IMG/VR virus record: IMGVR_UViG_3300031951_011359
Coordinates: 1 to 64,000 of that record
DNA: 64,000 bases
From: a virus
Strand: one strand, 5' to 3'
Below, one piece after another: positions 1 to 64,000 of the stretch; position 1 is the stretch's first letter, and every line of letters begins with the position of its first letter. A program made the translations under genes and the position numbers. The notes under the pieces were generated by a model. The model made no database searches and was not told where the DNA came from. It saw only the letters and a program-made list of their open reading frames with translations.

Positions 1-3000
1 AGATGTTTCAGGAAGTGTTGCTATCTTATAATAAGTTGTTGATGCAGGAGCAGCAACAATCCATCCATTACCAAATGTAGAGTTTGTATAATCACTTCCA
101 AGATATGCTGATTTTGTTGCTACTAATGTTGATGCTGTTGCAATACCAGAAACATTTAACTGTTGAGTTTGAAGTGTTCCATAAACCGTTGCACCATATC
201 CAGTTGTTTCGAATTCTTTAGAGTTGTCATAATAGAGTTCTACTGCACCATCTGTGAGAAATTTTGCGAGATTTTCATTTCCACTGGTTTTTTGTAAGAT
301 AATTCCAGCAGCATTACTTTGTAGATATAAATTACCAGTTCCAGAATCTTCAACAAAACTATTACTTCCATCGTGATAAATTCTTAAATCATTTCCATCA
401 CCTAATAATATCTTATCATTATCCCCAAGATACACATCACTTTGGAATGTAGAAACACCCGTTACAAGAGTATCACCGACAACATGAAGTTTTGATGTTG
501 GATTTGTGGTTCCTATACCAACAGAACCATTAAAATATCCACCACTATTAACTTGAAGTAGTTGTGATGCTGTACCTGTGAGAGTTGAAGAACCAATAAC
601 TAACTCACCACTACCTTTGAGGTCTGCGAGTTGTGTGGTTCCTGCATACCATTTGAATTGTGATCCGGAATCTTCAACAGAGGACCATAAAACATTAGCG
701 TTAATACCAAATGCATAATCAACTTTAGAAGCACCAACACTGGGATATAAAACAATCTTGGTTCCTGCACTTCTTGTTGTAAATGTAGGAGCAGCAGCAC
801 CATTTGTATTAAAATCAATACGGTTTCCACTTGCCCCATTTAGGTAGATTTGTCCCCCACCAGTTGTTGCGGAGTTTGCACCATTTAGAGTAAGTCTTGA
901 AGAGGTTGTGATACCTGATGCATTAATATTCCTTACAACTGCTAAATCACTTTCAGTAAATTGAACGGCACCAGAAGCAAATCTGGTTCCTGTTGGGAAT
1001 TGAGTTGAACCAATGCCAACAGCATAATTACTTAACCAAGCATCAGTTCCAAGTCCAGCAAAGGTTCCAGACTTGAACCACATAATTTTCTTATATGTGG
1101 CAGGGTTAGTTTCAATACCCGCAATGAATAACTGAACTAATGGAGTTCCTTCCGTAGAAGCAACTGCAACACCGCCGTGATTTGCTGTGTTATCGTTAGA
1201 AACATCATTACCATTTGCATCAGTTCTATAACCAAGAACAATATCTGGGTCAAATACATTTAATGATTGTGAGAAAATTACAGCAGCGGTTCCACCAATC
1301 GTAATGTTACCATTAACATTTAAGTTACGATTGACTTGAAGATCTCTTGTAACTGTAACGTCTTCTGGAGCTGTAAATTGGTTTGGAACACTCAGAGTTG
1401 GTGTTGAACCTTCACCAGTTCCACTAGTGACTGTGATCTGGTTTGCAGTTCCAGAAATTGACTGAACATAATCACCAGAAGTATAAGTACCAAGACCAAT
1501 TGAATTTGGAGTAATTGTTGCGGCAAGAGCAACGTTTCCAGTACCATTAAATGAGATTGCAGTTGCAGTTACAAAATTTCCAGTAATTGAAAAATCTCTT
1601 GCATTTTGAAGTGCAGTTGCAGTTGTAGCATTACCACTAAAACTTGTTGCAGTTACCACTCCAGTAAACTTAGCATCACCAACAACATCAAGAACTGAAG
1701 TTGGTAGTAGACTGCCAATTCCAACATTATTAGTAGTATTGATGACTACAGTACCAACACCAGCAGTTGGCCCAATATTGATATTGGTAAAGGAACCAGA
1801 AAGACCACCAGTTCCTAAGTTAATTGTTTTAGTATTTCCAGAAGCAGTAGCACCTGCTTGAATATCAGTTGTTTGTGATGTTGTTGCTCTACCAAATGTA
1901 ATCGTTCCAGTTCCAGAAGTTCCACCAAATGTTAGTGTTCCTGATGTTTGATTGGTTCCAAAAAGATGAGTGCCTGAAGTATTACCACTTAATGATAATA
2001 AAGATGCAGCACTTAATGTTCCGTTGAATGTTTGTGTGTTAGTAAATGTCTGTGATATATTAAGAGCTGCTAGTGTATCAGTTGCAGTGATTACAGGTAA
2101 GTTGAGAGTTCTATTAGCAGTAATTGCACCACCAGTAATATTATATTGGAAAGTATCTGCTAGGTTTCTTATCTTGAGTCCTGATGATAAGAAGGTTCCT
2201 ACACCAGCAACATATAAGTTATTAGCAGTAACAACACCAATTGTAGCGACACCAGAAACATTCAGTTGCGATACCGACGCAATACCACCTATAACACTTG
2301 TAGATATTCCTGATATAGTTGCAAATCCAGCAGTAGAAACAAAGTCTGCAAATGTAATAGTTGCAATACCAGAAGGTCCTGTTCCAGCAACTGAAACAAT
2401 ATTACCAACAAAATTTAATTGAGAGAAACTATTCGCTGTACTGACAATCGTTCCTTCATCACGAATTGTAAGACCAGTAATTGCGTTTGATGGAGCAGCA
2501 TCAACCCAAGATGGAGGATTAGTTCCACCACTAGCTTGAAGAACTTGTCCTAAAGATCCATTTGCCAAAAATGCTGTTGTATCAGCAGCAGATTGATATA
2601 CAATAGTTCCACCAGATCCACCCTTAAGATTCGTTGCGATTCCAGCGGTAGATGCATATCCTAATAAAGTTCCAGAAAAAGTTGTTGCAGTGACAACACC
2701 AGAAACTTTAACATCACCAACTACATCAAGTTTTGAAGTTGGATTTGTGCTTCCGATGCCAACAGAACCAGAAACATAAGCACCACCAGTAACCTGAAGT
2801 CTTTGTGATGCGGTTCCTGTTGAGGTTCCAGAACCAATCAATACAGATCCATTAGTAAATGTAGAGACACCGGTGACTTGAAGATCTGTGAACGTATTTG
2901 GTGCATTAGCAATAGCACTCTCGATCGTTGCAGTAGTTGTTGCATCAAGAGAAGCAATGTTTTGAAGTTGCCTTGCTGAACTAATGACTTGAGTGGCACC

Positions 3001-3870
3001 AATGTTTAATGATCCAACAGTACCAACACCAGAAACATTCAGTTGCGATACCGACGCAATACCACCTATAACACTTGTGGATATTCCTGATACAGTTGCA
3101 AATCCAGCAGTAGAAACAAAGTCTGCAAATGAAATTGTAATTGTTGCAATTCCAGCAGTTGCAGCTGCAGATACAGTTGATCCAACAAAATTTAACTGAG
3201 TAATACTATTGGCAGTGCCAATTATTGTTCCTTCATCACGAATTGTAAGACCAGTAATTGCGTTTGATGGAGCAGCAGGAACCCAAGATGGAATACTACC
3301 AACTCCATTTGATTGAAGTATTGAACCTAAAGAACCATTTGCTAAAAATGCTGTTGTATCAGCAGCAGATTGATATGGAATATTACCAACAAGTCCACCT
3401 TTAAGATTCGTTGCGATTCCAGCGTTAGTTGCAAAAGTGGCAGTTGTAGCGTTACCACTAAATGTCGTTGCAGTGATAACACCAGAGACTTTAACGTCAC
3501 CAACAACATCAAGTCTTGAGGTTGGTGATGTAGAGTTAATACCAAGATTTCCACTAGATGATAATAAGAATCTATCAGCGTCAGCAATTCTAAAATTAAT
3601 GCCTGTTGGAGAATTTATAAAGAGACGACGATCAGCAGGTGATGAAATAAAGTTGTAATCACTATCAACAGTGCTATTGTTTAATGTAATTCCATTATAT
3701 GTACTATAAACTTCACCAATTCTTATAAATCCATTTCCACCTTGAACATCTAATCTTTCTTGTGGATTAGTAGATCCAACACCAATATTTCCTGCTGCAG
3801 TCGTGGTTAGAACTGTTGCACCTACACCTACTTCTAACCCACGTTTTACCCTAAAGTTCTGATCGGCCAA
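1..3870 (-). CDS. Long repetitive tail-fibre-like structural protein (3' end beyond window)
   Basis: An open frame of 1290 codons runs without a stop to the left edge, so the C-terminus is missing. It starts at TTG: in-frame TGA and TAG lie directly upstream, and the translation begins MADQNFRVKRGLEVG, a cyanophage fibre-type N-terminus. An AGGGG lies about 10 nt before the TTG. The protein is low-complexity and beta-rich, with repeated motifs of the type VSGVGT, STLGVVT, TSKLDVVGDVKVSG and LGDNDKILLGDGNDLRIYHDGSN. It shares long modules with the next gene upstream. Inferred role: distal tail fibre or another virion appendage. Conservation of exact function is not visible. Confidence 0.85.
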   Translation of the reverse strand, partial: MADQNFRVKRGLEVGVGATVLTTTAAGNIGVGSTNPQERLDVQGGNGFIRIGEVYSTYNGITLNNSTVDSDYNFISSPADRRLFINSPTGINFRIADADRFLLSSSGNLGINSTSPTSRLDVVGDVKVSGVITATTFSGNATTATFATNAGIATNLKGGLVGNIPYQSAADTTAFLANGSLGSILQSNGVGSIPSWVPAAPSNAITGLTIRDEGTIIGTANSITQLNFVGSTVSAAATAGIATITISFADFVSTAGFATVSGISTSVIGGIASVSQLNVSGVGTVGSLNIGATQVISSARQLQNIASLDATTTATIESAIANAPNTFTDLQVTGVSTFTNGSVLIGSGTSTGTASQRLQVTGGAYVSGSVGIGSTNPTSKLDVVGDVKVSGVVTATTFSGTLLGYASTAGIATNLKGGSGGTIVYQSAADTTAFLANGSLGQVLQASGGTNPPSWVDAAPSNAITGLTIRDEGTIVSTANSFSQLNFVGNIVSVAGTGPSGIATITFADFVSTAGFATISGISTSVIGGIASVSQLNVSGVATIGVVTANNLYVAGVGTFLSSGLKIRNLADTFQYNITGGAITANRTLNLPVITATDTLAALNISQTFTNTQTFNGTLSAASLLSLSGNTSGTHLFGTNQTSGTLTFGGTSGTGTITFGRATTSQTTDIQAGATASGNTKTINLGTGGLSGSFTNINIGPTAGVGTVVINTTNNVGIGSLLPTSVLDVVGDAKFTGVVTATSFSGNATTATALQNARDFSITGNFVTATAISFNGTGNVALAATITPNSIGLGTYTSGDYVQSISGTANQITVTSGTGEGSTPTLSVPNQFTAPEDVTVTRDLQVNRNLNVNGNITIGGTAAVIFSQSLNVFDPDIVLGYRTDANGNDVSNDNTANHGGVAVASTEGTPLVQLFIAGIETNPATYKKIMWFKSGTFAGLGTDAWLSNYAVGIGSTQFPTGTRFASGAVQFTESDLAVVRNINASGITTSSRLTLNGANSATTGGGQIYLNGASGNRIDFNTNGAAAPTFTTRSAGTKIVLYPSVGASKVDYAFGINANVLWSSVEDSGSQFKWYAGTTQLADLKGSGELVIGSSTLTGTASQLLQVNSGGYFNGSVGIGTTNPTSKLHVVGDTLVTGVSTFQSDVYLGDNDKILLGDGNDLRIYHDGSNSFVEDSGTGNLYLQSNAAGIILQKTSGNENLAKFLTDGAVELYYDNSKEFETTGYGATVYGTLQTQQLNVSGIATASTLVATKSAYLGSDYTNSTFGNGWIVAAPASTTYYKIATLPETS
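915..1560 (-). repeat. Module duplicated in the neighbouring fibre gene (copy 1)
   Basis: The stretch coding for DPDIVLGYRTDANGNDV, ATYKKIMWFKSGTFAGLGT and LAVVRNINASG is repeated in the next gene near 6955-7600, at a nearly constant offset of about 6040 bases. The copies differ mainly at synonymous sites. This points to duplication between adjacent fibre genes. Confidence 0.8.
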
Positions 3871-3901
3871 GGTTCACTATCCCCTATGGTTCACTTTTAT
3901 C

Positions 3902-3909
3902 TATTTATC
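3902..3909 (-). promoter_or_regulatory. T4-type late promoter box GATAAATA
   Basis: GATAAATA on the minus strand lies 32 nt before the TTG start of the fibre gene and overlaps the stop of the gene upstream. T4-like late promoters have the single box TATAAATA with the start point about 6 nt after it, so this is a likely late promoter. Confidence 0.6.
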
Positions 3910-6900
3910 AAACTACAATCGATATGAAACTAACTTTAAATGTCGTTGAAGAAGCACTTGAAGGTGTAGCAAGTAACCTTAAGTTTTCTCCAGAAATATC
4001 TACATCATAACTTGCAACAGTTGCATTATTGTAGACAGTTCCATATTCAGTCAGATAAGCAGTGACGCCATCGTGAATCACAAGTATCTTTGTTGAATGA
4101 TAATTTGTTCCTCGTGTTCCTTGAACCATATATTCAACAGAACGATACAAGGATGTAGAAAGTCCAGTGTGAATTGCAGTCTGTGATGTTGTTGTAGTTG
4201 TTGAAGTTGCAGACCCTACTCTGGTCGATACAGTATCGTAAGTTGGTGATGTTGTAATACCAGAAACATTAAGTCCTTGTGATTGTAGTGTTCCAAAGAC
4301 AGTGGCACCATATCCAGCAGTTTCAAACTTTTTAGAGTTATCATGATAGAGTTCTACAGAACCGTCACTATTATACTTTGCGAAATAATCTCCAGAAGTT
4401 GTACTTTGGAAGAATATACCATCATTACCATATATCAGTAATTTTCCAGTTCCAACGTCAGAAATTGTGCTATTAGATCCATCATGATAGATTTGTAAAT
4501 CATTACCATCACCCAATATTAACTTATCATTATCACCAAGTTTTACATCACTCTGAAATGTAGATACACCAGAAACATTTAATTGTCCTAATGTTCCAAC
4601 AGAAGTCAGAGAAGAATTAACAACGCTACTTCCAAGAGTGGTAGAAGTTAAAACAGTGCTTGTGCCAGTTTTAAATGCTCCACCACTGGTCACACCAAGA
4701 CCAATTGATGATTCTAGAGTATTTGCTGAGTTATTATAAGTAAATGTTTTACGAATATTAGCAGAACCAATACCAATACCAGCACCATCAAGAAGTGTAT
4801 TAGTTCCTACTGTTGATGCAATACCAACATTAAAGTCTGCTAATTCAATGGTTGTGGAGTTAACAACAAACTGAGTTCCGTCAACATATAGGTCACCACG
4901 TATTCTAACAATACCACTAGTTGTACCAACTCCAACTGGTAGTGGATCAATAATAATTTCTTGAGGTCCACTGATTGTATTAGTTGTAAATCCAAGATTA
5001 CCAGAACCAGTGGTAAATTGGGTTGCGGTTATAATACCAGTAGAATTAATATTAGTAATAGAAGAATTCGTTACATTCAGTGTTGCAATGGTTCCAACAC
5101 CACTGAAGTTTAAATTAGTTCCAGTTGCATTAGTAAGAGTAGAAACACCAGTATAATTAATATTAGTGCCACCTAGATTAGTAATTGTACCAACAGTGCT
5201 GTTCAGTGTTGCGATTGTACCAACACCACTGAAGTTTAGATTAGTTCCAGTTGCATTAGTAATTGTACCAACAGTGCTGTTCAGTGTTGCGATTGTACCA
5301 ACACCACTGAAGTTTAAATTAGTTCCAGTTGCGTTTGTAGTGGTGCTTGTTGTAACATTTAATGTGGTAATTGTAGCGATGCCAGAATTAATTTGTCCAC
5401 TAAATGTCGTTGCAGTGACAACACCAGAGACTTTAACATCACCAACTACATCTAATTTTGATGTTGGTGTTGTAGAGTTGATGCCAACATTACCAGAAGT
5501 GTTAATTCTTACTGCTTCTGCACCGCCAGCACCCAAGGCCAATTGAACAGATGCTGCTGCTCTTATAGTTGAAACAAGACTAGAGTGTGTAATACTAACA
5601 TCACCTTGTCCTGAAGATACAAATCTTCCATCACCCTGAACCATTAATGTGCTAGTTGGATTTGTGTTACCAACTCCAAGATTACCATTAAAATATCCAC
5701 CACTATTGACTTGGAATAATTGTGATGCAGTTCCTGTAGAATTTGCTGTTCCAACTAAAATTACACCATTAGAATCAATACGATGTCTAAAAGTATTTTG
5801 AGTTAGAATATCAATTACTCCTGCATCTTGAGTAACTAACCTTAATGAACCAGTTCCACGATTAATAATATTAAAATTGCCATTATCACCACCATCACGA
5901 ATTAATCTTGTTGCATAATCCGAATATGTTGAATCTGCTCCATGAAAATCTAGGAATGTTGAAATATTAGTAGCACCAATACCAATTTCTATATTTCTTC
6001 CATTATCACCACCAAATTGGACGGATGTTAGTGCGGTTCCTGCCTTTACAGTTCCAATAACATCTAAAGTTGTTGTCGGAGATGCAGAACCAATACCAAC
6101 AAGACCAGCATTTGTAATTCTTAATCTTTCTGCGCTGTTAGTAAAAAATGTATAAGTTCCTGCTGCATCATAGTTTGAAAATCTGAATACGTTTGAAGGA
6201 CCTACATCAAGATAATAACCAGTGCTTCCATTAATGTATTCAAATGCAATTTCACCACCCTCGTTAGATTGATATGCTTTCAATCTTAAGAAGCTTCCAA
6301 TACCAACACCAGAATTTCCAGTTGTTGTAATAATACCAGAAGCAATATTAATATTGTTGTTGAATGTTGATAATCCAGAAACATTCAGTTGTTGTGCTGT
6401 TAAACTAGTTGCACTTGTAATTCCAAGAGTGCTAATACCAGTTACATTCAGATCAGTAAATGTATTAGGTGCATTAGCAATTGCTGCTTCAATTGTTGCG
6501 GTTGTTGTTGCATCAAGTGAAGCAATGTTTTGAAGTTGCCTTGCTGAACTAATGACTTGAGTGGCACCAATGTTTAATGATCCAACAGTTGCGATACCAC
6601 TATAATTAACATTAGTTCCACCTAAATTAGTTATTGTTCCTACAGTACTATTAAATCTTGTAATCGTACCAATACCAGTATAATTGACATTGGTGCCACC
6701 TAAATTAGTAAGAGTTGCACTAGTGCTATTAAGTGTTGCAATAGTGCCAACACCACTAAAGTTTAGATTAGTACCATTTACATTTGTAGTAGTGCTTGTT
6801 GTAGCATTAAATGTAGTAATGGTGCCAACACCACTATAATTTAAATTGGTTCCTTGTGCATTTGTAATAACACCGGTAACAATATTTCCAATACTATAGT

Positions 6901-9541
6901 TTGCAGTAGTGCCATTAATTGTTGTAATGTTTCCAGTCGTTGCTGTAACAATACCAGAAGCATTAATGTTTCTAACAACTGCTAAATCTCTTTCGCTAAA
7001 TTGAACTGCACCAGCAGCAAGTCTAGTTCCTACTGGAAACTGTGTGCTACCAATACCAACCGCATAATTAGATAACCAAGCATCGGTTCCAAGTCCAGCA
7101 AAAGTTCCTGCCTTAAACCACATAATTTTCTTATATGTGGCTGGATTTGTTTCAATGCCAGCAACAAACAGTTGAACTAATGGTGATCCTTCAGTGGATG
7201 CAAGAGCAACACCACCATGATTTGCTGTAGTGTCATTTGAAACATCATTACCATTTGCATCAGTTCTAAATCCAAGAATAATATCTGGATCAAATATGTT
7301 TAATGATTGTGAAAAAATTATTGCTGAAGTTCCACCAATTGTGACATTTCCAGTAACACTTAAATTACGATTGACTTGAAGATCTCTAGTAACCGTTGCA
7401 TCTTGTGGGATAGTAAATTGATTAGGGATACTTAAAGTAGGTGTTGAACCTTCTCCTGTTCCACTGGTAACGGTGATCTGGTTTCCAGTTCCACTAATTG
7501 ACTGAACATAATCACCCGTTGTATCTGTACCAAGACCTACAGAATTTGGTTGAATTGTTGCAGCTAAAGATACGTTACCTGTACCATCAAAACTAATTGC
7601 AGATGCTATAACATCACCAGTAATTTGAAATGTTCTTGGAGTTACAAGTTGTGTTGCAGACGCTGCAATACCTGTTAAAGCACCGATAAATGTTGTTGCA
7701 GTGGCAACACCAGAAACAAAAAGTTGTGATGCAGTAACAACACCTAAAGTTGAAATACCAGAAACAACTAATTGTGAAGTGGTTGTCAGTCCATTAACAC
7801 CTAGTTGTGTTAAGGTTGTAATTCCAGAAGAATTGATATTAGTAATAATACCAGTAATAACTCTTAAAGTGGTGATTGTACCAATGGTTCCACTTAAATT
7901 CGTGATTGTTCCGTTTGTAGAACTTAAGGTGGTGATTGTACCAATGGTTCCACTTAAATTCGTAATCGTTCCGTTTGTAGAACTTAAGGTGGTGATTGTA
8001 CCAATGGTTCCACTTAAATTCGTAATCGTTCCGTTTGTAGAACTTAAGGTGGTGATTGTACCAATGGTTCCACTTAAATTCGTGATTGTTCCGTTTGTAG
8101 AACTTAAGGTGGTGATTGTACCAATGGTTCCACTTAAATTCGTAATCGTTCCGTTTGTAGAACTTAAGGTGGTGATTGTACCAATGGTTCCACTTAAATT
8201 CGTAATCGTTCCGTTTGTAGAACTTAAGGTGGTGATTGTACCAACACCAGTATAATTGATGTTAGTACCACCCAAATTCGTGATTGTTCCGTTTGTAGAA
8301 CTTAAGGTGGTGATTGTACCAATGGTTCCACTTAAATTCGTAATCGTTCCGTTTGTAGAACTTAAGGTGGTGATTGTACCAACACCAGTATAATTAATAT
8401 TGGTTCCACTTAGATTTTGAATCGTACCAACATTACTATTCAATGTTGCTATAGTGCCAACACCACTTATATCAATATTTGGAACCGTAAGTTGAGAAGA
8501 ACTTAAAAGTGTGGCTCCATTAATTTTATAAACTTTGTCAGTTGTAAGGTCAAAATTTTCACTCGATTTAAAAGCACTATCCCCATAATCCCATGTTAAA
8601 GTTTTACGAATATTTTGTGATCCGATTCCAATTCCAGCACCATCTAATAATAAATCATTTCCTACTGTTGTTGCAATACCAACATTAAAATCAGCAAGTT
8701 CAATCGTTGTAGAATTAACAATAAACTGAGTGCCATCAACATATAAGTCACCCTTAATTCTTACAGATCCACTTGTTGTACCAACTCCAACTGGAAGTGG
8801 ATCAATGATAATCTCTTGAGGTCCACTAATGGTATTTGTAGTAAATCCAAGATTACCAGAACCAGTGGTAAATTGTGTTGCAGTGATGATACCAGAAGAA
8901 TTGATATTAGTAATAATACCAGTAATAACTCTTAAAGTGGTGATTGTACCAACACCAGTATAATTGATGTTAGTGCCGTCTAAGTTAGTAAGAGTAGCGA
9001 CGGTACTGTTAAGTCTTGCTATAGTGCCAACACCACTATAATTTACATTAGTACCACTGAGATTTGTAATGGAAGCAACGGTACTATTGAGTGTTGCAAT
9101 CGTACCAACACCACTGTAATTAATGTTAGTACCACCAAGATTTGTAATTGTACCAACAGTATTTTTAAGCGTATCGATTGTAGCGATGCCTGTTATGTTT
9201 CCATTTCTTGCATTAAATTCATCAAATACTAAATCATCTGCAATATATAAATCTCCACCAACATATAAATCTCCACCAGTTGTCGTAATACCACCATTTG
9301 CGGCAAGTGTGGTAATACCAGAAACATAAAGTTGAGAAAAAGAAGATGATGAACTTACATTAATGTTTGTTGCAGTAACTACACCCGTAAAATATCCATC
9401 GCCAACGACATAAAGTTTTGATGTTGCATTAGTAGTTGCAATACCAACATTTCCAATAACTTGAATTGAAGTTAAATTTTCACTATAAGATGATATACCA
9501 ACCTTAAGATTTTTTTGTCTGCCGCTGACGTACTTTGCCAT
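3908..9541 (-). CDS. Giant repetitive tail-fibre-like structural protein (1877 aa)
   Basis: A very long Gly/Thr/Ser/Asn-rich, beta-repeat protein that begins MAKYVSGRQKNLKVG. It is built from short degenerate units such as GTNINYSGVGTIATLNSTV. It contains a nearly perfect 60-bp (20-residue) tandem array around residues 390-560 and an internal duplication of about 318 bp. The C-terminal part has the YHDGSNSTISDVG and SKKFETAGYGATVFG modules also found in the gene downstream. This architecture is typical of cyanomyovirus fibre or appendage proteins, so a host-contact role is inferred. It starts at ATG one base after the upstream stop, and the two genes are probably cotranscribed. Confidence 0.85.
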   Translation of the reverse strand: MAKYVSGRQKNLKVGISSYSENLTSIQVIGNVGIATTNATSKLYVVGDGYFTGVVTATNINVSSSSSFSQLYVSGITTLAANGGITTTGGDLYVGGDLYIADDLVFDEFNARNGNITGIATIDTLKNTVGTITNLGGTNINYSGVGTIATLNSTVASITNLSGTNVNYSGVGTIARLNSTVATLTNLDGTNINYTGVGTITTLRVITGIITNINSSGIITATQFTTGSGNLGFTTNTISGPQEIIIDPLPVGVGTTSGSVRIKGDLYVDGTQFIVNSTTIELADFNVGIATTVGNDLLLDGAGIGIGSQNIRKTLTWDYGDSAFKSSENFDLTTDKVYKINGATLLSSSQLTVPNIDISGVGTIATLNSNVGTIQNLSGTNINYTGVGTITTLSSTNGTITNLSGTIGTITTLSSTNGTITNLGGTNINYTGVGTITTLSSTNGTITNLSGTIGTITTLSSTNGTITNLSGTIGTITTLSSTNGTITNLSGTIGTITTLSSTNGTITNLSGTIGTITTLSSTNGTITNLSGTIGTITTLSSTNGTITNLSGTIGTITTLRVITGIITNINSSGITTLTQLGVNGLTTTSQLVVSGISTLGVVTASQLFVSGVATATTFIGALTGIAASATQLVTPRTFQITGDVIASAISFDGTGNVSLAATIQPNSVGLGTDTTGDYVQSISGTGNQITVTSGTGEGSTPTLSIPNQFTIPQDATVTRDLQVNRNLSVTGNVTIGGTSAIIFSQSLNIFDPDIILGFRTDANGNDVSNDTTANHGGVALASTEGSPLVQLFVAGIETNPATYKKIMWFKAGTFAGLGTDAWLSNYAVGIGSTQFPVGTRLAAGAVQFSERDLAVVRNINASGIVTATTGNITTINGTTANYSIGNIVTGVITNAQGTNLNYSGVGTITTFNATTSTTTNVNGTNLNFSGVGTIATLNSTSATLTNLGGTNVNYTGIGTITRFNSTVGTITNLGGTNVNYSGIATVGSLNIGATQVISSARQLQNIASLDATTTATIEAAIANAPNTFTDLNVTGISTLGITSATSLTAQQLNVSGLSTFNNNINIASGIITTTGNSGVGIGSFLRLKAYQSNEGGEIAFEYINGSTGYYLDVGPSNVFRFSNYDAAGTYTFFTNSAERLRITNAGLVGIGSASPTTTLDVIGTVKAGTALTSVQFGGDNGRNIEIGIGATNISTFLDFHGADSTYSDYATRLIRDGGDNGNFNIINRGTGSLRLVTQDAGVIDILTQNTFRHRIDSNGVILVGTANSTGTASQLFQVNSGGYFNGNLGVGNTNPTSTLMVQGDGRFVSSGQGDVSITHSSLVSTIRAAASVQLALGAGGAEAVRINTSGNVGINSTTPTSKLDVVGDVKVSGVVTATTFSGQINSGIATITTLNVTTSTTTNATGTNLNFSGVGTIATLNSTVGTITNATGTNLNFSGVGTIATLNSTVGTITNLGGTNINYTGVSTLTNATGTNLNFSGVGTIATLNVTNSSITNINSTGIITATQFTTGSGNLGFTTNTISGPQEIIIDPLPVGVGTTSGIVRIRGDLYVDGTQFVVNSTTIELADFNVGIASTVGTNTLLDGAGIGIGSANIRKTFTYNNSANTLESSIGLGVTSGGAFKTGTSTVLTSTTLGSSVVNSSLTSVGTLGQLNVSGVSTFQSDVKLGDNDKLILGDGNDLQIYHDGSNSTISDVGTGKLLIYGNDGIFFQSTTSGDYFAKYNSDGSVELYHDNSKKFETAGYGATVFGTLQSQGLNVSGITTSPTYDTVSTRVGSATSTTTTTSQTAIHTGLSTSLYRSVEYMVQGTRGTNYHSTKILVIHDGVTAYLTEYGTVYNNATVASYDVDISGENLRLLATPSSASSTTFKVSFISIVV
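4742..5059 (-). repeat. Intragenic duplication of the giant fibre gene (copy B)
   Basis: This segment encodes GNLGFTTNTISGPQEIIIDP and VNSTTIELADFNVG. It matches 8597-8914 in the same frame with a constant offset of 3855 bases and no indels, differing by scattered substitutions. It is an old in-frame segmental duplication inside the gene. Confidence 0.85.
6955..7600 (-). repeat. Module duplicated in the neighbouring fibre gene (copy 2)
   Basis: Counterpart of the 915-1560 module. It encodes DPDIILGFRTDANGNDV, ATYKKIMWFKAGTFAGLGT and LAVVRNINASG with mainly synonymous differences. Confidence 0.8.
7861..8392 (-). repeat. 60-bp tandem repeat array (20-residue units)
   Basis: Six consecutive 60-bp units, identical except at the edge and at two positions, encode LSSTNGTITNLSGTIGTITT. 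Two further units follow, one lengthened by 12 bp to carry NINYTGVG. A GTGATTG/GTAATCG variant follows the pattern g-a-a-g-a-a, so the array grew by copying a 180-bp block of three units. The opposite strand is open by chance across the array. Confidence 0.95.
8597..8914 (-). repeat. Intragenic duplication of the giant fibre gene (copy A)
   Basis: Partner of the 4742-5059 segment, 3855 bases away in the same frame. Confidence 0.85.
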
Positions 9542-9542
9542 T

Positions 9543-9884
9543 TTAGTTAAGTGTTTCTAGAATGCTTCCTAAAAATTTAATATCAGTATTGTTACTTGCA
9601 GATAATACAAGAACATCACCAGATTCCAGTGCTAATTTTCCTGAAAGTAGATTTGCCGTGTCACTTGCAGGAACTGGAAAATTCTTTAAAATTTCAGTTG
9701 TAACTGCAATTCCTAAAGTTGTTCTTTTATGGAAAAAAGATATTGTTTGAGTATCATTACCAATATTTGCAACTTGTGCTAATAGAACCACCCCAGTATA
9801 ACCAATTGGTGCAGTATAGATTCCAACTGGATCTGTAGTTGCAATTTTTGTAACTGTTCTGAATACGTTAAGAGCAAGTGCCAT
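9543..9884 (-). CDS. Small virion-type protein of unknown function
   Basis: A 113-residue protein starting MALALNVFRTVTK with TDPVGIYTAPIGYTGVVLLAQ and a C-terminal SGDVLVLSASNNTDIKFLGSI. It has the look of a beta-sandwich virion or fibre-associated protein. The SD (GGAGGAGAAT) is strong. It lies between two structural genes, 4 nt after the 715-aa gene and 1 nt before the giant fibre gene, so it is probably a virion component. I do not recognise a named family. Confidence 0.8.
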   Translation of the reverse strand: MALALNVFRTVTKIATTDPVGIYTAPIGYTGVVLLAQVANIGNDTQTISFFHKRTTLGIAVTTEILKNFPVPASDTANLLSGKLALESGDVLVLSASNNTDIKFLGSILETLN

Positions 9885-9888
9885 TCTT

Positions 9889-12036
9889 TTATTCTCCTCC
9901 TAATGCTAGAATAAATGGTGTCATTGTTGAGAACAAACTTTTTGAGTAAAATGTTCCAGAGATTGTTCCTGTCGTCTGATTAATCACAACACCATCACCA
10001 ATTCTAAAATTACCAGATTGATCAGTGCTTGTGAAAACAACTAGACCACCATTTCTCATATCAATTTCATTGTCTTGAATCGAAACACCGCCTTGAGCAG
10101 GAAGAGCAGCATTGATATTTGTACCTGAACCAATATATTCAAAAGAATGTCCAGATGCTAATACTCGACTTTGCTTAAAGAATAAAACCGTAGTTCCAAC
10201 ACCAACTGCAAAAGGAACATTATCATTGACTGTAATTGTACAAATTCCAGAAGAAATTGGAGTCGAATTCAGAATTGAATAATATGTTGGAAGTGTTTGT
10301 AAAGTAGCTGTTGCTGTATTTATTCCCACGTCAGGAGACGAAATTGTAATTGTTGGTGGTGATGTGTATCCTCTACCACTTGATACAATTTGAATATCTA
10401 TTACAGAACCATTTGAAATCTCTGCAGCAGCAGTTGCTTGAATTCCCCATTCAGTCGATGGTGGAGAAATTGTCACAATAGGATTAGAATTATATCCAGT
10501 TCCTCCAGAACTGACTTGGATTTTGCCAACAGTGTAATATAGATTACCAAAGTAAACAACTTGCCCATCAAAAGGTCGGACAACATTTATTTTTGCAAAA
10601 CCACCTGCAACATAATTATGAGGAAGAGTTGAAACTCCAGTGTAAACTGAAAATGTTGTTGGACTTGATACAGACTGAACTTCAAACACATGTCCATAAT
10701 TTCCGCTAGGGAACGTATATCCAACAAATTTTGCGGTTCCACCAGACACATAGGTATGAGGTAATGTTGATGGACCAACGTTTACGGTGAATTGATTAGA
10801 TGCTGGAATCGAATCAAGTCTGAATACATACCCTTCCCTACCACTTGGATATGTCACAATACCAGGTCCAGAAGGACAAGTGAATCCAAGTCCAGCAAGA
10901 CTAATTCCCATACCAACACTAAATTGATGGTTGGCAACAGAGGTTGTAACTGTAACAATTCCAGTCACATTATCATAGACTGCATTAGTAACTACCCTTA
11001 CAGGTATATCTGGTGGATCTCCAGTTGATGGGCAAAGGAATGCAAGATTCTTAATTGTAACTCCCATTCCAACTTCAAACCCATGAGGAGTTGCAGTTGT
11101 GATTGTTGTAAGTCCAGTAGTATTGAAGTAGGTTGCTGTAGCGATTGCCACTGGTGAAGTTGATACATTAATAGTAAATGTATCACTATTAACTGCTGCA
11201 GATGTTGTTATAATTCCTGCATATTTTTTAGCACCAACTCCATCAGAAACTAAACCATAATTACCAAATGATGCGTTGGAGTTTGTTAGATCACATGCAG
11301 CACCAGATCCACAGAATACGGCAGTGTCTGGGCAGATTGTGAAGAGTGAAACTAACTGAGCATATCCTTCGTTCGTGATTGAGACTCCGATACCACCCTG
11401 ATTGTACTGAGTATAGGAGTCAAGAACCATTGATTTGGTCGGACCAATTGAATGATTCCCATCAATCTTCATTCCGATGCTGTTTGGAATGAAGTTGGTG
11501 CAGTTCTGAATGTATGGTGACTGATTGTTATAGACTGGTTTGGTTGGATTGAAGGCAAAAATGGCACCTGTGTTTGCCGATCCCACAAATGACATTTCGG
11601 CAATGTAGTTTCCAGTGCCGACATAGAAAAGATCTCCCTGATTTTGTGGAGTAATGGAGACTTCTCTTAGACTATCACCTACAATACTGACTTGATTTGG
11701 AATTTCAATTGGATTATTTTCTACATAAGATCCAGCACTAACTCTAATAACGGAACCTGCTGTTGATATTGCGACTGCTCCTGCAATGGTTCCTTTTGCG
11801 TCTCCGAGTTTGAGTCCTGTGTTTGTATCGTTTCCGTCTTTTGTGACATAAATGACATTGGTTACTGTTGCTCCTGCACCGATTCTAATAATGTCTGTGC
11901 CGATTCCCAGACGCTCTCTCTTCGCAGTTAGTTCGCCGTCGTAAGTATTATATGCTAATTCAGCACTTAAAAGTTGGTCTACTGTGGGTCTTTTACCGGG
12001 TACGGCAGACCTTTTAATCCGAATCGGAGTTGCCAT
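9889..12036 (-). CDS. Beta-rich virion structural protein, possible beta-helix domain
   Basis: A 715-residue protein. The N-terminus MATPIRIKRSAVPGKRPTVD followed by AELAYNTYDGELTAKRERLG is a module seen at the start of cyanophage structural and fibre proteins. Residues about 60-170 (YVTKDGNDTNTG, AGSYVENNPIEIPNQVSIVG) look like the start of a pectate-lyase-type right-handed beta-helix. The remainder is Gly/Thr/Val-rich with repeated SSGGTGYNSNPIVTISPPS and SSGRGYTSPPTITISSP units. A virion appendage role is inferred. No catalytic residues could be assigned. Confidence 0.75.
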   Translation of the reverse strand: MATPIRIKRSAVPGKRPTVDQLLSAELAYNTYDGELTAKRERLGIGTDIIRIGAGATVTNVIYVTKDGNDTNTGLKLGDAKGTIAGAVAISTAGSVIRVSAGSYVENNPIEIPNQVSIVGDSLREVSITPQNQGDLFYVGTGNYIAEMSFVGSANTGAIFAFNPTKPVYNNQSPYIQNCTNFIPNSIGMKIDGNHSIGPTKSMVLDSYTQYNQGGIGVSITNEGYAQLVSLFTICPDTAVFCGSGAACDLTNSNASFGNYGLVSDGVGAKKYAGIITTSAAVNSDTFTINVSTSPVAIATATYFNTTGLTTITTATPHGFEVGMGVTIKNLAFLCPSTGDPPDIPVRVVTNAVYDNVTGIVTVTTSVANHQFSVGMGISLAGLGFTCPSGPGIVTYPSGREGYVFRLDSIPASNQFTVNVGPSTLPHTYVSGGTAKFVGYTFPSGNYGHVFEVQSVSSPTTFSVYTGVSTLPHNYVAGGFAKINVVRPFDGQVVYFGNLYYTVGKIQVSSGGTGYNSNPIVTISPPSTEWGIQATAAAEISNGSVIDIQIVSSGRGYTSPPTITISSPDVGINTATATLQTLPTYYSILNSTPISSGICTITVNDNVPFAVGVGTTVLFFKQSRVLASGHSFEYIGSGTNINAALPAQGGVSIQDNEIDMRNGGLVVFTSTDQSGNFRIGDGVVINQTTGTISGTFYSKSLFSTMTPFILALGGE

Positions 12037-12063
12037 TTATTATGTTCGGTATTTACCAGGAAA

Positions 12064-12077
12064 GCAGTATATACTGC
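12064..12077. promoter_or_regulatory. 14-bp perfect palindrome upstream of the 715-aa structural gene
   Basis: GCAGTATATACTGC is a perfect palindrome, flanked by AAA and CTTT that extend the pairing with one bulge. It lies in the short leader between a late-type box and the ATG. It could be an operator or a leader hairpin; no regulator is known. Confidence 0.4.
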
Positions 12078-12085
12078 CTTTCATA

Positions 12086-12093
12086 TATTTATT
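12086..12093 (-). promoter_or_regulatory. Late-promoter-like box AATAAATA
   Basis: AATAAATA matches seven of eight bases of the T4 late box. It lies about 50 nt before the ATG of the 715-aa structural gene and overlaps the stop of the HNH gene. Confidence 0.45.
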
Positions 12094-12464
12094 CAAGAAG
12101 CATTATTACGTCTTGGACGATAAGCAAATAGATTCATTGGAGGATCTGGTTTCATCCATTCTTCTATTTTATCAAATCTTTCTTCACTATAAAAGTCCTG
12201 CTGAACATACCATAGTTTCCAGTGCTCGTGTCCTTTTGACTGGTTACAATTGTGGCAACAGCAGACTACATTCTTTGTAAAGTCCATTCCACCTTTGGAC
12301 TGTGGGACAATATGATCTATTGTAAGGTTTTCTTCTGACCCACAATAGGCACACTTGTTGTCCCAACTTTCTTTTATGTTTTGCCTCCACATTCGTTTCG
12401 CCTCCCCAGAACTTGTTGCGTGTAAATGAAACAAGTATTCTTTTGGAGAATGTAGAGGTCCCAT
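12093..12464 (-). CDS. HNH homing-type endonuclease
   Basis: A 123-residue protein with a classic HNH core: CAYCGSEENLTIDHIVPQSK, then a conserved Asn and a CCCHNCNQSK zinc-knuckle half. The paired CxxC motifs would bind zinc, and DHIVP supplies the catalytic His. Free-standing HNH genes of this size are common mobile passengers in T4-like phages and cut DNA at recombination-prone sites. The start codon lies in the right arm of a hairpin and a late box precedes it. The gene sits between small genes of unknown function and the structural block. Confidence 0.85.
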   Translation of the reverse strand: MGPLHSPKEYLFHLHATSSGEAKRMWRQNIKESWDNKCAYCGSEENLTIDHIVPQSKGGMDFTKNVVCCCHNCNQSKGHEHWKLWYVQQDFYSEERFDKIEEWMKPDPPMNLFAYRPRRNNAS

Positions 12465-12492
12465 AAGTTACTGCGACTTATCAGTATTTATC
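12463..12492 (-). promoter_or_regulatory. Late promoter overlapping a start-codon hairpin (HNH gene)
   Basis: GATAAATA (12485-12492) is followed by the inverted repeat ATAAGT / ACTTAT with a 7-nt loop. The right arm contains the first two bases of the HNH ATG. A T4-type late start point 6 nt after the box would fall inside the left arm, so late transcripts could not form the hairpin while read-through transcripts could. Confidence 0.5.
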
Positions 12493-12665
12493 TTCTTACA
12501 GGCACTTCGCGCCCAAGCACGACTCAAACTATCTACGTGAGAACAAGGTTTATTTTTCTGACCACAGTGAGGACACACGGCATCTTGTGGATCTTTAATA
12601 TATCCTTCTGGTGTGTACACTTTGTTTTTCAGATTTTTTATTTGTTTGTGTTTTCTGTGATTCAT
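12468..12665 (-). CDS. Small protein with a CxxC motif, unknown function
   Basis: A 65-residue basic protein starting MNHRKHKQIKNLKNKVY, with VCPHCGQKNKPCSHVDSLSR. The Cys/His pattern (CPHC...CSH) suggests a small zinc-binding module. Its ATG overlaps the stop of the upstream 104-aa gene by 4 nt, so the two are coupled. It has no assignable function. Confidence 0.7.
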   Translation of the reverse strand: MNHRKHKQIKNLKNKVYTPEGYIKDPQDAVCPHCGQKNKPCSHVDSLSRAWARSACKKINTDKSQ

Positions 12666-12976
12666 ACCTTCACAGGTTGTCCTTGACCTTCTGGAAGTTT
12701 GATCTGAGGTAGTTCATTAATCCTATCCACCATCCAATTATCTTGATGTTCTTGATATTCTCTAGTATCAATTACAATCTCATTTGTCGGCAATGCCTTT
12801 GGAATCTCAACATCAATTACTGGACTCATCAGAGTTTTGTTTTTTACAATCTCACGATTTGGTCCATCCAGATGCATCACCATTCTTGCATCTTCAAAAT
12901 TTCCACAATCACAAATCTTTCTATGAGTTCTTCTTTCTCTTACTGTGTAGTAATCTTCACTGTTGTACTTGTTCAT
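12662..12976 (-). CDS. Conserved-looking phage protein, unknown function
   Basis: A 104-residue protein starting MNKYNSEDYYTVRERRTHR with CDCGNFEDARMVMHLDGPNR, a later VIDTREYQEHQDNWMVDR and a Pro-rich end. The SD AAGGA is well placed before the ATG. It overlaps the genes on both sides, as expected for a small phage operon. I recognise no family. Confidence 0.75.
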   Translation of the reverse strand: MNKYNSEDYYTVRERRTHRKICDCGNFEDARMVMHLDGPNREIVKNKTLMSPVIDVEIPKALPTNEIVIDTREYQEHQDNWMVDRINELPQIKLPEGQGQPVKV

Positions 12977-13085
12977 TATTAGATTCCTTTTTTTTATTAT
13001 AAGATACTTTGGTAGGTCTGTAAAGTTGTGGCCAAGTATCTCTGATAATTTCTGCGAGTTTATAAGGTGTAGTTGAGGATATCAT
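12957..13085 (-). CDS. Small 42-residue protein, unknown function
   Basis: An open frame MISSTTPYKLAEIIRDTWPQ with a Lys/Asn/Gln-rich end. Its stop overlaps the start of the 104-aa gene by 20 nt, and its ATGA start overlaps the stop of a 21-codon hydrophobic frame. No SD is visible, so translation would depend on coupling. The composition looks coding rather than random. Confidence 0.5.
   Translation of the reverse strand: MISSTTPYKLAEIIRDTWPQLYRPTKVSYNKKKESNNEQVQQ
12996..13024 (-). promoter_or_regulatory. Sigma-70-like promoter TTTACA-17-TATAAT
   Basis: TTTACA, a 17-bp spacer and a perfect TATAAT lie just upstream of the 104-aa gene. The same bases can encode part of a 42-residue protein, so the match could be partly fortuitous. 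Confidence 0.45.
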
Positions 13086-13147
13086 AATAGAGACATTATA
13101 AACATAAAGATTCCAAAAAGTTGGAAGAGAAGGAGGATGAGGAGCAT
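13082..13147 (-). CDS. Possible 21-residue hydrophobic peptide
   Basis: The frame MLLILLLFQLFGIFMFIMSLL is almost entirely hydrophobic and could form one membrane helix. It begins directly after the U-tract of the psbD terminator with no SD, and its TGA overlaps the next ATG (ATGA). It may be a coding relic of the terminator region; confidence is low. Confidence 0.25.
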   Translation of the reverse strand: MLLILLLFQLFGIFMFIMSLL

Positions 13148-13172
13148 AAAAAAAGGAGTTCTGGGAACTCCT
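13148..13172 (-). terminator. Rho-independent terminator of psbD
   Basis: An 8-bp perfect stem AGGAGTTC / GAACTCCT with a 3-nt loop is followed on the minus strand by seven T. It lies about 40 nt after the psbD stop. Confidence 0.85.
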
Positions 13173-13174
13173 CT

Positions 13175-13182
13175 TATTTATT
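13175..13182 (-). promoter_or_regulatory. Late-type box just before the psbD terminator
   Basis: AATAAATA matches seven of eight bases of the T4 late box. A late start 6 nt downstream would lie inside the left arm of the terminator stem, leaving only 5 bp of the 8-bp stem, so transcripts from here might escape termination. Confidence 0.35.
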
Positions 13183-13212
13183 TTTAGGTTAAGATAAAGT
13201 CTTATATCTTAA

Positions 13213-14274
13213 TCAAAGGGCATTACCTCGTGGTAATACTTCTTCTGGGAATACAAAGTTTTCGTGTGGTTGATCAACTGGTGCCATCCAAGCACGAAGA
13301 CCTTCATTTAGAAGAATATTCTTAGTGTAGAAGGTTTCAAATTCAGGATCTTCTGCTGCTCTAATCTCCTGACTTACAAAATCGTAGGCGCGAAGGTTAA
13401 GAGCGAGACCAATAATCCCAATAGAACTAGTCCAGAGACCCATAACGGGAACAAAGAGCATAAAGAAATGAAGCCAACGCTTATTGGAAAAAGCAATCCC
13501 AAAAATCTGCGACCAGAAACGGTTTGCAGTAACCATTGAATACGTTTCTTCTTCCTGTGTAGGTTCAAAAGCTTTGAAGGTGTTTGCTTGGTCTCCATCT
13601 TCAAAGAGGGTGTTTTCAACCGTTGCACCATGAATAGCACATAATAGAGCGCCTCCTAGTATACCAGCAACTCCCATCATGTGGAAGGGGTTGAGGGTCC
13701 AGTTGTGGAAACCCTGAAGGAACAAAAGGAACCTGAAGATTGCTGCCACACCAAAGGAGGGAGCAAAGAACCAACTGGATTGTCCCAGAGGGTACATCAG
13801 GAAGACGCTGACGAAGACTGCGATAGGACCAGAGAATGCAATTGCGTTATAAGGTCTGATGCCTACCAGGCGGGCGATCTCAAACTGCCGAAGCATAAAT
13901 CCAATCAGAGCGAAAGATCCGTGGAGCGCCACAAAAGTCCAGAGTCCCCCAAGTTGGCACCACCTGACGAAATCCCCTTGAGACTCAGGACCCCAAAGTA
14001 GAAGAAGAGAATGACCCATAGAATCTGCAGGCGTTGACACAGCAGCCGTAAGGAAATTAGCGCCTTCAAGATAACTAGACGCCAACCCATGGGTGTACCA
14101 GCTTGTAACAAACGTTGTGCCAGTAAGCCAGCCACCAAGGGCAAGATAAGCAGTGGGAAAAAGTAATAGTCCAGACCAACCCACAAATACAAAGCGATCT
14201 CGTTTAACCCAGTCATCAAGGACATCGAACCACCCCCTTTGTGAAATTGGTTGTGAAAGAGTTGAAGAAGTCAT
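13213..14274 (-). CDS. psbD: Photosystem II reaction-centre protein D2
   Basis: D2 binds P680 chlorophylls, pheophytin and quinone A in the thylakoid membrane. The 353-residue frame has the D2 hallmarks: [20 protein letters not shown] at the N-terminus, five membrane helices, [19 protein letters not shown] and [13 protein letters not shown], and the C-terminus [16 protein letters not shown]. An in-frame ATG nine bases upstream is possible, but D2 homologues begin Met-Thr, which fits this start. It is full length and looks functional. Phage psbD is expressed with psbA to replace damaged D1/D2 during infection. Confidence 0.97.
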
Positions 14275-14295
14275 AACCTCCATTATCGTTTCTCA

Positions 14296-14303
14296 TATTT
14301 ATG
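14296..14303 (-). promoter_or_regulatory. Late-type promoter box CATAAATA upstream of psbD
   Basis: CATAAATA matches seven of eight bases of the T4 late box and lies 13-22 nt before the two possible psbD start codons. Confidence 0.5.
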
Positions 14304-14338
14304 TTAACATACCTTAACATAGAGGTCAATGAGTGTTT

Positions 14339-14593
14339 TTACTTATGTACTATTTCGTAAATATTTTTTGTATTTGGATTTTCAGATTCACCAATTACTT
14401 CTAATGATTCAAAAGCATTATCATAAGTTCCCTTGCGATTAGTATCTAGATATTTTACTTTTAGTTTACATGGAGAATGTGGAAAGTCACAAGACTTATC
14501 ATACACAAATCCCAAAATTTCAAATGCTCTTCCATGCCTTTTTTGAATTGGATTATCAATTCTACAAATGTCACCTACTTTAAAATTAATCAT
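14339..14593 (-). CDS. Small phage protein, unknown function
   Basis: An 84-residue protein starting MINFKVGDICRIDNPIQKRH with CDFPHSPCKLKVKYLDTNRK. The pattern resembles a small SH3-like beta-barrel that begins with FKVGDICRI, but this is only a guess. It lies between psbD and the small membrane protein in the photosynthesis block. Confidence 0.7.
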   Translation of the reverse strand: MINFKVGDICRIDNPIQKRHGRAFEILGFVYDKSCDFPHSPCKLKVKYLDTNRKGTYDNAFESLEVIGESENPNTKNIYEIVHK

Positions 14594-14599
14594 AAATTT

Positions 14600-14722
14600 T
14601 TAACCCCAATAGATTACTGAAAGAGTGAAGACGACAAACACAATAACTGTAAATCCCATCATACCTACTCCTGCCCAGATTACCCAATCTTCCATAGGGT
14701 GGTGTTGATTATTATGAGACAT
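14600..14722 (-). CDS. 40-residue single-pass membrane protein
   Basis: The frame MSHNNQHHPMEDWVIWAGVG continues into a hydrophobic helix (GFTVIVFVVFTLSVIYWG) and stops. The His/Asn-rich N-terminus precedes one clear transmembrane segment. It overlaps the downstream end of the endonuclease gene by 11 nt. Position between psbD and psbA suggests a thylakoid or inner-membrane role, possibly with photosystem II, but I recognise no named small subunit. Confidence 0.65.
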   Translation of the reverse strand: MSHNNQHHPMEDWVIWAGVGMMGFTVIVFVVFTLSVIYWG

Positions 14723-15092
14723 TTTCTTGGTGCTTCTGGAGGTATTTAACTGCATTAGTTAGTGTGCTGATATTATCTCCAACCAATCCAAGTGCGGTGT
14801 TGCAGTTGTTGCAGAGAACACCACGAACCTTATTTGTAGAATGGCAGTGGTCTATACATTTCTTGGTTAGTTCTACATTACATATCTCACAGTTTTCATT
14901 TTTCATTAGGTCATTATATTGGTCTTCTGTAAGTTTAAATCTACGCCTGGCATATTCGTGGGTCTTATAATATTGCCTACGAACTTCCCGCTCACAATCC
15001 TTACACTTTGACTGAACCCCAGAAGGTCTACTACTTCTTTTAGAGAAACCATCAAGTTCTTTTGTTTCTCCGCATCTACTACAAGTTTTCAT
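14712..15092 (-). CDS. Endonuclease VII-type HNH (His-Me finger) endonuclease
   Basis: From the internal ATG the protein is 126 residues: MKTCSRCGETKELDGFSKRS with a second CxxC pair (CKDC), then CIDHCHSTNKVRGVLCNNCN and TALGLVGDN. This is the T4 endonuclease VII-like core (DHCH, RGxLCxxCNxxLG) used by many free-standing homing enzymes. The longer upstream in-frame start is rejected because a TATAAATA late promoter lies between it and this ATG. Its location between psbA and psbD recalls the psbA-targeting enzyme F-CphI of cyanophage S-PM2; the target here is unknown. Confidence 0.85.
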   Translation of the reverse strand: MKTCSRCGETKELDGFSKRSSRPSGVQSKCKDCEREVRRQYYKTHEYARRRFKLTEDQYNDLMKNENCEICNVELTKKCIDHCHSTNKVRGVLCNNCNTALGLVGDNISTLTNAVKYLQKHQENVS

Positions 15093-15118
15093 TATGGTAT
15101 GGAAGTTTGGTATGGAAC

Positions 15119-15126
15119 TATTTATA
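15119..15126 (-). promoter_or_regulatory. Perfect T4-type late promoter TATAAATA (endonuclease gene)
   Basis: An exact TATAAATA lies 27 nt before the endonuclease ATG and 2 nt after a TATTAT box. TATGGTAT upstream of the box can pair with ATACCATA directly before the ATG, but only in transcripts that start upstream of the late promoter. Confidence 0.75.
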
Positions 15127-15127
15127 C

Positions 15128-15164
15128 ATAATACCATAAAAAAAGAGACCTGTAAAGGTCTCTT
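15128..15164 (-). terminator. psbA terminator with an embedded sigma-70-like promoter
   Basis: The stem AGAGACC / GGTCTCT with loop TTTACA (minus strand) is followed by seven T, 26 nt after the psbA stop. The loop TTTACA, a 17-bp spacer made of stem and U-tract, and TATTAT (15128-15133) also form a promoter for the genes downstream. Confidence 0.75.
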
Positions 15165-15189
15165 CATTCTTATTCAGTTTGTAAGAAAC

Positions 15190-16272
15190 TCAACCGATAG
15201 TAGGAGCAGTAAGAGCAACAGGAGTTGCTTCAGCAGCAGCCAAATCCAAAGGAAAATTATGTGCGTTTCTTTCGTGCATCACTTCGAGTCCGAGTCCAGC
15301 ACGGTTAAGTACATCTGCCCAAGTGTTAATAACTTTACCTTGTCCATCAACGATAGATTGATTAAAGTTGAAGCCATTCAAATTGAAAGCCATCGTGGAA
15401 ACGCCAAGAGCGGTGAACCAGATGCCTACCACAGGCCAGCTAGCAAGGAAGAAGTGAAGCGAACGGGAGTTATTAAAGGAAGCATATTGAAAAATAAGGC
15501 GTCCGAAATAACCGTGAGCAGCAACGATGTTATAAGTCTCTTCTTCTTGACCGAACTTGTAACCATAGTTCTGTGACTCATTCTCGGTGGTTTCACGAAC
15601 CAGTGAGGAAGTAACCAGAGAACCGTGCATAGCACTGAACAGAGAACCACCGAAGACACCAGCAACTCCAAGCATGTGGAAGGGGTGCATCAGGATATTG
15701 TGCTCTGCCTGGAACACAAGCATGTAGTTGAAAGTACCAGAGATACCCAGAGGCATCGCATCAGAGAAAGAACCTTGACCAAAAGGATACACAAGGAACA
15801 CTGCAGAAGCAGCAGCAACAGGTGCAGAGTAAGCAACGCAGATCCAAGGACGCATACCCAGACGGTAGGAAAGTTCCCACTCACGACCCATATAAGCATA
15901 GATGCCGATGAGGAAATGGAAGACTACCAATTGGAAAGGTCCACCGTTGTAAAGCCACTCATCAAGCGAAGCAGCTTCCCAGATGGGGTAGAAGTGCAGT
16001 CCAATTGCGTTGGACGAAGGAATCACAGCACCAGAGATGATGTTGTTTCCGTACATGAGTGAACCAGCAACTGGTTCACGAATACCATCGATATCAACTG
16101 GGGGAGCACCGATGAATGCGATGATGAAGCAGATTGTTGCAGCAAGCAGGCAGGGAATCATCAGGACTCCAAACCACCCGACATAAATGCGGTTATCGGT
16201 TGAAGTTACCCAGTTGCAGAACTGTTCCCAAATATTCGATTGTGATTGTTGACGTGAAATTGTAGCAGTCAT
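15190..16272 (-). CDS. psbA: Photosystem II reaction-centre protein D1
   Basis: D1 carries the redox Tyr, the Mn cluster ligands and quinone B in photosystem II. The 360-residue frame is uninterrupted, with no intron. Numbering is one higher than canonical: Tyr162 (TyrZ), Asp171, Glu190, His191, His199, and His333, Glu334, His338, Asp343, Ala345 for Mn and processing. Glu at canonical position 130 ([11 protein letters not shown]) is the high-light form. A short extension follows the Ala344-type cleavage site. There is no clear SD before the ATG. Phage psbA keeps PSII running as host D1 is lost. Confidence 0.98.
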
Positions 16273-16287
16273 TTTTAAGAGAGTTAG

Positions 16288-16367
16288 ATAAGAGTTCGGG
16301 GGGACGAACTGATTCTAGTATACCCCCACAGCACCCTCCACTGTGGGTATGAGAGACGTGATTTATA
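16288..16367 (-). promoter_or_regulatory. psbA 5' leader with two hairpins and a late-type box
   Basis: On the minus strand TATAAATC (16360-16367) resembles the T4 late box. The leader then holds CCCACAG / CTGTGGG and, 21 nt before the ATG, AGTTCG / CGAACT with a C-rich 6-nt loop. Leader RNAs called PhotoRC-I and PhotoRC-II are known before psbA in cyanobacteria and cyanophages; whether this matches one needs a covariance search. Confidence 0.45.
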
Positions 16368-16402
16368 CTCCCCATAGGTCTCGGTTGATGGGAGTTGACA
16401 AT

Positions 16403-16447
16403 GTTACAAGAAGTTTGCATTCCGTAACATTTGTTTACCTATTTATC
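16403..16447 (-). promoter_or_regulatory. Distal psbA control region: GATAAATA box and HLR1-like direct repeat
   Basis: GATAAATA (16440-16447) resembles a late promoter. GTTACAAG-AA-GTTTGCAT (plus strand, 16403-16420) has the 8+2+8 layout of the cyanobacterial HLR1 element bound by RpaB, but only the first half is a good match. Confidence 0.3.
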
Positions 16448-16469
16448 ATACTACGGACTGCTGCTGGTG

Positions 16470-16634
16470 TCAAGCCCTGTATTCGTCGATTTTGTCTAAG
16501 ACCTTGTTGAGGTAATGGTGTGCTAACCATTTTGGGTCATATTCAGTTTTATTCATCCACTCTTTATCCAAATCTCTTTTTATCTTAAGGACTTCACATT
16601 TTATTGTATCCTTATCCAAATGTCCTCTTGGCAT
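16470..16634 (-). CDS. Small charged protein (54 aa), unknown function
   Basis: The frame MPRGHLDKDTIKCEVLKIKR ends in HHYLNKVLDKIDEYRA. It is highly charged and probably helical. It occupies the gap between the peroxiredoxin terminator and psbA. A TATTAT box overlaps the ATG, so the start may lie slightly downstream. I recognise the style of small conserved cyanophage proteins but no function. Confidence 0.6.
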   Translation of the reverse strand: MPRGHLDKDTIKCEVLKIKRDLDKEWMNKTEYDPKWLAHHYLNKVLDKIDEYRA

Positions 16635-16640
16635 AATACT

Positions 16641-16673
16641 AAAAAACTCTGCCCTATATTTAGAGCAGAGTTT
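16641..16673 (-). terminator. Rho-independent terminator after the peroxiredoxin gene
   Basis: A 9-bp perfect stem AAACTCTGC / GCAGAGTTT with a 12-nt loop is followed on the minus strand by a T run, 21 nt after the stop codon. Confidence 0.85.
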
Positions 16674-16693
16674 GATTACTATTTTTTATTACT

Positions 16694-17221
16694 TCAAACT
16701 TGTGCTGTTTCCCTCACAGTTGTCTTCACATAATCGAAAACAACTTCTGGAGTAGTCGCTTCGTAAGGGTCGGTGTCTGCATTGTCCCGTTGCCCCACTT
16801 CAACGAATAGTTTTTCGATGATTCCGTTATCCACGACCGCAGCATAACGCCAAGAGCGATAACCGAAACCAAGGTTAGACTTGCTGACAAGCATACCCAT
16901 AGAACGTGTGAAATATGCATTGCCGTCTGGGATGAGTTTTACTTTCTCAATGTTCTGGTCTTGTGCCCAGGCATTCATCACAAACCCATCATTAACAGAG
17001 ATGCAGTAAATAGCGTCGATGCCGAGACCCAGAAAGTCGTCGTATTTCTCTTCGAATCCAGGTAACTGATAGGCACTGCAAGTAGGAGTGAAAGCGCCAG
17101 GCAGACTAAAAATGACCACACGCTTTCCATTGAACAGTTCAGACGAAGTGCGAGTTACAAATTCACCAGACTCACGAAACTGGAATTGGACTTCAGGAAT
17201 TTGATATTGTTCTTTACGCAT
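16694..17221 (-). CDS. Type II (Prx5-like) peroxiredoxin
   Basis: A 175-residue thiol peroxidase of the AhpC/TSA superfamily. The active-site loop SLPGAFTPTCSAYQLPGFEE puts the peroxidatic Cys at residue 48; no obvious resolving Cys follows in the same chain. The start is set at the second ATG because GGAGG lies 5 nt before it; the upstream ATG is part of that SD context and overlaps the hli stop. As the last gene of the hli-petF operon it would detoxify H2O2 or organic peroxides during light stress, perhaps using reductant from thioredoxin or glutaredoxin. Confidence 0.93.
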   Translation of the reverse strand: MRKEQYQIPEVQFQFRESGEFVTRTSSELFNGKRVVIFSLPGAFTPTCSAYQLPGFEEKYDDFLGLGIDAIYCISVNDGFVMNAWAQDQNIEKVKLIPDGNAYFTRSMGMLVSKSNLGFGYRSWRYAAVVDNGIIEKLFVEVGQRDNADTDPYEATTPEVVFDYVKTTVRETAQV

Positions 17222-17232
17222 TTTAACCTCCA

Positions 17233-17352
17233 TCAGAACAGTCCAGGTACAATTTGTCCAGTAAGGGCATAAGAGATAACCGCTGCAACGAAACCAAGCA
17301 TTGCAAGACGGGAATTGAGGATTTCTGCCTCAGGGGTAAAACCAAATTTCAT
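17233..17352 (-). CDS. hli: High-light-inducible protein (39 aa)
   Basis: The frame [20 protein letters not shown] followed by FVAAVISYALTGQIVPGLF carries the chlorophyll-binding signature ExxNxRxAMxGF of the Hlip/ELIP family and one membrane helix. Hlips bind pigments, dissipate excess excitation and aid PSII assembly. At 39 residues this is near the minimal Hlip length. Its ATG overlaps the stop of the gene upstream, and its TGA overlaps an ATG leading into the peroxiredoxin gene, so translation is coupled. Confidence 0.92.
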   Translation of the reverse strand: MKFGFTPEAEILNSRLAMLGFVAAVISYALTGQIVPGLF

Positions 17353-17624
17353 TTTTGTTCTCCTTGATAAGGGTGTTGTTGTTTAAGTTCGGGATTGGGT
17401 TGGGAGAAGACCATAGGACTTCTGGTTTTATTTTTAATAACAATAAAAGCGTCGTTCTGATAAGATACGGTTCCAAATGGTTTTGCCCATTTTGGATTTG
17501 CATTTGGACTAGTAGCAGTTCCAGTGACTGCTACACCTCCAATTTCAACAGAGAGTTCATCATCAGAATCCCATCCAAGTTCTTGAAGGGCAAGAGCGAA
17601 CTGCCCAAGCATACCAGCAGTCAC
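17349..17624 (-). CDS. Conserved-looking 91-residue protein of the hli-petF operon
   Basis: The protein starts [20 protein letters not shown] with [20 protein letters not shown] and ends with a Gln/Pro-rich tail. No cofactor motif or membrane helix is visible. It is coupled by 4-nt overlaps to petF before it and hli after it, so it probably acts in the same photosynthetic or redox process. Confidence 0.75.
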
Positions 17625-17914
17625 AGGTTTTCTTCCTGTTCGGTGAGGATTACACAGTCACTAGTCGGATATGCCACGCAGGTGAGCACCCAGCCTTCTG
17701 CTTGTTGATCATCATCAAGGAACGATTGTTCTTCGTTGTCAACTGTGCCGCTAATGATCTTGCCAGCACAAGCGGAGCAGGCACCTGCTTTACACGAAGA
17801 AGGAAGGTCAACACCTGCTTCTTCAGCAGCTTCAAGAATGTATTGATCATCAGGGCACTGAATAGTGGTTTCAGTACCATCAGGGGATTGAAGAGTAACA
17901 GAATAAGTAGCCAT
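17621..17914 (-). CDS. petF: Plant-type [2Fe-2S] ferredoxin
   Basis: A 97-residue soluble ferredoxin. The cluster ligands are Cys41, Cys46, Cys49 and Cys79 in [13 protein letters not shown] and LTCVAYP, the exact PetF spacing. It carries electrons from photosystem I to reductases and, in phages, may feed ribonucleotide reduction, bilin reductases or peroxide defence. The start [13 protein letters not shown] is the standard PetF N-terminus; an upstream in-frame start adds five residues and is less likely. It overlaps the stop of a 28-residue membrane peptide (TGATG). Confidence 0.96.
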
Positions 17915-18000
17915 CAGTAAGTCTCGCAAAGTTTTTCTACGGATGCTGCCAACAAAACAAAGAAGGCAACAGAGGTCATTGTAAACAAAATTGAAGTCAT
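17914..18000 (-). CDS. 28-residue single-helix membrane peptide
   Basis: The frame [20 protein letters not shown] ends VEKLCETY. It is one hydrophobic helix with a short polar tail, the size of small photosystem or cytochrome b6f subunits. Its stop overlaps the petF ATG (TGATG), and it begins 14 nt after the upstream hli stop. I could not match it to a named subunit. Conservation in relatives would decide whether it is real. Confidence 0.55.
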
Positions 18001-18013
18001 TGTCAATCAGTTG

Positions 18014-18223
18014 TCAGAAGATTCCGAAGAAGAGTTTGCCAGTGAGAGCATAAGAAAGAGCCCCAGCAACAATACCGACCATTGCCCAGCGTCCATTCAT
18101 TTTCTCCGCTTTCTCAGCATAAGGTTCGATGCCATAACGCTCAAGGTCTTCTTTAGTCATATACATTGCAGGTTCTTTAGCAAACATATTCATTTGCCCG
18201 AACTCGTTTTTGGTTACAGTCAT
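18014..18223 (-). CDS. hli: High-light-inducible protein (69 aa)
   Basis: The Hlip core is AEKMNGRWAMVGIVAGALSY followed by ALTGKLFFGIF, with the chlorophyll-binding ExxNGRWAM motif and one membrane helix. The 40-residue N-terminal extension (MTVTKNEFGQMNMFAKEPAM) is polar. It is the first gene of the hli-petF-hli-peroxiredoxin operon, directly behind a consensus sigma-70 promoter. It is a thylakoid photoprotective protein. Confidence 0.95.
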   Translation of the reverse strand: MTVTKNEFGQMNMFAKEPAMYMTKEDLERYGIEPYAEKAEKMNGRWAMVGIVAGALSYALTGKLFFGIF

Positions 18224-18224
18224 T

Positions 18225-18251
18225 GTTACATTCGTTAAGAATTGTTACACA
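18225..18251. promoter_or_regulatory. HLR1-like GTTACA half-sites in the hli leader
   Basis: GTTACATT, then after CG a degenerate TTAAGAAT, then GTTACACA lie between the -10 box and the hli ATG. HLR1 is a tandem GTTACAWW-N2-GTTACAWW element bound by RpaB before cyanobacterial high-light genes. The second repeat is poor, so this is tentative. Confidence 0.3.
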
Positions 18252-18290
18252 ATTATATAGCAAAAATAAAGGGGTGTCAAGCACCCCTTT
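18252..18290 (-). promoter_or_regulatory. Terminator with embedded perfect sigma-70 promoter for the hli operon
   Basis: The 9-bp stem AAAGGGGTG / CACCCCTTT ends the polysaccharide operon, with a T-rich tract after it. Its loop contributes to TTGACA (18275-18280), which is followed after exactly 17 bp by TATAAT (18252-18257). Both boxes are perfect consensus. The leader then reads into hli. Confidence 0.85.
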
Positions 18291-18320
18291 GTTCGGATAT
18301 CATAACATGAGTATAAATTA

Positions 18321-19121
18321 CTACTGATGAGAAACCTCAGGAGGAAGTCTACCAAGAAAAGGATCATAATCAAATATATCATCCCAATTTTCAATTAGAC
18401 TTGCTTGTTTTGACCAAAACTCACGCAAACCATCTCTACTTGGAACATGAAATGTATCAATATGATTTTGATCCCATATCATAGAACTGGTATTCTCTGA
18501 AGAATAAAGGAACAATGGTATTGCAAATGAATTTCCAGATTCATAAATTAAGTGCTCTGAATTACATCTTGGTTTTGCTTTATAATCTAGTTTATATTTT
18601 CCATCTCTACAACATAAATCTATTAATTTTTTTGCATGATGTCTAGTAATCAAGTAACATGCTGTTGAAAAATCATTTGCAAATCTTTTATGCATTTTAA
18701 CATGAAGAGATCCAGGGTTAATCACCGCTAACTGAATCAAATCATAATCAAACGGTAGTTTAGAATAAAATTCTTTCCAAGTAAATGGCCAACATTTAAC
18801 AACTGATAAATCACAATCATCTTCCATAATGATTGCACAATTTGTATCAGAATTATTATACCAATATTCAATTGCTTTCAAATGTGATGTACAACATCCA
18901 ACATCTGTAGGACCCATATTATCTGGATACCTACCTTTCAATATGTCACCAAGATCATCATCACCAGTTCCATCATATCCAGATATTCTTGTGTAATCAG
19001 TAATTTCCCAATATTTAAATTGATCTTCCATATACTGTTTACGATCTTCACTCCTATCCAAATTAGTATAATAAATTGGAGGAAGACCTTTTAGTTTATA
19101 TACAGATTTATTTTTGTCCAT
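18321..19121 (-). CDS. Glycosyltransferase family 25-like protein
   Basis: A 266-residue protein. YYTNLDRSEDRKQYMEDQF near the N-terminus, GCCTSHLKAIEYW and IIMEDDCDL are the three landmarks of GT25 (LPS beta-galactosyltransferase/LgtB-like) enzymes; the EDD is the likely metal or sugar-nucleotide site. It would add a hexose to a surface polysaccharide. It is the last gene of the long polysaccharide operon, adjacent to the terminator. Confidence 0.85.
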   Translation of the reverse strand: MDKNKSVYKLKGLPPIYYTNLDRSEDRKQYMEDQFKYWEITDYTRISGYDGTGDDDLGDILKGRYPDNMGPTDVGCCTSHLKAIEYWYNNSDTNCAIIMEDDCDLSVVKCWPFTWKEFYSKLPFDYDLIQLAVINPGSLHVKMHKRFANDFSTACYLITRHHAKKLIDLCCRDGKYKLDYKAKPRCNSEHLIYESGNSFAIPLFLYSSENTSSMIWDQNHIDTFHVPSRDGLREFWSKQASLIENWDDIFDYDPFLGRLPPEVSHQ

Positions 19122-19919
19122 TTACTTTTGAATAAAAACGTCGTTATAAAAAGATTCAGGAACTTTGTCCCAAAAAGTTGGTGTGACAACTTCTGCTTTA
19201 CACCCACCGAACCACCAAGCAACTTCAGGAAATGTACTTCCAAAAGAACAAACTATTTTCTTTTGACACTGCGATAAAAGATACATTTCAAGAAATGCTT
19301 CTTTAGTTTGCTGAACGTCATCAACAGATCCATCATTAGCAATTGTACTTACAGTTCTTGGAAGTGTAATTATTTGATTCGGATACTTTTCCTTATAATA
19401 GTTATTAATATTTAAATTATCGGAAGAAAAGAAAAACTTTTGATTTGATTCTAACTTCTGAACTTCTCTTTCAAATCCTTCAAAATCAACCCATACACTT
19501 CTTCCACAATTATCAATAGGTGGCAACCAACTGCGAATATTAATTCCCACCATATTTTCTTTGTCCCAATCCTTAGTTATATCGTCAATAACTTTTTGCA
19601 AATCTGATTTGAGTTTGAATTGCTTAAAAATTGGAACATATTTATCAACAAAATACTGTGGGACTTTTCCATAGAGAAAATCAATACTTTTTAGTTCATC
19701 AATGAGATGCTCTTCATTTTCATCCACAAGTAAACGCCAAACAGATCCTGTATGTGGATAATTTTGAATATCTTCTGGAGTTGCCAGTTCAAAGTTTTCA
19801 AACAAGTTGATATCAGTTGGTTTTTCAATCAACACTCGATCATATCTTGCCATATGAGAAGCATATGATTTAATTCTGTTGCCAAGAGCAGCAGTTCTTA
19901 ATACAACAAAAGTACTCAT
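19122..19919 (-). CDS. Fucosyltransferase-like (NodZ/FUT8-type) glycosyltransferase
   Basis: A 265-residue protein. VVLRTAALGNRIKSYASHMA resembles the N-terminal LGNR loop, and MVGINIRSW, KFFFSSDN and VCSFGSTFPEVAWWFGG follow the order seen in NodZ/alpha-1,6-fucosyltransferase-like GT-B enzymes. The start is taken at the ATG that overlaps the upstream TGA (ATGA). Acceptor and donor are not known; the GDP-fucose genes in the same operon make GDP-fucose a likely donor. Confidence 0.65.
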   Translation of the reverse strand: MSTFVVLRTAALGNRIKSYASHMARYDRVLIEKPTDINLFENFELATPEDIQNYPHTGSVWRLLVDENEEHLIDELKSIDFLYGKVPQYFVDKYVPIFKQFKLKSDLQKVIDDITKDWDKENMVGINIRSWLPPIDNCGRSVWVDFEGFEREVQKLESNQKFFFSSDNLNINNYYKEKYPNQIITLPRTVSTIANDGSVDDVQQTKEAFLEMYLLSQCQKKIVCSFGSTFPEVAWWFGGCKAEVVTPTFWDKVPESFYNDVFIQK

Positions 19920-20812
19920 GAGTTTTCTTCTATCCATTTTTTTACATTAAACTTTGGTTGCCATCCAAAAGTGTTTCTTGCCTTATCGATACATGCAAGA
20001 GTTGTTCTTGCTTCCCCATCTCTTGGAGGAATATGAACATGCTCCTCAGAAATTTGATTTGCAATTTCTAAAATTGAAATATTTTCACCGTTTCCAATAT
20101 TGTATATCTGTCCATAATGTTGATCTTCAAGATTTGCAATTGCCGCCATGATATTAGCAGATGCAACATCCTGAACATGCACAAAATCTCTACGTTGTTC
20201 ACCATCACCAACAATAGTAAGAGGTTGATTAGAATTTTTTTGTCGTAAGAAAATACCAATTACAGGAGCATACTGCCCAGTAGTTGGTGAACGTTCTCCA
20301 TATACATTAAAGTATCTAAAGATGATTGTCTTAAGTCCATAAAGATTTGTATACATTTTGCACAATTCTTCTCCAGCAACTTTGGAAACAGAATATGGAT
20401 TAAGACAGTCATTTGGATCTATCTCATAATTTGGATATTTGTTTAAACCATAGGCAGAAGATGTTGAAGAATACATAACTTTCTTAACTTTTGCCTCTCT
20501 TGCACATTGTAAAACTGTGCAAGTACCTACAGCATTTTTTGTTACGGCATTAATTGGATTTTTAATTGCTGGTTGAAGTCTAGATTCTGCAGCAAGATGA
20601 AAAACATAATCAACTCCAGTATAGAGAGAACGTGTTTTTTCATAATCACAAACGTCTAATTTATGATTACTTGCTAGATCATTCCAATAAAATTTTTCAT
20701 TACATTCTGCACTTTCATTATCAATTACAACGACTTCCCAGTTCATGTCTATCAATCGATCTACAAGATTCGATCCAATAAATCCTGCTCCACCAGTTAC
20801 AAGTGCTTTCAT
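19916..20812 (-). CDS. NAD-dependent sugar epimerase/dehydratase (SDR)
   Basis: An extended SDR of 298 residues with the Rossmann motif [15 protein letters not shown], catalytic STSSAYG and YSVSK, and RYFNVYGER, which is typical of UDP-glucose/UDP-GlcNAc 4-epimerase relatives. The start ATG follows GGAG; a longer in-frame start adds only seven residues. It modifies a nucleotide sugar for the glycosyltransferases of this operon. The exact substrate cannot be read from sequence. Confidence 0.85.
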   Translation of the reverse strand: MKALVTGGAGFIGSNLVDRLIDMNWEVVVIDNESAECNEKFYWNDLASNHKLDVCDYEKTRSLYTGVDYVFHLAAESRLQPAIKNPINAVTKNAVGTCTVLQCAREAKVKKVMYSSTSSAYGLNKYPNYEIDPNDCLNPYSVSKVAGEELCKMYTNLYGLKTIIFRYFNVYGERSPTTGQYAPVIGIFLRQKNSNQPLTIVGDGEQRRDFVHVQDVASANIMAAIANLEDQHYGQIYNIGNGENISILEIANQISEEHVHIPPRDGEARTTLACIDKARNTFGWQPKFNVKKWIEENS

Positions 20813-20813
20813 A

Positions 20814-21530
20814 TTATCTCCAAGATTTTGCAATTTTTCTTTTCAACTCTGTAGTTGAATAGTCATGATCTCTATTAACAAAAACTATTTTAATTTTTTT
20901 ATCTTTTCCAGTATAAGAACCATCACGATAGTCGTCTCCTAAGAAACGAATATCATAATCATCAAGATATGAAAGAAAAGTGTCTTCTGCTTGATAGACC
21001 ACAATATCATCCACATATTTAATTGCTCTTAATATCTCTTTCCGATCTTCTAGACTTTGAACTGGTGGTAGTTTATGTGGTCTGGCAAAAGAGGGATCTT
21101 CATGCAGTGCAACTGTAAGATGATTACAATGCTTTTTACAATCTACAAACATACGAACATATCCAGGATGAATCACATCAAATGCTCCTGCAATAATTCC
21201 CTTAACTTGAGGTTGTTTTGCTGCCCATACCATTGCATCAATACCTTTATCATCAATAAAAATATCTGCGGTTGGTTTACAAAACATTGGGAATAATTCA
21301 TGATACTTATATCCCCAATCACTAAGTTGTTTCTTAGTCAGTTCTGTATGATCAATACCAGATCCTTTACCTCTAGCAGTCTGCATAATGATATAGTTAC
21401 CTTCATCATACAAACGATTAACTTGCTCAACCATAAAAGGTAATGGTTGAGCATTTTCATAATCTGGTTTTCCTTTTTCATTGTTGGGAGTATGGCAAAG
21501 TGTCCCATCAATATCAAAACAATATCTCAT
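20814..21530 (-). CDS. HAD phosphatase-like / nucleotidyltransferase-like fusion
   Basis: A 238-residue two-domain protein. The first 95 residues begin MRYCFDIDGTLCHTP, the DxDGT nucleophile motif of HAD phosphatases, with FIDDKGIDAMVW as a later acidic motif. From about residue 100, GIIAGAFDVIHPGYVRMF and DYSTTELKRKI mark a cytidylyltransferase-type Rossmann domain. The usual HxGH is HPGY here, so its second His is replaced by Tyr. The start overlaps the upstream TGA (ATGA). It probably removes a phosphate and/or activates a sugar phosphate next to the SIS isomerase and GHMP kinase. Confidence 0.8.
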   Translation of the reverse strand: MRYCFDIDGTLCHTPNNEKGKPDYENAQPLPFMVEQVNRLYDEGNYIIMQTARGKGSGIDHTELTKKQLSDWGYKYHELFPMFCKPTADIFIDDKGIDAMVWAAKQPQVKGIIAGAFDVIHPGYVRMFVDCKKHCNHLTVALHEDPSFARPHKLPPVQSLEDRKEILRAIKYVDDIVVYQAEDTFLSYLDDYDIRFLGDDYRDGSYTGKDKKIKIVFVNRDHDYSTTELKRKIAKSWR

Positions 21531-22030
21531 ACAACTCCATGAAGAAAAATCTGGTGACAACATTCAACAACACCATAATCAGTGCTATTGATATAATAGT
21601 TCCAGAGAGCACTAGATGCATTTTTTCTTAAAGTGTTACCAGGAGCAAATCCACTCAGAACACCATAAGAAATTTTATTTTGCTCACACCATTCTTGAGC
21701 ATTTAACATATTCTTAGATTCTCCACCAGAACTCATGATGATTACAAGAGTATCTTTCTCAACGTAATATTCCAAAAACTTTTGATATGCATTCTCATAT
21801 CCAAAATCATTGGTCAGCATTGTGATCATTGAAGGATCAGAAAGGATAGAAACTTTCTTTTTATGAAACTTCATGTAATCCTGAGAGATATGAGATGCTA
21901 CAGAATTGCTACCCCCATTACCAAGAATGATAATTCTTTCATAAGAGTCAAATGCTCTACAAAACTTTTCAAACTCTTCTTCAATATGAGCACCTTGAAG
22001 AACTTCAATGTATTCAGAAAATGGATTCAT
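21527..22030 (-). CDS. SIS-domain phosphosugar isomerase (GmhA-like)
   Basis: A 167-residue SIS protein. ILGNGGSNSVASHISQDYMK matches the sugar-phosphate loop of sedoheptulose-7-phosphate isomerase, and MSSGGESKNMLNA is the second SIS loop. GmhA makes D-glycero-D-manno-heptose 7-phosphate for LPS; here it lies with a GHMP kinase and a HAD/nucleotidyltransferase, which are the next steps of such a pathway. At 167 residues it is slightly short for GmhA. It is coupled to both neighbours by 4-nt overlaps. Confidence 0.8.
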   Translation of the reverse strand: MNPFSEYIEVLQGAHIEEEFEKFCRAFDSYERIIILGNGGSNSVASHISQDYMKFHKKKVSILSDPSMITMLTNDFGYENAYQKFLEYYVEKDTLVIIMSSGGESKNMLNAQEWCEQNKISYGVLSGFAPGNTLRKNASSALWNYYINSTDYGVVECCHQIFLHGVV

Positions 22031-22788
22031 AGTTTCTTTTTAAGACAGAAGAAAATGCTATTTCCATAAGTGGTGTGCATTCTGAACATTGCATCACCAA
22101 AAAGATAACCAAAGAAAAGACCTTGAGGGCGAGCAGCAACACCTTCGGGAATACCGGGATGGTGAGGATATTGAATTCCTACAGGAGTAGGAGGCCATGA
22201 AGGATTATATGCTAATTCAAATCCATAATCAAAAATTAGATTGATCCACTTAGCAGCATTAAAAACAGATTGATGCCTGCGGAGAAATTTACCATCGACC
22301 CAACCAACATCATCAGATACTACAGATACTGAACAACAAAAAACACCATCATCTTTTAAGTGATTGCGAATTTGTCCAAAAAAGGTACTAAGATCTTCCT
22401 CTGCAATATGTTCAACTACTTCCCAAGTGGTAATGAAATCAAATTGCATCTTCTCATCGTTTTCATATAGTTGATAAGGCTTGGACAAATCAACAGTAAA
22501 AAGATTTTTATCTCCATACTTATCCCAATTATGCTTTCCAGCACCCCGTTCTCTTGCGTGGGAAGAACCTTCTAATCCAACACCAACATCTCCCCGATCA
22601 ATAAAATCTGCAATTAATTGACCACCAGCACACCCAAGATCAAGAACTCGAATTTGCTCATTATTAAAATATTCCTTTACCGCATTAATATAATCAATGT
22701 CAGTTGTATTATCATCTACAGTTCCAACAGGTGCAATATGATCTGGAGATTCAATTGCAACGGGATGTTTTGTTTCTAATCTAATCAT
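22027..22788 (-). CDS. SAM-dependent methyltransferase
   Basis: A 253-residue class I methyltransferase. RVLDLGCAGGQLIADF is motif I, DFITTWEVVEHI is motif II, and HLKDDGVFCCSVSVVS is motif III. It probably methylates a sugar or glycolipid made by this operon. Substrate unknown. It overlaps the kinase before it and the isomerase after it by 4 nt. Confidence 0.88.
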   Translation of the reverse strand: MIRLETKHPVAIESPDHIAPVGTVDDNTTDIDYINAVKEYFNNEQIRVLDLGCAGGQLIADFIDRGDVGVGLEGSSHARERGAGKHNWDKYGDKNLFTVDLSKPYQLYENDEKMQFDFITTWEVVEHIAEEDLSTFFGQIRNHLKDDGVFCCSVSVVSDDVGWVDGKFLRRHQSVFNAAKWINLIFDYGFELAYNPSWPPTPVGIQYPHHPGIPEGVAARPQGLFFGYLFGDAMFRMHTTYGNSIFFCLKKKL

Positions 22789-23732
22789 AGTTTTTTACCT
22801 TTTACTCCATCGGAAGATACATTAATTTTAACAGAAGAATATGGCAATGTCAATTTACCTTTTTCGGAAAAGGTTAAAAAGAATCCACCATTACCTGCCC
22901 CACATAATTTATGTGAGATAACAAGTGGATTATTTGACAAATATTCATCTATATTTTTTATCGTTTGATTCTCAACTATTGAAGAACTTGTTTGTTTTTT
23001 CTGTTCCCAACTCTTATTTAAATGATATAAAAACTCATCATAATTTTTTTGAAGTAAGCAATCATAAGCAACTTCTAAAGTATCAAGTAGTGGTGTGATC
23101 TTATCAATATTTTCACTAACATCTTTCAAAATATTTTTTGAATTTCTAGTTACTCCAGTGAATACTAAATGTGCATCATAATTATTGAAGAGATCCGTAG
23201 ATTGAAAATCATATTTTACTATTCCACCTTTTTGAAATTCAATTCTTTTAAACCCACCAATTCCACAACCATAAGGATCCTGATATCCACAATATGGATT
23301 AAAATCTCTTTCAAGTTTATAAGATAAAGAACATATTTCAATATCTGTCATTTCTATATCTTTAGACATAGAAATTGCTTTGATTAAACTGATGATATAT
23401 GAAGATGATGATGCAAGTCCACTACCTTGCGAATACGCATCACTCGTCATACTAATAGTACTAGGAAGACAATCAAAGTAACTCAATACTCCCCGAACTA
23501 CTTCATTTTTAATATCTTCAATAAATTCAGTTTCTTCTCGTTTTGAATAATTAATGATGTACTTATTCCCTTGCATATTATATCCAACCTTATCTTCATG
23601 TAAGGTTATATACGTTTTTAGATCACAAGTAAAACTAATTACTGCACCATATCCATATTTTTCAACAAAAAATGGATTGTCTGTAGATCCACCAAACAAG
23701 GATACTCTTAGAGGACAAGAAGAAACATACAT
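22785..23732 (-). CDS. GHMP-family sugar kinase (HddA-like)
   Basis: A 315-residue kinase starting MYVSSCPLRVSLFGGSTDNP. The three GHMP motifs are CPLRVSLFGGSTDNP, the ATP loop QGSGLASSSSYIISLI, and GAGNGGFFLTF. The layout fits D-glycero-D-manno-heptose 7-phosphate kinase (HddA). With the SIS isomerase and HAD domain it forms a heptose-type activation branch. The start is taken at the ATG within TGATG, which couples it to the gene upstream. Confidence 0.82.
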   Translation of the reverse strand: MYVSSCPLRVSLFGGSTDNPFFVEKYGYGAVISFTCDLKTYITLHEDKVGYNMQGNKYIINYSKREETEFIEDIKNEVVRGVLSYFDCLPSTISMTSDAYSQGSGLASSSSYIISLIKAISMSKDIEMTDIEICSLSYKLERDFNPYCGYQDPYGCGIGGFKRIEFQKGGIVKYDFQSTDLFNNYDAHLVFTGVTRNSKNILKDVSENIDKITPLLDTLEVAYDCLLQKNYDEFLYHLNKSWEQKKQTSSSIVENQTIKNIDEYLSNNPLVISHKLCGAGNGGFFLTFSEKGKLTLPYSSVKINVSSDGVKGKKL

Positions 23733-24589
23733 CAGATAACAATCCAATCTTCAAGATAAAGATCTGTGGTATCTTTGTCAGCATAAACTGGACCAAACCA
23801 CATTTTTGGAGCAACTATTTTTTTGTTTGGATTGGATTGCAACCAAGCGCCCCACCAACTCATAGTGCTATTTGCAATTATAGCATGAGAACAAAGAGAC
23901 ATCAAACATAGATCAACATACGGTAAATAAGATCCATCACCGTATTTTTCTTGCGGTTCTGAGATAAAAAAGCGATCACCATCAAAAAATTCTTGTTGCT
24001 TAACCCATTCTGGAGAATCAGAAAAAACAATTACTGGTTGATCATCATCAAAATGTTTTAAAGCTTCTTGATAATATTCTAGTGATTGAACAGGATGCTG
24101 ATCAGAACAATTTACATATGCCCATTTAAATCCACGAGGATCTACAAGATTTGGATCTCCTCTACGAACATGAAGCATGATTGGTTCTTGACCATCAAAT
24201 TGAGAAATGAACTCTTTACAGGGTTCTAAATGTTCATCTAAAAAAGTAAAGTCTTTACGAATCTCATCAGAGATATGTTGAAAATACTTTTCACTTTGAA
24301 AAAATCCATGAAAACTTACATTGTCTGGACAATTTTCAAATAGTTCTTCATCAAAATGAAAAAATCTTTCTTGAATATATTGAATATTTTCAATATAATT
24401 TAAATTTTTATCTTCTACAGACTCCAATTTAAAACATTGATGTAAACTATAATTTTCAATACCTTTTACATGAAATGGAGGAATGCACCAGGAATATCCA
24501 TGTTTTGCTGCGATGCCTCTTAAAGTTGCATACTCAAACATTTGATTTCCAAGTCTACCAAGATTCCCAATTTGATTAAATGCTAACAT
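23732..24589 (-). CDS. GT11 alpha-1,2-fucosyltransferase-like protein
   Basis: A 285-residue protein with the GT11 signatures GNLGRLGNQMFEYATLRGIA at the N-terminus, IMLHVRRGDPN in the middle, and IIANSTMSWWGAWL near the end. GT11 enzymes transfer fucose from GDP-fucose. It is a paralogue of the 281-aa gene two genes upstream, with the same N- and C-terminal blocks. The GDP-fucose genes are in the same operon. Confidence 0.88.
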   Translation of the reverse strand: MLAFNQIGNLGRLGNQMFEYATLRGIAAKHGYSWCIPPFHVKGIENYSLHQCFKLESVEDKNLNYIENIQYIQERFFHFDEELFENCPDNVSFHGFFQSEKYFQHISDEIRKDFTFLDEHLEPCKEFISQFDGQEPIMLHVRRGDPNLVDPRGFKWAYVNCSDQHPVQSLEYYQEALKHFDDDQPVIVFSDSPEWVKQQEFFDGDRFFISEPQEKYGDGSYLPYVDLCLMSLCSHAIIANSTMSWWGAWLQSNPNKKIVAPKMWFGPVYADKDTTDLYLEDWIVI

Positions 24590-25403
24590 ATTTTTTCAGA
24601 TAAGATTGTGTTGAATAGTATTCAAGTAATTGTTCTCTATTCATTTTTTGAATAGTTTCCCACAATTCAAGGTTATTTCTCATATATGGATTTCCATGCA
24701 TAGAAGTTGGCCAGGAATTAGAACCTCTACTATGCTCCAAGTGATAGATCAGATTATTAATTCTTCCTACATTATATCCTAAAGTAGTAAATCTATAAAA
24801 TCTTTCTTTATCTTCAGGTGAAGAACCTTTAAAGTTTTCATTTTCCATTCCACCATCAATATAAACTTGACGATTAAAAAATTGAACCCAACCAAAGTCT
24901 GATGACCAAATATTAGATTTTCTATCTAAAATAGAAAAATCAAAATCATTATTTAAAAAGTCTGATACTAATTCATCAGTTGCATGTATTTGTTTTTGGT
25001 AATTTCCAGATCCAAATGGATATATAACGTCACATTCTTTATTCAAAATAGAATTATATGAACTTACATAAGATTCTACTGGAAGAAGAACATCACAATC
25101 ATAATTAATTACCACATCGGTTTTACTCATCGCAAGCATTTCATTTAGAATATGCATACGATAAAAAACAGGATCATCAGATTTTTCAAATATATGAGTT
25201 ATGTGAGAATCTTTCCCTAAAAATTCATGTATTTGTGGAATAACTTCCTCTATAAAAACTGAAGATTTGTCTACTTCTTTTACAATAATTTTAGTATCAA
25301 AATTTCCCAGTAAAAAACAAAGGACTGTAATAATATTTCTGAGTCTATCTTCAGATTCTATTCTCAATGGAATTATAAAAGTTGCATTTGACAAATCAAT
25401 CAT
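24576..25403 (-). CDS. GT-A fold glycosyltransferase (galactosyltransferase-like)
   Basis: A 275-residue protein. TFIIPLRIESEDRLRNI, INYDCDVLLP (a DxD-like metal site) and SSDFGWVQFFNRQVYIDGGM fit GT2/GT27-like enzymes. WVQFFNRQVYIDGG resembles the product-site helix of the galactosyltransferase C-terminal domain. It starts at an ATG overlapping the upstream stop by 8 nt. Specificity unknown. Confidence 0.7.
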   Translation of the reverse strand: MIDLSNATFIIPLRIESEDRLRNIITVLCFLLGNFDTKIIVKEVDKSSVFIEEVIPQIHEFLGKDSHITHIFEKSDDPVFYRMHILNEMLAMSKTDVVINYDCDVLLPVESYVSSYNSILNKECDVIYPFGSGNYQKQIHATDELVSDFLNNDFDFSILDRKSNIWSSDFGWVQFFNRQVYIDGGMENENFKGSSPEDKERFYRFTTLGYNVGRINNLIYHLEHSRGSNSWPTSMHGNPYMRNNLELWETIQKMNREQLLEYYSTQSYLKKYVSI

Positions 25404-26148
25404 TTGGATATTCCCAATTTTCAAAAAAGTCTTTATGTTTTTCTTTAAGATAATCTAATTCACTTTGAATAAATTGCCATGCAGTTCCATCACCTTCTAT
25501 CACAATATCAAAATTAAGTTTTGATGTTGTGTTATTATTATGTAGTCTACTTGTTGTTAACACATTTTCAGAAATTAATGGCATACCATATTTCATACGA
25601 AGACGATGATACCATTCATGATCCATACTTGTTTGAGTATTAATATCAAAATATTCTATAGTTTGATTTCTGATCGTTACATTGGTTGGACACCCAAGAA
25701 GATTATTTCCAACTAACAAATGATCTGGGTAAGTTGGAATTCTAGAATCAAAAAAATTTTTTCCATCGTAAGAGTGATTAAAACCATTTACTAACCAATA
25801 GTTATCACTAGAATCAAGACAATCTATAATAATTTTTAAAGCATCAAAAGAATACAAGAAATCATCGCAATGGAGAATTTTAATATATTCTCCCTTACAC
25901 AAATCCATTACAACATTTGAGTTGGCAGACATTCCAATATGATCAAGATTTTTCTTATAAGTTAATAAAAACTTATCATGATATTGATTGCAAAGATTTT
26001 CTACTAGATTGTTTGAAGAATTATCCGAAACAACTACTTCATAATCAGTAAAAGATTGTTGGACAATTCTATCAAAAGATTCTTTCAAGTATAGTAAATC
26101 AGTTTTATCTTTAACATATGCTGGAATGGCGATGGAAATTTTAGGCAT
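25396..26148 (-). CDS. Family 2 glycosyltransferase
   Basis: A 250-residue GT2: MPKISIAIPAYVKDKTDLLY, VVVSDNSSNN (nucleotide site), KGEYIKILHCDDF (DxD-like CDD) and a TSMDHEWYHRL acceptor motif. It adds a sugar to a lipid-linked or LPS acceptor. The ATG overlaps the upstream TAA (TAATG). Confidence 0.85.
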   Translation of the reverse strand: MPKISIAIPAYVKDKTDLLYLKESFDRIVQQSFTDYEVVVSDNSSNNLVENLCNQYHDKFLLTYKKNLDHIGMSANSNVVMDLCKGEYIKILHCDDFLYSFDALKIIIDCLDSSDNYWLVNGFNHSYDGKNFFDSRIPTYPDHLLVGNNLLGCPTNVTIRNQTIEYFDINTQTSMDHEWYHRLRMKYGMPLISENVLTTSRLHNNNTTSKLNFDIVIEGDGTAWQFIQSELDYLKEKHKDFFENWEYPND

Positions 26149-26993
26149 TAAATACGCTCCCACCTCTCAGGAATGAGGTCACTATCATCAACAGTGGCGG
26201 CAGAACCATACCATACTTTAGGAGCAACAATTGGTTGAGTTGGATTTTCAATTAACCATGCACCCCACCAACTCATAGAACTATTGGCAATAATTCCACC
26301 AGAACATAAGGACATTAGACACAAATCAATATAAGGAATCAAAGAATGCCTCATTTGACCATCAGCATCAAGATGAACATGTCCATACCTTTCATTGTTT
26401 TCTGAAAGAAGAAATCTATCAGAACTAAAAATGCTCTGTTTAGAACACCATGCAATATCATCAGAAAATACAAGAACAGAAATGTCTTTATCAAACTTTT
26501 CTAATGCTCGTTCATAATACTCAAGTTCACATACAGGATGATAATATTGAAGATTTACATAGTCACCTCTGCGAACATGTAAGAAAATAACATTACCAAT
26601 TTCAGAAATAAAATTCTTACATAGTTCCAAATGCTCAGACTTAAAAGTAAAATCTTGTTTGATTTCATTCTTAATATGAGCAAAATACTTTTCTGTTTGA
26701 AAATAATCTTCAAGATTACAATTATCTGGGCAAGAATTAAAAAATTCCTCATCAAATGCACCAGTGCTTGCTTTGTAAGTTGGAAAATTACTGGAAACTA
26801 ATCCAAGATTTTTTTCACCAACACAACTCATCTCAAAACAATCGAAAAGACCATAGTTAGTTTGATGTGGTCCTTCGGGAGAAGGAACAACCCAATCATA
26901 TCCGTGTTGTGCAGCAATACCACGAAGAGCAGCATACTGAAACATCTGATTTCCAAGACGCCCGTTAGAACCGAGCCTATTATAACCGATCAT
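26148..26993 (-). CDS. GT11 alpha-1,2-fucosyltransferase-like protein (second copy)
   Basis: A 281-residue protein with GRLGNQMFQYAALRGIAAQHG, VIFLHVRRGDYV and GGIIANSSMSWWGAWL, the same GT11 blocks as the gene at 23.7-24.6 kb. The two differ throughout, so this is a diverged paralogue rather than a recent copy. It is predicted to use GDP-fucose made by gmd/fcl in this operon. Confidence 0.88.
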   Translation of the reverse strand: MIGYNRLGSNGRLGNQMFQYAALRGIAAQHGYDWVVPSPEGPHQTNYGLFDCFEMSCVGEKNLGLVSSNFPTYKASTGAFDEEFFNSCPDNCNLEDYFQTEKYFAHIKNEIKQDFTFKSEHLELCKNFISEIGNVIFLHVRRGDYVNLQYYHPVCELEYYERALEKFDKDISVLVFSDDIAWCSKQSIFSSDRFLLSENNERYGHVHLDADGQMRHSLIPYIDLCLMSLCSGGIIANSSMSWWGAWLIENPTQPIVAPKVWYGSAATVDDSDLIPERWERI

Positions 26994-26995
26994 AA

Positions 26996-27700
26996 TTAGT
27001 CCTCTATTGTAATTGTAGGGGGGAGATTAAAATGAAAACCAAATGGGATTAATCCTTGATTTTCTGGAATTGCTGTTTCATATGAAAATCTTGCAGCAAT
27101 TTCAACTGAAGGAAACTTACATCCTTCTTCAATAAACATATGTCTATTGTGTACGCAAATGTTTCCATCTTCTGCAAAGTTATTTGCGTTAAAGTGCTTG
27201 TAGAAATCTCCAGTGGTGCAATTAAAAGGTATTTCTCTTTTCAAAGGAACCTCCAGAAGTTTTTTACTTCTCAAAGAGAATCCACCATTTCCAACTCTAA
27301 TGTGTTCACCAAATGGAGTTACATAAGAGTTTTCTTGATATGGCCAAGGAGCACCAATATAATCATATTCATAAAACTCATCAGACCATGCATCTGGATT
27401 AATAATAAAAGCATGATCATGAACCATCAAACAATAATCTTTATCTATATGTCTGTGAAGTTCATATAAACAATACTTACTATACTCATCAATATTAGTA
27501 ATTGGAAAAACCATTTCCTCTATTACAATACCATCATCCAATAGAGAATCATGATATTGATCTTTTATTTTTTTTGATGTAATAAGTTTTACTGAACCAA
27601 ATTTTGCTTGTTCAATACAAGTGAAAATTGCTTTGATAGTTCCACTTACTCTGGATGTATTGTCTACAGCAACTAAAGTTACTCTGGATAAATCAAGCAT
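26996..27700 (-). CDS. DUF5672-like glycosyltransferase
   Basis: A 234-residue protein. CLMVHDHAFIINPDAW, YDYIGAPWPYQ and VGNGGFSLRSKKLLEVP are the features of DUF5672-type putative glycosyltransferases: a DH acidic site, the IGAPW turn and the GNGGF loop. It starts at the ATG that overlaps the upstream stop by 8 nt. Donor and acceptor are unknown. Confidence 0.7.
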   Translation of the reverse strand: MLDLSRVTLVAVDNTSRVSGTIKAIFTCIEQAKFGSVKLITSKKIKDQYHDSLLDDGIVIEEMVFPITNIDEYSKYCLYELHRHIDKDYCLMVHDHAFIINPDAWSDEFYEYDYIGAPWPYQENSYVTPFGEHIRVGNGGFSLRSKKLLEVPLKREIPFNCTTGDFYKHFNANNFAEDGNICVHNRHMFIEEGCKFPSVEIAARFSYETAIPENQGLIPFGFHFNLPPTITIED

Positions 27701-28994
27701 TGATAAACAAATCAACTACACTTTCAATATAATCAATCATATTCTGATTAATTGTTGGAGAGCATCCAAGAAAGAATACTTTATTCAAAACTTGGTTTGC
27801 TTTTGGATATTTAGTTGCATCATCAAGGTGACTATATCCAGGATGGAGAAGAACGTTTCCTGCAAAATAATTACGAGTTTGAATCTTATTACTTTCCAAA
27901 TGAGCAACAAGAGTTCTCTTTAGATCTTTATCTTCACATACAATAGGAACACCAAACCAACTTGTTTCTGCACCTTCACGTTCATTAACAACTCGGGTTC
28001 CAGGAATTTTCTCAATAATCTTTTGAATTTTTTCTTTATTACTTCTACGCAGTTGATGAATTTCTTCAAACTTTTGAAGTTGAATTAACCCAACAGCACC
28101 TTGCATATCAAGAGGTTTGAGATTATATCCCATAGTTGAAAAAACATACTTATGATCAACTATGTCTTCGTAGTTTTCTAACCAAGTATCAAAACGTTTT
28201 CCACAAACACCATTAGAAAGAAGATTTTGCTGACCAACACAATAACATCCACGACCCCACCAAGCAAAACTACGAGCAAGGTCAATAATTCCTTTTTCAT
28301 TTGAAGAAACCATACCTCCTTCCATCGTGCAAATGTGATGTGCAGGATAGAATGAGCAGGAAGCAGCAACTGCATAATCAGTCAGATAATTACCATGCCA
28401 CTTGCTTCCAAGACTATCACAGTTATCTGCAATCAAAGCAATACTCTTGCGGCGGCAAAGATCAACGAACTTGTTCATGTTGTAGGGATTGCCAAGAACA
28501 GGCGATGAAATGGCACCAACAGTTCTTTCAGTAATTTTGTTCTCAACCTGATCCAAATCCCAGTTAAGATCTTCCCAATCAATATCAACAAAAACAGGTT
28601 TCAAACCACACTGAACAATTGGTGCAATTGTAGTAACGAATCCACATGCACACACAATAATTTCATCACCATCTTTCCACCCAAAATACTTTTTGAGTGC
28701 AGCGAACATTACAAGGTTGGCAGAACTTCCAGAGTTCACCATCACAGAATGCTTGAAGTTGAACTTCTTTGAGAACTCACGCTCAAACTTATTAACTTGC
28801 TCACCAGAAGAAAGCCACTTTCCTTTCATAGTGGAGTGAATAAGTTCCCTAACCTCCAGGTCATCCCAGTAGGGACCAGAATAATATACATTATCTTCAC
28901 CACCAACAAACTCTTTTTTATTTGCTAGATATGGGAATACATCCTTATCCACTTCTTTGGCAGATTGAATAAAACTGTCAATTAGGTCGTACAT
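27693..28994 (-). CDS. rfbH: PLP-dependent CDP-4-keto-6-deoxyhexose 3-dehydrase (RfbH-like)
   Basis: A 433-residue member of the DegT/DnrJ/EryC1 fold. The PLP-binding Lys is replaced by His in CSFYPAHHICTMEGG (His219/220), the hallmark of the [2Fe-2S] dehydrase E1 rather than an aminotransferase. Cys250, Cys252 and Cys264 in GRGCYCVGQQN and NGVCGKRF match the cluster-binding region, including the following CGKRF. It removes the C3 hydroxyl on the way to 3,6-dideoxyhexoses. A short-chain reductase-like gene lies directly downstream in coding order before it. An electron-donating partner (E3) is not seen here. Confidence 0.85.
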   Translation of the reverse strand: MYDLIDSFIQSAKEVDKDVFPYLANKKEFVGGEDNVYYSGPYWDDLEVRELIHSTMKGKWLSSGEQVNKFEREFSKKFNFKHSVMVNSGSSANLVMFAALKKYFGWKDGDEIIVCACGFVTTIAPIVQCGLKPVFVDIDWEDLNWDLDQVENKITERTVGAISSPVLGNPYNMNKFVDLCRRKSIALIADNCDSLGSKWHGNYLTDYAVAASCSFYPAHHICTMEGGMVSSNEKGIIDLARSFAWWGRGCYCVGQQNLLSNGVCGKRFDTWLENYEDIVDHKYVFSTMGYNLKPLDMQGAVGLIQLQKFEEIHQLRRSNKEKIQKIIEKIPGTRVVNEREGAETSWFGVPIVCEDKDLKRTLVAHLESNKIQTRNYFAGNVLLHPGYSHLDDATKYPKANQVLNKVFFLGCSPTINQNMIDYIESVVDLFINA

Positions 28995-29800
28995 AGTTGT
29001 TTAATAATTTCTTCTGTTGAAATTGATTGAGTAAATCCAAGTGTTTGTAACTTTGTTGTATCAAGCCAAAAATCTTTTGCTTGAACAATCTGATGAAATT
29101 CAGGTGCTTCTTTAAATTTTATAACTGATTTAGAACCCAGATACTCCTTTGCTTTACCAATTATATCACCAATAGAGGTTGGTTGTCCACTCCCAACATT
29201 ATAAATTTCATTTATGTTTCCTTCATCACAGATAAGTTTTATTGCTTTACATACATCATCAAGGTGCATTACATCACGAACTGGAGTTCCCTCATCATAT
29301 AAGTAAACATCTTCATCTTGCTTAAGAAGATTGATCATATGTACAAGAGCATTCTTTTTAAGAGATGCTTTGTTGTCACTCTTTCCCAAAACATTACACA
29401 AGCGTATAATTCTATACTTAACATTATAAGTTTTGCAAAAAGAAATCAGTAAATCTTCTGCTGCTTTTTTTGTAATGGAATAGAACCCTGTTGGTTTGCA
29501 GATGTATTCTTCTTTTGCTGGTAATTCAGTTTCCCCGTATACGAACCAAGAACTGATAAAATTGAAGACAATATCAGAATCTCTACAAAAATCCAAAACT
29601 TCACAAAGAACTTTGAGGTTGGTTTCGACATCGAGGGTAATATTGGTATGTACGTTGTAATTGTCTACTGTTGAAATTAAATAAAGAATACTTTTTGTTT
29701 TTGGTTTTCTCTCTTCTCGATCTTGCTTAAGGACTAGATCTGGGTAGAGACTGCAGAATCTACCACCCACAAATCCAGAAGCACCATATACACTAATCAT
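28982..29800 (-). CDS. Short-chain dehydrogenase/epimerase, possible dideoxyhexose reductase
   Basis: A 272-residue extended SDR: SVYGASGFVGGRFCSLYPD, a shortened glycine loop, SSWFVYGE, catalytic YSITKKAAEDLL, and RLCNVLG. It overlaps the RfbH-like gene by 13 nt. In O-antigen clusters the gene next to rfbH is often abequose or paratose synthase (RfbJ/RfbS), which reduces the 3-dehydrase product, so that role is a reasonable inference. Substrate is not proven. Confidence 0.7.
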   Translation of the reverse strand: MISVYGASGFVGGRFCSLYPDLVLKQDREERKPKTKSILYLISTVDNYNVHTNITLDVETNLKVLCEVLDFCRDSDIVFNFISSWFVYGETELPAKEEYICKPTGFYSITKKAAEDLLISFCKTYNVKYRIIRLCNVLGKSDNKASLKKNALVHMINLLKQDEDVYLYDEGTPVRDVMHLDDVCKAIKLICDEGNINEIYNVGSGQPTSIGDIIGKAKEYLGSKSVIKFKEAPEFHQIVQAKDFWLDTTKLQTLGFTQSISTEEIIKQLCTT

Positions 29801-29814
29801 AAATTTTTTTGTTC

Positions 29815-30564
29815 TTAATTAGAAATAATTTTATTATATAATTGAGGAGCAATTTCTTTTTTAATTGCAACCATATTACATCCACTACCTTCAATCATGT
29901 ATTTTTTAATTGTAGTATATAATTCTATTGTTAATGGTATCAACAATGGCATAGATTCAAAATAAAAAGGATGTCTTGGATCAACTTTTTGTAAGAAAAT
30001 ATCAAATTTACTATTATCAAAACATCTAAGCAAATCTTCAGGTGATACTCCTCTATCTAACATACAAGATCCAAATTCAAATTGAATTATATCAGTATTA
30101 CTAAGAATATTTTTTCCACCATTAAAGACATCTATTTCCATACCTTCAATATCTATTTTTAGAAAATCAATTTTTTTTATATTGTTATCTTTACAATAAC
30201 TATCTAAAGTTTTAACAGGAAAGGAAATTCCAACATCTTCAGAAGTTGCCAAATATGTTCTAAAAACAAATGATTGAGTATTTGGATAATATGTAAAAAT
30301 ACCTTCTTTATCACCCAGTCCAAAACAATTAAGATATATTAAATTTTCTACATTTTCAGTATCTTCTAATTGTTTAATTTGATTTTCAATTTGTGTCAAA
30401 AATTTTGGATCAGGTTCAAATAAATGAAACTCTCTTGATTTATCATAAGAATTTTTTAAATAATCAATATCATCCCTAGATCCAATATCAAAAATAACTT
30501 TAACATTTTCTTTAATTAAATTAAAAAAATCTACTTCATCTTTTGGAAAAATATCAAATGGCAT
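29815..30564 (-). CDS. FkbM-family methyltransferase
   Basis: A 249-residue SAM methyltransferase with VIFDIGSRDDIDYLK (motif I), FHLFEPDPKFL, a TLDSYCKDNNIKKIDFLKID core and DIEGMEIDVFNGG, the FkbM signature. FkbM proteins O-methylate sugars or polyketides. It probably caps a glycan of this operon. It overlaps the upstream glycosyltransferase by 11 nt. Confidence 0.88.
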   Translation of the reverse strand: MPFDIFPKDEVDFFNLIKENVKVIFDIGSRDDIDYLKNSYDKSREFHLFEPDPKFLTQIENQIKQLEDTENVENLIYLNCFGLGDKEGIFTYYPNTQSFVFRTYLATSEDVGISFPVKTLDSYCKDNNIKKIDFLKIDIEGMEIDVFNGGKNILSNTDIIQFEFGSCMLDRGVSPEDLLRCFDNSKFDIFLQKVDPRHPFYFESMPLLIPLTIELYTTIKKYMIEGSGCNMVAIKKEIAPQLYNKIISN

Positions 30565-31696
30565 TTTTATTTCCTCTAATTTGATTAAGTAACATTTTTA
30601 ATGATTCTGTTTTTTTAGAATTATAATTTTCCCCCATCCAAATGTGACTATTACTTGCATTTTTATAATGAAAAATAAAGGATTCTTCAATATCATCAGA
30701 TTCTAATTTTATTAGATCTACAAAAGATGGTTTAGGAAAATTAAATTTTACTAAAAATTTATCAATAATATATTGGAACATATTTTTAAAATACTCCCAA
30801 TAATTATCCCTTTTTGTTTGATATGGATAACTTCTATCATCAGCATAATAAGCACCCCCCTTTATTGTAGGTGCATAAGTTTCAAAAGGAAGAATCAAAT
30901 CCTTTTCATTATCATATTCAAGTAAAACTGCCAAAGAACCATTTATCCCGACTTCAATTTGATTTTGATTTTTAGGTATTGTATGAGGATCATTTTCAAC
31001 ATAAGAATCTCTTTGAATAGAAATTTGGTCAAAATATTTAATTTTCAATTGATCTTTATACTTATTCATATACGTTAGACATTCTCCACCAACATCACAT
31101 GTTATTCCATTGTAATTTGCAAGTCCCCAACTCAATTCATGAGGATTTGGCATATTAGGTATATTTGCAACTACAAACCCATTCCATGGATAACTAAAGG
31201 CAAATTCTCCTGGTTCACTTTCACTTTTAAAATAACTTAAGTACCTATAATGAGGTACAAAAGCAAAATTATGTTCTTTCATCATATTAGAAAAAGATAC
31301 ATCTTTAATAAAAAACATATCAGAATCAATCATTATGGATACGGATTTATCTCTTGAAATGTAATGTTTCCACCCCCAAGTAAATGCATATGAACAAGCA
31401 TAACTTCCACCTAAAGCAAATGACCCATTATTATCATATTGCAAATATCCATTAATATATTTTAATTCAGGATCCAATTCAACTCGTATACATTTAATAT
31501 TTAATTCATTACATATATTAAAAATTTGATCTAATCTTTCTGAAGAATACCCACTACCTGGATCACCACCAGGACGTTCATTATTAAACACAATAAACTC
31601 AAAATCATCTTTGACGTGGCGTTTAATTGATTCGTACTGAAGTTGAATAAAGTCAGGACGATTATGGGAATAGGTATAAATTTTAACCTTGCTCAT
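30554..31696 (-). CDS. Large GT-A fold glycosyltransferase-like protein
   Basis: A 380-residue protein. IYTYSHNRPDFIQLQYESIK resembles the GT2 N-terminus, and IMIDSDMFFIKDVSF contains the DxD metal motif; the remainder (YPWNGFVVANIPNMP, CLTYMNKYKDQLK) is unlike any family I can name. It lies between a GT11-like and an FkbM gene, which supports a role in glycan assembly. Not a strong family match. Confidence 0.6.
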   Translation of the reverse strand: MSKVKIYTYSHNRPDFIQLQYESIKRHVKDDFEFIVFNNERPGGDPGSGYSSERLDQIFNICNELNIKCIRVELDPELKYINGYLQYDNNGSFALGGSYACSYAFTWGWKHYISRDKSVSIMIDSDMFFIKDVSFSNMMKEHNFAFVPHYRYLSYFKSESEPGEFAFSYPWNGFVVANIPNMPNPHELSWGLANYNGITCDVGGECLTYMNKYKDQLKIKYFDQISIQRDSYVENDPHTIPKNQNQIEVGINGSLAVLLEYDNEKDLILPFETYAPTIKGGAYYADDRSYPYQTKRDNYWEYFKNMFQYIIDKFLVKFNFPKPSFVDLIKLESDDIEESFIFHYKNASNSHIWMGENYNSKKTESLKMLLNQIRGNKNAI

Positions 31697-32664
31697 TTGA
31701 TGCTCCTATAAAATTGATTTATTTCTTTGTATTCTTCATACTCTTCCCTACAATCAGCACCAGTCATCAGATCACCATCACGATCCAACCAATACCAATC
31801 ATCCACAATAGATTCGTGAGGTCTCCACCAACCATTGGAAGTTTTATAATCAAACCAATACTTAGGAGCAATCACGTCACAATCTTTATTTGTCCAAACT
31901 GGCCAAAATGCAAAAGTAGAAGAAGAAATAATAACGTTTTTTGCAGTATTGAGAATTGAATAATCAACACCAACTGGCCCACCTGGATAGGCATACCAAC
32001 CAATACTTCCTTGATATGGATCTTTTTCTTCCATTATAGCAGAACCAACAACTTCGGCAAATGGAATGAATTGTCTTGCATGTTCTGGGTCATCAGTGAC
32101 ACAGACAAATTTCATATCTGGATTTTTGTCCAGCATATGTTTTGCTGCGGTCTGATAATACTCTGGAGGAACCCAAGAAGCACCGGTCAAATAATCACCG
32201 CCACGAAATTGAATTACACAAATATCATCAGAAGAATAGTCGGTGATTTTGTTGTCATAGTCCAACCATTTAATAATATCATCCCTACGATGACTAATGT
32301 ATGACATATTTTGAAAGTATCCCTCAACCTTTGTGTTATCAGGAAGTTCACTCCAGAGGTGATCATCAAACACATTCATCTCCTCTCCTCCCATGTAGGA
32401 AGGATACCTCTGCCTACGCTCAAGGTAATAGTTATTGATTCCTTCGGGCAGTTCAACTGGAGGTCCACCCTCAGGACCATGACCACCAATGACGGGTTTA
32501 CCCATATCAAAGTTAGTCATAAATGCACATGCTTTGAAAGGGGTAGTTGGTTTCTTTTGAATACCCCAATCATACCCCATTCTTTCAGCAATGATTCTTG
32601 GAACAAGAATGTGCCAAAGTTGGTTCCCAATACCAGAACCATCATAAATTTCAGAAACAATCAT
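31693..32664 (-). CDS. GT11-like (fucosyltransferase-type) protein
   Basis: A 323-residue protein. GSGIGNQLWHILVPRIIAER is a variant of the GT11 GxGNQMF block, VIQFRGGDYLTGA replaces HVRRGD, and NVIISSSTFAFWPVWTNKD takes the place of the NSTMSWW block. It is therefore a diverged GT11 relative. The donor is probably GDP-fucose or a related GDP-sugar. It is coupled by 4-nt overlaps to both neighbours. Confidence 0.7.
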   Translation of the reverse strand: MIVSEIYDGSGIGNQLWHILVPRIIAERMGYDWGIQKKPTTPFKACAFMTNFDMGKPVIGGHGPEGGPPVELPEGINNYYLERRQRYPSYMGGEEMNVFDDHLWSELPDNTKVEGYFQNMSYISHRRDDIIKWLDYDNKITDYSSDDICVIQFRGGDYLTGASWVPPEYYQTAAKHMLDKNPDMKFVCVTDDPEHARQFIPFAEVVGSAIMEEKDPYQGSIGWYAYPGGPVGVDYSILNTAKNVIISSSTFAFWPVWTNKDCDVIAPKYWFDYKTSNGWWRPHESIVDDWYWLDRDGDLMTGADCREEYEEYKEINQFYRSIK

Positions 32665-33500
32665 TTGATTAAACTTGTAAACTTCTCTTTGTTATCAAGG
32701 ATATATTGTGGGTAAGAATCATCTACAGGTACAGTTTGATAAATTGCATAGTCTCTTCCCAATGGATCTTTGTTATCTTTGACTCTGGCAACATTCCGTT
32801 TGATTTGATCATTGTTTAACTCAGAATGAGCAGCACACTCAATCTTTTTTAACACTCTCTCCTCAACAGAAAGTCCTTCACTTCCAACATAACTCCAGTG
32901 CCACCCACCAGGAAAAATTCTATAATTTTTTTCATTTTCCTGTTTACTACGCAATTCAGATAAAGTATATTTGTTAAGAATTGATTTACTGAATAATTTA
33001 GTGCCCAACCATCTTGGCCTATCTTCATAATCCCAATCGGTTGTCATAGCACGAATTATACCACCAACTTCAACAAGATTCAAGTATCCCATACAATTTT
33101 CTTGGGCAAAATGAAAAATTGCTTCCTGTTGAAAATAAGTGTTTAGTTTTTCAATTGCTTCTGGATTAGGAACTTCATCAACGTCACTCCAAATAATTGC
33201 ATCTTCATCAGATATATTTTGTAAAATGCAATTCTTAATATTATCCTTTTGAAAAACATCTCTTTGATATGGATGAAGTTCTGGTGATGTTGTATCCTCA
33301 ACAATGTTGTGAATGATTTTATGGTTGAACTTTTCAAACCTGCCTTTATTTTCTTGATAGTAAAGTGGTTTATCCAGACCAGAAAATGTTTTTGTTGCTT
33401 CACTTAAAATAAAGAAATCAACATAAGGATCAAGAATATTCAATCTAATTTCTAAGATATCCAATTCATTGAAAAAAGGAAATACATCAATTACTCTCAT
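32661..33500 (-). CDS. GT17-like N-acetylglucosaminyltransferase
   Basis: A 279-residue protein. MRVIDVFPFFNELDILEIRL, FILSEATKTFSG, KPLYYQENKGRF, IWSDVDEVPN and FPGGWHWSYVG follow the order of GT17 (beta-1,4-mannosyl-glycoprotein GlcNAc transferase) enzymes; SDVDEVP is the metal-binding motif. It adds a HexNAc to a surface glycan. Confidence 0.85.
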   Translation of the reverse strand: MRVIDVFPFFNELDILEIRLNILDPYVDFFILSEATKTFSGLDKPLYYQENKGRFEKFNHKIIHNIVEDTTSPELHPYQRDVFQKDNIKNCILQNISDEDAIIWSDVDEVPNPEAIEKLNTYFQQEAIFHFAQENCMGYLNLVEVGGIIRAMTTDWDYEDRPRWLGTKLFSKSILNKYTLSELRSKQENEKNYRIFPGGWHWSYVGSEGLSVEERVLKKIECAAHSELNNDQIKRNVARVKDNKDPLGRDYAIYQTVPVDDSYPQYILDNKEKFTSLIK

Positions 33501-34344
33501 ACTCCTCCTTCATCGCATTAAAGACTTTTGAAATTCCTTCTTGAATAGATGTTTTTGGCATCCACCATTTCATAATAAAAGTATCTGCTTGATTTCTTTT
33601 GTCTAATTGAACAGAATCCTTTTCTTCTGATGGTTTAACTATAACATCATGATTTCCAATCAAAGAAAACTGCCCATTGATCATACTTGCAATATCTCTA
33701 ATTTTCGTATAGTGAAAACTAGTAATATGAAGATTGTCTTCTGGAGTAAAATCAGTGAAATTTTCCATTACCGTTTCAAGTGCTTCGCAGCAATCTTCAG
33801 CATAGAGAAAATCACGTTGTTCTTCACCATCAGTAAGCATATCAATTACACCAGTTTCAAATCCTTTACGAATGAAGTCTGTAATAACATGTGCCTTCTC
33901 ATGATTTTTTTCAATACCATAGACATTCCAGAACTTAACAATCAGTCCGTTCAAAGATTTTGTATAAAGTTCTCCAACATTTTTCAAAACACCATATGGA
34001 GAGTAACTCATATTACTCATTTGAGACGATGCAAATACAAATCTCACATTATATTTCTGGAGAAGAGTAAATGCATTTGCCATCAAACGACAATTGTTAT
34101 TAATAAACTGGAAAGTATGTTGATACTTTTTCAGATATCGTGATCCACCCACATCAAAAGCAAGGAAAAATACAAAGTCAGAATCAGAAATTCTTTCTTC
34201 CAAAAGAGGATTTGGAATAGTTGTCATGTCTTCATCTGAGGTATTCACCAAATCAAATTCATGAACTTGATGTCCCTTGTTACGCAAATACTCCGTCAGA
34301 TAAGCACCGATTTGCCCACTGGAACCCAATACTGTAATTTTCAT
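33487..34344 (-). CDS. NAD-dependent epimerase/dehydratase (SDR)
   Basis: A 285-residue extended SDR with VLGSSGQIGAYLTEYLRNKG, ASSQMSNMSYSPYG and YGVLKNVGELY (YxxxK). The remainder has the DGEEQRDFLYAEDC block of nucleotide-sugar epimerases. It lies next to the GDP-mannose epimerase-like gene; the substrate cannot be deduced. Confidence 0.75.
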   Translation of the reverse strand: MKITVLGSSGQIGAYLTEYLRNKGHQVHEFDLVNTSDEDMTTIPNPLLEERISDSDFVFFLAFDVGGSRYLKKYQHTFQFINNNCRLMANAFTLLQKYNVRFVFASSQMSNMSYSPYGVLKNVGELYTKSLNGLIVKFWNVYGIEKNHEKAHVITDFIRKGFETGVIDMLTDGEEQRDFLYAEDCCEALETVMENFTDFTPEDNLHITSFHYTKIRDIASMINGQFSLIGNHDVIVKPSEEKDSVQLDKRNQADTFIMKWWMPKTSIQEGISKVFNAMKEEYESN

Positions 34345-34345
34345 A

Positions 34346-35425
34346 TCAAACAGGGTGATGGAAAGGAACGTAGGTTTCGTTTTCTAACTGAGAATTAATC
34401 CAATGATAAGTTTTTGAGATACCCTCTTCAAGACTCATCGAATAATCCCACTGAAGTTTTTCACGAATCAAACTATTATTTGAATTACGACCACGAACTC
34501 CAAGAGGTCCATCAATATGCTTTTTAGTAATTTTCTTACCTGCTACCTTTGCAGCAATATCAGCAAGTTGATTAATGGTTACCATCTCTTCAGAACCAAT
34601 ATTGACTGGACCCATGAAGTCTGACTGAACCAGACGATAGGTTGCCTCAACACATTCATCAATATAAAGAAATGAGCGTGTCTGCTCACCATCTCCCCAA
34701 ATTTCAACTTCACCACCTTCTACAGGAAGTTCTGCTACTTTACGACAAATTGCTGCTGGTGATTTTTCTTTACCACCTCTCCAAGTTCCTTCTGGACCAA
34801 AAATATTATGGTAGCGAGCAACTCTGACTGGGATACCATAATTTCGATTATAAGCAAAGAAAAGACGTTCAGAAAACAATTTTTCCCACCCATATTCACT
34901 GTCTGGTCCAGCAGGATAAGCGTCATTTTCTTTTAATCCAGGATTTTCAGCGTCCATCTGAATATGCTCTGGATACATACAAGCAGATGATGAAAAGAAA
35001 ATTTTAGTTCTATTTACACCTAACCTTTCATTCAAATCTTTGACTGAACGAAGAATATTTAAATTAATAGTAGCAGAATTATTCATCACATCTGCATCAT
35101 GATCACCTGTAAAAATATACCCTGCTCCACCCATATCAGCAGCAAACTGATAGATTTCATCAAAAGTTCCAATATATCTTGATGGAACAAACTTATAAAA
35201 GTTATTTCCATATCCTCTAAATTGAACAACTTTTTCTACAAGGTTTTGATCTGTTAGATCACCTTGAATAAATTCATCTGCTTCAGTTTTAGAATGTTCT
35301 GGTCTTTTTACATCTACACCACAAACCCAATAACCTTCCTTTTTAAGTCTTTTTACCATGTGACTTCCAATAAAGCCACCTGCACCAAGAACAAGTGCTC
35401 TCTTTATATAATTTGCCATAAACAA
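34346..35425 (-). CDS. GDP-mannose 3,5-epimerase-like SDR
   Basis: A 359-residue protein whose landmarks match plant-type GDP-mannose 3,5-epimerase: QFAADMGGAGYIFTGDH, SSSACMYPEHIQ, the AGPDSEYGWEKLFSE active site with Tyr/Lys, RYHNIFGPEGTWRGGKEKSP, GDGEQTRSFLYIDECVE, and GPLGVRGRNSNNSLI. The enzyme converts GDP-mannose to GDP-L-galactose/gulose. The frame may start at TTG, which is well placed after AGGAG, or at an ATG six bases later. It shares the GDP-mannose pool with gmd/fcl in this operon. Confidence 0.87.
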   Translation of the reverse strand: MFMANYIKRALVLGAGGFIGSHMVKRLKKEGYWVCGVDVKRPEHSKTEADEFIQGDLTDQNLVEKVVQFRGYGNNFYKFVPSRYIGTFDEIYQFAADMGGAGYIFTGDHDADVMNNSATINLNILRSVKDLNERLGVNRTKIFFSSSACMYPEHIQMDAENPGLKENDAYPAGPDSEYGWEKLFSERLFFAYNRNYGIPVRVARYHNIFGPEGTWRGGKEKSPAAICRKVAELPVEGGEVEIWGDGEQTRSFLYIDECVEATYRLVQSDFMGPVNIGSEEMVTINQLADIAAKVAGKKITKKHIDGPLGVRGRNSNNSLIREKLQWDYSMSLEEGISKTYHWINSQLENETYVPFHHPV

Positions 35426-35457
35426 GTCAATAATCTCCTAGTATATATTATAGCATA

Positions 35458-36390
35458 TCAAAGCAAGTTTTTCTTATACCACTCATACGTTTGAGTGATT
35501 CCTTGACGAAGTTCAACTTGAGGTTCCCAACCAAGAGATTTAATTTTATCTACATTTAAAACTTTACGGGGAGTTCCATTTGGTTTTGTTGTGTCCCAAT
35601 TAATATCATGTTCATAACCAACAATATCAGCAATTGTTTCTGCTAATTGTTTAATAGTTACATCCTCACCCGTTCCAATATTAATATGTTCTTCACCTTC
35701 ATAGTTTTGCATACAAATGAAACATGCTTCGGCAAGATCATCAACATATAGAAACTCGCGCATTGCTGATCCATCTCCCCACAATTTGACCTCCCAGTAT
35801 TTACTATGGTTTAAAGCAGAATGAAACTTAGCAAGCATCGCAGGAAGAACATGAGATGTTTCTAAATTAAAGTTATCATAAGGTCCATAAAGATTGGTTG
35901 GCATCAGTGAGATTGCATTAAATCCATATTGTCTCCGATACGCCTGACACATTTTAATTCCAGCAATCTTTGCAATCGCATAAGAATCATTTGTCGTTTC
36001 TAGAGGTCCGGTAAGAAGTTGATCTTCTGTAATTGGAAGATTTGGATATTTTGGATAAATGCAAGAAGATCCTAGAAAGAGTAGTTTTTTTATTCCAAAA
36101 TTATAAGATGTATTGATAATATTTGATTGAATCATCAAATTATCATATATGAAATTGGCAGGATAAGTTTTATTTGCCATAATTCCACCTGCTTTGGCAG
36201 CGGCAAGAAAAACATATTCCGGTTCCTCAGAACAAAAATAACGCTCAACTTCACCTTGATTTCTAAAATCAACATCATCACGAGTACCTTTGATGATATT
36301 AGTATATCCCTTCCCTTCAAGGTTTCTGACAATTGCCCTACCAACCATTCCGTTAGCACCGGCAACTAAAATTCTAGAATTGTTTTTCAT
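35458..36390 (-). CDS. fcl: GDP-L-fucose synthase
   Basis: A 310-residue extended SDR with [44 protein letters not shown] and the catalytic [11 protein letters not shown] (Ser-Tyr-Lys triad), then [14 protein letters not shown]. These are the WcaG/Fcl landmarks. It epimerises and reduces GDP-4-keto-6-deoxymannose to GDP-L-fucose. It starts at the internal ATG ([11 protein letters not shown]) and overlaps the end of gmd by 17 nt. Confidence 0.93.
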
Positions 36391-37384
36391 TAGTACACAT
36401 ATCCTCAACTAATTGTTCGAAAGAAATTTTAGGTTCCCAACCTAATTTTTGTTTTGCTTTTGTATAATCTCCAAGAAGAGAATCTACTTCTGCTGGACGA
36501 AAATACTTTGGATCTACCATAATACGAACTAGTCCCGTATTTGTATCAATCCCAATCTCAGTTCCTTTATCTGTGAACTGCCATTCAATGTTCATTCCAA
36601 AATAAGGTGCTGCCATCTCAACAAACTGACGGACAGAATATTGTTTTCCAGTAGCAATCACATAATCATCTGGTTCTTTTTGTTGTAGCATAATCCACAT
36701 TGCTTCAACATAATCCTTAGCGTGTCCCCAATCACGCTTAGCATCAAGGTTACCTAACTTGAGAACTGTCTGTTTTTCTTCAGATAATGCCTTAAATCCT
36801 TTAGTAATTTTACGGGTTACAAATGTTTCTCCTCTTCTAGGAGATTCGTGATTAAAAAGGATACCTGTACAAGCATACATTCCATATGCTTCACGATAGT
36901 TCTTAGTAATCCAGTATGCGTATAGTTTTGCTACCCCATAAGGAGAGCGGGGATAAAAAGGAGTAGTTTCACGTTGAGGAACTTCTTGAACAAGACCATA
37001 AAGTTCGCTTGTAGAAGCTTGATAGATGCGAACACGATCTTCCATACCCAATAAACGCACTGCTTCAAGAACCCGAAGAGTACCCATACCATCCACATCA
37101 GCAGTGTATTCAGGCATCTCAAAGGATACTTTGACGTGACTCTGAGCACCAAGATTATAAATTTCATCTGGTTGAACTTTTTGAATAACTCTAACTATAT
37201 TAGTTGAATCTGTTAAATCTCCATAATGTAATTTAATATTTTGAAATATATGATCAATACGATAAGTATTGATCATAGAAGAACGTCTAATGATGCCATG
37301 AACTTCATATCCTTTTTCCAAAAGAAATTCAGCAAGATATGATCCATCTTGTCCAGTAATACCTGTAATTAGAGCAACTTTCAT
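36374..37384 (-). CDS. gmd: GDP-mannose 4,6-dehydratase
   Basis: A 336-residue enzyme with [46 protein letters not shown], the ASTSELYG catalytic block, [10 protein letters not shown] (YxxxK), and [16 protein letters not shown]. It converts GDP-mannose to GDP-4-keto-6-deoxymannose, the first step to GDP-fucose, and is followed by fcl. It is coupled to the upstream dehydratase (TAATG). Identity is clear. Confidence 0.95.
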
Positions 37385-38313
37385 TATTTTAAAATTAATT
37401 TTTTATACCACTCAATTGTTTTATCTAAACCATCTTCGAAAGAAACTCTAGGAGACCAACCAAGTTGATTTTTAATTTTAGATATATCTGTTGAATAACG
37501 ACGATCATGTCCAGGTCTATCATTTACATATTCTATCATGTCATCCCCCATATTCATATGATTCAATATAGAGCGAACAAGATCGATATTTTTCATCTCA
37601 CAATTTCCACCTATATTATATTTTTGCCCCTCTTTCCCCTTTAACCATACTTCAATCAATGCTTCACAATGATCCTGGACATATAACCAATCACGAATTT
37701 GTTGCCCATCACCATAGACAGGAACCTTTTTACCAGACAGCAGATTAGTTATAGCTTTAGGAATCATTTTTTCTTGATATTGTCTAGGACCATAGTTATT
37801 TGAACAATTTGTAATTATTGTAGACAAACCATAAGTGTTGTGATATGCCATTACAAAATGATCACTTGCTGCCTTTGATGCTGAGTATGGATTTCTAGGA
37901 GAATAGTTAGAATTTTCTGTGAAGTATCCTTCTTCAATTGATCCATAAACTTCATCGGTGGAAATATGAATGAACTTTCCAACTTCATATTTCAAAGCAA
38001 GATTCAATAGATTAACAGTTCCACTAATATTGGCGTGAATAAATGGTGAGCAATCTTCTATTGAATTATCTACATGACTTTCTGCGGCAAAATGAAAGAC
38101 AGTTGAAGGTTTATATTTTTTAAACACAAACTCACAACTATGTTTATCTGCAATATCCGTAGTGTATAATTTAACAGGATCTGGAATATTATGCCAATCG
38201 GCAGCATAAGTTAAATTATCAATACAAATAATTTCTTCTGTTGTACATTTAATAAGATGATGAAGAAAATTACTGCCTATAAATCCTGCACCACCTGTAA
38301 CTAATATAGTCAT
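37384..38313 (-). CDS. rfbB: dTDP-glucose 4,6-dehydratase-like SDR
   Basis: A 309-residue RmlB-type dehydratase with [51 protein letters not shown] (Thr/Asp/Glu catalytic), [17 protein letters not shown] and [15 protein letters not shown]. It converts dTDP-glucose to dTDP-4-keto-6-deoxyglucose; a CDP or GDP version is possible. It is shorter than the usual 340-360 residues. No dTDP-glucose synthase gene is seen here, so the substrate may come from the host. Confidence 0.88.
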
Positions 38314-38801
38314 TTTTGACCGTACCTTTCTAGAAGTTCTGGAGAATATTGTTGAATATCTTTTATATTTTTTTCTTCTCTTTTAGCATTCTCAAGATCA
38401 TAAACTCTATTTCTAAGTTCTGTAGTTGAATATTGATGTCTTCTCATATGATAATGAATTTCTATACCATTATCAATGCAGTATTGTTTTCCAGTAACTT
38501 CAACATCTCTATATTCTTCACTCAAAAAACGAATGTGAAAAGTTTGAGTCTTGATAAGATTTAAGAGATCTGCTTCAGTATCGTAAACAAGAATTTCATC
38601 CACATATTTACACGCCTGTACCTGAGCATATCTTTCGTAGATAGACTGTACTGGTTTATTTTTTAAACCAGGTCTATCTATAGTAGGATCAACTTGAAGT
38701 GCTACTTTTAAATAATCGCACATTTCCTTTTCCATTTTGAGCATTGTAACATGTCCAGCATGAAAAAGATCAAAACAACTACAATTAAATCCGATTTTCA
38801 T
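38310..38801 (-). CDS. Cytidylyltransferase (TagD-like)
   Basis: A 163-residue protein starting MKIGFNCSCFDLFHAGHVTM, with the intact HAGH catalytic motif and the QYSTTELRNRV end motif of glycerol-3-phosphate/ethanolamine-phosphate cytidylyltransferases. It is the first gene of the 20 kb operon. The ATG is chosen because the TATAAT box lies at or upstream of two longer in-frame starts, so they cannot be on the primary transcript. It activates a polyol or sugar phosphate as a CDP conjugate. Confidence 0.85.
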   Translation of the reverse strand: MKIGFNCSCFDLFHAGHVTMLKMEKEMCDYLKVALQVDPTIDRPGLKNKPVQSIYERYAQVQACKYVDEILVYDTEADLLNLIKTQTFHIRFLSEEYRDVEVTGKQYCIDNGIEIHYHMRRHQYSTTELRNRVYDLENAKREEKNIKDIQQYSPELLERYGQK

Positions 38802-38820
38802 ACGAATATACTTTTTTATC

Positions 38821-38858
38821 ATTATACTAAAAAAGGTGGGTTTATGCAACCCACCTTT
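38821..38858 (-). promoter_or_regulatory. Terminator with embedded promoter at the head of the polysaccharide operon
   Basis: An 11-bp perfect stem AAAGGTGGGTT / AACCCACCTTT with a 5-nt loop is followed by six T. TTGCAT (38844-38849) in the loop and right arm, a 17-bp spacer, and a perfect TATAAT (38821-38826) form a promoter that reads into the cytidylyltransferase gene. It could also act as an attenuator for RNA arriving from upstream. Confidence 0.8.
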
Positions 38859-38859
38859 A

Positions 38860-38976
38860 TGTGCTCAGGCTCGCCACCAATTCTTTGACTGGAAATTGGA
38901 AACCAGGCGGGAGAGAGTCCCATCCGCACCAACGTCATTTTAGAGATGCCGTAAACTCAAATAGGGTCATATTTGA
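38860..38976 (-). ncRNA. Candidate structured leader RNA before the polysaccharide operon
   Basis: On the minus strand this gene-free stretch holds three hairpins: TCAAATA / TATTTGA with a 6-nt loop; GGGA / TCCC; and CGCC plus CCAATT paired with AATTGG plus GGCG. It runs straight into the terminator/promoter element and the operon. The layout resembles an aptamer-plus-terminator riboswitch. The known wcaG RNA motif precedes exopolysaccharide genes in cyanophages, but identity is not established. Confidence 0.35.
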
Positions 38977-38993
38977 CTCCACCAGTATAAGTT

Positions 38994-39230
38994 TTAAGTC
39001 GTTCCAGGACTAATGTAAAGTTGGGTTAACTTTGATATCTCAGTAATACCAAAAAATGCTATTAGAAATAACACGTCCCAAAGTTTAAGTTTGATAGCAA
39101 AAGGAATGCCGAGTAATCCCCCAACAAACTTTATCATCAAACCACTTTTAAAATCTCCCCACAACATAACTTGATAACCAAGTAGAAGGAGAAGGTTCCC
39201 AAGATACCTCAGGACACTTGTTTTAGACAT
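38994..39230 (-). CDS. Small multi-pass membrane protein, unknown function
   Basis: A 78-residue protein starting MSKTSVLRYLGNLLLLLGYQ with several hydrophobic stretches, for example LMIKFVGGLLGIPFAIKL and LWDVLFLIAFFGITEI. It probably has three membrane helices. It is the last gene of the segment before the candidate leader RNA. Unknown role, possibly membrane disruption or transport. Confidence 0.7.
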   Translation of the reverse strand: MSKTSVLRYLGNLLLLLGYQVMLWGDFKSGLMIKFVGGLLGIPFAIKLKLWDVLFLIAFFGITEISKLTQLYISPGTT

Positions 39231-39258
39231 AAGGGGTTTTCATCACCGACCAGTGCTG

Positions 39259-39513
39259 TTATAGACCATCCGTGTCTTCTTCGTCATCTTTTACATAACA
39301 AGGAACTCTATCTGGATCTAACCAAAGCGCATAGTTGAAATCTTCCATTGCAGTAGAGCATTGTAGACCATTATCAAAAAGATAAATGTCATTCCAGCGT
39401 TTGGTATAGTAATTTTGCTTTTGCATACGGTAATCGGGTTTACCGTTGAGTTCAATAATACCTGCTTCTACAAAACGGTATTCTCCACGCTCCAGAAGAA
39501 CTTTGGGTTTCAC
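39259..39513 (-). CDS. Conserved-looking phage protein, unknown function
   Basis: An 84-residue acidic protein starting MKPKVLLERGEYRFVEAGII, with IYLFDNGLQCSTAMEDFNYA and an acidic DDEEDTDGL end. It overlaps the 70-residue gene before it by 4 nt. No function can be assigned. Confidence 0.75.
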   Translation of the reverse strand: MKPKVLLERGEYRFVEAGIIELNGKPDYRMQKQNYYTKRWNDIYLFDNGLQCSTAMEDFNYALWLDPDRVPCYVKDDEEDTDGL

Positions 39514-39722
39514 GCTTCAACTGCCTCAAGATCGCTGGCGACATACTCCATAAGCATTTCGTAGTCGTCAAGGGGGTCACCAGAAAATACTACTCCTTCA
39601 TTTTCGTAGAAGCGGCGCACCTTTTTATAAAGTTTCGGACTCTTTACGTCAAGGTAGATTTCCCCGTTAGCAGCAAGACGAAGAGTGCTAACATCTTTTT
39701 TGAACTTTTGAATCAGAGACAT
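39510..39722 (-). CDS. 70-residue phage protein, unknown function
   Basis: From the internal ATG, MSLIQKFKKDVSTLRLAANG runs to EYVASDLEAVEA. A much longer upstream frame crosses the tRNA-Pro gene and is rejected. It is helical and charged and ends in an acidic segment. Unknown function; coupled to the 84-residue gene. Confidence 0.7.
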   Translation of the reverse strand: MSLIQKFKKDVSTLRLAANGEIYLDVKSPKLYKKVRRFYENEGVVFSGDPLDDYEMLMEYVASDLEAVEA

Positions 39723-39798
39723 TGTTTTGAATGTTGACCTTAGTATTATAAGGGTTTGAGACTTTTGTGTCAAGTGTGCCAGTGAAGTAACTGGCAAT

Positions 39799-39873
39799 CG
39801 GAGTATTCGGATTTGAACCGAAATTATTCCTGCTCCCAAAGCAGGTGCCATGACCAAGTTAGGCGATACTCCG
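39799..39873 (-). tRNA. tRNA-Pro (TGG anticodon)
   Basis: The minus strand folds into a cloverleaf: acceptor CGGAGTA / TACTCCG, D-stem GCC / GGC, anticodon arm CCTGC-TTTGGGA-GCAGG with anticodon TGG, T-arm TTCGG / CCGAA. No CCA is encoded. The first 15 nt are also the last codons and stop of an upstream HNH gene. Confidence 0.95.
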
Positions 39874-40215
39874 TAGTTCCAACTCACCAGAATGAACTGC
39901 TGCGTGGCAACAAGCACATAATAGCACACATCCCTTTATTTCGTCAAGAATGCGTTCGTGACTCCATCCACGAATCCCATGAAATTTAGCATCTTTTTGA
40001 GAAGGGTCTAAGTGATGAACTTGAAGTGCTGATGAATATTTATCATATCCACAAGAAACACATTTACCTCCCATTTCTTCTATAATAAAACTTCTTTTTT
40101 TCTGCCCCAACTCTAATCTATATTTGTTATGGCAGGCACCACATACTGATTTTTTATGTCCATAAAATTTAGATGGGTCGGTTTCTCCACAATGCCCACA
40201 TTTATGCGTTCTCAT
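39859..40215 (-). CDS. HNH endonuclease overlapping tRNA-Pro
   Basis: A 118-residue protein with two CxxC zinc pairs (CGHCG, CGACH) and a second module GGKCVSCGYDKYSSALQVHH followed by LDPSQK and CVLLCACCHAAVH. HHLDP is the catalytic His core. The same GGKCxxCGYxKxxSALxxHHLDP module occurs in the HNH gene at 46.2 kb, so the two are paralogues. Its last five codons and TAA lie within the tRNA-Pro gene. This suggests insertion beside a tRNA, as for other mobile endonuclease genes. Confidence 0.85.
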   Translation of the reverse strand: MRTHKCGHCGETDPSKFYGHKKSVCGACHNKYRLELGQKKRSFIIEEMGGKCVSCGYDKYSSALQVHHLDPSQKDAKFHGIRGWSHERILDEIKGCVLLCACCHAAVHSGELELRSIA

Positions 40216-40218
40216 TTT

Positions 40219-40249
40219 GGTAGAATAAGTTTATCTACCATTATTTATG
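40219..40249 (-). promoter_or_regulatory. Late promoter overlapping a start-region hairpin (HNH gene)
   Basis: CATAAATA (40242-40249) is followed at 2 nt by the inverted repeat GGTAGA / TCTACC, whose right arm ends 3 nt before the HNH ATG. A late start 6 nt after the box falls within the left arm, so late RNA should lack the hairpin. Confidence 0.5.
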
Positions 40250-40390
40250 TTTTTTGTCAAGCGGTTCCCAGTGCTGCCAGTTGTATTTATGAATTGCCCA
40301 GATACCCATAATCGGTGGAACAATCAAAAGATAACAAATAATTCCCAAAGTAAAAGGAGTTTCTAATACCCACCTTGAAAAATGTAACAT
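40241..40390 (-). CDS. 49-residue single-pass membrane protein
   Basis: The frame MLHFSRWVLETPFTLGIICY has a strong SD (GGAGAGG) and one hydrophobic helix (TLGIICYLLIVPPIMGIWAI) followed by a polar tail rich in Trp/His. Its ATG overlaps the stop of the gene upstream (TGATG). Unknown function; probably an inner-membrane or thylakoid protein. Confidence 0.7.
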   Translation of the reverse strand: MLHFSRWVLETPFTLGIICYLLIVPPIMGIWAIHKYNWQHWEPLDKKHK

Positions 40391-40611
40391 CAATATCCTC
40401 TCCAAGTTTTAAACTCATAATAAAAATACTGATCAACAATCCAATTATCTAATGGAGCATTCTCTTCTCTTTGTGCCCATTCAATACAAAAATCTACAAT
40501 CTTATGATCATTCAATGATTTGTGCCCCCACATTCTTACAAATGCAGAGGCTGCAAAGTGATATTTTTGTTTAATGTGCGGTCCCATTTCCCTTATAATC
40601 TTTGGAGTCAT
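40390..40611 (-). CDS. 73-residue phage protein, unknown function
   Basis: From the ATG behind GAGGAGG, MTPKIIREMGPHIKQKYHFA continues through VRMWGHKSLNDHKIVDFCIE. It is aromatic- and His-rich and probably soluble. An upstream in-frame start is possible but lacks this SD. No function assigned. Confidence 0.7.
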   Translation of the reverse strand: MTPKIIREMGPHIKQKYHFAASAFVRMWGHKSLNDHKIVDFCIEWAQREENAPLDNWIVDQYFYYEFKTWRGY

Positions 40612-40693
40612 AATATCCTCCTCGTGTTCCGAAGTAGAGTGTTGATAAAACAAACGGGATTGAAACGAATAGAAGTGCTTTTGCTAATAACAT
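40571..40693 (-). CDS. 40-residue membrane-anchored protein
   Basis: The frame MLLAKALLFVSIPFVLSTLY starts with one membrane helix and continues FGTRGGYYDSKDYKGNGTAH. Its ATG overlaps the upstream TAA (TAATG), and it overlaps the next gene by 41 nt in another frame. A heavily overlapped but plausible small gene. Confidence 0.5.
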   Translation of the reverse strand: MLLAKALLFVSIPFVLSTLYFGTRGGYYDSKDYKGNGTAH

Positions 40694-40860
40694 TATAAAA
40701 ACATTCCTGGTTTATAATCTACTATTTGTTGAATCTCATCAAGTAGTGCTCCATACTCTTTAAACTTTCTATCTCCTGCAATAAAATGTCTTTGTCTTAT
40801 CCAAACAGCATCTGCAAGTAGTTTCAGTTCATACTCCGATAAATCTTTAAAACGTTCCAT
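40693..40860 (-). CDS. 55-residue phage protein, unknown function
   Basis: The frame MERFKDLSEYELKLLADAVW follows a good SD (AAAGGAG, 7 nt before ATG). It is helical and charged, with QRHFIAGDRKFKEYGALLDE. It lies just downstream of gnd, probably in the same transcript. Confidence 0.7.
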   Translation of the reverse strand: MERFKDLSEYELKLLADAVWIRQRHFIAGDRKFKEYGALLDEIQQIVDYKPGMFL

Positions 40861-40872
40861 TGTAAATCTCCT

Positions 40873-41895
40873 TTATCTAACGTGATGACCACCAAACATA
40901 TAACGCATCCCGTTCAAGATTTTTGCTCCGAATGATCCGAGATTGCGTGAGTTAAATCTTTCAAATAGGGCAGTAGTAATGACAGGAGCGGGAACCCCCA
41001 AATCCACAGCGGCAGAAACAGTCCAACGACCCTCACCGCTATCGGAAACTCCACCAGAGAAGCGTTTAAGGCTACCATCCCTGCGTAGCACATCAGCAGT
41101 AAGATCAAGTAACCAACTACCAACCACGCTACCACGACGCCATAACTCAGCAACCTCAGCAACATCAATATCGTAGCAATAGGATTCTGGGTCTGCCATT
41201 GGTGCAACTTCTGCGTCTCCTTCTCTGACATACTGAGCACCTAGATTAGCGTTCTTCAAAATATTGAATCCTTCTGCATATGCCTGCATAATGCCATATT
41301 CAATTCCATTGTGAACCATTTTTACAAAGTGTCCTGCACCAGGGCCACCACAATGCAACCAACCAAACTCCGCAGAGGTTACGTCCGAGTCAAACTGAGT
41401 CCTCGGGGCAGCGGTGATTCCTGGAGCGAGGGCATCAAAAATCCTTGCACAAGTGGCGACCGCAGTATTTCCGCCACCAACCATAAGACAGTATCCACGA
41501 TCCAAACCATAAACACCACCGCTAGTGCCACAATCAATATATTGGATACCAAGTTTTGCCAGGCGTTCTGCTCTTTTCCGACTGTCTTTAAAATTGCTAT
41601 TGCCATGATCAATAATAATATCTCCTTCACCACAATATCGTAGTAACTCATTGATTGTCTCCTCTACTGTTTCTGCAGGAACAACCATTTGGAAGATACC
41701 TGGTTGTTTTCCATCTTTTACTATTTGAACAAGGCTTTGTATAGAAGTTGTAACACCATTAACATATCCGTTTTCATATGCTTCTTGTGCCTTTTCATAA
41801 TTTCTTCTGTATCCCCAAACTTCTATACCTGCTTTCATCATACGGCGAGACATACCTTCGCCCATTCTTCCAAGTCCAATTAATCCTACTTTCAT
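40873..41895 (-). CDS. gnd: 6-phosphogluconate dehydrogenase (short form)
   Basis: A 340-residue enzyme of the oxidative pentose phosphate pathway; it converts 6-phosphogluconate to ribulose 5-phosphate, CO2 and NADPH. GLIGLGRMGEGMSRRMMKAG is the NADP-binding loop; IIIDHGNSNFKDS, DCGTSGGVYGLDRGYCLMVG and HFVKMVHNGIEYG carry the substrate and catalytic Lys/Asn residues. It lacks the long C-terminus of the ~470-residue form, as in the short bacterial type. Phage gnd diverts host carbon to NADPH and ribose for nucleotide synthesis with the nrdA/nrdB pair. Confidence 0.95.
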   Translation of the reverse strand: MKVGLIGLGRMGEGMSRRMMKAGIEVWGYRRNYEKAQEAYENGYVNGVTTSIQSLVQIVKDGKQPGIFQMVVPAETVEETINELLRYCGEGDIIIDHGNSNFKDSRKRAERLAKLGIQYIDCGTSGGVYGLDRGYCLMVGGGNTAVATCARIFDALAPGITAAPRTQFDSDVTSAEFGWLHCGGPGAGHFVKMVHNGIEYGIMQAYAEGFNILKNANLGAQYVREGDAEVAPMADPESYCYDIDVAEVAELWRRGSVVGSWLLDLTADVLRRDGSLKRFSGGVSDSGEGRWTVSAAVDLGVPAPVITTALFERFNSRNLGSFGAKILNGMRYMFGGHHVR

Positions 41896-41903
41896 ATATT
41901 CTC

Positions 41904-41996
41904 CTATTGTGGATATGCGTTGTTAAGTCCCCATACAACAAAAAATCCAATCGTACCAAAAATAGTTAATGCGCTAAAAAGTAAATTAGTATTCAT
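41904..41996 (-). CDS. 30-residue single-helix membrane peptide
   Basis: The frame MNTNLLFSALTIFGTIGFFV continues VWGLNNAYPQ. It is one membrane helix with short polar ends, in the size class of PetN/PsbM/PsbT-type subunits, but I cannot match a named one. It begins within the end of the 37-residue gene and stops shortly before gnd. An in-frame ATG one codon earlier is also possible. Confidence 0.5.
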   Translation of the reverse strand: MNTNLLFSALTIFGTIGFFVVWGLNNAYPQ

Positions 41997-42099
41997 CATC
42001 ATCCTCATAAGTTGATGGTTCTTCAAATAGTTCATCTAACTTTTGCTGTAAAACTCTTTCTTGAAGTTCTTGTAGGTCTTTGTCTGTTAAAACTATCAT
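41986..42099 (-). CDS. 37-residue acidic peptide
   Basis: The frame MIVLTDKDLQELQERVLQQK with LDELFEEPSTYEDDDEY. It is a short helix with an acidic tail. Coupled by a 4-nt overlap (ATGA) to the 59-residue gene upstream. Confidence 0.5.
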   Translation of the reverse strand: MIVLTDKDLQELQERVLQQKLDELFEEPSTYEDDDEY

Positions 42100-42275
42100 T
42101 TGTCCTTTAATAGTTCCTCCACTCTTTTACGCATATTAGTACTATCTTGTTTGAGATAATCCCTCAAAGAATAACCACGCCGTCCACGCATAATACAAGT
42201 GCCTTGATAAAACATCGTGGCAGCAAACACCAACAGAAAAGCAATGCCAATTATTTCAGAGTAATGTTGAGCCAT
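42096..42275 (-). CDS. 59-residue membrane protein, unknown function
   Basis: The frame MAQHYSEIIGIAFLLVFAAT holds an N-terminal membrane helix and a basic cytosolic tail (RGRRGYSLRDYLKQD). It overlaps the 68-residue gene before it by 25 nt. Part of a tight six-gene set leading into gnd. Unknown function. Confidence 0.6.
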   Translation of the reverse strand: MAQHYSEIIGIAFLLVFAATMFYQGTCIMRGRRGYSLRDYLKQDSTNMRKRVEELLKDK

Positions 42276-42457
42276 GGAAGCAATGGTGGGATAACTCCAA
42301 TCAACCTTAAAAGTCCCTCAGCAAATAAAGCAAGAACCACCCAACCGACGCACATACTAATGATGCTAGCATTACGGTTGTGTCGTCGTATTGCTGCATC
42401 GATCATCTCCTTAACTTCGGAACGGGTTACATAATCATCATCAAAAGGTTCCATCAT
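42251..42457 (-). CDS. 68-residue membrane protein, unknown function
   Basis: MMEPFDDDYVTRSEVKEMID is an acidic N-terminus, then one or two hydrophobic segments (ASIISMCVGWVVLALFAEGL, LIGVIPPLLPWL). It is coupled by ATGA to the 49-residue gene upstream. Unknown function. Confidence 0.65.
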   Translation of the reverse strand: MMEPFDDDYVTRSEVKEMIDAAIRRHNRNASIISMCVGWVVLALFAEGLLRLIGVIPPLLPWLNITLK

Positions 42458-42603
42458 TTCTCATCTCCAAGAAACTTCGCAAGAGGATCTCTCCTCGTTT
42501 TGACTATTTCAACTGCTCTCTTGTAGAACATATTATCTGTGTTCCCAGAGGCTTCAAAAGTTTCCTTGATCTTCACCCAATTGTCGTAGGTGTGCTGATC
42601 CAT
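42454..42603 (-). CDS. 49-residue phage protein, unknown function
   Basis: The frame MDQHTYDNWVKIKETFEASG continues NTDNMFYKRAVEIVKTRRDP. It is helical with a basic C-terminus. It is the first gene after the TTGACA-19-TATAAC promoter and heads the small-gene set that ends in gnd. Confidence 0.65.
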   Translation of the reverse strand: MDQHTYDNWVKIKETFEASGNTDNMFYKRAVEIVKTRRDPLAKFLGDEK

Positions 42604-42627
42604 AAGGTTTAAGGTTGAATACTACTA

Positions 42628-42658
42628 GTTATACTAGTGAGTATTTTTAAACTGTCAA
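42628..42658 (-). promoter_or_regulatory. Candidate promoter TTGACA-19-TATAAC overlapping inverted ACTAGT repeats
   Basis: TTGACA at 42653-42658 sits in the loop of a small AAACT / AGTTT hairpin; TATAAC follows after 19 bp, two longer than ideal. The -10 lies between two ACTAGT palindromes (ACTAGT-TAT-ACTAGT), which could be an operator. Confidence 0.45.
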
Positions 42659-42718
42659 GTTTGTGTTGATACAAAAATATAGATTAAGAGAATCTAAAAT
42701 TTTGTAATATTTCTAAAC

Positions 42719-42800
42719 GGAGAGAACAGGAATCGAACCTGCGAAGCTTTTAAACCCAGCCGCTTTCAAGGCGGTGTCCTCGACCAACCGGACTCTCTCC
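42719..42800 (-). tRNA. tRNA-Ser (TGA anticodon)
   Basis: A class II cloverleaf on the minus strand: acceptor GGAGAGA / TCTCTCC, anticodon loop CTTGAAA (TGA) on a CCGC / GCGG stem, a long variable arm, and T-arm GCAGG-TTCGATT-CCTGT. It decodes UCA/UCG-type serine codons. Confidence 0.93.
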
Positions 42801-42810
42801 AAATAAGTCC

Positions 42811-43068
42811 TCAACGGACTTCAAAATCTAATCGTTTAACTTTACGTTGACGACGTGCTTCTTGCCACTGAATATCTTCATTGGTAAGAACACTAGATTT
42901 TGTTTTTGTATGATAAGAGTTTAGCATAACAACATTAGATAAGTCAACTGCTGAGATCTTATCACCACGAATAGTCGCCATATTTGGACAACCACATGTT
43001 ACAGTTTTACTATGATACCCTTCTAACTCCCTACCACAGGAGCGGCATCTGATTCTTAAGTTTTCCAT
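42811..43068 (-). CDS. Zinc-ribbon-like protein of cyanophages, unknown function
   Basis: An 85-residue protein with MENLRIRCRSCGRELEGYHS, TVTCGCPNMATIRGDK and ISAVDLSNVVMLNS. The CxxC...CxC pattern suggests a zinc ribbon. It lies beside tRNA-Ser and is probably conserved across T4-like cyanophages. Confidence 0.75.
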   Translation of the reverse strand: MENLRIRCRSCGRELEGYHSKTVTCGCPNMATIRGDKISAVDLSNVVMLNSYHTKTKSSVLTNEDIQWQEARRQRKVKRLDFEVR

Positions 43069-43087
43069 TGTATTATAAGTTTAATTT

Positions 43088-43522
43088 TTATTCAGTAAAT
43101 GATCTCAAAAACCAAACAAACTTTCCGTGTGCCTCATTGAGATCATCAAGTAAATTTGTTGTACCTCTTGAATTAAGTTCTTCTGCGATCTTTGCTGCTT
43201 CTCCAAACATTTCAATTATTGTAGTATGACATTTCAAGAGATCTTTAATCATCTCCATTTCAGAGAGACCACTTTTTGCTTCTGATACTCTGGATACTTC
43301 TGCAACTCTTGAGAGAGCACTAACTGGTTTAGCACCAAGAAATCTCATATGCTCGGAGATTCTATCAATCTCTTCAAAGAGTGCAGTATATTGCTCACCA
43401 AACATTGTATGAACTTGATAGAAATCAGGTCCAGTAATATGCCAATGATATACCCAAGTCTTTTGGAAAAGTACAAAAAGACTTGCTTGAGTATCAGAAA
43501 GTATTTTATATAGTTTTTCCAT
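43088..43522 (-). CDS. Dps-like ferroxidase/ferritin-fold protein
   Basis: A 144-residue four-helix protein. KTWVYHWHITGPDFYQVHTM and EEIDRISEHMRFLGAK show the Dps metal site: His in WHITG and in the following VH, then Asp53 and Glu57. Dps proteins bind and oxidise Fe(II), store iron and protect DNA. Residues for DNA binding are not obvious, so an iron or peroxide role is likelier. It has its own perfect late promoter, so it is probably made late and could be packaged or act in the dying host. Confidence 0.85.
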   Translation of the reverse strand: MEKLYKILSDTQASLFVLFQKTWVYHWHITGPDFYQVHTMFGEQYTALFEEIDRISEHMRFLGAKPVSALSRVAEVSRVSEAKSGLSEMEMIKDLLKCHTTIIEMFGEAAKIAEELNSRGTTNLLDDLNEAHGKFVWFLRSFTE

Positions 43523-43540
43523 TATACCATATTTTTTAGG

Positions 43541-43548
43541 TATTTATA
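43541..43548 (-). promoter_or_regulatory. Perfect T4-type late promoter TATAAATA (Dps gene)
   Basis: An exact TATAAATA lies 19 nt before the Dps ATG, in the gap next to tRNA-Val. Confidence 0.75.
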
Positions 43549-43550
43549 AT

Positions 43551-43622
43551 GGGCAATCGCAGATTCGAACTGCGGACTTTCTGCGTGTAAAGCAGACACT
43601 CTAACCGCTGAGTTAATCGCCC
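43551..43622 (-). tRNA. tRNA-Val (TAC anticodon)
   Basis: Acceptor GGGCGAT / ATTGCCC, anticodon arm TCTGC-TTTACAC-GCAGA with anticodon TAC, T-arm GCAG-TTCGAAT-CTGC. A complete class I tRNA of 72 nt. Confidence 0.93.
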
Positions 43623-43628
43623 AAGAAA

Positions 43629-43793
43629 TTAAATCTTGGTCATCATATATTCTACGGTATTTGCTACATCATTCATAGCATCCCGTAGATTTTCCCGTTG
43701 ACCCGACTCCTGCCTAACGACTGGGCGATGATCATCGGTTAAAGTCCAACGCCACTGTTTCATATCAGAGCAATACCAAAGATTAATTTTCAT
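43629..43793 (-). CDS. 54-residue phage protein, unknown function
   Basis: The frame MKINLWYCSDMKQWRWTLTD continues DHRPVVRQESGQRENLRDAM. It is Trp-rich at the N-terminus. It overlaps the 56-residue gene before it by 11 nt. It looks like a conserved small cyanophage protein. Confidence 0.65.
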   Translation of the reverse strand: MKINLWYCSDMKQWRWTLTDDHRPVVRQESGQRENLRDAMNDVANTVEYMMTKI

Positions 43794-43953
43794 TCTTCTG
43801 ATATTCTAGTTTAATCCAGTTTAGAAGAGCATTGACTTCCATAGAAGAATGATGTGGTTCTCCAAGATAATACTCAGTTGTTGCTACATCAGCAGCATAC
43901 TTTTCAAGTGCTGCAATAGCGACTTCTCTATCACGTTGGGAAATAAGAGACAT
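43783..43953 (-). CDS. 56-residue phage protein, unknown function
   Basis: The frame MSLISQRDREVAIAALEKYA continues ADVATTEYYLGEPHHSSMEV. It is probably helical. A GGAGG is close before the ATG, and a composite terminator/promoter lies upstream, so this gene likely starts a transcript. Confidence 0.65.
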   Translation of the reverse strand: MSLISQRDREVAIAALEKYAADVATTEYYLGEPHHSSMEVNALLNWIKLEYQKNEN

Positions 43954-43974
43954 AAACCTCCTAACTCGTTATCT

Positions 43975-44008
43975 ATAATACACTAAAAAGGGGGTCTTGT
44001 CAACCCCC
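43975..44008 (-). promoter_or_regulatory. Porin terminator with embedded sigma-70 promoter
   Basis: The 6-bp stem GGGGGT / ACCCCC with a 7-nt loop ends the porin gene, with five T after it. TTGACA (43998-44003) in the loop and stem, a 17-bp spacer, and TATTAT (43975-43980) form a promoter for the 56-residue gene. Confidence 0.8.
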
Positions 44009-44030
44009 AATTTACACTATGTAGGAATTA

Positions 44031-45548
44031 TCAGAACGTAAACTTCGTCTGAATCACACCACCATAGTTGGAAGATGCACCAGCAAATGCCTGATTGTTA
44101 GAGGCATAGAACACTGCAGGAGTTACAGTGATATTGTCGGACACCTTATACTTGTAGAAGACTTCCCACATCGTTGCATCCTTATCCAGTCCTTCCGCGT
44201 TACCAGGTTGACCGATGGCGAAACCAGCAGAGTTACCCTTAGCAAACACATTAGACCACTGGAGACCAGCATACCAAGTCTGTGAATCGGTAGCACCAGC
44301 AGGAGTTGCCTGACCTGCTGCATCCAGACTTACGGTGTTCCAACCATAACCAGCACTCACAGAAGGAATGATACCAGAAGTCTTGGGTTGCCAATAAGCA
44401 CTCAGGGCATAACCATTAGAGGTTTGTCCAGGAGCAAGGGCACCAGACTTACCAGCAAGTGCGTTGAAAGTACGAACACGAGTACCTTCAGTACCATAAC
44501 GGTAACCGAATGCAGCACCCCACTGAGGAGCACGATAACCAATTTGCGCCAGAGTATTCAGAGCACCAGATTCGTTGAACTCACCTTTGGTGGAATCACC
44601 ACCATTTTGAGCAACATAGTTCACACCAGCAACGAAACCACCTTTACCTTTCTTGGTAGGTTGTGCCCACTGAGCACCGAAACCAGCACCAGTTGCTTTG
44701 TTATAAACACCAGGAGCACCAGCAAGTTGGAAGAAATCAAGGATTTCAGACTTATATGCGGTAGGAACCCAAGTCATCTCAGTGTTGCGAACCAGAGCAC
44801 CAGCAGTCAGAGTTACACCCTTAGCAAGTGCAGGGAACTGGTAGTAAAGGCGGTCAAGAGTAACTGCGTTTGCAGTGCTCTCTGCCTTATCCAGTTTGAA
44901 CAGGGAAGAAGATGAACCGAAGGGTTGACTGGAGAAGTTACCCGAACGCAGACGAGTGCGGAGCAGGTCTTTACCAGTGAACGAAGTATCAAAGTTCAGA
45001 CGGAGATCGTAGTTGAATGCAGTGTTACCAACATTCGTGCTAGCAGGAGCCTTGGAAGTACCAGGAGTCCAAGCATTATCTACACCACCAAGAACAAAGT
45101 TTACTTCACCTTTCAGTTTAGTGGTAGTAGAGAAACGGGTTGCTTCCAGAGCACCCACTTTTGCTTCCAGAGTAGATACACGACCACGAATCACGGCAAG
45201 TTCATCAGAGAACTCGTTAGCAAGACGCTTCAGTTCATCAGTAACTTCAGTCACACGGTCAAGGCAAGCATTCAGAAGTGCTGCTGCCTCATAACGGGAC
45301 ATTGCCTTACCACCAGCAAAAGTGCCGTTGGGGTAACCAGCAACGCAACCATAACGCTCTACAAGGTTGCTGAGTGCCTGATATGCCCAATCAGTGGGTT
45401 GCACATCAGAAAGTTGTGAGACACTTGTAACCTGCTCAGTGGAAGAGTACTGGTTGACTGCTGCCATATTAAGGTCTGCGGCATTCGCAGCAACAGGAGC
45501 AACCATTCCCAGAGCAACAGGTGCAAGCATCAGTTGTTTGAGTTTCAT
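44031..45548 (-). CDS. SLH/OprB-type cyanobacterial outer-membrane porin
   Basis: A 505-residue protein. MKLKQLMLAPVALGMVAPVA plus ANA is a signal peptide. Residues about 48-100 (VQPTDWAYQALSNLVERYGC and GTFAGGKAMSRYEAAALL) are an S-layer-homology domain, followed by a coiled stretch (LKRLANEFSDELAVIRGRVS) and a C-terminal beta-barrel ending in Phe (TKFTF). This is the host iron/carbohydrate-selective porin type (SomA-like). Phages rarely carry it. It has its own sigma-70 promoter and terminator, unlike its neighbours, which suggests recent acquisition from a host. It may change permeability or receptors during infection. Confidence 0.92.
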   Translation of the reverse strand: MKLKQLMLAPVALGMVAPVAANAADLNMAAVNQYSSTEQVTSVSQLSDVQPTDWAYQALSNLVERYGCVAGYPNGTFAGGKAMSRYEAAALLNACLDRVTEVTDELKRLANEFSDELAVIRGRVSTLEAKVGALEATRFSTTTKLKGEVNFVLGGVDNAWTPGTSKAPASTNVGNTAFNYDLRLNFDTSFTGKDLLRTRLRSGNFSSQPFGSSSSLFKLDKAESTANAVTLDRLYYQFPALAKGVTLTAGALVRNTEMTWVPTAYKSEILDFFQLAGAPGVYNKATGAGFGAQWAQPTKKGKGGFVAGVNYVAQNGGDSTKGEFNESGALNTLAQIGYRAPQWGAAFGYRYGTEGTRVRTFNALAGKSGALAPGQTSNGYALSAYWQPKTSGIIPSVSAGYGWNTVSLDAAGQATPAGATDSQTWYAGLQWSNVFAKGNSAGFAIGQPGNAEGLDKDATMWEVFYKYKVSDNITVTPAVFYASNNQAFAGASSNYGGVIQTKFTF

Positions 45549-45581
45549 AAAGATTTGTTTTTAGTACTAAACGACATGGTA

Positions 45582-45686
45582 CTTCAGGGTTATTTAAACC
45601 CTTTGTATATGGGTCACATAATTGGTGCGAGTAGTTGGGGCACCAATTATGCAAGGTTATTTAGAGAATCTTAAGCAAAACTTAAG
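45582..45686 (-). promoter_or_regulatory. Porin 5' leader with three hairpins
   Basis: The ~140-nt leader holds CTTAAG / CTTAAG with a 5-nt loop, then a perfect 12-bp stem CATAATTGGTGC / GCACCAATTATG with an 11-nt loop, then AGGGTT / AACCCT. No U-tract follows the long stem, so it is not a simple terminator. Confidence 0.6.
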
Positions 45687-45696
45687 TTCGAGGATT

Positions 45697-45725
45697 ATCA
45701 TAGTATAGTTTTGTTCTTCTGTCAA
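45697..45725 (-). promoter_or_regulatory. Sigma-70 promoter of the porin gene (TTGACA-17-TATGAT)
   Basis: A perfect TTGACA and a TATGAT box at the ideal 17-bp spacing lie about 150 nt before the porin ATG, in the gap after tRNA-Gly. Confidence 0.8.
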
Positions 45726-45744
45726 CTAAGGTTTCTTTAAGAAA

Positions 45745-45815
45745 GCGGAGTATCGGATTCGAACCGACGACGAACTGCTTGGAAGGCAGCCATTCTACCA
45801 CTGAATTAACTCCGC
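45745..45815 (-). tRNA. tRNA-Gly (TCC anticodon)
   Basis: Acceptor GCGGAGT / ACTCCGC, anticodon arm with loop CTTCCAA (TCC), T-arm CGG-TTCGAAT-CCG. It is the last tRNA of the 45.7-46.8 kb array. Confidence 0.92.
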
Positions 45816-45820
45816 AAATG

Positions 45821-45840
45821 ATGGAGGATTTCTCCTCCAT
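45821..45840 (-). other. 8-bp hairpin with GNRA-type loop between tRNA-Gly and tRNA-Thr
   Basis: ATGGAGGA / TCCTCCAT is a perfect stem with loop GAAA on the minus strand, a GNRA tetraloop in RNA. It could be a processing signal in the tRNA transcript. Confidence 0.5.
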
Positions 45841-45893
45841 GCACACTTCCTTCACACAAAAGAAAGTATAAGACATAAAGAGTATTATGTCAA

Positions 45894-45964
45894 GCCCCCG
45901 ACAAGATTCGAACTTGCGACCAGCGGTTTACAAAACCGCTGCTCTACCACTGAGCTACAAGGGC
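45894..45964 (-). tRNA. tRNA-Thr (TGT anticodon)
   Basis: Acceptor GCCCTTG / CGGGGGC with two G-T pairs, anticodon arm GCGGT-TTTGTAA-ACCGC (TGT), T-arm CAAG-TTCGAAT-CTTG. It is complete. Confidence 0.92.
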
Positions 45965-45968
45965 AAAT

Positions 45969-46034
45969 GGGTAACGAGTGCCCGTCACCCGCAGGAGACA
46001 CTTCCTGCAAGTTTCACTGCATTAGAGGGCAGTG
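45969..46034 (-). other. Three consecutive hairpins in a tRNA spacer
   Basis: Read on the minus strand: CACTGC / GCAGTG (8-nt loop), then GCAGGA / TCCTGC (6-nt loop) directly abutting GGGTGACG / CGTTACCC (8 bp with one G-U pair, 6-nt loop). No U-tract follows. It lies between the degenerate class II tRNA and tRNA-Thr. It may be a small structured RNA, a processing element, or a tRNA-derived remnant. Confidence 0.5.
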
Positions 46035-46072
46035 AATAAAACGTTTCTAATAGCCTCTCTTACCTCCCATAA

Positions 46073-46165
46073 GGAAGATGTAGGTATCGAACCTACAAAA
46101 GACAGTCCCTAAGAACTGCTGGGAATTCCACCCAGAACGTAGTTTAGAAGAACCAAAGTCCTTCC
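46073..46165 (-). tRNA. Degenerate class II tRNA-like element
   Basis: 93 nt, 2 nt after tRNA-Asn in the transcript. T-arm GTAGG-TTCGATA-CCTAC and a 6-bp variable arm CAGTTC-TTAG-GGACTG are intact, and the ends pair as GGAAGG / TCTTCC with a G-T. The anticodon arm CTGGG-TGGAATT-CCCAG lacks U33, so no isotype can be read, and the D-arm is abnormal. It is probably a decayed or unusual tRNA. Confidence 0.45.
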
Positions 46166-46167
46166 AA

Positions 46168-46240
46168 CTGGGGCGGCAGGGATCGAACCTGCGACCTAGA
46201 TGTTAACAGCATCCCGCTACTACCGCTGAGCTACACCCCA
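46168..46240 (-). tRNA. tRNA-Asn (GTT anticodon)
   Basis: Acceptor TGGGGTG / CGCCCCA, anticodon arm GATG-CTGTTAA-CATC (GTT), T-arm GCAGG-TTCGATC-CCTGC. Its first 10 nt contain the stop codon of an upstream HNH gene. Confidence 0.92.
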
Positions 46241-46533
46241 TTATGTTGTTCGTGATGTATTTCTCTATGGCAATTAGCACACACAAGAATACATTTATCT
46301 GCTTCTGCTTTTTGTTTTTCTATGGCAGCGGTGGTTCCAAGATTTTTTGTTTCTTTGGTAGTGGGATCAAGATGATGAAACTCTAATGCAGAAATGCATT
46401 TATTGTAACCACATCTTTCACACTTACCACCTTTATATTCTACTAGAAGAAGTTTGTTTTGCTTGCGTCTTTTAATGACACTTGCTTTATTTGCTTCTCT
46501 ACGATCAGCATAGGTTCTGGTTTCCTTAGTCAT
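46231..46533 (-). CDS. HNH endonuclease overlapping tRNA-Asn
   Basis: A 100-residue protein with a basic N-terminus and the module GGKCERCGYNKCISALEFHH, then LDPTTK and CILVCANCHREIHH. The HNH core HHLDP and paired CxxC match the enzyme next to tRNA-Pro. Its TAG stop is formed by bases 8-10 of tRNA-Asn. It splits the tRNA array, the mark of an endonuclease inserted at a tRNA locus. Confidence 0.88.
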   Translation of the reverse strand: MTKETRTYADRREANKASVIKRRKQNKLLLVEYKGGKCERCGYNKCISALEFHHLDPTTKETKNLGTTAAIEKQKAEADKCILVCANCHREIHHEQHNGV

Positions 46534-46568
46534 AAGGTAGAAGTTTTATTGTTCTACCATTATTTATA
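46534..46568 (-). promoter_or_regulatory. Late promoter overlapping a start-region hairpin (HNH gene)
   Basis: A perfect TATAAATA (46561-46568) is followed at 2 nt by GGTAGAA / TTCTACC, a 7-bp inverted repeat with a 9-nt loop ending 2 nt before the ATG. The predicted late start (46555) lies in the left arm and would destroy the hairpin, as in the T4 I-TevI control scheme. Confidence 0.65.
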
Positions 46569-46581
46569 AGGGAATAAATGT

Positions 46582-46657
46582 GCCGTTGTGGGGGAATCGA
46601 ACCCCTACTTCTCCAACTCCCTTGTCGGGGTGTCCTGACCACTAGACTACCAACGGC
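46582..46657 (-). tRNA. Degenerate tRNA-like element (Asp/Glu-type D-arm)
   Basis: 76 nt with acceptor GCCGTTG / CAACGGC, D-arm GTCTAGTGGTCAGGAC as in Glu/Asp tRNAs, and T-loop TTCGATT. The middle cannot form a normal 5-bp anticodon stem with a 7-nt loop and lacks U33, and the T-stem is one base too long. Probably a decayed tRNA. Confidence 0.45.
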
Positions 46658-46665
46658 TTGATGGA

Positions 46666-46736
46666 GTAAGTGTGATATATCTCATAAGGATATAACAGGG
46701 ACTTACCCTCTATCAGTTTATATATGGAGATAAACT
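46666..46736 (-). other. Structured spacer between tRNA-Arg and the degenerate tRNA
   Basis: GTAAGT / ACTTAC encloses TATATC / GATATA with a 7-nt loop; beside it AGTTTAT / ATAAACT has an 8-nt loop. It contains no start codon and no long frame. It may guide processing of the tRNA transcript. Confidence 0.45.
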
Positions 46737-46742
46737 CCAAGC

Positions 46743-46815
46743 GGGTTAGGAGGGACTCGAACCCCCGACCAACAAATTAGAAGTTTGTGGCTCTATCCAT
46801 CTGAGCTACTAACCC
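46743..46815 (-). tRNA. tRNA-Arg (TCT anticodon)
   Basis: Acceptor GGGTTAG / CTAACCC, D-arm AGCTCAGATGGATAGAGC, anticodon arm ACAAA-CTTCTAA-TTTGT (TCT), T-arm GGGGG-TTCGAGT-CCCTC. It is the first tRNA of the array. Confidence 0.95.
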
Positions 46816-46902
46816 AAGAGACCTCCTGGTTTGTGCATCGTTGAGAGGCATAGGAGGGGCGGGACTTATAGGAGGGTTGGAACCTCGCCTGCCCATGAGA
46901 AT

Positions 46903-46931
46903 ATTATACTACTCCTTCGGGCAGTCGTCAA
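46903..46931 (-). promoter_or_regulatory. Sigma-70 promoter of the tRNA array (TTGACG-17-TATAAT)
   Basis: TTGACG and a perfect TATAAT with a 17-bp spacer overlap the 3' end of the gene upstream and point to tRNA-Arg, about 90 nt away. Confidence 0.8.
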
Positions 46932-47313
46932 CCCAGACTGCACAGATTCTCATTTCTCCACCAAGCAGTCTCTGTGCCTCACTGCCGTCTGGTGGTTTCT
47001 CAACATATTTTTGTTTATATTTCTTATCATAATCGGAAATAATCCGATCATACTCTGGTGTTACAGCATCAATCGCACGATCCACATCACGCTTAACTCT
47101 ACGTTCTACTGCATGAGGATCTTGAAGAATAAGTTCATTAATAATAGTTTGCGGGAAATATTTTCTCTGAACCTCATCCAGTAAATCCCAAAGTCCATTT
47201 TCGGAAATTCCCGTGCATTGTGAGAGTGCTGCAATAAGACTTGATAATACTAAACCAACTATAAGCAGTTGTTTCTTATCTGTTTTCTTTTTACCAAAGT
47301 TAAAATTAAACAT
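46909..47313 (-). CDS. Membrane-anchored protein, unknown function
   Basis: A 134-residue protein with a basic start MFNFNFGKKKTDKKQLLIVG and one membrane helix or signal (LLIVGLVLSSLIAALSQC). The soluble part is charged (VERRVKRDVDRAIDAVTPEY) and ends with two Cys (ICAVWVDDCPKE). The Cys after the hydrophobic run could be a lipoprotein site. Unknown role; it lies near tail-lysozyme and envelope genes. Confidence 0.7.
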   Translation of the reverse strand: MFNFNFGKKKTDKKQLLIVGLVLSSLIAALSQCTGISENGLWDLLDEVQRKYFPQTIINELILQDPHAVERRVKRDVDRAIDAVTPEYDRIISDYDKKYKQKYVEKPPDGSEAQRLLGGEMRICAVWVDDCPKE

Positions 47314-47338
47314 AAGAGCGCAGCACTCTTAATATGTA

Positions 47339-47530
47339 TCAGTCCTCTTCGGTAAATTCTGCAGGAGTTTCTTCTGTTAGTTCTGGTTCTGGAAGAGTAA
47401 CTCCAATTTGAGTTAGATACTCAATTGCACCCTGAACTTTCCAAAAAAGTTCTCTACTTTGATTCATTTGTTGTTCTAGAGTAATTCTTTGCTCTAAAAG
47501 ATTTTTAAGATGTTCTTGCTGTTCAGTCAT
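47339..47530 (-). CDS. Small coiled-coil protein
   Basis: The 63-residue frame MTEQQEHLKNLLEQRITLEQ is Gln/Glu/Leu-rich, ending in the acidic TEETPAEFTEED. It is typical of small conserved cyanophage proteins. No function assigned. Confidence 0.7.
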   Translation of the reverse strand: MTEQQEHLKNLLEQRITLEQQMNQSRELFWKVQGAIEYLTQIGVTLPEPELTEETPAEFTEED

Positions 47531-47539
47531 TTTCCTATA

Positions 47540-47577
47540 AAAAGTAAAAAGTAAAGGGGAGTCATTCCACTCCCCTT
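47540..47577 (-). terminator. Rho-independent terminator of the tail-lysozyme-like gene
   Basis: A 9-bp stem AAGGGGAGT / ACTCCCCTT with a 6-nt loop is followed by T-rich tracts on the minus strand. Confidence 0.8.
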
Positions 47578-47582
47578 ATATA

Positions 47583-48251
47583 TCAAACTTCTACCGTGAT
47601 CAGTTTGGAAGCATATTCATGAGCATACGAAGTGCGGGCACCATGATGTCCCCAACCAATCCAACTATACGCATAGTCCATGTAACGATTGATAGACTTA
47701 CCAGGAGTTTTCATCCTATCTTCAATACGTTGCCATTGAACTTCAGTCGTTAGATAACGAAGTTGCGTGTGAAGTTCTGATGGAGAACCACCATACTTCT
47801 TAGCAAAATCACCCAATCCATAATAACGATTGGCAGATGTCCATTGAATCAGTCCGTAACCGCGACCGCAGTTACCCCAACTGGTTCTACTACCACCTTC
47901 ACAAATGTTAGGAACAAAAGTTGATTCCTGACGAATGTTACCCATGATGGTAGCAAGGGCGTTTCTGTCTTTAATACCACGATTCTGGAAAAATGCCAGA
48001 GTAGCATTCTCATGTTCATTACACCCTTTACAAATTAACCTTGTCTCTTTAGGTTTTGCGGGAGCAACCTCGCGGATTGCTGTCTTCTTTTCATCTACAA
48101 GATTAAACTCTTTGATAATAGCAAATGGTTTGGTCGTTGGTTCCACTGGTGGTGGAGGACCTTGCATCTTGTAGTTGACGAATGGCAGTGATGCCGTACT
48201 GGTTGTAACCGTTGCCAGAAGAGGCAGGGCTACTGTAAAGATAGATTGCAT
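47583..48251 (-). CDS. Exported tail-lysozyme-like protein
   Basis: A 222-residue protein from the ATG MQSIFTVALPLLATVTTSTA; the longer TTG start has no SD. The N-terminus is a signal peptide or anchor. The C-terminal half (RNALATIMGNIRQESTFVPN, GYGLIQWTSANRYYGL, WIGWGHHGARTSYAHEY) matches the phage tail lysozyme fold: a catalytic Glu in RQES and the QWT motif. It may attack peptidoglycan from the periplasm. The Cys pairs (CKGC, ICEGG) suggest disulfides. It is controlled by both a sigma-70 and a late-type box. Confidence 0.8.
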   Translation of the reverse strand: MQSIFTVALPLLATVTTSTASLPFVNYKMQGPPPPVEPTTKPFAIIKEFNLVDEKKTAIREVAPAKPKETRLICKGCNEHENATLAFFQNRGIKDRNALATIMGNIRQESTFVPNICEGGSRTSWGNCGRGYGLIQWTSANRYYGLGDFAKKYGGSPSELHTQLRYLTTEVQWQRIEDRMKTPGKSINRYMDYAYSWIGWGHHGARTSYAHEYASKLITVEV

Positions 48252-48375
48252 TAATTTTAATTGAACTCTACATCCCAATAGAAAGGGGGTATACCACCCC
48301 TCTCGGGGGGCACTTTCCTGGGCTCTAATATCACATCAAATTCTCATGATGCAATCCCTGTGTGAGGGATTTTTC

Positions 48376-48404
48376 ATAATAAGTTAATATTTAGGATATG
48401 TCAA
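48376..48404 (-). promoter_or_regulatory. Composite promoter: TTGACA-17-TATTAT with a late box in the spacer
   Basis: TTGACA and TATTAT with a 17-bp spacer point to the tail-lysozyme-like gene. CCTAAATA (48388-48395) inside the spacer also fits the late box NATAAATA loosely. The leader that follows has a 7-bp hairpin AATCCCT / AGGGATT. Confidence 0.65.
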
Positions 48405-48429
48405 GTGTGCCAGTCTAGAAAGTGTCTCT

Positions 48430-48437
48430 CCTAAATA
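48430..48437 (+). promoter_or_regulatory. Late-type promoter box CCTAAATA (plus-strand island)
   Basis: CCTAAATA lies 26 nt before the first plus-strand gene. CTAAATA boxes recur before other genes of this window (53.3, 55.0 and 56.7 kb). Confidence 0.5.
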
Positions 48438-48462
48438 AGCTAGGTTTATCATCTCTAGAACA

Positions 48463-48924
48463 ATGAAAAGACTTCTACTAGCCTTTTCGTTATTCTTCAC
48501 TACTCCTGTCTTTGCAGGTGAAATTACATCCAAAATTGTTGATTCCGTTCAATTAAGCGTTCAGGGTGCAGCGGTTCAATCAACTAGAGTCGGTGGTCAG
48601 TATACCGTCTCTGGTACTAACATCAACGTCACAACTCTTGGAGGAGTTGGATCTGCAGGTTCTTATAACATCAATACCAATGGTGCGGCATTTAGTTTTA
48701 GTGAATCTACAATTACTGCTGATACAGTTGTCTCCTCTCAGTCGGCAGCTAATGGAACAATTGCCGCTCCCAACCTTTATAGCGACTCTACTACTCAGTT
48801 AGGTGGCTCTGCAGGTTCTCTTGCAGGAACTCTGAGTTCAACTGGCGTTCCTACCATCACTGCTGGTGGTCCTGGAAGCACTGGTACAGCACAAAGAACC
48901 GTTGAGTTAAGCGTATTCAAGTGA
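48463..48924 (+). CDS. Secreted Ser/Thr/Gly-rich protein, unknown function
   Basis: A 153-residue protein with a signal peptide MKRLLLAFSLFFTTPVFAGE. The mature part is rich in Ser/Thr/Gly/Asn (QYTVSGTNINVTTLGGVGSA, AAFSFSESTITADTV). The next protein repeats the pattern YTVTGTNINI and FQFSETHLT, so the two are diverged paralogues. It is the first gene of the plus-strand island, behind a late-type box. Possible surface or curli-like fibre component; function unknown. Confidence 0.75.
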   Translation: MKRLLLAFSLFFTTPVFAGEITSKIVDSVQLSVQGAAVQSTRVGGQYTVSGTNINVTTLGGVGSAGSYNINTNGAAFSFSESTITADTVVSSQSAANGTIAAPNLYSDSTTQLGGSAGSLAGTLSSTGVPTITAGGPGSTGTAQRTVELSVFK

Positions 48925-49283
48925 AACACATAACTCCCGTTTTGCTGCTGGCAACGGGACTTATATCTCCTTGTTTTGCAGCACCTGTCACTCCTAATTT
49001 TACGAGTGGCACGATTACTTCTGAGACCAAAACTCGCACTGAGGTGGTTGAAGTTATCAAACAAATAGAATATACAACTGGGACATCTTATACTGTCACT
49101 GGTACTAATATCAATATACCTGACCGTCCTGGTCCAGGTGCGAACTACACAATTCAAACGCAAGGTGCTCCGTTCCAGTTTAGTGAAACTCACTTGACTC
49201 CTGGAATTGCGAAAGAAACATGGATAGATCGCAAAACGGTAGAAGAGTCTACCACAAATTCATTATCGGTCTTCACGCAATAG
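48921..49283 (+). CDS. Secreted protein, paralogue of the upstream gene
   Basis: Starts at GTG overlapping the previous TGA (GTGA). Signal peptide MKHITPVLLLATGLISPCFA; the mature part has TGTSYTVTGTNINIPDRPG and APFQFSETHLTPG, matching the first island protein. 120 residues. Unknown role, probably envelope- or periplasm-facing. Confidence 0.72.
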   Translation: MKHITPVLLLATGLISPCFAAPVTPNFTSGTITSETKTRTEVVEVIKQIEYTTGTSYTVTGTNINIPDRPGPGANYTIQTQGAPFQFSETHLTPGIAKETWIDRKTVEESTTNSLSVFTQ

Positions 49284-49816
49284 TATTTGCCTTACCAGCA
49301 ACTGCTCAGCAAGCACCGTCTAATACTAACATAGCAGGACCCTCAGCATCTGCAACTGGTAATGTGACGAACCAGGCTGTGCAAGTTTTACAGGGTCCTT
49401 TCGCTATGAATACTTATGGTTCTGGTGTATCTTGTCAGGGTCCAACTCTGAACCTTCAGACCTTTGGATATAATAGTTTATCCAATAATAGTGATCCCAC
49501 ATCATATCAACAAAATTCCTTCAACGGAGGCATCTCTGCTGGGTTCTCTATTCCCCTTGACGGGTCTTTTCAGGAACTATGCAAAGCACGAGTCAGAACT
49601 GAAATCACAAGACAGCAGGCGGAAGCAGACAAGGCACGACTTGATTTTGAACTTGTAAGACTCTTGAAGTGTGGTGAAGCAATCAAGTCTGGTATCTCAT
49701 TTCACCCACAATCACCATACGCAAAGATATGTGCTGATGTTGTTGTGAAGTATCCAAAAGTACAGGATGTAGTCAATGGAAATACCACCAATCAAGTCAG
49801 CGTCCGTAAGAATTGA
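49220..49816 (+). CDS. Secreted protein of the plus-strand island
   Basis: A 198-residue protein; a hydrophobic stretch (FIIGLHAIVFALPATAQQAP) about 15 residues in is the likely signal peptide, so a start after MDRSQNGRRVYHK is possible. The mature part is Asn/Gln/Ser-rich, then helical (CKARVRTEITRQQAEADKAR). It overlaps the gene before it by 64 nt. Unknown function. Confidence 0.65.
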   Translation: MDRSQNGRRVYHKFIIGLHAIVFALPATAQQAPSNTNIAGPSASATGNVTNQAVQVLQGPFAMNTYGSGVSCQGPTLNLQTFGYNSLSNNSDPTSYQQNSFNGGISAGFSIPLDGSFQELCKARVRTEITRQQAEADKARLDFELVRLLKCGEAIKSGISFHPQSPYAKICADVVVKYPKVQDVVNGNTTNQVSVRKN

Positions 49817-50456
49817 TGCACCACGCATCATTCCTACAATAGAACCTCCTGTCACAAAAAGAACTGAAAGAAACGTTACATTCAGTTTGGAACTTCCAAT
49901 TATTAATGTTCCAAACCCATCATTCAACTATCCAGTTGTTGATGTTCCGACTCAAGAAGAGTTTGATGCTGCGGTGAGAGCAGAACAAAAGAAACAAGAA
50001 GAATCACAAGAAGAAAAGTCTAGAGGACTTCCTGATAGTAAACCTGTATTAGCACAAGTCCAAGTTCCTCAAGAATCAATACAAGACAAAATAATCAAAG
50101 AGACAAACACCAATACAAATTTAGGAGTGCCCGTCATTGAAGTTCCAATCATCGGGGAAGTTCCAGTTCCTCCAAAAGAACAGGTTATTCTTGCTGGCAC
50201 CACTGCTACTGCTTCTGTTGCTGCGGCTCTTATTGGCAAATCTTTGGTGGAGTGGATGGTAAAGAAAATGAAACCTATCGTTCAACAAATATTTGTAAGG
50301 GGTAAAAAACTCTTGAACAGAGACCTTACCCCTTATGAACTTCAGGTATATTTTGCGTTTGAGAAGAGTGACTCTCTCAAAAAAGTCAATAAACTATTAA
50401 AGAAGGAACAGAAGAAAGATAAACAAAGACAATACAAAGAGTTTCACGAGAAGTGA
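49776..50456 (+). CDS. Pro/Glu-rich membrane-anchored protein of the plus-strand island
   Basis: A 226-residue protein. The first half is Pro/Val-rich (NVPNPSFNYPVVDVP, EVPIIGEVPVPPKE) and charged, then one membrane helix (AGTTATASVAAALIGKSLVE) and a basic C-terminal tail (LLKKEQKKDKQRQYKEF). The topology suggests a periplasm-spanning link to the inner membrane, like TonB or a spanin, but it is not a known family. Confidence 0.65.
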   Translation: MEIPPIKSASVRIDAPRIIPTIEPPVTKRTERNVTFSLELPIINVPNPSFNYPVVDVPTQEEFDAAVRAEQKKQEESQEEKSRGLPDSKPVLAQVQVPQESIQDKIIKETNTNTNLGVPVIEVPIIGEVPVPPKEQVILAGTTATASVAAALIGKSLVEWMVKKMKPIVQQIFVRGKKLLNRDLTPYELQVYFAFEKSDSLKKVNKLLKKEQKKDKQRQYKEFHEK

Positions 50457-50870
50457 TTACTTCTTACGCTTGGCATCCAGTTCAGCAAAGTTCTTCTTCT
50501 TGGTGCCGCCATCGTATTCCCATGCAAAACCGGAAACTATCATCTGTTCGTTCAGTGATGTTGCTTCGTTATTGATAAACAGGTGCCCGATGATTCTTCC
50601 ATACTTCTCTGTGCTGTCTGGAAGTTCGGTTTTGATAATAATATCTTTAGCAAATTGTAACCTATTCTTCAACCACTCTTTTGATTCAAGTCCAAGTTTC
50701 TTTTCATACTCGTCCTTCGTGCGACTCTCAGGAGTATCAACCCCAGCAAGGCGAATGCGTTTTTCCAAACTTATAGAAAATCCTAAATCAATATCAGCAT
50801 CAATCGTATCCCCATCAACTACCCTTAAAATATTTTTAATCCTGTAAATATATGGGTCTCTGTCCGCCAT
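50457..50870 (-). CDS. nuc: Staphylococcal-type thermonuclease (SNase)
   Basis: A 137-residue SNase-fold nuclease. VVDGDTIDADIDLG and KRIRLAGVDTPESR carry the metal-binding Asp and catalytic Arg/Glu; GRIIGHLFINN and GFAWEYDGG complete the fold. It has no signal peptide, unlike secreted relatives. It could degrade host DNA or RNA. It converges with the plus-strand island; its stop is next to the island's last stop. Confidence 0.9.
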   Translation of the reverse strand: MADRDPYIYRIKNILRVVDGDTIDADIDLGFSISLEKRIRLAGVDTPESRTKDEYEKKLGLESKEWLKNRLQFAKDIIIKTELPDSTEKYGRIIGHLFINNEATSLNEQMIVSGFAWEYDGGTKKKNFAELDAKRKK

Positions 50871-50883
50871 TTATTTAAAGCAA

Positions 50884-51468
50884 TTAACTCTTACTATATA
50901 TTCTCCCCAATACCCATTCACATCCAGGAGTTTCATTATTAGCAAAAAGTTTTTCAACTTCACCATTATTCCACCACTTTCTACCAGTCATATAATTTTT
51001 TCTTTTATCTTTAAATTCTTGGGAACGAGTTGCCCCTTTTTTATTTTGTGGTAGTTTTTCTATATGCTCTTTTGATTTTTTCTTACCAGATAAAGCATTA
51101 CTTATATTTTCTCTATGGGACTTTGGAGCAATTTTACCATAGAAAGGATGATTTACACCACTCATTTTTAAACTTTGAATTTCTTTCTGTTCTTCACTTA
51201 CAATCCTACCAGAAGTTCCTTCACCTCCATCGGTAAGATTTCTTAAAATACCAGTCCCATTATCTTTTCTACCATAAACATCAATCATATAAACTTCGTG
51301 TTTGATTGCTTCTTGTTCTGTTAGGTTTCTTTTTAGATATATTATTCTATCTCTACTTGGTAAAGGCACAATTCTTTTTTTAACATACATTCTAAACCCC
51401 TTACCTTTACCGATGTAATAAGGAGTTCTATCCTCACGCAAATATGCGTAGGTGTAATAGTTATTCAT
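50884..51468 (-). CDS. GIY-YIG homing-type endonuclease
   Basis: A 194-residue protein. NNYYTYAYLREDRTPYYIGK and GKGFRMYV form a GIY-YIG nuclease domain (Tyr pair, IGKGKG, a later Arg), followed by NLTEQEAIKHEVYMIDVYG with the catalytic Glu. The C-terminal part (HPFYGKIAPKSHRENISNAL, SGKKKSKEHIEK, MTGRKWWNNGE) is a NUMOD-type DNA-binding array. It is a paralogue of the gene beside nrdB. Start control by a long inverted repeat is described separately. Confidence 0.9.
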   Translation of the reverse strand: MNNYYTYAYLREDRTPYYIGKGKGFRMYVKKRIVPLPSRDRIIYLKRNLTEQEAIKHEVYMIDVYGRKDNGTGILRNLTDGGEGTSGRIVSEEQKEIQSLKMSGVNHPFYGKIAPKSHRENISNALSGKKKSKEHIEKLPQNKKGATRSQEFKDKRKNYMTGRKWWNNGEVEKLFANNETPGCEWVLGRIYSKS

Positions 51469-51471
51469 ACT

Positions 51472-51553
51472 GCTTTATGTGTGGTAATACTATTTATACA
51501 AGAAAAGAGGCATTTCTGCCTCCAATCTTTTGCTTAGGTTACCACACATAAGC
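51472..51553 (-). promoter_or_regulatory. Late promoter inside a 15-bp inverted repeat (GIY-YIG gene)
   Basis: GCTTATGTGTGGTAA (51539-51553) and its partner TTACCACACATAAAGC (51472-51487, one bulge) enclose a GAGGCA / TGCCTC terminator hairpin with a T run and a perfect TATAAATA (51491-51498). The right arm ends 3 nt before the ATG. The predicted late start is inside the right arm, so only read-through RNA carries both arms. Confidence 0.65.
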
Positions 51554-51561
51554 ATCACTAT

Positions 51562-51774
51562 TTAGAAAGGAAACTTAATACTCCCAGTATTTAGTTTCGG
51601 AATAGGAAGTTTTTCAAATGCCTTATTCACTTGATTCTCTACAACCTTACCAACAAACTGCTCTGGATTGTTTAAGATTGCTTCTGCTTTTTTATAAGTC
51701 ACATAAGCACCATAACAAAGTGCTCCACTAATGAGAAGACTTGTCGTTGATAGAATGAGTGCTAGGTTCTTCAT
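51562..51774 (-). CDS. Small membrane-anchored protein, unknown function
   Basis: The 70-residue frame MKNLALILSTTSLLISGALC starts with a membrane helix or signal and continues GAYVTYKKAEAILNNPEQFV. It overlaps the 51-residue gene by 47 nt. Unknown role, near other envelope proteins. Confidence 0.65.
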   Translation of the reverse strand: MKNLALILSTTSLLISGALCYGAYVTYKKAEAILNNPEQFVGKVVENQVNKAFEKLPIPKLNTGSIKFPF

Positions 51775-51883
51775 TTTTCATTTCCTCGTTTGCTAATTTT
51801 AGTATGTAGTAAATGATATACAATACAAATATAAGTCCTGGTCCAAGAATCGACATTACTCCCCAAGGAAAATCTTGCGGCAT
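51728..51883 (-). CDS. 51-residue single-pass membrane protein
   Basis: The frame MPQDFPWGVMSILGPGLIFV has one membrane helix (ILGPGLIFVLYIIYYILKLA) and a polar C-terminal tail. Its ATG overlaps the stop of the metallopeptidase gene (TAATG). Unknown function. Confidence 0.6.
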   Translation of the reverse strand: MPQDFPWGVMSILGPGLIFVLYIIYYILKLANEEMKNEEPSTHSINDKSSH

Positions 51884-52629
51884 TAGTATTTACCTTCTAC
51901 ACAATAATCAGACTTCTTGTTGGGAACATATTCCTTATAACCCTCTTGTGGTTTCATCCACCCACAACCAATCAACCATTCCATTGTCATAGGAGTAGGT
52001 CTTACTTGATCCCAAAGTGGTCCATTAGCACACATTTCCAGTTTTTGTGCAGTTACATTAGACTGTTCCTCTGCCCAATTAGCATCTGCTTCCCATGGAA
52101 CAGCACGACTTTGACCCATACTCTCATAAGCAAGACGAGTTGACTTCATAACCCAAGCAGGAATCTCAGTGTCTTGATGAACCTGTGCCATAAAGGAGGT
52201 TTTGAGTCCACCACCCATACAGTCCTGAACAACATGCCATCCTTCGTGTCTCATCGTTCCTAGAAATTCTCTAGGGTCTTTAAGCAATTCTTCATTTACA
52301 AAAAACCGATTGTATTCCGGTTTATATAAACCGATTGTTCTTGGAGTGAAGTATCGTGCTGGTCCAACATAAACAGGAACTCCAAGTTTTTCAAGACCAG
52401 CAAGAATCTTTTGTATCTCTTCTCTAAAAGTATCAAACTCTTTTCCTTTAATTAGTGAAGAGTCTACAGTGAGTTGTTCTACACCATCAGTACATTCCTT
52501 TAAAATCATACAACCCATCGATGCCAGGCTATATGCTGGAACGGTGGGTTGTTTCTTTGCAACTGTATTAGCACTTGTAGGTAATGCTAAAGATATTGAC
52601 AGACTAATTGCAGTAAAAAGTTTTTTCAT
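51883..52629 (-). CDS. Secreted HExxH metallopeptidase-like protein
   Basis: A 248-residue protein with a signal peptide MKKLFTAISLSISLALPTSA. TMRHEGWHVVQDCMGGGLKT holds an HExxH zinc motif (HEGWH), with WEADANWAEEQ further on as a possible third-ligand region. Several Cys (CMILKECTD, EMCANGP, GCGW, SDYCVEGKY) suggest disulfides in the periplasm. It resembles zincin peptidases but no closer family is clear. It may process envelope proteins or cell-wall peptides near the lysis genes. Confidence 0.7.
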   Translation of the reverse strand: MKKLFTAISLSISLALPTSANTVAKKQPTVPAYSLASMGCMILKECTDGVEQLTVDSSLIKGKEFDTFREEIQKILAGLEKLGVPVYVGPARYFTPRTIGLYKPEYNRFFVNEELLKDPREFLGTMRHEGWHVVQDCMGGGLKTSFMAQVHQDTEIPAWVMKSTRLAYESMGQSRAVPWEADANWAEEQSNVTAQKLEMCANGPLWDQVRPTPMTMEWLIGCGWMKPQEGYKEYVPNKKSDYCVEGKY

Positions 52630-52826
52630 TCATTCCACCAACCTTCCTCTTTATGTATCCATACTTTTAGGTCTTTTACATACTTTCTTAATATTTCTGC
52701 TTGAGAAAGGTGCCACTCATCACCTGTCAATAGATGCTGCCGAGTATGTTCATCGACAGCATCTAGACACTTCTTAATTATCGGGTTCCAAGGTTCCCGA
52801 ATAGGAGTATTCCATTCTCTTGGCAT
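52626..52826 (-). CDS. 66-residue phage protein, unknown function
   Basis: The frame MPREWNTPIREPWNPIIKKC continues LDAVDEHTRQHLLTGDEWHL. It is Trp-rich and charged. It overlaps the metallopeptidase gene by 4 nt. No function assigned. Confidence 0.7.
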   Translation of the reverse strand: MPREWNTPIREPWNPIIKKCLDAVDEHTRQHLLTGDEWHLSQAEILRKYVKDLKVWIHKEEGWWNE

Positions 52827-52832
52827 AATACC

Positions 52833-52955
52833 TCATTTTTTCTTGCCACCATTTTTTGCCTTGTTTGCATTCGCATTACCAGAGTTCTGCTTTTTGTTAT
52901 TGGCAGAACCTGCACCACCAGAACCTTTCTTTCCCTTGTTTGCGGATTTAGACAT
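52833..52955 (-). CDS. 40-residue Lys/Asn/Gly/Ser-rich basic protein
   Basis: The frame MSKSANKGKKGSGGAGSANN with KKQNSGNANANKAKNGGKKK is extremely basic and disordered, without hydrophobic or acidic residues. Its ATG overlaps the stop of the gene upstream (TAATG). It might bind nucleic acid or be a packaged internal protein. No named family. Confidence 0.6.
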   Translation of the reverse strand: MSKSANKGKKGSGGAGSANNKKQNSGNANANKAKNGGKKK

Positions 52956-53296
52956 TACGCTCCAGTGCGAGGTGTAACTTGACCTTCTTCAAGTGCTTCA
53001 ACTCTTTCTTCAAGAGATGGTTCTGCAACAGCAACTTCTGGTGCTGGTGGTTCTGGAGTGGGTTCAATTACCACTTCTCTACGTGGTTCTTCTTTCTTTT
53101 CATCTTCATCACCACCCTTCTTCATTGTGTTAATACCGAAAGTTGCAGCAGATGCAGTGAAGACAGTTGCAATAAAAGTGGGGTCCATCTTAGATAGAGC
53201 CCCAGCATAACTAGCAGTAAGAAGAGCAGCGGACCAACCCAAGATCGCAATACGAATAACAGTACTCATACATTTACCTTTCTTGTCGTTTTCCAT
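52955..53296 (-). CDS. Small two-helix membrane protein, candidate holin
   Basis: A 113-residue protein with two likely membrane helices (VIRIAILGWSAALLTASYAG, MDPTFIATVFTASAATFGI), a short loop, and a charged tail (KKGGDEDEKKEEPRREV, then acidic). Holins of this size often have two helices and a charged end. It lies near lysozyme and peptidase genes. No direct family match, so holin is only a guess. A CCTAAATA late-type box precedes it. Confidence 0.55.
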   Translation of the reverse strand: MENDKKGKCMSTVIRIAILGWSAALLTASYAGALSKMDPTFIATVFTASAATFGINTMKKGGDEDEKKEEPRREVVIEPTPEPPAPEVAVAEPSLEERVEALEEGQVTPRTGA

Positions 53297-53321
53297 CAGT
53301 TCCGTGTGATGAAGTCTGTCT

Positions 53322-53329
53322 TATTTAGG
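53322..53329 (-). promoter_or_regulatory. Late-type promoter box CCTAAATA (candidate holin gene)
   Basis: CCTAAATA lies 26 nt before the ATG of the 113-residue membrane protein and 4 nt before the stop of the beta-barrel gene. Confidence 0.5.
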
Positions 53330-53332
53330 TTT

Positions 53333-54946
53333 TTAGAACCTAAACTTAACATTTGCGGAAACTGCAGTGTTACTTACACCATTATTAATCTGATGAATTC
53401 CTTGAACACTAACAATCTCTTTGTAGTCAAGAGTTGCAGATGCTTCAATAGCATTATCAGTTGCATAAGAACCTTCAATACTTAAACCAAATAAATCTTT
53501 TTTCTTACCACCAAAACGAGTTTCAAGTCTCAGACCTGCTTCACCGACGTGATAAGTTTCATTGATACCACCAACACTTCTTACTGATTCAGGAGAACCA
53601 GTTTCACTGAATGCGTTTCTTGTATAATTACGAACAGTATATCCAACGAAAGGAGTTATATTCTTATGAGCATGAATGAAAAGTCTATTGCTGACCCACC
53701 ACTCTTGTCCAGAAGTCTGACTTTCATTTTTGAAAACTCCAGCAACATTTCTAGATACATTATAGTTATTTTGAGCAAGACCAGCATTCGTCAGAAGTGA
53801 TAAAGTATTACCTCTCAACATATTAAAGACGCCATAGTGACTCTTCAGAAGTTTAGAAGTGCTATCGGTTCCATTCAGATTTAGAGTTATATTATTATAC
53901 TGACCACCAATCGTCCAGGTTGGTTTGATATCAATCTCTACACCACCACCATAGATGAATGAAGTTCCAGAGTAACCATTCTCTCCATGTGACCAGGCAT
54001 AGTAATTTTTACTGAACACTTTGATTTTTTCTTTTGACTTAGTTGGTTCGTGATTGAGAAGTCCTTGCAATCCTTCACCAATCTTATCCATAACTTCGTA
54101 CTGATCTACACGACCATAGAAGTCAGCATATTCGTGAGTAGTTGCAACTGTGCTTGCTTGTGATGTGGTTACAACAGCAGTTCCATTTGTAACTACCGTT
54201 GAATTATCACTATAAGTATCGGTTGTAACTGGTGTTGTAGTGATGGTTGTAACAGAAGTTGTTGTTACATCAGTTTGATTGTGGCGGTTGATTCTTTGTC
54301 TTCCACCATCTTCTGTTGCTGTGTGAGTAACAGTTGTTTCGGATACTGGAGTAAGAACAGCAACAGTTGAAGATACATTATTAGCAGTATTAGAACTTAC
54401 CAGAGTTGGTGCTGGTGGTGCAATTGGTTGTCCAGTTGTATCATTAATACCATCACCATCAGCATCACCAGAAAGTGCTGCAGCGGTAAGAACTACAGTA
54501 CTAGAAAGGATGACATTATCCATAGGCATCCAATTAGCTGTTGGAGCTCCAGCAGCATTGTAAGTGAATTGATAATCTCCAGCACCAAGTCCAGTAAAAG
54601 TTACACCCTGCCAAGTTGATGATACCTGACTATTGCTACCATAAGCAACTAATTGTGATCCGTTAGAAGTAAAATAGTTTGTACCATCAATCAATCCATC
54701 CGGTCTTGTTGCTGAAAGTAAAGTCCAGTTAACGGTTGTTGCAGAAAAATTAGTTCCGTTGATACCTTGTAACGTTAAAGTCCCTTCGTTAAAGGTAGTT
54801 CCTGGATGCCAGTTACCATACCAGAAAGTAACTGATCCATTACCACCACCAACATATCCGATGGAGTTGGTGTGAGATAATGCTGCAGTTGGCACTCCAA
54901 GTAAGAGCGCAGACGCTGCAGCCAGCGCCTTTTGCGTGTAAGACAT
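53333..54946 (-). CDS. Predicted outer-membrane beta-barrel protein (autotransporter-like)
   Basis: A 537-residue protein with a signal peptide MSYTQKALAAASALLLGVPT plus ALSH. Residues about 25-160 look like a secreted beta-domain, followed by a Thr/Val-rich linker (VTTTSVTTITTTPVTTDTYS). The last 270 residues form alternating amphipathic strands (SFIYGGGVEIDIKPTWTIGG, SLSIEG-like) and end in Phe (SANVKFRF), the usual barrel end. Beta-barrel membrane proteins are unusual in phages. The leader has an 8-bp hairpin just before the ATG. Confidence 0.75.
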   Translation of the reverse strand: MSYTQKALAAASALLLGVPTAALSHTNSIGYVGGGNGSVTFWYGNWHPGTTFNEGTLTLQGINGTNFSATTVNWTLLSATRPDGLIDGTNYFTSNGSQLVAYGSNSQVSSTWQGVTFTGLGAGDYQFTYNAAGAPTANWMPMDNVILSSTVVLTAAALSGDADGDGINDTTGQPIAPPAPTLVSSNTANNVSSTVAVLTPVSETTVTHTATEDGGRQRINRHNQTDVTTTSVTTITTTPVTTDTYSDNSTVVTNGTAVVTTSQASTVATTHEYADFYGRVDQYEVMDKIGEGLQGLLNHEPTKSKEKIKVFSKNYYAWSHGENGYSGTSFIYGGGVEIDIKPTWTIGGQYNNITLNLNGTDSTSKLLKSHYGVFNMLRGNTLSLLTNAGLAQNNYNVSRNVAGVFKNESQTSGQEWWVSNRLFIHAHKNITPFVGYTVRNYTRNAFSETGSPESVRSVGGINETYHVGEAGLRLETRFGGKKKDLFGLSIEGSYATDNAIEASATLDYKEIVSVQGIHQINNGVSNTAVSANVKFRF

Positions 54947-54952
54947 AGAAAA

Positions 54953-55048
54953 ACAGTGAGTCGGTGGTTTGAGATTCTCTAGAACCTACAAATCACAACT
55001 CACTGCGGTGGTGGAGTTGCTTCAACTCAACGGTTGAAACTATTTAGT
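54953..55048 (-). promoter_or_regulatory. Leader of the beta-barrel gene: late-type box and attenuator-like hairpins
   Basis: ACTAAATA (55041-55048) is a late-type box. The leader holds CAGTGAGT / ACTCACTG (8 bp, 32-nt loop) followed by a T run and then the ATG, plus smaller TTCAAC / GTTGAA and CAACTC / GAGTTG repeats. The hairpin plus T run could act as an attenuator. Confidence 0.45.
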
Positions 55049-55716
55049 CATCCCTTCTTCCAAGATTCACCTTCTGTCTTTCTTCTACGCGCCAATCCTG
55101 CTTCTACATTTGAACCAGGATTTCTGTAGAGGTATAAAGCATCTGGAACTAAGTCCCATTCTTTATTCTTCAGGCGTTTAGTAATAGTATTAAAGTTATC
55201 ACCACCGTAAAAACCGGCACCAAGATTATAAGCAAAGCTGAGCAAAGCTCCTCTTTTTCCATCTGACATTTCACTCCAATGTGGGATTTTACGCAATGCA
55301 GGAAGGAACTCTTTCTTACATTGTTCGATGAGAAGATCATCTGCTTCTGCTTGCGAAAGAGTATCGCCAAGTTTAAATGCTGAACCATCCTTCTTACGGG
55401 TTGAACCCCAACCAATTGTGATTGGAAGTCCACCAGTCAGAGGGTCTGGATATGCCTTAAGATGACATCCTTCAAACTCTTTGATTAACTTGATTCCCAT
55501 CTGTGGGAGATCATCACCACCAACTACAGGCGCTGCAGCAGCAGGGGTTGCTGGTGCAGCACTAGTCTTTTTTCCGCGATAAATCTCTGCCCAGTCTACA
55601 TTATCTTCCAGATACTTAACTGGGAGATTATCTTCTAACCACTGAACTGCTTTAACATGATTAGGGTTTCTTTCATCATAGAACTGAAAGAAATTATGAA
55701 GATCGATTTTTGCCAT
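55048..55716 (-). CDS. GH24 phage lysozyme with N-terminal shared module
   Basis: A 222-residue protein. Residues 1-50 (MAKIDLHNFFQFYDERNPNH, AVQWLEDNLP) are shared with the C39-like peptidase next to it. After an Ala/Pro-rich linker, LIKEFEGCHLKAYPDPLTGG and PITIGWGSTRKKDG are the GH24 core: the catalytic Glu in KEFEG, then YPDP and GWGST. It cleaves peptidoglycan glycan strands during lysis or entry. No signal peptide, so a holin or tail is needed for export. Confidence 0.92.
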   Translation of the reverse strand: MAKIDLHNFFQFYDERNPNHVKAVQWLEDNLPVKYLEDNVDWAEIYRGKKTSAAPATPAAAAPVVGGDDLPQMGIKLIKEFEGCHLKAYPDPLTGGLPITIGWGSTRKKDGSAFKLGDTLSQAEADDLLIEQCKKEFLPALRKIPHWSEMSDGKRGALLSFAYNLGAGFYGGDNFNTITKRLKNKEWDLVPDALYLYRNPGSNVEAGLARRRKTEGESWKKG

Positions 55717-55801
55717 TGTTGTCTCCGAAATAACGTTGATAAAGTTCGTTTGCTTCTAGATGCTTTCCATGATTAGTAAGTTCTTTAATCACCTTAAGCA
55801 T
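55694..55801 (-). CDS. 35-residue protein between two lysis-type genes
   Basis: The frame MLKVIKELTNHGKHLEANEL continues YQRYFGDNNGKNRSS. It overlaps the lysozyme start by 23 nt. An in-frame ATG 39 nt upstream would give 48 residues. Unknown function; small and helical. Confidence 0.5.
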   Translation of the reverse strand: MLKVIKELTNHGKHLEANELYQRYFGDNNGKNRSS

Positions 55802-55814
55802 CTTTGCCTTAAAT

Positions 55815-56486
55815 CTAGTCGAAGATTCTACCCCATCCATCGTTGCCTCCTGGACACCAACGGTGCTTGAGAACTGCTTTGGTGTAAATTGTTTTCTTAC
55901 CGTTAGTCACAGGTCCAGTATAGTTATCATTCAATGAACCATATGGATCATTCACAAAATATCCCTTACCATCTGGAGTCTTACCAATTACAACACACAT
56001 ATGCCCACCAGTAGGTGCAGAAAGAGAACCCCTATGGAGTATGCCAATAACAACGGGCTTTCCAGCATCCAAACTTTTATCAATATCAGCAAAAGATAGA
56101 TTGTAACTAAAGTGTGACTTAACACCATAACCTGCCAGAACTTTCGTCTGTACGGCATGATCAGTTGTATCACCAATTGCAAATACTTTCTTGACATACT
56201 CATCATCGCCCTTAATGCTTCCTGGCTTAAGGAAAGCAAGGCACATAGCGCACGATGAACTGTTACAAGTTCTATGTGCATCTCGGTAATTGTCTACTTG
56301 ATTGAAATATGGAACATTCAGAACTGCTGGTGTAGGTGGTTTGGTTCTAAAAATTCCAATCCAATCGGTTTCTGAATCGTCAAGGAATTGAGCAGGTAGG
56401 TTATCTTCTAACCATTGAACTGCTGCTACATGATTTGAGTTAGTGTCGTCGTAAAACTTAAAAAAGTTATGAAGATCCAATGTCAT
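55815..56486 (-). CDS. C39-like cysteine peptidase with N-terminal shared module
   Basis: A 223-residue protein. Residues 1-50 (TLDLHNFFKFYDDTNSNH, AVQWLEDNLP) match the lysozyme N-terminus. Then LNVPYFNQVDNYRDAHRTCN, with SSSCAMCLAFL (Cys nucleophile region), GGHMCVVIGK (His) and GYFVNDPYGS (Asp) give the papain/C39-type triad. It may cut peptide cross-links or a phage or host protein. It is coupled to the gene upstream by a 20-nt overlap. Confidence 0.82.
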   Translation of the reverse strand: MTLDLHNFFKFYDDTNSNHVAAVQWLEDNLPAQFLDDSETDWIGIFRTKPPTPAVLNVPYFNQVDNYRDAHRTCNSSSCAMCLAFLKPGSIKGDDEYVKKVFAIGDTTDHAVQTKVLAGYGVKSHFSYNLSFADIDKSLDAGKPVVIGILHRGSLSAPTGGHMCVVIGKTPDGKGYFVNDPYGSLNDNYTGPVTNGKKTIYTKAVLKHRWCPGGNDGWGRIFD

Positions 56487-56667
56487 CTTCTTCTCCTATG
56501 TACTCTAATGAAAATACATCATGCTCTGGAATATCGGGATTCAACCATTCACTAAATTCAGATTGAATCGCATGGGCATTTTCAATATTTTTTTGTTCAC
56601 ATAGGAAATGCATCCTGTCAATTGCCCAATCGTGTGATTGACGAAGAGTAGTTTCAAGTGTCACCAT
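56467..56667 (-). CDS. 66-residue phage protein, unknown function
   Basis: From the internal ATG, MVTLETTLRQSHDWAIDRMH continues FLCEQKNIENAHAIQSEFSE and ends acidic. A longer upstream frame overlaps an opposite-strand gene and is rejected. TCTAAATA (56670-56677) and a TATACT box lie just before it. No function assigned. Confidence 0.6.
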   Translation of the reverse strand: MVTLETTLRQSHDWAIDRMHFLCEQKNIENAHAIQSEFSEWLNPDIPEHDVFSLEYIGEEDDIGSS

Positions 56668-56713
56668 AGTATTTAGAAAATCATTATCTTTTTTTAGTAT
56701 AGCACTCCTGGTC

Positions 56714-56739
56714 TTTGACTGCAAATCTAAATAGTCAAA
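56714..56739 (+). promoter_or_regulatory. Late-type promoter inside an inverted repeat (plus-strand endonuclease gene)
   Basis: TTTGACT / AGTCAAA, a 7-bp inverted repeat with a 12-nt loop, encloses TCTAAATA (56726-56733). A start 6 nt after the box would leave out the left arm. A second palindrome AAGAATTCTT precedes the ATG. Confidence 0.45.
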
Positions 56740-56751
56740 TAAAGAATTCTT

Positions 56752-57177
56752 ATGGATTGGCAATATAATGGAGAAGTCTTTACCGATGTTCCCAAAGGGA
56801 TGGAAGGGTTTGTTTATATAATTACGAATCTTACGAACAATAAAAAATACATTGGTAAAAAACATTTCTGGACAAGACAAAAGAACAAAAAAACAGGAAG
56901 AAGAAAGACCGAAGAGTCTGATTGGAAAAACTACTTCGGATCTTGTGATGAACTTAATGAAGATGTAAAGAAATTAGGTAGAGAACATTTTCTTCGTGAA
57001 ATCCTCTACCTATGTCCTCATAAGAAATCTATGAGTTATTATGAAACTTATGAACAGTTTAATCGTAATGTACTGATGAGTGAAGAATATTATAATACAA
57101 ATATTGGTGGAACCTTTTATATGAGCGAATCTGAAAGAATTTATGGCATCGTTCTTAAGTCTTCTAAGATTAGCTAA
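56752..57177 (+). CDS. GIY-YIG endonuclease-like protein (Seg-type)
   Basis: A 141-residue protein on the plus strand. FVYIITNLTNNKKYIGKKHF is a GIY-YIG half-site (VYII...YIGKK) and FGSCDELNEDVKKLGREHFL fits the following helix with Arg and a later Glu. It is compact, like the Seg endonucleases of T-even phages, and probably cuts DNA as a free-standing mobile gene. It is transcribed against its neighbours, a sign of recent insertion. Confidence 0.75.
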   Translation: MDWQYNGEVFTDVPKGMEGFVYIITNLTNNKKYIGKKHFWTRQKNKKTGRRKTEESDWKNYFGSCDELNEDVKKLGREHFLREILYLCPHKKSMSYYETYEQFNRNVLMSEEYYNTNIGGTFYMSESERIYGIVLKSSKIS

Positions 57178-57204
57178 AGCCTCATCTTCAACCGGGACAA
57201 AGGT

Positions 57205-57243
57205 AGTCTAGACAAAAAAAGGGGACTTGTCAAGCCCCCTTTG
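57205..57243 (-). terminator. Terminator of the 486-aa gene with TTGACA in the hairpin
   Basis: AAAGGGG plus CTT / AAG plus CCCCTTT form a strong hairpin with a T run on the minus strand and a T-poor tail on the plus strand, so it mainly serves the 486-residue gene. TTGACA (57228-57233) is followed after 17 bp by TAGACT, a weak -10. Confidence 0.75.
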
Positions 57244-57260
57244 AAGATGTTATAATGTGA

Positions 57261-58721
57261 TCAATTCTGAGTTACATAATACTCAACCATATCATCCCAG
57301 GTATATTGTGAAAGATCATAACCTTCCTCTACAAGACCATTCACCCACTCTTGAATTTCTTCAGCAAGTAAATAATCCTCATATTGTTCCATGATTGTAC
57401 CAATTGCAGTTTCATCCATTTCCATCATAATGTAATTTGCTTCGTCTAAGGTGTCTGCATGACCCTCAGACAGCAAGTAATTTAAAACAACATCGTAAGG
57501 TTGATATGATTCTTTTGCAGTTACAGGGGTTTTATTTTGCTGTTCCAATTTTTTCTGTTGCCTTTCTTGTTCTGCCTTTAAAGCATCTTCTACTGCTTTA
57601 GTATCAATTTTTCCAGGACCTTCCGGACCACCCATCAATTCTCCCTGACGCTGCTTAGATCTGTTGCCCATTTTACGAAGTTCTTCAGCATCTTTTTCCA
57701 TTTGACTTTGACCAGTGCCCCTTTGAGTGCCATCTGGGTTTAGTTTAGCAGCAAGTTCTGGTTTTGCCTTTGCCCAAGTTTTTAGTCCTAGTTCTTCTGC
57801 TTCTTTAGTTTTTCCTTGTTTAATGAGTTCTTTATACTTAGAAGTTACAGAATCAGACTTTGGTTTTGTAGGTGTTGCAGTAGATCCTCCTCCACCACCG
57901 CCAGATCCAGAAGGTGTTGCAGGTGGTTTCGGTGATGCTGTTGGTGCTGCTGGTGTTGTTGTAGCTGGTTGTGGTGATCCTGTTGGTTTTGATCCAGAAC
58001 CTGCACCTCCAAGTTTTGCTCCCATATATCCAGCAAGAACACCAGTACCTCCGATTAATGCACCTTTAGCAATTCCTGGAAGTACTGCTTTTGCTTTTGA
58101 AGCAACATCCTTTACTTTTTGAGTTGCTTGACTTAGTTTTGCCTTTGAAAGTAATTCTGCAGACTGCTTACCAGTCATTGGTTTTCCACCATCAACTGGT
58201 GATTTTGTTGGACTATATCCACCAACATTTCCTTTTCTCGCTTCCTTTTGAGCAAGATTTTGTATTCTTCTTCTTGCTACTTCAGGTCTTTTGGAATTTT
58301 GAATTATATTTGCAACTTTTTTTCTTGCAGGTTTTGATGCTATTCTTCCCGCAAGTTTAATGGCACCACCTAACAATTTATCTGCCAAACCCTCATAAAT
58401 TGCAACATCAAAAAGTTCTAATTGTTCTTGAATATAATCTTCAGAAACTACACTTTCGGTAAGAATACTTTCATCAAAACTCAAATACTTTTCAATAATT
58501 GTTTCTTCTGAAGAATCTGCAAGAAATCCAATAATACCTTCAGCACTATATCCTTCATAAACCATTGAAGTTGAAATAGTAGCAAGAATATCCTCTACTA
58601 TTTCTGCTGCTTCCGCATCATAATATTGAGAATCTTCATTCAAAAAATCTTCCTGTTGGATATTGATTTCTTCATACAAATACCCAACAGAATTAATGAA
58701 GTCTTGCGAAATTCTAGACAT
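57261..58721 (-). CDS. Large Gly/Pro/Ala-rich protein, probable internal-head or ejected protein
   Basis: A 486-residue protein. The N-terminal 130 residues are helical and acidic; the middle is low-complexity (basic KKVANIIQNSKRPEVARRRI, then Pro/Thr/Gly-rich with a Gly-Ser run). The C-terminus carries two modules, YDVVLNYLLSEGHADTLDEA and EEIQEWVNGLVEEGYDLSQY, also found in the 359-residue protein. Such proteins are typical of cyanophage capsids. It has a perfect TATAAATA late promoter, fitting a virion protein. Function inferred only from context. Confidence 0.7.
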   Translation of the reverse strand: MSRISQDFINSVGYLYEEINIQQEDFLNEDSQYYDAEAAEIVEDILATISTSMVYEGYSAEGIIGFLADSSEETIIEKYLSFDESILTESVVSEDYIQEQLELFDVAIYEGLADKLLGGAIKLAGRIASKPARKKVANIIQNSKRPEVARRRIQNLAQKEARKGNVGGYSPTKSPVDGGKPMTGKQSAELLSKAKLSQATQKVKDVASKAKAVLPGIAKGALIGGTGVLAGYMGAKLGGAGSGSKPTGSPQPATTTPAAPTASPKPPATPSGSGGGGGGSTATPTKPKSDSVTSKYKELIKQGKTKEAEELGLKTWAKAKPELAAKLNPDGTQRGTGQSQMEKDAEELRKMGNRSKQRQGELMGGPEGPGKIDTKAVEDALKAEQERQQKKLEQQNKTPVTAKESYQPYDVVLNYLLSEGHADTLDEANYIMMEMDETAIGTIMEQYEDYLLAEEIQEWVNGLVEEGYDLSQYTWDDMVEYYVTQN

Positions 58722-58751
58722 GGTTATGATTTTAATACCTTTTTATAAAGA

Positions 58752-58759
58752 TATTTATA
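58752..58759 (-). promoter_or_regulatory. Perfect T4-type late promoter TATAAATA (486-aa gene)
   Basis: An exact TATAAATA lies 31 nt before the ATG. Confidence 0.8.
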
Positions 58760-58764
58760 AAAAA

Positions 58765-60309
58765 TCACTTACCAGGAAGTGCTTTTACCCCAAGTTTCTT
58801 ATTGCGAGCAGCATCATTTTGTCTTGCTTTTTGAAGTGCTTGTTGTGCTTTTACAGCATCATGCTTCTTGTATGCACCTGCAAACATAGTTCTTCCAATT
58901 CTTTCTAATGGATTAGAAGAAGTTTTAGCAAGAGATTGAGCACTTGGCCCTGCCTTATAAACTGCTTTACCATCCTTAAACGCAAGATGTCCTGCTGTTG
59001 ATTGCCCACCTCTTTGAACTACACCAGTTTTAGCAAGTTGAACAGTTTTTCTTTGTGATCCAGAACCAGTTGACATAAATGCAGGACCACCTGGTTTTTT
59101 CTGACTAAATGATGTTTGTCCACCAATACCTTTAATTGCAGTTCCTGCTTGCTTTTGACGATTTGCTGTTGCCATTGCTTTTCTTTCAACCGCATTAGCA
59201 CCAGCAACAACATCAAATGCCTTAGATGCTGCCATTGCAGCACCGGTTCCTGCTGCAAGAGATCCTACTGGAGTAAGTGGAGCGCCTGCTGCTGCACCTA
59301 AAGCACCAGCACCACCAACTACAGCAGCTTTAAGTCCTGATCTCAACCAACCAGAACCTTTTGCTCTTTCATCAGCAACATCAAGTGCTGCTGCTGCAGG
59401 TCCAAGAAGTTTTCCACCGATTCTTCCAGCTCGTTTAAGTCCTGATGGAATTTTAATTTTTGGTCCAGTAGGTGGTTTTCCTCCAGTTTGTCCAACCGCA
59501 GGAAGTGCTGGTGGTTTTCCTCCAGAACCTCCAGAAGATGTTCTGGGTGTAGACGCTTTATCATATGCACCTCTCATCATAGCTTCTGGGGGTGCCTGTG
59601 GATTAGTTCCACGAGTTGCTAATTTGCCGGCAGGTTGCTTGGCATCGTATGCTGCTGCTCTTGCTTCTTTTGCTGCTGCTCTGTTTCTTCGCTCAGCTGC
59701 TTCAAGTTCTGGAGTAAATTCTCGCCTACCACGACTACTAGTTGATCCTGAAGCAGGTAAAGCAAGTCTTGAAGGAGTTCCAGAAAGTGTTCTATTTCCA
59801 TAAGGAACTCTACTTGAAGGTGGTTCTGGAGTTCCATATTTTTTTGGCGGGTTTCCAGGAAACTGTTGCCAAGCATCAGCAGCAGCTCCTGACGGTTTTC
59901 TTGCAGGACTTGCTACTGTAGTTGTTTTTCCTTGAGGACTTACTTCTGGTTGAGTTGTTTGAGATGCAATTTTATTAGTTTGCGAAACTTCTGGTGCTGC
60001 ATTTGCCGATGCTCTTGCTCTTGCACTTCTAATTGCAGGAGCTCCTGCAGATCCTCGCAATGGTTGTCTCTGTCTCCCTAAAGCAGAAGGACCACCTAAT
60101 CTTTGCTTGCTTCTGTTTGGTAGACTATTATATGTATCTCTATCTAATCTATCATCCAATCTTTTTAGTGGATCATTATTACCTAAAGCAACTGATCCTG
60201 CAAGAGGGGTAGTTGCAGCTGCTAATGCTGCTGCAGCTTCAAGATCTCTTTTCTTTTTTTCATCTTCATTCAAATATGACTCTTGTAAAAACTGACTAAA
60301 AGACTTCAT
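58765..60309 (-). CDS. Ala/Gly/Arg-rich protein with capsid-targeting-like N-terminus
   Basis: A 514-residue protein. The first residues MKSFSQFLQESYLNEDEKKK resemble the T4 capsid-targeting peptide of internal proteins (for example MKTYQEFIAE), which gp21 protease cleaves after Glu. The rest is basic, Ala/Gly/Pro/Arg-rich and mostly disordered, with a hydrophobic Ala/Gly-rich segment (AAVVGGAGALGAAAGAPLTP) near residue 330. It is probably packaged in the head and ejected with DNA. It has a perfect late promoter. Confidence 0.7.
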   Translation of the reverse strand: MKSFSQFLQESYLNEDEKKKRDLEAAAALAAATTPLAGSVALGNNDPLKRLDDRLDRDTYNSLPNRSKQRLGGPSALGRQRQPLRGSAGAPAIRSARARASANAAPEVSQTNKIASQTTQPEVSPQGKTTTVASPARKPSGAAADAWQQFPGNPPKKYGTPEPPSSRVPYGNRTLSGTPSRLALPASGSTSSRGRREFTPELEAAERRNRAAAKEARAAAYDAKQPAGKLATRGTNPQAPPEAMMRGAYDKASTPRTSSGGSGGKPPALPAVGQTGGKPPTGPKIKIPSGLKRAGRIGGKLLGPAAAALDVADERAKGSGWLRSGLKAAVVGGAGALGAAAGAPLTPVGSLAAGTGAAMAASKAFDVVAGANAVERKAMATANRQKQAGTAIKGIGGQTSFSQKKPGGPAFMSTGSGSQRKTVQLAKTGVVQRGGQSTAGHLAFKDGKAVYKAGPSAQSLAKTSSNPLERIGRTMFAGAYKKHDAVKAQQALQKARQNDAARNKKLGVKALPGK

Positions 60310-60329
60310 CTTCTTCTTACTTTTTTAGT

Positions 60330-60363
60330 TATTTATAAAAAAAGAGGGTTGGTTAGACCCTCT
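60330..60363 (-). promoter_or_regulatory. Terminator plus late promoter between the 359-aa and 514-aa genes
   Basis: A 7-bp stem AGAGGGT / ACCCTCT with a 7-nt loop is followed by T7, which overlaps a perfect TATAAATA (60330-60337) 21 nt before the ATG of the 514-residue gene. Confidence 0.8.
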
Positions 60364-60386
60364 GATAAACTATTTAAAAAATTGTA

Positions 60387-61466
60387 TCACGCACCTCTTA
60401 CTTGTGAAGATGCTCCAGAACTACCCTTTTTTTCTTGCTCAATCTTTTTTCTCTCATCCTCACGCACTTTTAAAGTTGCTCTTCTTTGCAGTTCTGCACC
60501 AGCCATATTAGCACCGAAAGAACCATAAGCTTCCACAATACTTTGTCTCCATTCTTCACTCATATTTGCCATAATGACTGCTGCTGCTTCTTCAGTTTCA
60601 GCATAACCTTCGTCAATTAGATAACCTTGAACGATATCGAATAGGTCTAAGTCCATATTCAATCTGCGCTGTCTAATTTGCTGTTGAAGATTTGGTTTTG
60701 ATGTAGTAGCAGCAGGAGCAGGAGTTGTTGCCGCAGCAGGAGCAGATGTTGTAGGTCTAGTTGCAAGTGCTCCAGTACCAGTCAAGTTTGCACCTGTTGC
60801 TCTAAGTTGCTGTGCTTGTCTAAGTTCAGCAGAAGTTGGAGTTCTTCTTTCAATACCACCGACTAATGGTTTACCTGTTGGTCCTAGTTGTGGTTTAGGA
60901 GCAGGTGCAGAAGCAGGTCTTGTAGATGTTTGTACTGCAGGTCTTGCAGGTGCAGAAGCAGGTGCTTGTGTTGCAGGTCTTGCTGGTGCTTGCACTACAG
61001 GTCTCGTAGGTGCTGGTTGTCCAGGTCTCTGGAAAATAGGAGACATTCCTGGTTGAACTGGTTTACCTTGAATATTAAAACCACCAGGACCAATTGTAAG
61101 TCCACGAAGATTTTGTGCAGATGCAGGTCTTGTGGATGCTTGTGCCTTTTGTCTTTGAAGATATTCACCAGTAGTAGAAACTCTTCTATTTGCTTCTACT
61201 CCACCAATTCCTTGACGCATCAATTGTTGAACTTTTGCTTTTCCACCACCGGCATCAAATGCAGTTAATTCATTCAAATATTCTTCATACATATCTTCCC
61301 AAGTATATTCACTGAGGTCATAACCTTCTTCTACAAGTGAATTTACCCAGTTCTCAAAGTCCTCTTGAACTTGCTCTTCAGTCAGTTCAACCTCTTCTTG
61401 AGGAGCATAAACATTATTATATGCTTCCATCATATTAAAAGCATCAGTTCCAGTAATTCTAGACAT
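60387..61466 (-). CDS. Pro/Ala/Thr-rich protein sharing modules with the 486-aa protein
   Basis: A 359-residue protein. The N-terminus has EEQVQEDFENWVNSLVEEGY and DLSEYTWEDMYEEYLNE, and the later LFDIVQGYLIDEGYAETEEA, both matching C-terminal modules of the 486-residue protein. The middle is Pro/Ala/Thr/Arg-rich repeats (for example PVVQAPARPATQAPASAPA). It is probably part of the same internal-head set, under a perfect late promoter. Confidence 0.7.
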   Translation of the reverse strand: MSRITGTDAFNMMEAYNNVYAPQEEVELTEEQVQEDFENWVNSLVEEGYDLSEYTWEDMYEEYLNELTAFDAGGGKAKVQQLMRQGIGGVEANRRVSTTGEYLQRQKAQASTRPASAQNLRGLTIGPGGFNIQGKPVQPGMSPIFQRPGQPAPTRPVVQAPARPATQAPASAPARPAVQTSTRPASAPAPKPQLGPTGKPLVGGIERRTPTSAELRQAQQLRATGANLTGTGALATRPTTSAPAAATTPAPAATTSKPNLQQQIRQRRLNMDLDLFDIVQGYLIDEGYAETEEAAAVIMANMSEEWRQSIVEAYGSFGANMAGAELQRRATLKVREDERKKIEQEKKGSSGASSQVRGA

Positions 61467-61494
61467 TTTTTCTTTTATGATTTTTCTATAATTT

Positions 61495-61528
61495 TATTTA
61501 TAAAAAAAGAGGGTCTTAACGACCCTCT
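61495..61528 (-). promoter_or_regulatory. Terminator plus perfect late promoter before the 359-aa gene
   Basis: An 8-bp stem AGAGGGTC / GACCCTCT with loop TTAAC is followed by T7, which overlaps a perfect TATAAATA (61495-61502). The stop codon of the 48-residue gene lies in the hairpin loop. Confidence 0.85.
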
Positions 61529-61662
61529 AACCATTCTTTCTTAAAATCATAATCACCAAACAGAAACTCATCAGATTCTGCTGCTTCCTTATATGCGTTC
61601 AGGATTTCCTGTTCACACCATTCATCATAGTTGGAATCATCTTTGAGTATTTTAGGATTCAT
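61516..61662 (-). CDS. 48-residue acidic protein, unknown function
   Basis: The frame MNPKILKDDSNYDEWCEQEI continues LNAYKEAAESDEFLFGDYDF. It is very acidic. It overlaps the GIY-YIG gene by 11 nt and its TAA sits in the terminator loop. No function assigned. Confidence 0.65.
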   Translation of the reverse strand: MNPKILKDDSNYDEWCEQEILNAYKEAAESDEFLFGDYDFKKEWLEGR

Positions 61663-62119
61663 TTTTTATAAATCTACCACTCTCATCTCTGGGAAGTTTT
61701 TTTCTTTTTCCTTCTGCCCAAACTTTTTTCATTGATTCACGCTTTCTTTCAATTTCCTCTGGAGTTTGTTTTCCAGGTCTTCCCATTTTATGAGCAGAGT
61801 TTGATTGCTTTTCTCTTATTTCTGGAGTTCTTTCATAAGGAGTATATAAATTTTTATATTGTTTTGGTGGTTTATCCCCACCATCAGTTTTATTTTCTAG
61901 AATTCCAGTTTTATTATTTAATCTGCCCCATTTAGAAATTAAATTAATTTCTTCATTTAATGCAGTTTCTTCATCAACATTTTGTAATGGAAAAATAACT
62001 CTTTCTGGTGGTGGAACCTCTACACTATGGGATTTTTGTTTCCACCTATCATTTTTCCCCTTACCAACATAGTAGGGGGTTCCATCCTCTTTCAAATAAA
62101 CATAAACATAATAATTCAT
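61652..62119 (-). CDS. GIY-YIG homing-type endonuclease beside nrdB
   Basis: A 155-residue protein. MNYYVYVYLKEDGTPYYVGK and GKNDRW, then NVDEETALNEEINLISKWG, are the GIY-YIG core with catalytic Arg/Glu; the C-terminal part has NUMOD-like repeats (AHKMGRPGKQTPEEIERKRE). It is paralogous to the 194-residue enzyme. Its ATG overlaps the nrdB stop (ATGA), so it depends on translational coupling to nrdB rather than on a late promoter. nrd genes are common targets of such mobile endonucleases in T4-like phages. Confidence 0.9.
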   Translation of the reverse strand: MNYYVYVYLKEDGTPYYVGKGKNDRWKQKSHSVEVPPPERVIFPLQNVDEETALNEEINLISKWGRLNNKTGILENKTDGGDKPPKQYKNLYTPYERTPEIREKQSNSAHKMGRPGKQTPEEIERKRESMKKVWAEGKRKKLPRDESGRFIKNES

Positions 62120-63297
62120 AACTGAAATCCCGAGAAAGTGTCTTTAGTGACATCTTGTTTGATTCCACCAACCACATAACTCTCCACTTCCGTTTCCTGG
62201 GGTGCCACTTGTAAATTTTTGGAATCAATCCAATGAGAAGTCCAAGGAAGAGGGTTATTCTTCGCAGGAATATCATAAAGTGGTTTGAGTCCAATTGCCT
62301 TCATTCTACGGTTTGCAATCCATTCGACATACTGTTGTAATAGTTTGTCATTAAGACCAATCATCGAACCATCCTTGAACAGATACTCTGCCCAAAGTTT
62401 TTCTTGGTTCACAGCGTTTTCAAAGGTCTTATAGAACCACTGCTCTTCTTCTTTACTGATACGTGCCATCTCAGGATCATCACCTTCTTTCCACTTGTTC
62501 AGAATGTTTTGAGTGATAACCAGATGCTGGTTCTCATCACGAGCAATCAGTGAGATGATCTTTGCACTTCCTTCCATAAGCTTGAGTTCGCCAAACGCAA
62601 AACTACAAGCGAAGCTGACGTAAAAGCGAATACCTTCAAGAATATTAACGTTTGCAACTGCTCTGAATAGTTTTCTCTTGAGTTCATACCTTGCTTCTCG
62701 TGCGTATGGTACTTGTTCTAATGCGTGAACCCACTCATTTGAATTGTCATACTGATGAGCACTATTGATGAAATCGTTGTATGCCTGAGTCACACTCACG
62801 GCACGTTCCATAATGCGGTCTTCTTTGAGAATGGTATCAAAAACTTCAGATGGGTCTGAGTAAACATTCTTGATGATATAGGTGTATGAACGGGAATGGA
62901 TCATCTCCATAAACTCCCATACCTTCATACACGCTTCCAGTTCAGGAAGTGAACAGTATGGAGCAAATGCCATACCAGGTCCACGACCCTGAACGGAATC
63001 CAGCATTACCTGATACTTCAAGTTGCTGGTGAAGATGTGCTTTTGCTCTGGGCGTAGCATATGATAATCACTACGATCTTTTTGAAGAGATACCTCTTCG
63101 GGTCTCCAGAAATAACCCAGTTGTTGTGTTGTTAGTTTATCAAAAATTGGATACTTGTAAGAGTCATACCTTTGAATTCCTAATGGAGCGCCAAAAAACA
63201 TTGGTTGTTTTTTAGTATCTACTTCATGAGGATTAAAAACGGTCATTGAATCGACCATTGGTTTATCCTCCAAACCTGTTTTAAAACTAAATGTCAT
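62116..63297 (-). CDS. nrdB: Ribonucleotide reductase class Ia beta subunit
   Basis: A 393-residue radical-generating subunit. VMLDSVQGRGPG holds the first ligand (Asp), FMEMIHSRSYTYII the Glu/His and radical Tyr, NILEGIRFYVSFACSFAF and LIARDENQHLVITQ the remaining Glu/His ligands. The di-iron/Tyr site is complete. With NrdA it reduces ribonucleotides to dNTPs for phage replication. It lies 44 nt after nrdA in the same direction. Confidence 0.97.
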   Translation of the reverse strand: MTFSFKTGLEDKPMVDSMTVFNPHEVDTKKQPMFFGAPLGIQRYDSYKYPIFDKLTTQQLGYFWRPEEVSLQKDRSDYHMLRPEQKHIFTSNLKYQVMLDSVQGRGPGMAFAPYCSLPELEACMKVWEFMEMIHSRSYTYIIKNVYSDPSEVFDTILKEDRIMERAVSVTQAYNDFINSAHQYDNSNEWVHALEQVPYAREARYELKRKLFRAVANVNILEGIRFYVSFACSFAFGELKLMEGSAKIISLIARDENQHLVITQNILNKWKEGDDPEMARISKEEEQWFYKTFENAVNQEKLWAEYLFKDGSMIGLNDKLLQQYVEWIANRRMKAIGLKPLYDIPAKNNPLPWTSHWIDSKNLQVAPQETEVESYVVGGIKQDVTKDTFSGFQL

Positions 63298-63341
63298 AAT
63301 TCTCCCTACTAAACTAACTCACACTGTAATATTTAACGAAG

Positions 63342-64000
63342 TTAAATTTTGCAACTTTCACAATCATCATCACCACTCATAATGTCATCAAGAAGAGATT
63401 GAAGTTGTTGTTTTGGTTCTTCAACTTCGTCATTTTTCATATCGTGGGTATTTTGGTAATATGCTGTTTTCCAACCATAGCGATAACAAGTCAAAAGGTC
63501 CTGTGCCATCACTGAAGTAGGAACTTCATTATCGGCATAATTTTCTGGATTATACGACCAGTTTCCAGAAATCGCTTGATCGAAGAACTTTTGCATAACA
63601 GCAACAATATGAATATACCCACGATTGCTAGGCATATCCCACAGGAGCGTATAATTGTTCTTAAGTGATTGATACTGGGGAACAATCTGCTTGAGTGGTC
63701 CTTTCTTCGACTTCTTAATGGACAAGTATCCGCGAGGTGGTTCGATTCCATTTGTGGCATTTGACACAACGGAACTGCTCTCCGATGGCATCTGTGCGGA
63801 CAGTGTTGAGTTCCGTACCCCGTATTGTAAAACTTGTTCCCTAAGACTACTCCAATCATACTTCAATTCGTTTGGAACGATTTCATCCACATCCTTCTTG
63901 TATGTATCAATTGGAAGAATACCTTGACCATATTTGGTGCGATGCGAATACTCACAAGCACCTTTCTCTTTTGCAAGGTTGACTGTTGCTTGAATCAGAT
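63342..64000 (-). CDS. nrdA: Ribonucleotide reductase class Ia alpha subunit (5' end beyond window)
   Basis: The C-terminal part of the large subunit: RTKYGQGILPIDTYKKDVDE, VVSNATNGIEPPRGYLSIKK, LLWDMPSNRGYIHIVAVMQK and the redox-active C-terminal CESCKI. The frame is open to the right edge, so the gene starts outside the window. It catalyses ribonucleotide reduction with NrdB. Confidence 0.96.
   Translation of the reverse strand, partial: LIQATVNLAKEKGACEYSHRTKYGQGILPIDTYKKDVDEIVPNELKYDWSSLREQVLQYGVRNSTLSAQMPSESSSVVSNATNGIEPPRGYLSIKKSKKGPLKQIVPQYQSLKNNYTLLWDMPSNRGYIHIVAVMQKFFDQAISGNWSYNPENYADNEVPTSVMAQDLLTCYRYGWKTAYYQNTHDMKNDEVEEPKQQLQSLLDDIMSGDDDCESCKI

Follow-up and report, generated by a model that had tools for sequence, protein, structure and literature searches.

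To our knowledge, the regulation of free-standing endonucleases outside T4 and Aeh1 has been little studied. Late-promoter/hairpin control has been described for T4 I-TevI, I-TevII, I-TevIII and segB and for mobE of Aeh1 (PMC2988022), and the same kind of control applies to the T4 lysozyme gene e (PMC3014915). In the T4 and Aeh1 endonuclease genes, as is predicted for those described here, long transcripts form a hairpin that masks the ribosome-binding site, initiation at a late promoter takes place within the left arm or past it, and GIY-YIG and HNH homing endonucleases are again the enzymes concerned (PMC2988022, PMC3014915).

The window, which is the whole 64-kb stretch of DNA analyzed here, forms part of a 96.5-kb IMG/VR virus record, and the presence of psbA and tRNA genes, together with close matches to Synechococcus phages, indicates that it derives from a T4-like cyanophage. 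A first-pass annotation of the window had proposed that five endonuclease genes on the minus strand (at 12.1, 14.7, 39.9, 46.2 and 50.9 kb) share a T4-type late box and an inverted repeat at the start codon, and it had rightly pointed to I-TevI as a precedent, the same control mechanism being already known from the T4 and Aeh1 endonucleases (PMC2988022). The late box is indeed present at all five genes (5/5), and its distance to the ATG is nearly fixed in relatives, TAAATA being kept in 18/18 (46.2 kb), 21/21 (39.9 kb), 32/32 (14.7 kb) and 41/41 (12.1 kb) unique homologues; at 50.9 kb, the box is present in 44 of 49 protein-selected relatives. Since the boxes stay with the gene in relatives, often amid different upstream sequence, the endonuclease genes appear to carry their own putative late promoters, whose activity and start points are predicted here by analogy with the T4 late-promoter rule. 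Both TATAAATA (7/7 copies) and NATAAATA (18/18 copies) lie exclusively on the minus, coding strand of the window. Three copies of TATAAATA precede the endonuclease genes at 14.7, 46.2 and 50.9 kb, three precede genes whose homologues sit at late boxes in S-SRM01, and one precedes a gene with an S-SRM01 homologue that bears the annotation of a Dps-type DNA protection protein. The minus strand also contains Rfam matches to PhotoRC-II (16312-16406), wcaG (38863-38960) and abiF (46821-46857). Within the window alone, inverted repeats are not enriched at endonuclease genes over other late-box genes (Fisher p 0.4-0.8), so that it is the relatives that give the repeats their significance. Comparison with relatives divided the five proposed repeats, those at 46.2, 39.9 and 50.9 kb being kept and those at 14.7 and 12.1 kb not being conserved. 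On this comparative evidence, the idea that a late box with a start-site hairpin recurs at free-standing endonucleases from different families is well supported.

The simple form of this arrangement is found at two HNH genes (the box, repeat and ORF coordinates given for the window here and below refer to the minus strand). At 46.2 kb, where the positions of box, ATG and ORF end had been correctly assigned, the late box TATAAATA (46561..46568), kept in 18/18 unique homologues, is followed by the hairpin GGTAGAA-CAATAAAAC-TTCTACC (46536..46558) and by an HNH endonuclease ORF of 100 aa (46231..46533, Pfam HNH) with its ATG at 46533. The right arm ends 2 nt from the ATG, and the predicted late start (~46555) falls inside the left arm. 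At 39.9 kb, the late box CATAAATA (40242..40249) and the hairpin TGGTAGA-loop-TCTACCA (40218..40240) lie 5' of the ATG at 40215 of an HNH-type ORF of 118 aa (39859..40215; CxxC..HHLDP..CxxCH), which was assigned by its sequence resemblance to the 46.2-kb gene and has no Pfam match. The two proteins have GGKCxxCGYxKxxSALxxHHLDP in common and the two leaders ATAAATA-n-GGTAGA-loop-TCTACC-n-ATG; these genes, which had been counted as separate cases, are homologues belonging to one HNH family. The layout of box, GGTAGA..TCTACC hairpin and ATG is kept in 18/18 (46.2 kb) and 21/21 (39.9 kb) unique homologues. Divergent homologues of the 46.2-kb gene near tRNA-Asn carry, at the corresponding position, a 13-bp hairpin of other sequence in S-H38 (arms ATCTTTGGTATAA/TTATACCAAAGAT) and an 8-bp one in S-WAM2, and this retention of the layout with unrelated arm sequences supports selection on the pairing itself. 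The predicted exposure of the start region is 0.45 on read-through RNA versus 0.75 on late RNA for the 46.2-kb homologues, and 0.42 versus 0.56 for the 39.9-kb homologues, but the difference vanishes for the window's own two genes when a longer folding context is used.

An open pattern search of viral contigs also located GGTAGA hairpins near ATAAATA elsewhere; among the matches with a good downstream ORF, the hairpin lies 1-4 nt from the ATG only at these HNH genes. In five other phage loci (L366, L370, L377, L321 and L402), a late box and a GGTAGA..TCTACC hairpin stand 5' of structural genes, the hairpin lying some 20 nt short of the ATG and being followed, in some, by a T-run; since the predicted late start there lies in or near the left arm, the late RNA would escape the hairpin. 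In two loci (L024 and L030), the late box of the 46.2-type HNH gene is immediately preceded by an additional hairpin, of GGTAGAA or GGCAGAA type, which looks like a duplication.

Both HNH genes run into a tRNA gene. The 46.2-kb ORF ends within tRNA-Asn(GTT) (46231-46240), with an overlap of exactly 10 nt in 27/27 homologues and a stop codon made of tRNA bases, and the 39.9-kb ORF ends within tRNA-Pro(TGG) (39859-39873), usually by 15 nt, the tRNA being present in 37/37 homologues. S-SRM01 (184027-184781, compared with 46241-46660 of the window) provides a natural empty site, in which ...CTTACTCCATC is joined almost directly to tRNA-Asn and the 46.2-kb HNH cassette is missing, as is a tRNA-like sequence (about 46653-46580 of the window) that escapes ARAGORN. 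This empty site in S-SRM01, for the 46.2-kb gene, is the one feature bearing on homing that was found.

The repeats at 14.7 and 12.1 kb were rejected as functional hairpins, since relatives do not keep the arms, and at these two genes they very probably reflect chance complementarity in A/T-rich leaders, with neither conservation nor compensatory change in relatives. The endonuclease VII-type gene at 14.7 kb, a candidate F-CphI-like endonuclease, lies downstream of psbA, with a psbA-like C-terminus just upstream and an Endonuclease_7 domain. Its late box (15119..15126) is flanked by a 9-bp repeat (15139-15131 / 15100-15092), which argues against chance in the window (p of about 0.02 versus shuffles) and reaches at least 7 bp in only 5/32 relatives. 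The left arm falls within TATGnTATAAT, a look-alike of a sigma-70 extended -10 element, in which the G changes to C or T in relatives without compensation. Also against chance, other endonuclease VII-type genes in S-SRM01 have hairpins of 17 and 11 bp around the late box. At the 12.1-kb HNH gene (late box 12485..12492), the repeat (12481-12476 / 12468-12463) is A/T-rich and 6 bp long, attains at least 7 bp in only 14/41 relatives and is lost in one clade; the predicted late start removes only the outer two of the six pairs and leaves four. At the Seg-like gene at 56.7 kb, for which a weaker version had been suggested, a CTAAATA box is present but there is no repeat.

The elaborate form precedes the 50.9-kb gene, a GIY-YIG/NUMOD3 endonuclease ORF of 194 aa (50884..51468; YAYLRED..PYYIGKG motif, weak NUMOD3). 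The earlier description of a late box and an inverted repeat had missed an upstream late box, a local hairpin and a terminator, so that the layout now reads, from 5' to 3': an upstream late-type box CTAAATA, termed P1 (51559..51565); a local hairpin H1, GCTTA..TAAGC (51532..51553), which contains the long-range left arm TTATGTGTGGTAA (51551-51539); an intrinsic terminator H2, GGAGGCAGAAATGCCTC followed by TTTTCTT (about 51507..51523); the late box TATAAATA, termed P2 (51491..51498), with a predicted start at ~51485; and the right arm TTACCACACATAA (51475..51487), a perfect 13-bp complement of the left arm. H2 has the G+C stem followed by a T run that characterizes an intrinsic terminator, and covariation was seen at 5/5 of its predicted stem pairs. 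The series [AC]TAAATA, 5 nt, H1, terminator, TATAAATA, right arm and ATG is fixed in relatives of the GIY-YIG gene, the proteins behind related cassettes match NUMOD3 and GIY-YIG models, and the cassette matches no Rfam family.

In 4.2 Mb of fetched sequence we counted 156 unique cassette copies versus 3 in the reversed control; as this sample was fetched partly via the cassette itself, the protein-selected count is the less biased one. Arms are present in 39 of the 49 protein-selected relatives (at least 9 Watson-Crick pairs in 37 of them and, in the other two, 8 pairs with a visible bulge), and P1 in 38 of those 39, including the two bulged cases. Because a plain MAFFT alignment misaligns the arms, RNAalifold recovered only the terminator stem, and the arms were therefore tested by swapping: across 81 different arm pairs, true pairs form 11.6 bp on average versus 5.3 bp when arms are swapped between cassettes. 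The downstream ORFs fall into 12 clusters, nearly all endonucleases or NUMOD-type relatives, comprising four GIY-YIG-like clusters, two HNH-like clusters and single ones that include PD-(D/E)XK-like and NUMOD-type proteins, several of these assignments being based on weak Pfam scores or motifs. One arm core appears with up to three ORF clusters, the same arm occurs with different endonuclease families, and N-termini that are 97% identical appear with different arms, which indicates that cassette and enzyme are exchanged separately. The shared regulatory cassette that had been envisaged thus has a stronger case in the 50.9-type leader than was proposed, since this leader precedes GIY-YIG, HNH and PD-(D/E)XK-like genes. 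The predicted unpaired fraction of the start region rises in 76/76 cassettes, from 0.26 on read-through RNA to 0.65 on late RNA.

Among named phages, a nucleotide search found the cassette in S-SRM01 only (complete genome, 240,842 bp); inspection guided by protein matches brought in B23 and S-B68, as well as Sf-CH5 with a single-hairpin form, and the cassette was absent by the same inspection from S-N03, RN05-S and ACG-2014f. In S-SRM01, seven cassettes (18021, 48503, 51314, 56026, 62477, 77630 and 192486) with seven different arms precede seven endonuclease genes. Repeats of at least 10 bp accompany 8/18 endonuclease genes with a late box, under labels that we assigned from homology and annotation, versus 1/54 other late-box genes (Fisher p=2.8e-5), an association of repeats with endonucleases. 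On the other side, two non-endonuclease late-box genes (at 61.5 kb in the window and at 124262 in S-SRM01) have 10-bp A/T-rich repeats. An endonuclease VII-type gene of S-SRM01 (126142-126200) has a perfect repeat of at least 17 bp, whose loop holds the late box and whose right arm contains the ATG, and the simpler layout also occurs at endonuclease genes at 142277 (11 bp) and 162214 (10 bp). The proposed recurrence at endonucleases of different families holds in relatives and in S-SRM01, but draws no support from the window's own 14.7- and 12.1-kb genes. The hairpin is not obligatory, as roughly one in two late-box endonuclease genes of S-SRM01 is without a strong repeat. Five of the cassettes (48503, 51314, 56026, 62477 and 77630) are followed by genes with TATAAT-type, sigma-70-like promoters, which makes it unlikely that the late boxes were borrowed from those neighbors; box 1 as the native promoter of the next gene is likewise not favored, as five of the seven next genes have a sigma-70-like promoter of their own. 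Elsewhere in S-SRM01 (207378-209040), the psbA annotation is split in two by a gene for a site-specific DNA endonuclease, probably reflecting a psbA intron, and a homing endonuclease gene lies downstream of the split psbA.

The reading that we favor, and consider probable, is that the endonuclease genes carry their own cassettes, in a simple and an elaborate form, which keep them silent on read-through RNA and open them late. In the simple form (39.9 and 46.2 kb), the hairpin would cover the ribosome-binding region, and a late promoter starting within the left arm would yield an mRNA that escapes it. In the elaborate form (50.9 kb), the terminator H2 would halt most read-through RNA, any RNA that escapes would fold the left arm onto the start region, and P2 transcripts, beginning at the right arm, would give a free late mRNA. 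With an efficient terminator, this long-range pairing would seldom be of consequence in cis. Folding predicts the block to translation on read-through RNA clearly for the 50.9 type and moderately for the 46.2-kb homologues and weakly for those of the 39.9-kb gene. In these models, the exposure shift of the 50.9 type corresponds to the I-TevI principle (PMC2988022), for which the upstream half would not be needed. P1, hairpin and terminator would in addition yield a short RNA able to pair with the 5' end of the late mRNA, a possible extra brake.

The strongest competing account of the 50.9-type cassette, and one that is compatible with a switch in cis, makes more of this short RNA and takes the upstream half to be a small-RNA gene, composed of P1, a 5' hairpin with the antisense sequence in its loop and stem, and a terminator. 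The 50-63-nt RNA would act in trans, pairing with the initial 11-14 nt of the P2-made endonuclease mRNA, and would limit how much endonuclease is made, including across co-infecting phages that share an allele. We give this account somewhat less than an even chance. It would explain why P1 persists in 38/39 protein-selected cassettes and has the same 5-nt spacing to a predicted purine start as P2, and why H1, which presents an antisense region with 9-15 bp of complementarity to the target, is kept although it competes with the long-range helix. The predicted RNA-mRNA duplexes are also selective, with a median of -20.6 kcal/mol for cognate versus -10.2 kcal/mol for mixed pairs, and when the seven S-SRM01 cassettes are combined with one another, each RNA and each mRNA is predicted to bind its cognate partner most strongly. 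A variant form (S-SRM01 77630, Sf-CH5 and L148), in which the antisense lies in the loop of a single hairpin, points in this direction too. On the other hand, P1 is a weaker box than P2 (CTAAATA in 28/81), H1 stems exceed swapped ones modestly (6.2 versus 5.1 bp), the single-hairpin variant of Sf-CH5 is without P1, and seven different arms in one genome are what chance would give with this many alleles. The fuller version, that of a portable antisense regulator with its own late promoter and terminator, existing in dozens of selective versions of a 50-63-nt RNA, passed between unrelated endonuclease families and allowing separate control of several endonucleases in one phage and recognition of the same allele in co-infecting phages, is put forward a little more tentatively still.

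Two further explanations fare worse than the cis switch. That the repeats are mainly terminators or mRNA-end stabilizers of upstream genes, their overlap with endonuclease starts being incidental, could account for the terminator-like stem in the cassette and for the ATAAATA and GGTAGA hairpins, some with a T-run, at structural genes with a more distant ATG; we regard it as improbable, given that hairpins within 1-4 nt of the ATG are confined to the HNH genes, that the covarying arms of the 50.9 type are distinct from the terminator and reach close to the ATG, and that repeats are enriched at endonucleases. Slightly less probable again is that the endonuclease binds the repeats as DNA operators or homing-site mimics, a reading that fits the arms flanking the late box and the transcriptional autorepression of I-TevI at its own late promoter (PMC2988022) but is not favored, because the arms do not track the proteins (a single arm core is shared by several endonuclease families, and N-termini that are nearly identical come with unlike arms) and both arms change together as complements, as RNA pairing predicts.

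To conclude, control of these endonucleases travels as a module separable from the enzyme, and the strong natural covariation makes its structure credible ahead of experiment; the named phage S-SRM01 has seven copies. If the short RNA is real, selfish genes would here possess a family of antisense regulators, which would also offer a natural supply of mutually selective RNA pairs. C4 antisense RNA is likewise encoded upstream of its target, on the same strand. The C4 RNA of phages P1 and P7 is a short structured RNA whose loops pair with the ribosome-binding region of the target and nearby upstream sequence (PMC5320573), and the predicted upstream RNA of the 50.9 type similarly has loop sequence complementary to the ribosome-binding region of its target. 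The Rfam C4 model gave no match at the 50.9-kb leader (E<=10), nor at gathering score in the window, L636 or L521, and the two differ in design: C4 is processed from a longer transcript by RNase P and has two antisense loops, whereas the 50.9 type comes with a late-type box and a terminator of its own and has one antisense region. CfrI of cyanophage S-PM2 is likewise an antisense RNA beside a free-standing homing endonuclease, F-CphI (PMC12197685, PMC5931967), but it lies between psbA and F-CphI with a proposed role at psbA, while the 50.9-kb element shares the strand of its gene and is complementary to the leader of that very endonuclease. The two-promoter, terminator-bearing cassette was not found in the open-access papers searched, most subscription journals lying outside this scope. 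The simple form is a further case of a trick already known from T4 I-TevI, segB and Aeh1 mobE. T4 SegB is also a homing endonuclease in a tRNA region with a predicted late promoter and leader RNA structure (PMC2988022, PMC3014915); in the two HNH families described here, by contrast, each gene overlaps one specific tRNA gene (Asn or Pro), and the length of the overlap is nearly fixed. Compared with the T4 and Aeh1 arrangement, the 50.9 type has three additional parts, namely a late-type box further upstream, a local hairpin that competes with the long-range pairing and a terminator within the loop, and it differs from that arrangement in being one recurring module, with many complementary alleles, across many endonuclease families.
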